This document shows, piece by piece, positions 1-17,154 of a stretch of 17,154 nucleotides of DNA. The position numbers and the translations under genes are program-made. Positions within the stretch are counted from its first letter, which is position 1; the number at the start of each line of letters is the position of its first letter. The stretch covers positions 1-17,154 of the forward strand of contig JAOAGA010000036.1 in NCBI GenBank assembly GCA_026415985.1, in the 5' to 3' direction. The notes under the pieces are model-generated. The model searched no databases. It was not told the origin of the DNA and saw nothing but the letters and a program-made list of their open reading frames with translations. Origin of the DNA: Pseudomonadota bacterium (GTDB lineage: Bacteria; CALINM01).

Positions 1-33
1 CATTTCTCGCTTATTCTCTGCGATTTAGGTGGA

Positions 34-347
34 GGTTTCAGCCCCTGATATCAGGGATGGGTACGGAAACATTATATGAGGGAGATGGGACAGCGAAGCT
101 GGGTTTCAGCCCCTGATATCAGGGATGGGTACGGAAACCGTTATGATCTATACATAAATTTAAAAAAAGACAGGTTTCAGCCCCTGATATCAGGGATGGG
201 TACGGAAACCTTCCCACCCACTACCACTACATCTTTAAACGTCAGGTTTCAGCCCCTGATATCAGGGATGGGTACGGAAACACAAGAGGGGGGCGCATGC
301 ACGGGGAAAAGGTTTCAGCCCCTGATATCAGGGATGGGTACGGAAAC
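34..347 (-). CRISPR. CRISPR array, five identical repeats, incomplete at left edge
   Basis: Five identical repeats lie at 34-70, 102-138, 173-209, 245-281 and 311-347. Each is 36 bp (GTTTCAG...GGAAAC) preceded by an invariant G, so the unit may be 37 bp. The spacers between them are 31, 34, 35 and 29 bp and differ from one another. Bases 1-33 are spacer-length, so the array very likely continues left of the window. The repeat core CCCTGATATCAGGG is a perfect 14-bp palindrome, and the ends GTTTC/GAAAC are also complementary. Read on the minus strand the repeat ends in CTGAAAC(C), close to the ATTGAAAC-type 3' end common in repeats of type I-B and III systems. The flank at 348-482 is AT-rich and could be the leader. 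I therefore infer leftward transcription with the newest spacer at 282-310. No cas gene is in view, so the type is open. Confidence 0.96.
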
Positions 348-482
348 TCTATGATATATAATTTATTGATTTAACTCAACAAAAATTGGCGTTTTCCGGG
401 ATGATCCGACTATCAACATTTTATCAACAGGTTTTCCACATACATTTCCCCGCAAGGTCCACCATTTTACATTAAAAGAGCA
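348..482. other. Non-coding gap: putative CRISPR leader with DnaA-box cluster
   Basis: These 135 bp separate the last CRISPR repeat from the stop codon of cooS. No ORF with a ribosome binding site is visible. The part next to the array (348-390) is very AT-rich and could be a CRISPR leader, or an unwinding element if the DnaA boxes at 410-440 are real. No convincing hairpin plus T-run was found for termination of the cooS operon, so cooS transcripts may read into the array, which appears to be transcribed in the same direction. Confidence 0.5.
410..440 (+). promoter_or_regulatory. Three DnaA-box-like 9-mers at 11-bp spacing
   Basis: CTATCAACA (410-418), TTATCAACA (421-429) and TTTTCCACA (432-440) are direct repeats, each starting exactly 11 bp after the previous one. 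TTTTCCACA fits the relaxed DnaA box TTWTNCACA. TTATCAACA differs from the canonical TTATCCACA at one position, and CTATCAACA at two. Near-helical spacing on one strand is the arrangement expected for cooperative DnaA loading. An AT-rich stretch lies immediately to the left. Binding is inferred, not shown; the DnaA encoded in this window has a canonical DNA-binding signature. Confidence 0.5.
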
Positions 483-2357
483 TCAGGAGGCTAAGCCTAA
501 AGCCTTTCTTTTATTCTTTATATGCTCTATTATTAAATCTCCCGCCTTTAAAGGATCGGGCTCTACAGCAAACTTCGCACCAAAAACGCCTTCTAAGCCA
601 TTCACCGCAAGATCGGTTATCTTTTTGCTTCCAAGTATAGGTGGCATAACTCCTAAAACTGTATAGATACCACTTGCCATTACATAAAAGGCTATTGCAA
701 CTGCCTTTTCAGAATACCATTCCGGTGCGGATCCTGCAAGAGGCAAATCTGAAATATCAACGCCTAAAGCATTAGCAAGGGCACTTGCTATTACAAGTAT
801 CCTCGAGTTATCAACACAGGACCCGATATGAAGTGATGGTGGTATTCCGAGGGCGTTACATACCGCTTTTAAGCCTTCTCCCGCAAATACTTTCCCTTCG
901 GGAACCTGAAGACCTGCCTTTCCTATGGCTACGTTTGCACAACCTGTTGTTAAGACAAGTATATCGTTGGCAACAAGCTTTTTTGCAAGCTCTACATGAC
1001 CATAGTCATGTTTTATCTTAGGGTTGTTGCATCCAACAATACCAACAGCTCCTTTTATGTTTCCCGCTTTTATGGCATCTATTAACGGATTTAGTGTGCC
1101 ACCAAGGGCTTTTAGTATAGCCTCTACCGAGAAGCCAGTCATACTTTTTACTTCAGTTACAGGGATATAGACCTTTTCCTTTTTTCTGTTCTTAAAGTTT
1201 TCTACTGCAAGCTTAACAATTTTAAAGGCCCTTTCTCTGGCGTTTTCAGGATTAAACTCAATGTGTTCCATGCCGGGGAATTTTGCCTTGTCAGATGTTG
1301 AAAACATCAGGGTATGATAGCATTTTGCCACCTCAGATAGTGCAGGCATTATACACTGATAATCTACAACCATTGCCTCAACAGCACCTGTTACAATGGT
1401 AAGCTCTGTCATAAGATGGTTGCCCGCCATAGGAATACCTTTTCTCATAAGGAGCTCATTGCCGGTGCAACAAAGACCCGCTAAGTTAATCCCCTTGGCA
1501 CCTAAAGATTTTGCTAAATCGGTTAGTTCCTTATCTTCAACTGCTAAATAAATCATCTCAGAAACAACAGGGTTGTGTCCATGAATAAGTATGTTTACGT
1601 AATCTTCCTTTATTACGCCTAAGTTTAGAGCAGATACCTTTGGCTCAGGTGTGCCAAAGAGTATATCGGAAACATAAGTTCCTATCATTGAGCCACCATA
1701 ACCATCGGCAAGGCTTGTGCGAACACCTTGTAAAAGCAAGGATATATAATCATTATCTACGCCCATATGGGATCTGTGCATTGACTCGGTTACTTCTCTG
1801 TCTATACCGCGAGGTATTACGTTTAACTTTCGCCATAGCTCTTTTCTTTTTTCCGGCGCGATTGAGACGAAACTTATCTCTTTCTTTTTCATGCCATAGT
1901 CTTCCATCATCGCCAAGGCAAGCTCTTTTGCTATCTCTTTAGTTGTTTTTCCATCAACTGTTATATTATAAATCTTTGCTATGGTTTTGAGTTTCTCCTC
2001 ATCTTTTATCTCGTATCCCCCCGCCTTACCCTCACCAACTGCATATAATACCTCAACCAAATCTCTGCCATGATCAGAGTGAGAGGCAGAGCCTGCTGAA
2101 ATCATTCTGAGAAGGTTTCTTGCAACCATTATCTCTGCATCGGCACCACAAACGCCTTTCTGAGGACCATCCCCAAAGGGGTCAATCCTGCAGGGACCCA
2201 TTGTGCAGATCCTGCATGATAAGCCCAACTCGCAGAACCCGCAATGGGGCTCCTGGGCAATTTTTCTATCCCAGACAAGCTCTATGTTTTCTCTCTCTGC
2301 CTTTTTTATTGTCTCTGTGGCATCGGTACAGATGGATAACTCTTTATAGTCTTTCAT
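483..2357 (-). CDS. cooS: Anaerobic Ni-Fe carbon monoxide dehydrogenase, catalytic subunit
   Basis: This enzyme oxidises CO with water to CO2, two electrons and two protons at a Ni-Fe-S C-cluster; it is a cytoplasmic homodimer. The 624-residue length is normal for the family. Residues matching the C-cluster ligands are present: His261 (HGHNP), Cys297 (CCTG), Cys335, Cys443 (GCNNP), Cys473 (TGC) and Cys514 (GSCVDNSR), with the catalytic Lys551 (SEKA). Cys48, Cys51, Cys56 and Cys70 would bind the B-cluster. The intersubunit D-cluster motif is Cys39-x2-Cys42 with Ser at 47, not Cys-x7-Cys, so a [2Fe-2S] D-cluster of the Desulfovibrio kind is likely. His93 and His96 of the proton-relay helix are kept, but 99 and 102 are Asp and Glu. 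The start has an AAGGAGG site and lies 4 bp after the ferredoxin gene, its probable electron acceptor. No acetyl-CoA synthase, CooC or hydrogenase genes are in view. Confidence 0.97.
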   Translation of the reverse strand: MKDYKELSICTDATETIKKAERENIELVWDRKIAQEPHCGFCELGLSCRICTMGPCRIDPFGDGPQKGVCGADAEIMVARNLLRMISAGSASHSDHGRDLVEVLYAVGEGKAGGYEIKDEEKLKTIAKIYNITVDGKTTKEIAKELALAMMEDYGMKKKEISFVSIAPEKRKELWRKLNVIPRGIDREVTESMHRSHMGVDNDYISLLLQGVRTSLADGYGGSMIGTYVSDILFGTPEPKVSALNLGVIKEDYVNILIHGHNPVVSEMIYLAVEDKELTDLAKSLGAKGINLAGLCCTGNELLMRKGIPMAGNHLMTELTIVTGAVEAMVVDYQCIMPALSEVAKCYHTLMFSTSDKAKFPGMEHIEFNPENARERAFKIVKLAVENFKNRKKEKVYIPVTEVKSMTGFSVEAILKALGGTLNPLIDAIKAGNIKGAVGIVGCNNPKIKHDYGHVELAKKLVANDILVLTTGCANVAIGKAGLQVPEGKVFAGEGLKAVCNALGIPPSLHIGSCVDNSRILVIASALANALGVDISDLPLAGSAPEWYSEKAVAIAFYVMASGIYTVLGVMPPILGSKKITDLAVNGLEGVFGAKFAVEPDPLKAGDLIIEHIKNKRKALGLAS

Positions 2358-2361
2358 ATTG

Positions 2362-2958
2362 CTACCTCCTTGATATTTCTAATAATGATTTATTATAAGC
2401 TTTCAATAGATTGTAACCATTTATGTTTTCCTCTCTTTTCTCACGAATACCTAAATACACAAGCTCTGCTATCTTTCTTCCTTCAACATTGGTCATGTAC
2501 TTGTTTATGTCATCATAAACCAATGCAGAAACCTTGCAGGCCGAGACACAAGCTGGTTTTTCTCCTTCGGTGAGTCTTAATATGCACTGATCACACTTAT
2601 GGGCTGATAGCTTCCTGTGAGGATATAAGTGATATCTTATAACCCCAAAGGGGCAAGCCATAGCGCACATGCCACAGTTTATGCATTTGTCGGGGTTTAT
2701 TAAAACAATCTCGTCATTATTGGCTCTGTAAATGGCTTTTGTAATACAGGACTGCTCACAGGGAGCGGGATTACAATGCCTGCATTTATTGGGAAAAGGC
2801 TCTTTATCTTTTGTTTTTACTATATGAATTCTTGGTTTTGATGGTATCTCTTCAAAAACAGAAAAGTAATCCTTTGACTTAGAATGGGCCAAGGCACATT
2901 GAAATCTGCATTGCATACAGCCAACACATCTTTCAGGATTTATAATTACCGTTTTCAT
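2362..2958 (-). CDS. cooF: CooF-like ferredoxin with four [4Fe-4S] clusters
   Basis: This is an electron-transfer protein of the CooF/HycB/DmsB type. Its 198 residues contain sixteen cysteines in four groups: 11/14/17/21, 59/62/67/71, 92/95/98/102 and 122/125/137/141. The last group has the long Cys-x11-Cys gap typical of this family, and together they bind four [4Fe-4S] clusters. It has no signal peptide or membrane segment, so it should be cytoplasmic. The ATG is preceded by AAGGAGG. It lies between the flavoprotein gene (14-bp gap) and cooS (4-bp gap), which makes it the natural carrier of electrons from the CO dehydrogenase to the flavoprotein. The family also serves other oxidoreductases, so the CO-specific role rests on this context. 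Confidence 0.94.
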   Translation of the reverse strand: MKTVIINPERCVGCMQCRFQCALAHSKSKDYFSVFEEIPSKPRIHIVKTKDKEPFPNKCRHCNPAPCEQSCITKAIYRANNDEIVLINPDKCINCGMCAMACPFGVIRYHLYPHRKLSAHKCDQCILRLTEGEKPACVSACKVSALVYDDINKYMTNVEGRKIAELVYLGIREKREENINGYNLLKAYNKSLLEISRR

Positions 2959-2972
2959 GATAGATAACCTCC

Positions 2973-4172
2973 TTAAATTTTATAATAGGAGACTGGTGTT
3001 GTGGTTAAAAACTCTTCTGGATTTGAAATCCGGGTATCTCCTTTTTTGATGAGATTAACATAAACTCCTGCATCTTCAGGATTGTTCAAAAAAGCCACAC
3101 CAACGAGAAGATCATCTTTAAGGGCAATTTTCCTGAACTGGTTTTTATTTTTGTGCCAGAGAGTATGAGTCTTTATACCATCTCCCTTTAACAGGCCCGC
3201 GGTTATGAGATGGAAATTTTCCATTTTAAGGCTATTCATTGAGATTGAACCGGGATAGGAAACATCTCTTCCCAAGATATTTAGTGCACAAAAGTATCCC
3301 TGCTCCTCTGCAACAGGCCAGATTGCGTTAATATACCGCTCTTTTCTTATAATATCAAAGCTTTCTGCACAATCACCTATGGCAAAAATATCTTTATCGG
3401 AAGTTTGTAGATACTCGTTAACCAAAATCCCGTTTTCACAATCAAGACCGGCATTTTTGGCAAGTTTGATGTTTGGCTTAACTCCTTTGCCAACAATCAC
3501 TGCATCGCAATGTATCTCTGTCTCGTCTCTGAGGGTAACTTTTGCAAGGCCCTCTTTTTTTGAGATATCTATAACATCAGATTTAAGTTTTAAATCTATC
3601 TTCATTTTTATGAGCTCTTTTTCAACAACTCTTCCTGTCTCTTCATCGGCAGTTACCGATAGAGGGTAAGGTGATGTTACAACCATTGTGGTGTAAACCT
3701 TTCTCTTATAAAACCCATAGGCAGATTTAATACCTACATAACCGCCACCTACAACTACAACAGAATTTTTCAATCTCTTTTCTATTTTTACAGCCTCTCT
3801 TAAGTATCTTAATGTAAAAACATTGTTCTCTTCTTTCGTATAGGTTGGACGCAAAGGATCCGCTCCTACTGCTAAAATCAGCTTGTCATAGGAAATTTCT
3901 TTTCCGTCTTCTAATACTATTGTTTTTTTCTCCCTCTTTATCTCTGTAACATTTTTGCCTGTGATGAGATTTATCTGCCTGAAATCATTAATATCCGCTA
4001 TATTTATATCTTTCTCACCAAGCTCCCTGCCAAGGAGATAGGTTAAAAGACATCTCGAATATATTCTGTCTTCATTTGTAATCGCTGTGATATTTATATC
4101 TTTTGAATATTTTAACAGGGTTTTTAAACAGGAAAGCCCCCCTGCACTGAGACCAACTATGACAATATTCAT
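2973..4172 (-). CDS. FAD/NAD(P)-dependent oxidoreductase of the CO dehydrogenase operon
   Basis: A 399-residue flavoprotein of the pyridine nucleotide-disulfide oxidoreductase superfamily (NADH oxidase/rubredoxin reductase-like). An N-terminal Rossmann motif GLSAGG (residues 7-12) binds FAD. A second, GGGYVG (142-147), binds NAD(P)H. AIGDCAE (264-270) is the second FAD contact. Cys41 (YSRC) sits near the place of the redox cysteine of NADH oxidases, but the local context differs and a catalytic role is unproven. Similar genes accompany cooS and cooF in several clostridia and Geobacter, where the flavoprotein is thought to pass electrons from CO to NAD(P)+; I infer that role here. It leads the operon. 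No Shine-Dalgarno precedes the ATG; a TTGACA/TAAATA promoter ends 6 nt upstream, so the mRNA may be leaderless. Confidence 0.88.
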   Translation of the reverse strand: MNIVIVGLSAGGLSCLKTLLKYSKDINITAITNEDRIYSRCLLTYLLGRELGEKDINIADINDFRQINLITGKNVTEIKREKKTIVLEDGKEISYDKLILAVGADPLRPTYTKEENNVFTLRYLREAVKIEKRLKNSVVVVGGGYVGIKSAYGFYKRKVYTTMVVTSPYPLSVTADEETGRVVEKELIKMKIDLKLKSDVIDISKKEGLAKVTLRDETEIHCDAVIVGKGVKPNIKLAKNAGLDCENGILVNEYLQTSDKDIFAIGDCAESFDIIRKERYINAIWPVAEEQGYFCALNILGRDVSYPGSISMNSLKMENFHLITAGLLKGDGIKTHTLWHKNKNQFRKIALKDDLLVGVAFLNNPEDAGVYVNLIKKGDTRISNPEEFLTTTPVSYYKI

Positions 4173-4178
4173 AATTTC

Positions 4179-4206
4179 TATTTAACATATTTTAAAATTT
4201 TGTCAA
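4179..4206 (-). promoter_or_regulatory. Promoter of the CO dehydrogenase operon
   Basis: On the minus strand a perfect -35 TTGACA (plus-strand TGTCAA, 4201-4206) is followed after 16 bp by TAAATA (4179-4184). Only 6 nt then separate it from the ATG at 4172. Transcription would begin at about the first base of the start codon, which fits the absence of a Shine-Dalgarno sequence. No obvious operator or CooA-type palindrome was recognised beside it. Confidence 0.55.
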
Positions 4207-4265
4207 GATGGCAATTACTGTCCAATTTTATTAATAATGTTCGGATAAAAAATTTTCCCCAAAAC

Positions 4266-4294
4266 TTGACTTTTACTACCATGCCTTATATATT
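4266..4294 (+). promoter_or_regulatory. Promoter of the small secreted protein gene
   Basis: TTGACT (4266-4271) and TATATT (4289-4294) are separated by 17 bp, an optimal sigma-70-type arrangement. Transcription should start near 4301, giving a leader of about 60 nt that contains one arm of the inverted repeat (4322-4333) and the ribosome binding site. A further TATAAT at 4301-4306 has no matching -35. The promoter diverges from that of the CO dehydrogenase operon. Confidence 0.55.
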
Positions 4295-4321
4295 TTCTCT
4301 TATAATACAAAATTTTAACTA

Positions 4322-4333
4322 TAGACGAAGCGA
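4322..4333 (+). repeat. Left arm of 12-bp inverted repeat framing the secreted protein gene
   Basis: TAGACGAAGCGA at 4322-4333 is the exact reverse complement of TCGCTTCGTCTA at 4807-4818; allowing a few mismatches, similarity extends a few bases on each side. The arm lies between the promoter and the ribosome binding site of the secreted protein gene. It is GC-richer than the surrounding AT-rich DNA. Confidence 0.7.
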
Positions 4334-4361
4334 TTATAATGTTTAAAAAGGAGGGAAAGTA

Positions 4362-4772
4362 ATGAAAAACTTACAAATTAAAACACTTTTTTTTATCGTT
4401 ACAATAATCTTAATGTCAATTACCGCTACCATTGTTTTTTCCCAGGAAAAGCATAGATCTCCTTCGCATATTATTGTATACAAAGGAGAAACCGCTGGAA
4501 CTGGCCCAGGAATTGGAGTACTAAAAATGAATATTGGGGAAGAAATTACAGTTACAGCGGCTGGTTTTGATTCGGAAGGAAAAGAAGTTCCTATATGGCC
4601 CACTTGGAAAGCAGACAAAGAACTTTCTATTCGCGTGGTTGAAGGTAAGAGTAAGTCTGCAGTTATAAAAGCACTAAAAGAGGGACCTTCTTTCTTTGAA
4701 GCAATATATATTACTGAAGAAGGAAAGAAGATTTCAGGTGGAGGAGCTGTGGAAATAAAAGCAAAAAGATGA
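4362..4772 (+). CDS. Small secreted protein, possible Ig-like fold, function unknown
   Basis: A 136-residue protein that I do not recognise. Residues 1-27 form a signal peptide: a lysine near the start, a long hydrophobic stretch, and probable cleavage around the Ser-Gln at 27-28. The mature part of about 110 residues has no cysteine and no membrane segment. Its pattern (GEEITVTAAGFDSEGKEV, then PTWKAD, an alternating segment and a glycine-rich end) resembles a single bacterial Ig-like (Big_2-type) beta-sandwich; this is a guess from pattern only. The start is supported by AAGGAGGG at 4348-4355. A seven-codon ORF (4339-4362) overlaps the ATG as TAATG. The gene has its own promoter and is framed by the inverted repeat at 4322-4333 and 4807-4818. 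The long ORF on the opposite strand is its shadow, since the signal peptide, binding site and promoter all favour this strand. Confidence 0.85.
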   Translation: MKNLQIKTLFFIVTIILMSITATIVFSQEKHRSPSHIIVYKGETAGTGPGIGVLKMNIGEEITVTAAGFDSEGKEVPIWPTWKADKELSIRVVEGKSKSAVIKALKEGPSFFEAIYITEEGKKISGGGAVEIKAKR

Positions 4773-4806
4773 ACCATCTATAAACCACAACATTTGTTAT
4801 TCATAT

Positions 4807-4818
4807 TCGCTTCGTCTA
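4807..4818 (-). repeat. Right arm of 12-bp inverted repeat framing the secreted protein gene
   Basis: TCGCTTCGTCTA lies 34 nt after the stop codon of the secreted protein gene and 70 bp before the trmFO start. It matches the left arm at 4322-4333 perfectly in inverted orientation, with outer ends 497 bp apart. It is not followed by a local hairpin or T-run, so it is not an ordinary intrinsic terminator. The short direct repeat ATTTTA occurs outside both arms (4312-4317 and 4820-4825), but in such AT-rich DNA this may be chance. Confidence 0.7.
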
Positions 4819-4872
4819 CATTTTATTCTCTTTGATTTTATTTACGAAAAAATTTTTGTATACCTCTTAATA

Positions 4873-4881
4873 TGATAAAAT
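4873..4881 (+). promoter_or_regulatory. Extended -10 promoter of trmFO
   Basis: TGATAAAAT (TGn plus TAAAAT) is an extended -10 element ending 6 nt before the trmFO ATG at 4888. The -35 region is weak, as is usual with extended -10 promoters. No Shine-Dalgarno sequence lies between it and the ATG, so transcription probably starts at or next to the start codon. Confidence 0.45.
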
Positions 4882-4887
4882 ATTTCC

Positions 4888-6201
4888 ATGAAGATTGCTG
4901 TAATCGGTGCGGGGCTTGCAGGTTGTGAGGCTGTTAATCTTTTGATAAAAAACAATTTTTCCGTAGATCTCTTTGAGATGAAGCCTAAAAAGCTCTCTCC
5001 CGCCCACAAACTGCCAACCTTTGCCGAGCTTGTTTGTAGTAACTCCCTCAAAACTACAAGAGATACCCATCCTCAAGGGATGTTGAAATACGAGTTGCTT
5101 AAATTAAACTCAGTTATTCTATCAAAAGCCCAATTAGCAAAAGTTCCTTCAGGTGATGCCTTAGCTGTTGACAGGGTTCTTCTTTCAAAACTTGTTACAG
5201 ATGAAATTATGAAGATGAAAAATTTAAGGATTATAAACAAAGAGGTGGAAGAACTGCCTCAAGGTTATGACTATTACATAATAGCAACAGGTCCGCTTAC
5301 TTCTGAAAGCCTTTCAGAATATTTAGCCTCTGAGTTACTTGGCTCGGAAAGTCTTTATTTTTATGATGCCATTGCACCAATCATTGACGCTGAAAGTATT
5401 GATATGAGTAGGACCTTCTTTGGCTCCCGATATGATAAAGGAGGAGATGATTATCTTAATATCCCCCTAACTAAGGAGGAGTATTTGAAATTTATTGATG
5501 CTCTAAGATCTGCTGAGAAGGTCCCTTTAAGAAGCTTTGAAAAACCGAGGTATTATGAAGGGTGTCTGCCTGTTGAAGTTCTTGCGGAAAGGGGGATTGA
5601 TACCCTTGCCTATGGACCTATGAAACCCGTTGGTTTTGATGAAAGAAAGATTGGCTTTAAGCCCTATGCCGTTGTTCAGTTAAGAAGAGAAGATAAAGAG
5701 GGGACCGCTTACAACTTAGTTGGGTTTCAGACAAAATTAACCATAAAGGAACAGGAGCGCATTTTCAGAAGCTTACGGGGGCTTGAGAGGGCAGTTTTTC
5801 TGAGATATGGGTCGATACACAGAAATACCTTCATTGATGCGCCTAAACATCTTAATATAACCTTAAACCTTAAAGGAAGAGAAAACATATACTTTGCAGG
5901 GCAGATTACAGGGGTTGAAGGATATGTAGAATCTATTGCGACCGGCTTATTATCCGCCCTTTTTCTAATTTTCAGGATAAAAAATATAAGCCCTGTAATA
6001 CCGTCAGCAAGAACCGCCCTGGGTGCACTTCTTTCTCATACTCAAAGGGAGATAACGCCATATCAGCCATCGGGTTTACATCTTGGCCTGTTTTTAAAAG
6101 AAGATGTTCCTAAAAAACTTAAAGAAGAGCGGATATTGGAAAACGAAAGGAAGGATTTTGATATATTTTCAGAGGAGATAAAAAATTTTATTTCTTTCTG
6201 A
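4888..6201 (+). CDS. trmFO: tRNA uracil-54 C5-methyltransferase, folate/FAD-dependent
   Basis: This enzyme makes ribothymidine at position 54 of the tRNA T-loop, using 5,10-methylenetetrahydrofolate as carbon donor and FAD/NAD(P)H for reduction. The 437-residue length is normal. The N-terminal GAGLAG (residues 7-12) is the FAD Rossmann motif. The family segment FAELVCSNSLK carries Cys50, and YYEGCLPVEVLAERG carries Cys226; these match the two functional cysteines Cys53 and Cys226 known from Bacillus TrmFO. The C-terminal GQITGVEGYVESIATG (339-354) is the second flavin-binding block. The start is set by homology, because there is no Shine-Dalgarno site and the ATG follows an extended -10 by 6 nt. 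Its 3' end overlaps by 14 bp the convergent 90-residue gene. It stands alone on the plus strand between two minus-strand operons. Confidence 0.96.
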   Translation: MKIAVIGAGLAGCEAVNLLIKNNFSVDLFEMKPKKLSPAHKLPTFAELVCSNSLKTTRDTHPQGMLKYELLKLNSVILSKAQLAKVPSGDALAVDRVLLSKLVTDEIMKMKNLRIINKEVEELPQGYDYYIIATGPLTSESLSEYLASELLGSESLYFYDAIAPIIDAESIDMSRTFFGSRYDKGGDDYLNIPLTKEEYLKFIDALRSAEKVPLRSFEKPRYYEGCLPVEVLAERGIDTLAYGPMKPVGFDERKIGFKPYAVVQLRREDKEGTAYNLVGFQTKLTIKEQERIFRSLRGLERAVFLRYGSIHRNTFIDAPKHLNITLNLKGRENIYFAGQITGVEGYVESIATGLLSALFLIFRIKNISPVIPSARTALGALLSHTQREITPYQPSGLHLGLFLKEDVPKKLKEERILENERKDFDIFSEEIKNFISF

Positions 6202-6460
6202 TAATTCTTTCTAACTCAACAAGTTGCTGTAAGATAATGTTTTTTTTGTTTGTCAGTGAAAGCCATTTTTTTTCATCAAACCTATCAAAGGCTTCTTTTA
6301 TTTCTCTGTTAAGAATTTCTATGTAGGAAGAAAGGGAGTTATAGACCTTTATTAATTCTTCATGAACCTCTTTTAGTTCCTCCTCTGTTTTATCCTTTTC
6401 TTCGTTTATAAACTTTTCTATATCATCGAGATCTTCTTTTTTTTCTATATCGTCATTCAT
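6188..6460 (-). CDS. Small acidic coiled-coil protein, function unknown
   Basis: A 90-residue, highly charged protein without recognisable homology. The N-terminal third is strongly acidic (many Asp/Glu with Lys). From about residue 22 to the end, heptad-like hydrophobic spacing suggests one long helix or helical hairpin. There is no signal peptide, membrane segment or cysteine. The ATG lies inside the end of the Lon-like protease gene (8-bp overlap), so translation is probably coupled to it. It ends the replication operon and runs 14 bp into the oppositely directed trmFO. The coupling suggests a partner or adaptor of the protease, but this is inference. The reading frame is open over its whole length and matches the operon's organisation, so I take it as real. 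Confidence 0.7.
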   Translation of the reverse strand: MNDDIEKKEDLDDIEKFINEEKDKTEEELKEVHEELIKVYNSLSSYIEILNREIKEAFDRFDEKKWLSLTNKKNIILQQLVELERIIRKK

Positions 6461-8852
6461 CTTTCTTTTTCTCCTTCGGCTTTTTGCCTTCTTCTTTGCC
6501 CTTTTCCTTTAACTCCAAAAGTGCTTTTTCAACATAATAATTTACCGAATTCTCTTCAAATCTCCCTGTTTGAGGATCATACGCCCCTGATTTTAAACCC
6601 GTTAATAACTCCAATGCCTCTTCGACATTTTCTACCGCATATATATGAAAAAGTCCTTTTTCTACGGCGGAGCAGACTTCCTCATTAAGCATAAGATGCT
6701 GAACATTTGATTTGGGTATTATTACGCCTGTTTCCTTTTCTTTGAATCCTCTCTCTTTCACTACCTCAAAAAAACCTTCTATCTTCTCATTGACGCCACC
6801 GATTGGCTGAACCTCTCCATACTGATTTATGGAGCCCGTAACGGATATACATTGTTTTATCGGAATATTGCCTATGGCAGAATGAAGAACCACCGCTTCT
6901 GCAACAGAGGCACTGTCTCCTTCAATCATTCCGTATAGCTGTTCAAAACAAATATTTGCACTAAAACTAAGAGAGCCTTTCTTTCCAAACTTATTATTAA
7001 AATAGGAAGAAATAATCATTGACGCCTTGTCATGTATCTTTCCGCTTAATTTTGCTTCTCTGTCAATATGAACTACTCCTCCTTTACCCGTTGAAACAGT
7101 TGCGGTTATCCGGGAGGGTCTTCCGAATCTGTAATCACCCAAGTCATAGACAGAAAGTCCGTTAATCACACCAACCCTGCTTCCTTCTGTAGAGACCAGA
7201 AGGACATCTCTCATAAATTGTTCCTGTATTTTTCTTTCTATCTTGTTGTGTCTTTCCCTTTTTTTGTTAAGGGCGGTAACCACATCCTCTCTCGTAACTA
7301 TATCCTTTCCGGATTTTTTTGCAAAAAAGCAGGCCTCTCTGACAAGTTCGGCTATGTCATCTATTCTTATAGATAATCTTTTCTGATCATCGATTAATCT
7401 TCCACCATACTCAATAACTCTCTGTATGGCACTATCATCAAAGGGGAGCAGTCCTTCTTTTTCAACAAGATGATTTATATAAAAGGCATAGGAAGACTCT
7501 CCCTTTTCATCCCACAAAATATCTCTTTCAAAATCGACCTTAACCTTAAAAATTTTTGAAAACTCCTCATCGTAATTATAGAGAATATAGTAAATAAAGG
7601 GGTTACCTATTATTGTTATCTTTATATCAAGAGGAATCGGCTCAGGTTTTAGCGTTCCAGAGGACATCCTGTAGGGCTCCATTGGATCTTCAATTCTGAT
7701 TTCCTTGTTTTTGATCGCCCTTTTTAATATGTCATAGGAAAAGGGGTTTTTAAATACATCAAGGGCATCAAGTATCAAATATCCGCCATTGGCCTTGTGA
7801 AGGGCACCAGATTTTATCAGTGTAAAATCGGTAAGTGCCATACCCATCTGAAAGCGATACTCAATCTTGCCTATGAGGTTAAAGGCGTTTGGATTGGTCT
7901 CAAAAACTACCGGTGTCCCCTCTTCACCGCTTCTGTCAATTAATACATTAACCTTATATTTAACAAAAGAAGGCTCAGGCTTAAAAAACCTCAGAGCCAT
8001 ATTGGCAGGAACAGGCAGTTCCGCCTGTTTGAAGTCTTCTAAGTTGTTTAATATATCCTCCTGAACATTAGAAAGATACTCTATGATTTTTGGGTTAAAG
8101 CCAAACCTCTCTTTTAGATCATCTATATGATAAGCAACATTGTTAAAGGCAACCTTTTTTTCTAACTCCAAAAGCTTTCTGCGCGTTTCTTTTTCTGCCT
8201 CTTTTACAACCTTTATCGCCTCTTTTAGCCTGTTTTGTAGGACCTTTATTTTTTCCTGAATGGCCTTTTTTTCAACCTCAGATAATCTGGAAAACTTTTC
8301 ATCGTCGAGAACCTCGTTGTCTTTTACAGGAAGAAACATGAAGCCTTCTGCACCTTTTTCCAGTACAAAGCCTCTCCCTCTTGCCTCATCATTAAGTGAT
8401 TCAAATATCTGCCGATCAAACTCCTGAAACCTCTCTATCAGCTGAGTTCTTTCCTGTTCAAACTCCTTTGACTCAAAAACTTTAGGAATCTCTTTACGGA
8501 GAGATTCAATAAGCTCATCCATCTCTTTCGAAAACAAAGCACCATAACCTTTGGGGAAATTGAGATATATTGGGCTGTCGGGCTCTTTAAAGTTATATAC
8601 ATAAACAAAATCTTCCGGTTCTTTTTCCGACAGAGCCTTTTGTTTTGTAATCTCCAAGATGAGATGATGTTTGCCAAGACCGGGCTCTCCTAAGGCAAAG
8701 ATGTTATAGCCATCTGATTTAATATCAAGCCCAAACTCAATGGCTTCTATTGCAGATTTCTGTATATCAAAAAAACCTTCCTTCTTTATCTGACCGTTTT
8801 TTGAAGAATAGGTGCTGGTTTTTTTTATCTGAGTTGTTGTAAGCTTTTCCAA
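6453..8852 (-). CDS. Lon-like AAA+ ATP-dependent protease (AAA_32/LonB type)
   Basis: A 799-residue protein combining an AAA+ ATPase with a C-terminal Lon serine protease domain. The Walker A motif is GEPGLGKH (55-62), with His where Ser/Thr is usual. A charged coiled-coil insertion spans about 110-235. The Walker B motif is in GGYLILDALD (356-365). The Lon domain (about 560-755) has the Ser-Lys dyad: Ser647 in EGDSAS and Lys690 in GGVNEKIEG. The tail after 780 is Lys/Glu-rich. It lacks the N-terminal domain of classical LonA and has no membrane segments like archaeal LonB, so it should be cytoplasmic. The start is TTG with GGAG 6 nt before it, 9 bp after the gyrB stop. The place behind gyrB suggests co-expression with replication genes. 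Substrates are unknown. Confidence 0.93.
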   Translation of the reverse strand: MEKLTTTQIKKTSTYSSKNGQIKKEGFFDIQKSAIEAIEFGLDIKSDGYNIFALGEPGLGKHHLILEITKQKALSEKEPEDFVYVYNFKEPDSPIYLNFPKGYGALFSKEMDELIESLRKEIPKVFESKEFEQERTQLIERFQEFDRQIFESLNDEARGRGFVLEKGAEGFMFLPVKDNEVLDDEKFSRLSEVEKKAIQEKIKVLQNRLKEAIKVVKEAEKETRRKLLELEKKVAFNNVAYHIDDLKERFGFNPKIIEYLSNVQEDILNNLEDFKQAELPVPANMALRFFKPEPSFVKYKVNVLIDRSGEEGTPVVFETNPNAFNLIGKIEYRFQMGMALTDFTLIKSGALHKANGGYLILDALDVFKNPFSYDILKRAIKNKEIRIEDPMEPYRMSSGTLKPEPIPLDIKITIIGNPFIYYILYNYDEEFSKIFKVKVDFERDILWDEKGESSYAFYINHLVEKEGLLPFDDSAIQRVIEYGGRLIDDQKRLSIRIDDIAELVREACFFAKKSGKDIVTREDVVTALNKKRERHNKIERKIQEQFMRDVLLVSTEGSRVGVINGLSVYDLGDYRFGRPSRITATVSTGKGGVVHIDREAKLSGKIHDKASMIISSYFNNKFGKKGSLSFSANICFEQLYGMIEGDSASVAEAVVLHSAIGNIPIKQCISVTGSINQYGEVQPIGGVNEKIEGFFEVVKERGFKEKETGVIIPKSNVQHLMLNEEVCSAVEKGLFHIYAVENVEEALELLTGLKSGAYDPQTGRFEENSVNYYVEKALLELKEKGKEEGKKPKEKKKDE

Positions 8853-8861
8853 TGTTTTCTC

Positions 8862-12190
<3,329 letters not shown>

Positions 12191-13273
12191 CTAAATCTTT
12201 ATTGGCATTACAACCGCTTTATAGTTTTCATCACCTGATATAAGAACTGCCTTGTTGGAATCTTTTATGGACATCTCTATCTTATCAGCCTCTGCTTTTG
12301 ATATTGCTTCTATCAGATACTGTGCGTTAAAACCAATATCTATGCTTTCGCCGTCATAGATATGATCTATCTCATCCTCACCTTCTCCCAACTCTACATT
12401 GACACCTTTTATGGAAATAATATCCTGTTTAATTGAGAACATAACACCTTTTGTGCTCTCTTCTGCTATTACAAGTAGTCTCTCCAGACTCTCCAGTATC
12501 TTACTCTTGTCTATATATGATTTGAAAGGGTTGTTTAGAGGTAAAACCTCAACATAATTGGGAAACTTAACTTCTCTTAACCTTGTAATGAAGGTTGTTC
12601 CATCAGATTCAAAACTGGCGTAATTGTCTTCAATAGATATGTCTAAGTTATCTGTTTCCTCTGTTGAAAATATCTTTATTATCTCAGAAGTTCCCTTTTT
12701 GGAAATTAATATATTCTCTATCTCTTTTTCAAAGGGAAGTTCATAATAGCACAGCCTGAAGGAGTCGGATGTTACAAACCTTAGTTTTTCATTAATTTTG
12801 TGAATGTAAACACCGTTAAGACTAAGTCTTGACTCATCGGGGTAAATGGCATACTCAACTTTATTCAGTGCTTTTATAAAGTCTGCCCTTTTGAGGGTTA
12901 TCTTTTTGTCTGTCGATGGTTTTTTTATTGCGGGAAAGTCTTCAGGGGATTGTGAGAATAGTTTGAAAGAGGATTTTCCTGATTTTATAAGAATGTTTTT
13001 TTCTTCCTGTGATATGGTTATGGACTCTCCTGAAAGGCTTTTGATTATTTCAAAGAATTTCTTTGATGGAATACATATAGATCCTGTATTTTCAATTGTT
13101 CCATAAGAGGTTGATATAATGGAGTTATCCAGGTTAGTAGCCTTGATTGTTATCTTGTCTTTAGCTTCAAGTAAAATATTATTAAGAATGGGCATAGTGG
13201 TTCTTTTTTCGGATATTCCCTGTACCTTTTTAAGTGATTTCAGTATTTCCTCTTTCTTTACTATTACTTTCAT
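12191..13273 (-). CDS. dnaN: DNA polymerase III beta sliding clamp
   Basis: The ring-shaped processivity clamp, a dimer encircling DNA that tethers polymerase III and repair proteins. Its 360 residues match the family's three repeated clamp domains. The start is typical (MKVIVKKEEILKSLKKVQ, then RTTMPILNNILLEA), and so is the end (AVVMPIKI, like the usual VVMPMRL), which forms part of the client-binding pocket. The ATG has an AAGGAG site about 8 nt upstream. It is separated from dnaA by 149 bp of AT-rich DNA but abuts recF, so dnaN-recF-gyrB-lon may have a separate promoter in that gap; I could not place one with confidence. Confidence 0.97.
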   Translation of the reverse strand: MKVIVKKEEILKSLKKVQGISEKRTTMPILNNILLEAKDKITIKATNLDNSIISTSYGTIENTGSICIPSKKFFEIIKSLSGESITISQEEKNILIKSGKSSFKLFSQSPEDFPAIKKPSTDKKITLKRADFIKALNKVEYAIYPDESRLSLNGVYIHKINEKLRFVTSDSFRLCYYELPFEKEIENILISKKGTSEIIKIFSTEETDNLDISIEDNYASFESDGTTFITRLREVKFPNYVEVLPLNNPFKSYIDKSKILESLERLLVIAEESTKGVMFSIKQDIISIKGVNVELGEGEDEIDHIYDGESIDIGFNAQYLIEAISKAEADKIEMSIKDSNKAVLISGDENYKAVVMPIKI

Positions 13274-13422
13274 CTTTTACTCCTTATTTAGTAGATATTA
13301 GTAGTCTATGTTAATTTGTTGATTACTTAATATAACTTGCTGTTTTTAAATAAAAAAACAATGTTTATAAATTGTTTACAAAAAAAATGTTATTAACATG
13401 TAAGTATAGTTTAAAGTTTTTA
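13274..13422. other. AT-rich dnaA-dnaN gap with weak DnaA-box-like sites, candidate oriC element
   Basis: No gene is visible in these 149 bp. Near-matches to the DnaA box occur on the minus strand as TAATCAACA (13317-13325) and TTATAAACA (13362-13370) and on the plus strand as TTATTAACA (13390-13398). The last lies within the inverted repeat ATGTTA-T-TAACAT. TAGTAG-ATAT-TAGTAG at 13289-13304 resembles the DnaA-trio elements known from Bacillus origins. In many bacteria the dnaA-dnaN gap is part of oriC. DNA this AT-rich gives such matches by chance, so the assignment is tentative. Confidence 0.35.
13356..13377 (-). terminator. Weak AT-only hairpin with T-run after dnaA
   Basis: AAACAAT (13356-13362) pairs with ATTGTTT (13371-13377) around an 8-nt loop. 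In the dnaA direction the stem is followed by a run of T. The stem has only one G/C pair, so strong termination is doubtful. It could instead be a protein-binding inverted repeat, and it overlaps one of the DnaA-box-like sites. Confidence 0.2.
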
Positions 13423-14715
13423 TCAATATTTTTTCAACAGGTTTTCAATGTATTCAACCTGTTTTTTAAAGCTTTCGTCTTCTTCTATTTTTTTAGAAAC
13501 TTTGTTAATGGAATGTATCACTGTTGAGTGATCTTTACCTCCGAATTTGTTGCCGATCTCGTTGAGAGACAGCTCGGTATATTTTCTGCTAAGGTATATG
13601 GCGATATGTCTTGCTATAGAAATTTTTTTAAGTTTTTTTTGAGATTTAATATCAGAGATCTTTAACTGAAAACAGTCACAGGTAGCCTTTTGTATTGATT
13701 CCACTGTAATGACATGGTTTTCCTTTGGCAGGTGATCTGCCAGTATCTCCTTGGTTAAGTTAAGATTTAGTTTTTTCTTTGTAAGGGAGGAGTATGCAAG
13801 GAGTTTGGTGAGAGCGCCTTCCATCTCTCTGATATTTTTATTGATGTTAGTCGCAATAAAATGAATAATTTCATCAGGGAGGGTTACATTATGATAGGCA
13901 GTCTTGCTCTTTATGATTGCGACCCTTGTTTCGTATTCCGGTGGCTGAATATCCACTACCAGTCCCCATTCAAATCTGTTTCTTAACCTGTCGTCTATAT
14001 TTTGTATTAGTTTCGGATATTTATCGCTCGTTATAACTATTTGTTTTTTCTTCTCGTAGAGGTTATTGAAAATAGTAAAAAACTCTTCCTGATTAGCTTC
14101 TTTACCTGCTATGAACTGAACATCGTCAAGAAGAAGAATATCAACATTTTTAAACCTTTCCCTAAACTCATTCATCCGCTGGAATCTTATGGCACTTATG
14201 AAATCATTTACAAATTTCTGTGAAGGACAGTAAAGAATATTTATACCTTCATATTTCTGATAAACCGCATGACCTATAGCCATTATCAGATGGGTTTTTC
14301 CCAACCCCACATTACTATAGATTAGTAAGGGGTTGTATTGATTGCCAAGATTATTAACGACCGCATTTGATGCTGCGTGGGCAAACTCATTGGAGGGACC
14401 GGTTATAAAGTTTTCAAAGGTATATCGGGATATTAAAGAGGGGTGTAATTTTTTCTCACCGGGTTCTTTAATATTAGATTTTTCTGTAGATACAATAACT
14501 TTTACAGGCTTTTCCAATAAGGAAGAAAAAATACCCTCTATTGTTGTAAGATAGTTTTCATTAATCCAGTCTCTGAAAAAATCATTTGGTGTCGATAACT
14601 TTATGGTATCTTCCTCATAGGAGAGAATGCCCATTGGTTCAATCCATATATCAAATGTTGAGGAATCGAAAAAGTTTTTTGATTGTTCAAGGAATTTTTT
14701 CCAGAGTTCAATCAT
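13423..14715 (-). CDS. dnaA: Chromosomal replication initiator DnaA
   Basis: DnaA binds DnaA boxes, oligomerises with ATP and melts the origin. I chose the ATG at 14715 (430 residues) because MIELWKKFLEQ matches the family N-terminus and a promoter-like pair (TTGAAT-17-TAAATT) ends 8 nt before it. The same frame is open to an ATG at 14745 (10 more residues), which would lie inside that promoter. Neither start has a Shine-Dalgarno. Domain I is followed by a very short linker. The AAA+ domain has Walker A SNVGLGKT (134-141; first Gly replaced by Ser), Walker B ILLLDDVQF (193-201), sensor 1 ITSD, an arginine-finger region DDRLRNRFEWG and sensor 2 NIREMEGAL. Domain IV contains the DNA-binding signature GGKDHSTVIHSINK (392-405), so boxes near TTATCCACA are expected. 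Confidence 0.96.
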   Translation of the reverse strand: MIELWKKFLEQSKNFFDSSTFDIWIEPMGILSYEEDTIKLSTPNDFFRDWINENYLTTIEGIFSSLLEKPVKVIVSTEKSNIKEPGEKKLHPSLISRYTFENFITGPSNEFAHAASNAVVNNLGNQYNPLLIYSNVGLGKTHLIMAIGHAVYQKYEGINILYCPSQKFVNDFISAIRFQRMNEFRERFKNVDILLLDDVQFIAGKEANQEEFFTIFNNLYEKKKQIVITSDKYPKLIQNIDDRLRNRFEWGLVVDIQPPEYETRVAIIKSKTAYHNVTLPDEIIHFIATNINKNIREMEGALTKLLAYSSLTKKKLNLNLTKEILADHLPKENHVITVESIQKATCDCFQLKISDIKSQKKLKKISIARHIAIYLSRKYTELSLNEIGNKFGGKDHSTVIHSINKVSKKIEEDESFKKQVEYIENLLKKY

Positions 14716-14723
14716 AGATAAAC

Positions 14724-14752
14724 AATTTATCAAATTAAAAATCATAATTCAA
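14724..14752 (-). promoter_or_regulatory. Probable dnaA promoter, leaderless
   Basis: On the minus strand TTGAAT (14747-14752) and TAAATT (14724-14729) are 17 bp apart, and the -10 is preceded by TGA, forming an extended -10. The -10 ends 8 nt before the ATG at 14715, so transcription would start at or just before it. This supports the shorter DnaA and explains the missing Shine-Dalgarno. Confidence 0.45.
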
Positions 14753-14850
14753 GTAAACTAATTTATGTCTAAGGGGGTAGAAGAATTAATATTCTGGTTG
14801 TATAACTTGTTGATAATACTAAATAATATGGCATAAAGATAGAGCCCTGT

Positions 14851-14878
14851 TTGACTTATGAAAATAGGTTGTTAGAAT
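14851..14878 (+). promoter_or_regulatory. Promoter of the V/A-type ATPase operon
   Basis: TTGACT (14851-14856) is followed after 16 bp by TAGAAT (14873-14878). The first gene starts at 14898, preceded by AGGAGG at 14886-14891. The predicted leader would therefore be only about 12-14 nt and just include the ribosome binding site. No better hexamer pair was seen in the gap. Confidence 0.45.
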
Positions 14879-14897
14879 TTCTATTAGGAGGATTATT

Positions 14898-15200
14898 ATG
14901 AGTATATTAAAGGAGCTGTTGGCTGAAGAAGAAAGGATAAGGAAGCTCTTGGAAGAAGAGAAAAGAAACATAAAGGAGTATTTGGATAATAAAAGAGAGG
15001 AGCTTAATCTGAAACTTAGGACATACGAGGAAGAGCTTATCAGAAATATTGGTATAAATGCAGAAAAGACCGAAAAGGACTACAGAGATCTTTTAGAAAA
15101 AAAGTTAGAAAACTACAGGTTGATGATCCAATATTTCAAAGAGATGGAAGAAAACGCCCTTTTTGAGATGGCATTTAAATACTACAGGTCAATTCTTTAA
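14898..15200 (+). CDS. V/A-type ATPase stalk-like coiled-coil subunit (G/H family)
   Basis: A 100-residue protein, nearly all helical and highly charged, with continuous heptad-like spacing from residue 1 to about 85 and no membrane segment. In V/A-ATPase operons such a protein directly before subunit I is the peripheral-stalk subunit (G/H; AhaH or NtpF in named systems) that pairs with subunit E to hold the catalytic head. Sequence alone does not prove this, since coiled coils are poorly conserved, and the call rests mainly on gene order. It has a strong AGGAGG site 6 nt before the ATG and ends 2 bp before subunit I. It is the first gene of the operon. Confidence 0.78.
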   Translation: MSILKELLAEEERIRKLLEEEKRNIKEYLDNKREELNLKLRTYEEELIRNIGINAEKTEKDYRDLLEKKLENYRLMIQYFKEMEENALFEMAFKYYRSIL

Positions 15201-15202
15201 TT

Positions 15203-17056
15203 ATGATTGTTCCGTTTTCAAAAATTCAGATAATCGGATCTTTATACAGTTTAGACAGGGTAATTAATTTTTTGAAAGAAGAAAAGGTAATACATCCCGA
15301 AAAAGAGATAGAAAATTTTTGTGGTGATCTAAAGGATTTATTAAAAAACTACAACAGAACTGAAGAAACAATAAGAGAAAGAATTTATTTGGAAAGCCTT
15401 AAGAAAAAACTGGAAGAGTTTTTCGAAATAACAAAGGGCACAGAGATAGATACACGTGAAGAAAAAGAACAAGTGGAAGTAAATATTACCATCGAAGAGG
15501 CAGAAAAGGATATAAAGCTATTCAAAGGTCTTCTAAAAAAATTTGATGAAGTTAAAAGAAAAAACGAAGAACTGGAACTCTACCGGAGTTTTCTTAGTCT
15601 GGCAGAAGAATCTAACTTATTGGAAGTAAGTTCGTTGGAAATTACTGGACTATTACTTAGAAATGAAGAATCAGCTGAAAGGTTAAGGAAGATACTGGAA
15701 GAAAAAGGAGAGGGGCTCTTAAAGCTAATTATAAAAACTGATGAAAAAAACAATGTTATTGGTTTGATTGTATATCCAAAAGACTCTAAGGAGAGCTTAA
15801 GAAAATATTTAAGAGATTTAAACATACCAGAAATGGTAACCCCCCCGCAGTTAAAATCATTAAGCTTTGAGGAAAAAATAAGGTCAATAGAAGAAGAGCT
15901 ATCGAAACTATCCGGGCAATATTTTCTGTTAAAAAGGGAAATAGAGGATAATATTTCTGAAAGATACGGACTTTATAAAGAAAATCACAGAGCTGTTCTG
16001 CAGAAACTAAAAGAAATAGAAGAAAGAGTTTATCTGTACAAATCGGAAAAACTTTTTTTCATCTTTGGATGGATACCGAAGGATAGAGTAGAAGAGTTAA
16101 AGGAAAAGCTGAAGAAAAGATTTAATGACATGGTGCTCTTGGAAGAGCTTGAAATAGTTGAAAAAGAAAAGAACAGCATACCTGTTATAATGAAAAACTC
16201 AGCCTATTTTAAGCCTTTCGAGATATTTACAAAAGTTTTTCCTCTTCCGACCTATGGGTCTTACGATCCAACTGTTTTCTTGGGCATCTTTTTTCCTGTT
16301 TTTTTTGGAGTTATCGTTGGTGATATAGGATATGGTCTGATAATATTACTAATTTCGAAGATTGGCTCAAGATTGTTTAAAAACAATTTTCTACAGGATC
16401 TCTCAAGGGTAATCTTTTATGGCGGGTTAAGTGCCCTTTTGTTTGGTTTTGTTTATGGTGAGATGTTTGGTGAGTTTGGCAGGGAGATAGAGGTCATAAA
16501 AGCAATAAAAATTTTAGACAGAGGACACTCCATAACACAGATGTTTTTTATCTCTATTTTTATTGGAGTTGCTCACGTTATATTAGGATTTCTGTTAAGC
16601 TTTATACGTCCTGCGGAAAAAAAGGAGAGATTGGTTTCGTTATTGTTGATATTTTGTATAGTGATGTTGATTAGTATTACCTATCTTTTGTTTACCGGTG
16701 AAGATCAAAAAATACTTTATTTAATGATGATTGCCCTTTCCTTAATAATAGTGCTTTCCGTTATTTTTTACGGAATAATATTTCCCGTTGAGCTTGTTAA
16801 AACCATTGGTAATATAGTCTCTTATGGCAGGATAATGGCAATAGGTCTATCATCGGTTATTCTTGCAAATATTGCCAATAGTTTTTTAGGATCCGTTGGA
16901 AACATTTTTGTAGGATTTCTTGTAGCTTTGTTCATTCATCTGATAAATATTGTCCTGTCAATTTTTTCACCAACTATTCACTCTCTTAGATTACATTATG
17001 TCGAGTTTTTTTCAAAGTTTATGAAGTTTGGCGGGAAAAAATTTAGTCCCTTATAA
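15203..17056 (+). CDS. V/A-type ATPase membrane subunit I (a-subunit homologue)
   Basis: The large stator subunit that couples ion flow to rotor turning. Its 617 residues have the expected two-part layout: a soluble, coiled-coil-rich N-terminal half (1-340) that binds the peripheral stalks, then a membrane half (about 350-590) with several hydrophobic segments. Family motifs are FFGVIVGDIGYG (367-378), SYGRIMAIGLS (540-550) with the essential ion-channel Arg543, and the C-terminal LRLHYVEFFSKF. The ATG is 2 bp after the preceding stop with only a weak ACAGG site, so coupling is likely. The proteolipid gene follows 14 bp downstream. Whether the pump moves H+ or Na+, and whether it makes or uses ATP, cannot be told here. 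Confidence 0.96.
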   Translation: MIVPFSKIQIIGSLYSLDRVINFLKEEKVIHPEKEIENFCGDLKDLLKNYNRTEETIRERIYLESLKKKLEEFFEITKGTEIDTREEKEQVEVNITIEEAEKDIKLFKGLLKKFDEVKRKNEELELYRSFLSLAEESNLLEVSSLEITGLLLRNEESAERLRKILEEKGEGLLKLIIKTDEKNNVIGLIVYPKDSKESLRKYLRDLNIPEMVTPPQLKSLSFEEKIRSIEEELSKLSGQYFLLKREIEDNISERYGLYKENHRAVLQKLKEIEERVYLYKSEKLFFIFGWIPKDRVEELKEKLKKRFNDMVLLEELEIVEKEKNSIPVIMKNSAYFKPFEIFTKVFPLPTYGSYDPTVFLGIFFPVFFGVIVGDIGYGLIILLISKIGSRLFKNNFLQDLSRVIFYGGLSALLFGFVYGEMFGEFGREIEVIKAIKILDRGHSITQMFFISIFIGVAHVILGFLLSFIRPAEKKERLVSLLLIFCIVMLISITYLLFTGEDQKILYLMMIALSLIIVLSVIFYGIIFPVELVKTIGNIVSYGRIMAIGLSSVILANIANSFLGSVGNIFVGFLVALFIHLINIVLSIFSPTIHSLRLHYVEFFSKFMKFGGKKFSPL

Positions 17057-17070
17057 AGGAGGAATACCTT

Positions 17071-17154
17071 ATGGAAACAAAAGTTTTGTTAGCCTTTGCG
17101 TCTGCTCTTGCTGTGGGGTTGTGTGGTATTGCTACTGCCTGGGCACAATCAAAG
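17071..17154 (+). CDS. V/A-type ATPase proteolipid subunit K (partial)
   Basis: The first 28 codons are present and the gene runs off the right edge. METKVLLAFASALAVGLCG followed by IATAWAQSK is the first transmembrane helix of a c-ring proteolipid, ending in the AQSK turn typical of subunit K. AAAGGAGG at 17055-17062 overlaps the subunit I stop and lies 8 nt before the ATG. The ion-binding glutamate and the number of hairpins lie beyond the window. Order after subunit I agrees with bacterial and archaeal V/A-ATPase operons. Confidence 0.88.
   Translation, partial: METKVLLAFASALAVGLCGIATAWAQSK

What the first reader, a model, noticed from the sequence alone, without database searches (positions are those of the whole stretch)
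410..440. Three DnaA-box-like repeats in exact 11-bp phase beside the CRISPR array
CTATCAACA, TTATCAACA and TTTTCCACA start at 410, 421 and 432, all on one strand, next to an AT-rich stretch. The same TTATCAACA occurs upstream of dnaA (14808-14816). The arrangement looks like a DnaA filament nucleation site: a displaced or second origin module, a DnaA titration site, or a DnaA-controlled CRISPR leader. That it sits about 13-14 kb from dnaA is the odd part.
Basis: partly seen in the sequence, partly recalled or inferred. Interest (0 to 1): 0.6.

Follow-up and report, generated by a model that had tools for sequence, protein, structure and literature searches.

The report
DnaA boxes inside a CRISPR leader
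The three phased repeats are real and belong to the control region (leader) of a CRISPR memory array; relatives of this unusual reverse-transcriptase CRISPR system in several other bacterial phyla carry the same tandem landing sites for DnaA, the protein that starts chromosome replication, which suggests that bacteria may use DnaA when writing or reading this type of immune memory.

Summary
CTATCAACA/TTATCAACA/TTTTCCACA lie at 410/421/432, on one strand, in exact 11-bp steps. They are not an origin: GC skew, gene order and a conserved DnaA-trio-like element place oriC at dnaA-dnaN (about 13.3-14.8 kb). The exact 31-mer occurs once more in the genome, between cas2 and another array with the same repeat, so it is the distal end of a roughly 101-bp CRISPR leader. 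That system encodes a Cas6-reverse transcriptase-Cas1 fusion. Among 25 leaders of related fusions, 12 carry a TTWTCMACA box (0.47 expected) and 6 an exact 11-bp-phased pair (0 in 50,000 shuffled leaders), in Geobacter, Thermodesulfovibrio-type, Spirochaetales and this genome. Most leaders share an inverted repeat, AACC-38 bp-GGTT, with the boxes at fixed positions inside it. In 25 genomes, exact phased pairs occur only in such leaders, beside dnaA or recF, or upstream of dnaE/uvrD-type genes. The leader variant resembles the host's own dnaA-flank boxes, identically in Spirochaetales. Best reading: tandem DnaA boxes used as a host-factor site in the leader. DnaA binding is inferred, not shown. 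The own leader has three boxes but no recognisable inverted repeat. No such link was found in the papers searched.

The parts
410..418 (+). box 3 (leader-proximal), CTATCAACA; in leader orientation TGTTGATAG starting at -71/-72 from the first repeat
421..429 (+). box 2, TTATCAACA; in leader orientation TGTTGATAA at about -82, within 1-3 bp of the second box of other leaders
432..440 (+). box 1 (distal), TTTTCCACA; in leader orientation TGTGGAAAA at about -93, within 1-3 bp of the first box of other leaders
348..448 (-). CRISPR leader: about 101 bp, one mismatch to the leader of the cas2-adjacent array on contig C110; similarity ends at 448
   Evidence: alignment of both loci; boundaries read
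35..347 (-). CRISPR array, 5 repeats GTTTCCGTACCCATCCCTGATATCAGGGGCTGAAAC read away from the leader; runs into the contig start
351..379 (-). candidate array promoter TTGAGT-17-TATCAT (9 of 12); the boxes lie upstream of it
   Evidence: consensus match only; 0.6 expected by chance
13289..13305 (+). DnaA-trio-like run TAGTAGATATTAGTAGT next to dnaN; similar runs in G001 and G002: probable oriC unwinding element
13420..13450 (+). degenerate phased triplet TTATCAATA/TTTTCAACA/TTTTCAATG at the dnaA 3' end, 25 of 31 identical to the leader 31-mer
11740..11759 (+). second near-perfect phased pair TTATCAACA-TG-TTATAAACA, inside recF
14808..14816 (-). TTATCAACA upstream of dnaA
13423..14745 (-). dnaA (TIGR00362, E 2.5e-153); DNA-binding segment GGKDHSTVIH aligned to GGRDHTTVIH of a solved DnaA (8btg)

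Best explanation
The three repeats are tandem, head-to-tail DnaA boxes built into the distal part of the leader of a CRISPR array served by a type III system with a Cas6-reverse transcriptase-Cas1 fusion. Host DnaA is inferred to bind them cooperatively, about 60-95 bp upstream of the first repeat, where it would act as a host architectural or docking factor that shapes the leader for spacer integration by the RT-Cas1-Cas2 complex (the job IHF does in type I-E), and may also set the activity of the array promoter. Shown here: position, phase, duplication, recurrence in leaders from several phyla, placement inside an inverted repeat with constant 38-bp spacing in most relatives, and genome-wide confinement of exact phased pairs to leaders and replication-linked loci. 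Inferred: DnaA occupancy, and its role in integration or transcription.
For: Exact twin of the 31-mer between cas2 and an array with the same repeat; Cas6-RVT-Cas1 fusion confirmed. In 25 related leaders (a few from related genomes), 12 have a TTWTCMACA box versus 0.47 expected (max 4 in 2000 shuffled sets) and 6 have the exact 11-bp pair versus 0 in 50,000 shuffled leaders. Boxes sit at about -92/-81 in the other leaders and -93/-82/-71 here, inside AACC-38-GGTT (16 of the counted arm pairs have spacing 38). About 20 arrays of other Cas1 types have no box in either flank (Fisher p 0.0003, with a slightly wider box pattern in the controls). In 25 genomes the exact pairs fall in leaders, beside dnaA or recF, or upstream of dnaE/uvrD-type genes. 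Leader variants resemble host dnaA-flank boxes: Spirochaetales 20/20; G216 TTTTCAACAACTTTTCAACA vs TTTTCAACAACTTTTTAACA (19/20); own 17/20 and 25/31; permutation 12 of 720. TTWTCMACA is about five times denser in the own dnaA contig than across 1.04 Mb of the genome.
Against: No binding or genetic data. Thirteen of 25 leaders have no box, although most of those keep the inverted repeat, so the boxes are not needed in every RT-Cas1 system. The own leader has no recognisable inverted repeat. The host match is good in Spirochaetales, Thermodesulfovibrio-type genomes and this genome but poor for Geobacter, the Thermodesulfovibrionia MAG and Deferribacteraceae (14/20 each). Published Cas6-RT-Cas1-Cas2 integrates dsDNA at the leader-repeat junction in vitro without a host factor (PMC8102632).
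Confidence: 0.55

Rival explanations
1. Host DnaA binds the leader boxes, but only as a transcription regulator of the array promoter, tying crRNA production to DnaA activity or cell-cycle state; it plays no part in spacer integration.
For: A weak sigma-70-like promoter lies just downstream of the boxes, so they sit where upstream regulator sites often sit. Exact phased pairs also occur upstream of dnaE and uvrD-type genes, which fits DnaA-regulated promoters.
Against: The boxes occupy fixed positions relative to the repeat inside an inverted repeat of constant spacing, which is more typical of an integration platform. The promoter is only a consensus match.
Confidence: 0.22
2. The phased repeat is a recognition site of the Cas6-RT-Cas1-Cas2 integrase or another adaptation protein and resembles DnaA boxes by convergence.
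For: It is found in leaders of one Cas1 family and absent from about 20 other arrays; the inverted repeat around it looks like an integrase or accessory-factor site.
Against: The box is missing from about half of the leaders while the inverted repeat persists. It is scattered on the RT-Cas1 tree (5 changes for the pair, at least 3 forced). It varies at positions where boxes near the hosts' dnaA also vary and resembles host boxes more than expected (12 of 720). The same exact pairs occur beside dnaA or recF in genomes of this set.
Confidence: 0.18
3. A displaced or second origin, or a DnaA titration site, that happens to adjoin the array.
For: Three phased boxes, AT-rich neighbour, 13 kb from dnaA; elevated box density in this contig.
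Against: The identical element sits at another array on another contig. No trio-like run flanks it. Skew and conserved trio-like runs put oriC at dnaA-dnaN. In G216 leaders and dnaA lie over 1 Mb apart by coordinates, or about 0.7 Mb the short way round if the contig is circular.
Confidence: 0.04
4. A chance cluster in AT-rich DNA, or two leader copies alike only through recent duplication.
For: TTATCAACA-like 9-mers are fairly common in this 35% GC genome.
Against: Unique phased 31-mer genome-wide except its leader twin; recurrence at the same leader position in distant phyla.
Confidence: 0.01

Closest known systems
IHF site in type I-E CRISPR leaders (from general knowledge; IHF-dependent leader bending)
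   Same: A host DNA-binding protein site in the leader at a fixed place relative to the first repeat, proposed here to serve integration
   Different: Motif is a tandem DnaA box, not IHF; farther upstream (about -60 to -95); found with Cas6-RT-Cas1 fusions of type III; inside a 38-bp-spaced inverted repeat in relatives
Cas6-RT-Cas1-Cas2 system of PMC8102632 (Nat Commun 2021)
   Same: Same fusion architecture; leader-repeat integration; the authors say host factors may be needed for RNA and ssDNA full-site integration
   Different: No host factor identified there, and the passages on the leader describe no DnaA box or inverted repeat
Phased DnaA boxes of bacterial oriC
   Same: TTWTCMACA boxes in direct orientation with 11-bp steps, as beside dnaA in the Spirochaetales genome and beside recF in HR15
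   Different: No trio-like unwinding element, next to a CRISPR array, twin copies in one genome
DnaA titration or regulatory clusters (datA, DARS; from general knowledge)
   Same: DnaA box clusters outside oriC
   Different: Only two or three boxes, position fixed to a CRISPR repeat

Membership tests
Leader of a Cas6-RT-Cas1 CRISPR array | lies directly upstream of an array whose repeat matches the array beside cas1/cas2 | tested here: met
   same repeat on C91 and C110; 31-mer between cas2 and array
Leader of a Cas6-RT-Cas1 CRISPR array | Cas6, reverse transcriptase and Cas1 domains in one protein, with cas2 and type III genes | tested here: met
   PF10040, PF00078, PF01867; cas2 PF09827; Cas10 and RAMPs
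Leader of a Cas6-RT-Cas1 CRISPR array | inverted repeat AACC-38-GGTT, found here in most relatives (a common feature of these leaders, not an established definition) | tested here: not met
   no comparable inverted repeat in the own leader; so placement rests on position, repeat and cas genes, not on this feature
Leader of a Cas6-RT-Cas1 CRISPR array | supports spacer integration | not testable with these tools
   needs an acquisition assay
DnaA box cluster | 9-mers matching the host's box, same orientation, 11-bp phase | tested here: met
DnaA box cluster | host encodes a DnaA with conserved DNA-binding segment | tested here: met
   TIGR00362; GGKDHSTVIH
DnaA box cluster | bound by DnaA | not testable with these tools
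   no binding data
oriC | GC-skew switch and adjacency to dnaA/dnaN | tested here: not met
   switch lies at about 12.5-14.5 kb, at dnaA
oriC | trio-like unwinding element beside the boxes | tested here: not met
   none seen by eye around 410-440; present at 13289-13305 and in sister genomes
IHF-type host-factor site in a leader | protein-induced leader bending needed for integration | not tested
   analogy only

The most novel reading that the evidence does not exclude
DnaA, the replication initiator, is a host factor for spacer integration by reverse-transcriptase CRISPR systems, so that writing of immune memory (possibly from RNA) is licensed by, or tied to, the DnaA/replication state of the cell; the leader boxes are re-tuned to each host's own DnaA box after horizontal transfer.
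Probability: 0.3. Interest if true: 0.9.

Novelty: new variant of a known kind. Interest (0 to 1): 0.74.

Why it matters
Host factors for adaptation are known mainly for type I systems, and the 2021 structural paper on Cas6-RT-Cas1 left open which host factors allow integration of RNA-derived spacers (PMC8102632). A conserved tandem DnaA site gives a named candidate that is present in nearly all bacteria, a precise place to mutate, and a possible molecular link between replication control and CRISPR memory. That link fits a report that Cas1-Cas2 foci in E. coli depend on active replication (PMC13244154). The AACC-38-GGTT inverted repeat is a second leader element open to test.

Tried and rejected
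Origin hypothesis: tested by skew, trio-like elements, sister genomes and the distance between leader and dnaA in G216; rejected. Sister-genome conservation: G001/G002 have no close RT-Cas1 relative, so leader conservation was tested through RT-Cas1 relatives instead. First genome-contig scan with the single protein found nothing; the alignment A2 worked. Plasmid and phage collections gave only distant Cas1/RT matches. The 10-bp-phase search began as a mistyped spacing and was kept as a control. Weak leader-like DNA matches in G002, G015, G037 and G131 were not pursued. RT-Cas1 searches of further genomes from the phyla of Thermodesulfovibrio and Geobacter added only a few leaders. Literature searches for DnaA with CRISPR leader or spacer acquisition found no such link; the main leader-motif survey paper I tried is not in the held library, so prior description cannot be excluded.

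Full report
OBSERVATION. Phased pairs with at most two mismatches occur five times in the window against 0.04 expected. In the whole 1.57-Mb genome the 31-mer pattern with up to three mismatches hits only this site and one exact twin on contig C110. Of all phased TWTCMACA pairs, the mismatch-free ones are only in these two places. Of the five further sites with one mismatch, two lie in this 17-kb contig, in recF and at the end of dnaA. The same motif with a 10-bp step gave nothing with up to one mismatch.

WHERE IT LIES. On C110 the twin sits between cas2 and an array with the same repeat as the window's array. About 101 bp next to the repeat are identical but for one base, and the similarity stops just beyond the boxes. 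So the element is the distal end of a CRISPR leader, window 348-448, read on the minus strand. The C110 operon holds Cas10, several RAMP proteins (best hits Csx10, Csx7 and TIGR03986, so III-D-like by best hit but mostly below the curated cut-offs), a Cas6-reverse transcriptase-Cas1 fusion of 845 residues, and Cas2. The repeats on C110 and C91 run in opposite senses and the outer flanks of the two leaders differ, so these are two arrays, not two ends of one.

NOT AN ORIGIN. The gyrB, recF, dnaN and dnaA genes run on the minus strand and the genes right of dnaA on the plus strand, and GC skew changes sign at about 12.5-14.5 kb, at dnaA. The dnaA-dnaN gap has a DnaA-trio-like run, TAGTAGATATTAGTAGT, and similar runs sit at the same place in G001 and G002 of the same family. 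No such run flanks 410-440. DnaA itself is ordinary. TTWTCMACA sites are 6.4 per 10 kb in this contig against 1.3 on average over 1.04 Mb (136 sites), which supports reading the motif as this organism's DnaA box. A BLAST search with the leader independently hit the 3' end of dnaA, 92% over 26 bp: TTATCAATA/TTTTCAACA/TTTTCAATG at 13420-13450, 25 of 31 identical to the leader 31-mer. That stretch is also the coding end of dnaA, so part of the likeness may be codon-driven.

RELATED LEADERS. An alignment of three Cas1 domains brought in 44 loci, about 34 of them from the same Cas1 family. Leaders of several carry the same boxes on the same strand. Geobacter: AACCCC-TGTGGATAA-CA-TGTGGATAA. Spirochaetales: AACCCC-TGTGGAWAA-GT-TGTGGATAA. 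Thermodesulfovibrio N1 and two relatives: AACCTA-TGTTGAAAA-GT-TGTTGAAAA. Deferribacteraceae: AACCTA-CGTGGAAAA-CT-TGTGGAAAA. G088: two boxes 21 bp apart. Single or decayed forms occur in other Nitrospirota and Deltaproteobacteria MAGs. Most leaders, with or without boxes, have an inverted repeat whose core AACC...GGTT is spaced by 38 bp (16 cases). The boxes start at positions 3 and 14 of this interval, about -92 and -81 from the repeat. In the window's leader the first two boxes are at -93 and -82, a third follows at -71, and no comparable inverted repeat is seen.

STATISTICS. Of 25 leaders, 12 have a box (shuffle mean 0.47, maximum 4) and 6 have an exact pair (none in 50,000 shuffled leaders). 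One of the 12, Brocadia, has its box near the repeat rather than in the interval. The 25 are not fully independent: three come from related Thermodesulfovibrio-type genomes. About 20 arrays with other Cas1 types have none (Fisher p 0.0003). On the fusion-protein tree the pair state needs five changes, at least three of them forced by well-supported branches. The window's protein groups with the Thermodesulfovibrio clade (100/99) on a long branch, and all four members of that group have boxes.

DNAA OR A CAS SITE? Exact TTWTCMACA-NN-TTWTCMACA pairs in 25 genomes were examined. They fall in RT-Cas1 leaders (this genome, Geobacter, N1, G216 twice, G369 twice, Spirochaetales three times), beside dnaA (Spirochaetales, twice), in a box array next to recF (HR15), or upstream of dnaE and uvrD-type helicase genes. 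Gene names at the last loci were assigned by reading the translations, not by a profile search. Several pairs with one mismatch also lie at dnaA (G000, G088, G149, G153, G155, G162, G216, G369); others lie elsewhere and most of those were not identified. Leader and dnaA-flank pairs of one host resemble each other: identical 20-mer in Spirochaetales, 19/20 in G216, 17/20 in this genome; Geobacter, Deferribacteraceae and the Thermodesulfovibrionia MAG score only 14/20. With one Thermodesulfovibrio representative the own-host sum is reached by 12 of 720 permutations. I take this as fair but not strong evidence that the protein that reads the leader is the host's DnaA.

MECHANISM. The most likely picture: DnaA molecules sit head to tail on the boxes, between or beside sites for other factors at the inverted-repeat arms (42 bp centre to centre, about four helical turns), and present or bend the leader for RT-Cas1-Cas2. 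Integration by a Cas6-RT-Cas1-Cas2 complex in vitro was shown with 49 bp of leader and, for full sites, a 163-bp leader, without added host factor for dsDNA; the authors suggest host factors for RNA and ssDNA (PMC8102632). A role in transcription of the array is the main rival on function, since a weak promoter match lies just downstream. In E. coli, Cas1-Cas2 foci need active replication, and bright foci of recO dnaA46 cells vanish at 42 C (PMC13244154). This makes a replication link plausible for adaptation in general but says nothing about DnaA at leaders.

LIMITS. No binding data; many genomes are MAGs; the Thermodesulfovibrio N1 dnaA upstream region is cut by the contig end; the held literature is incomplete. 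About half of the relatives lack the boxes, so the element is optional or replaced there.

Noticed in passing
leaders of L141-L170, L216, L217, L123 (about -104 to -46 from the first repeat): RT-Cas1 leaders share an inverted repeat, e.g. TTCAGAACC...GGTTCTGAA, with a 38-bp AACC-GGTT interval, also in leaders without DnaA boxes; arms vary together between lineages. Probably an integrase or accessory-factor site.
   Followed up: partly
L244:1501-1520 (G159) and L245:1501-1520 (G158): Exact 11-bp-phased DnaA box pairs upstream of a uvrD/pcrA-type helicase gene in two gut genomes; a similar pair precedes dnaE in G157 (L228).
   Followed up: partly
L227:1440-1545 (G161, Bacterium HR15): Array of about seven TTATCCACA-like boxes next to recF, probably this organism's oriC; its dnaA was not found at E 1e-3 with the window's DnaA.
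   Followed up: no
L021 and L159 (G095 and relatives): Cas6-Cas1 fusions of about 595 residues lacking the reverse transcriptase, in gut bacteria; leader has one TTTTCAACA box.
   Followed up: no
window 483-4172: Anaerobic CO dehydrogenase catalytic subunit (TIGR01702), a ferredoxin-like protein and an NAD(P)H oxidoreductase-like protein adjoin the array near oriC.
   Followed up: no
L003:42-77: A single copy of the same CRISPR repeat at the start of contig C110, upstream of the cas operon: probably the end of a further array.
   Followed up: no
L098 (G000:C100:10632-11438): A second, distant cas1 in the same genome; no array of three or more repeats found on that contig.
   Followed up: partly
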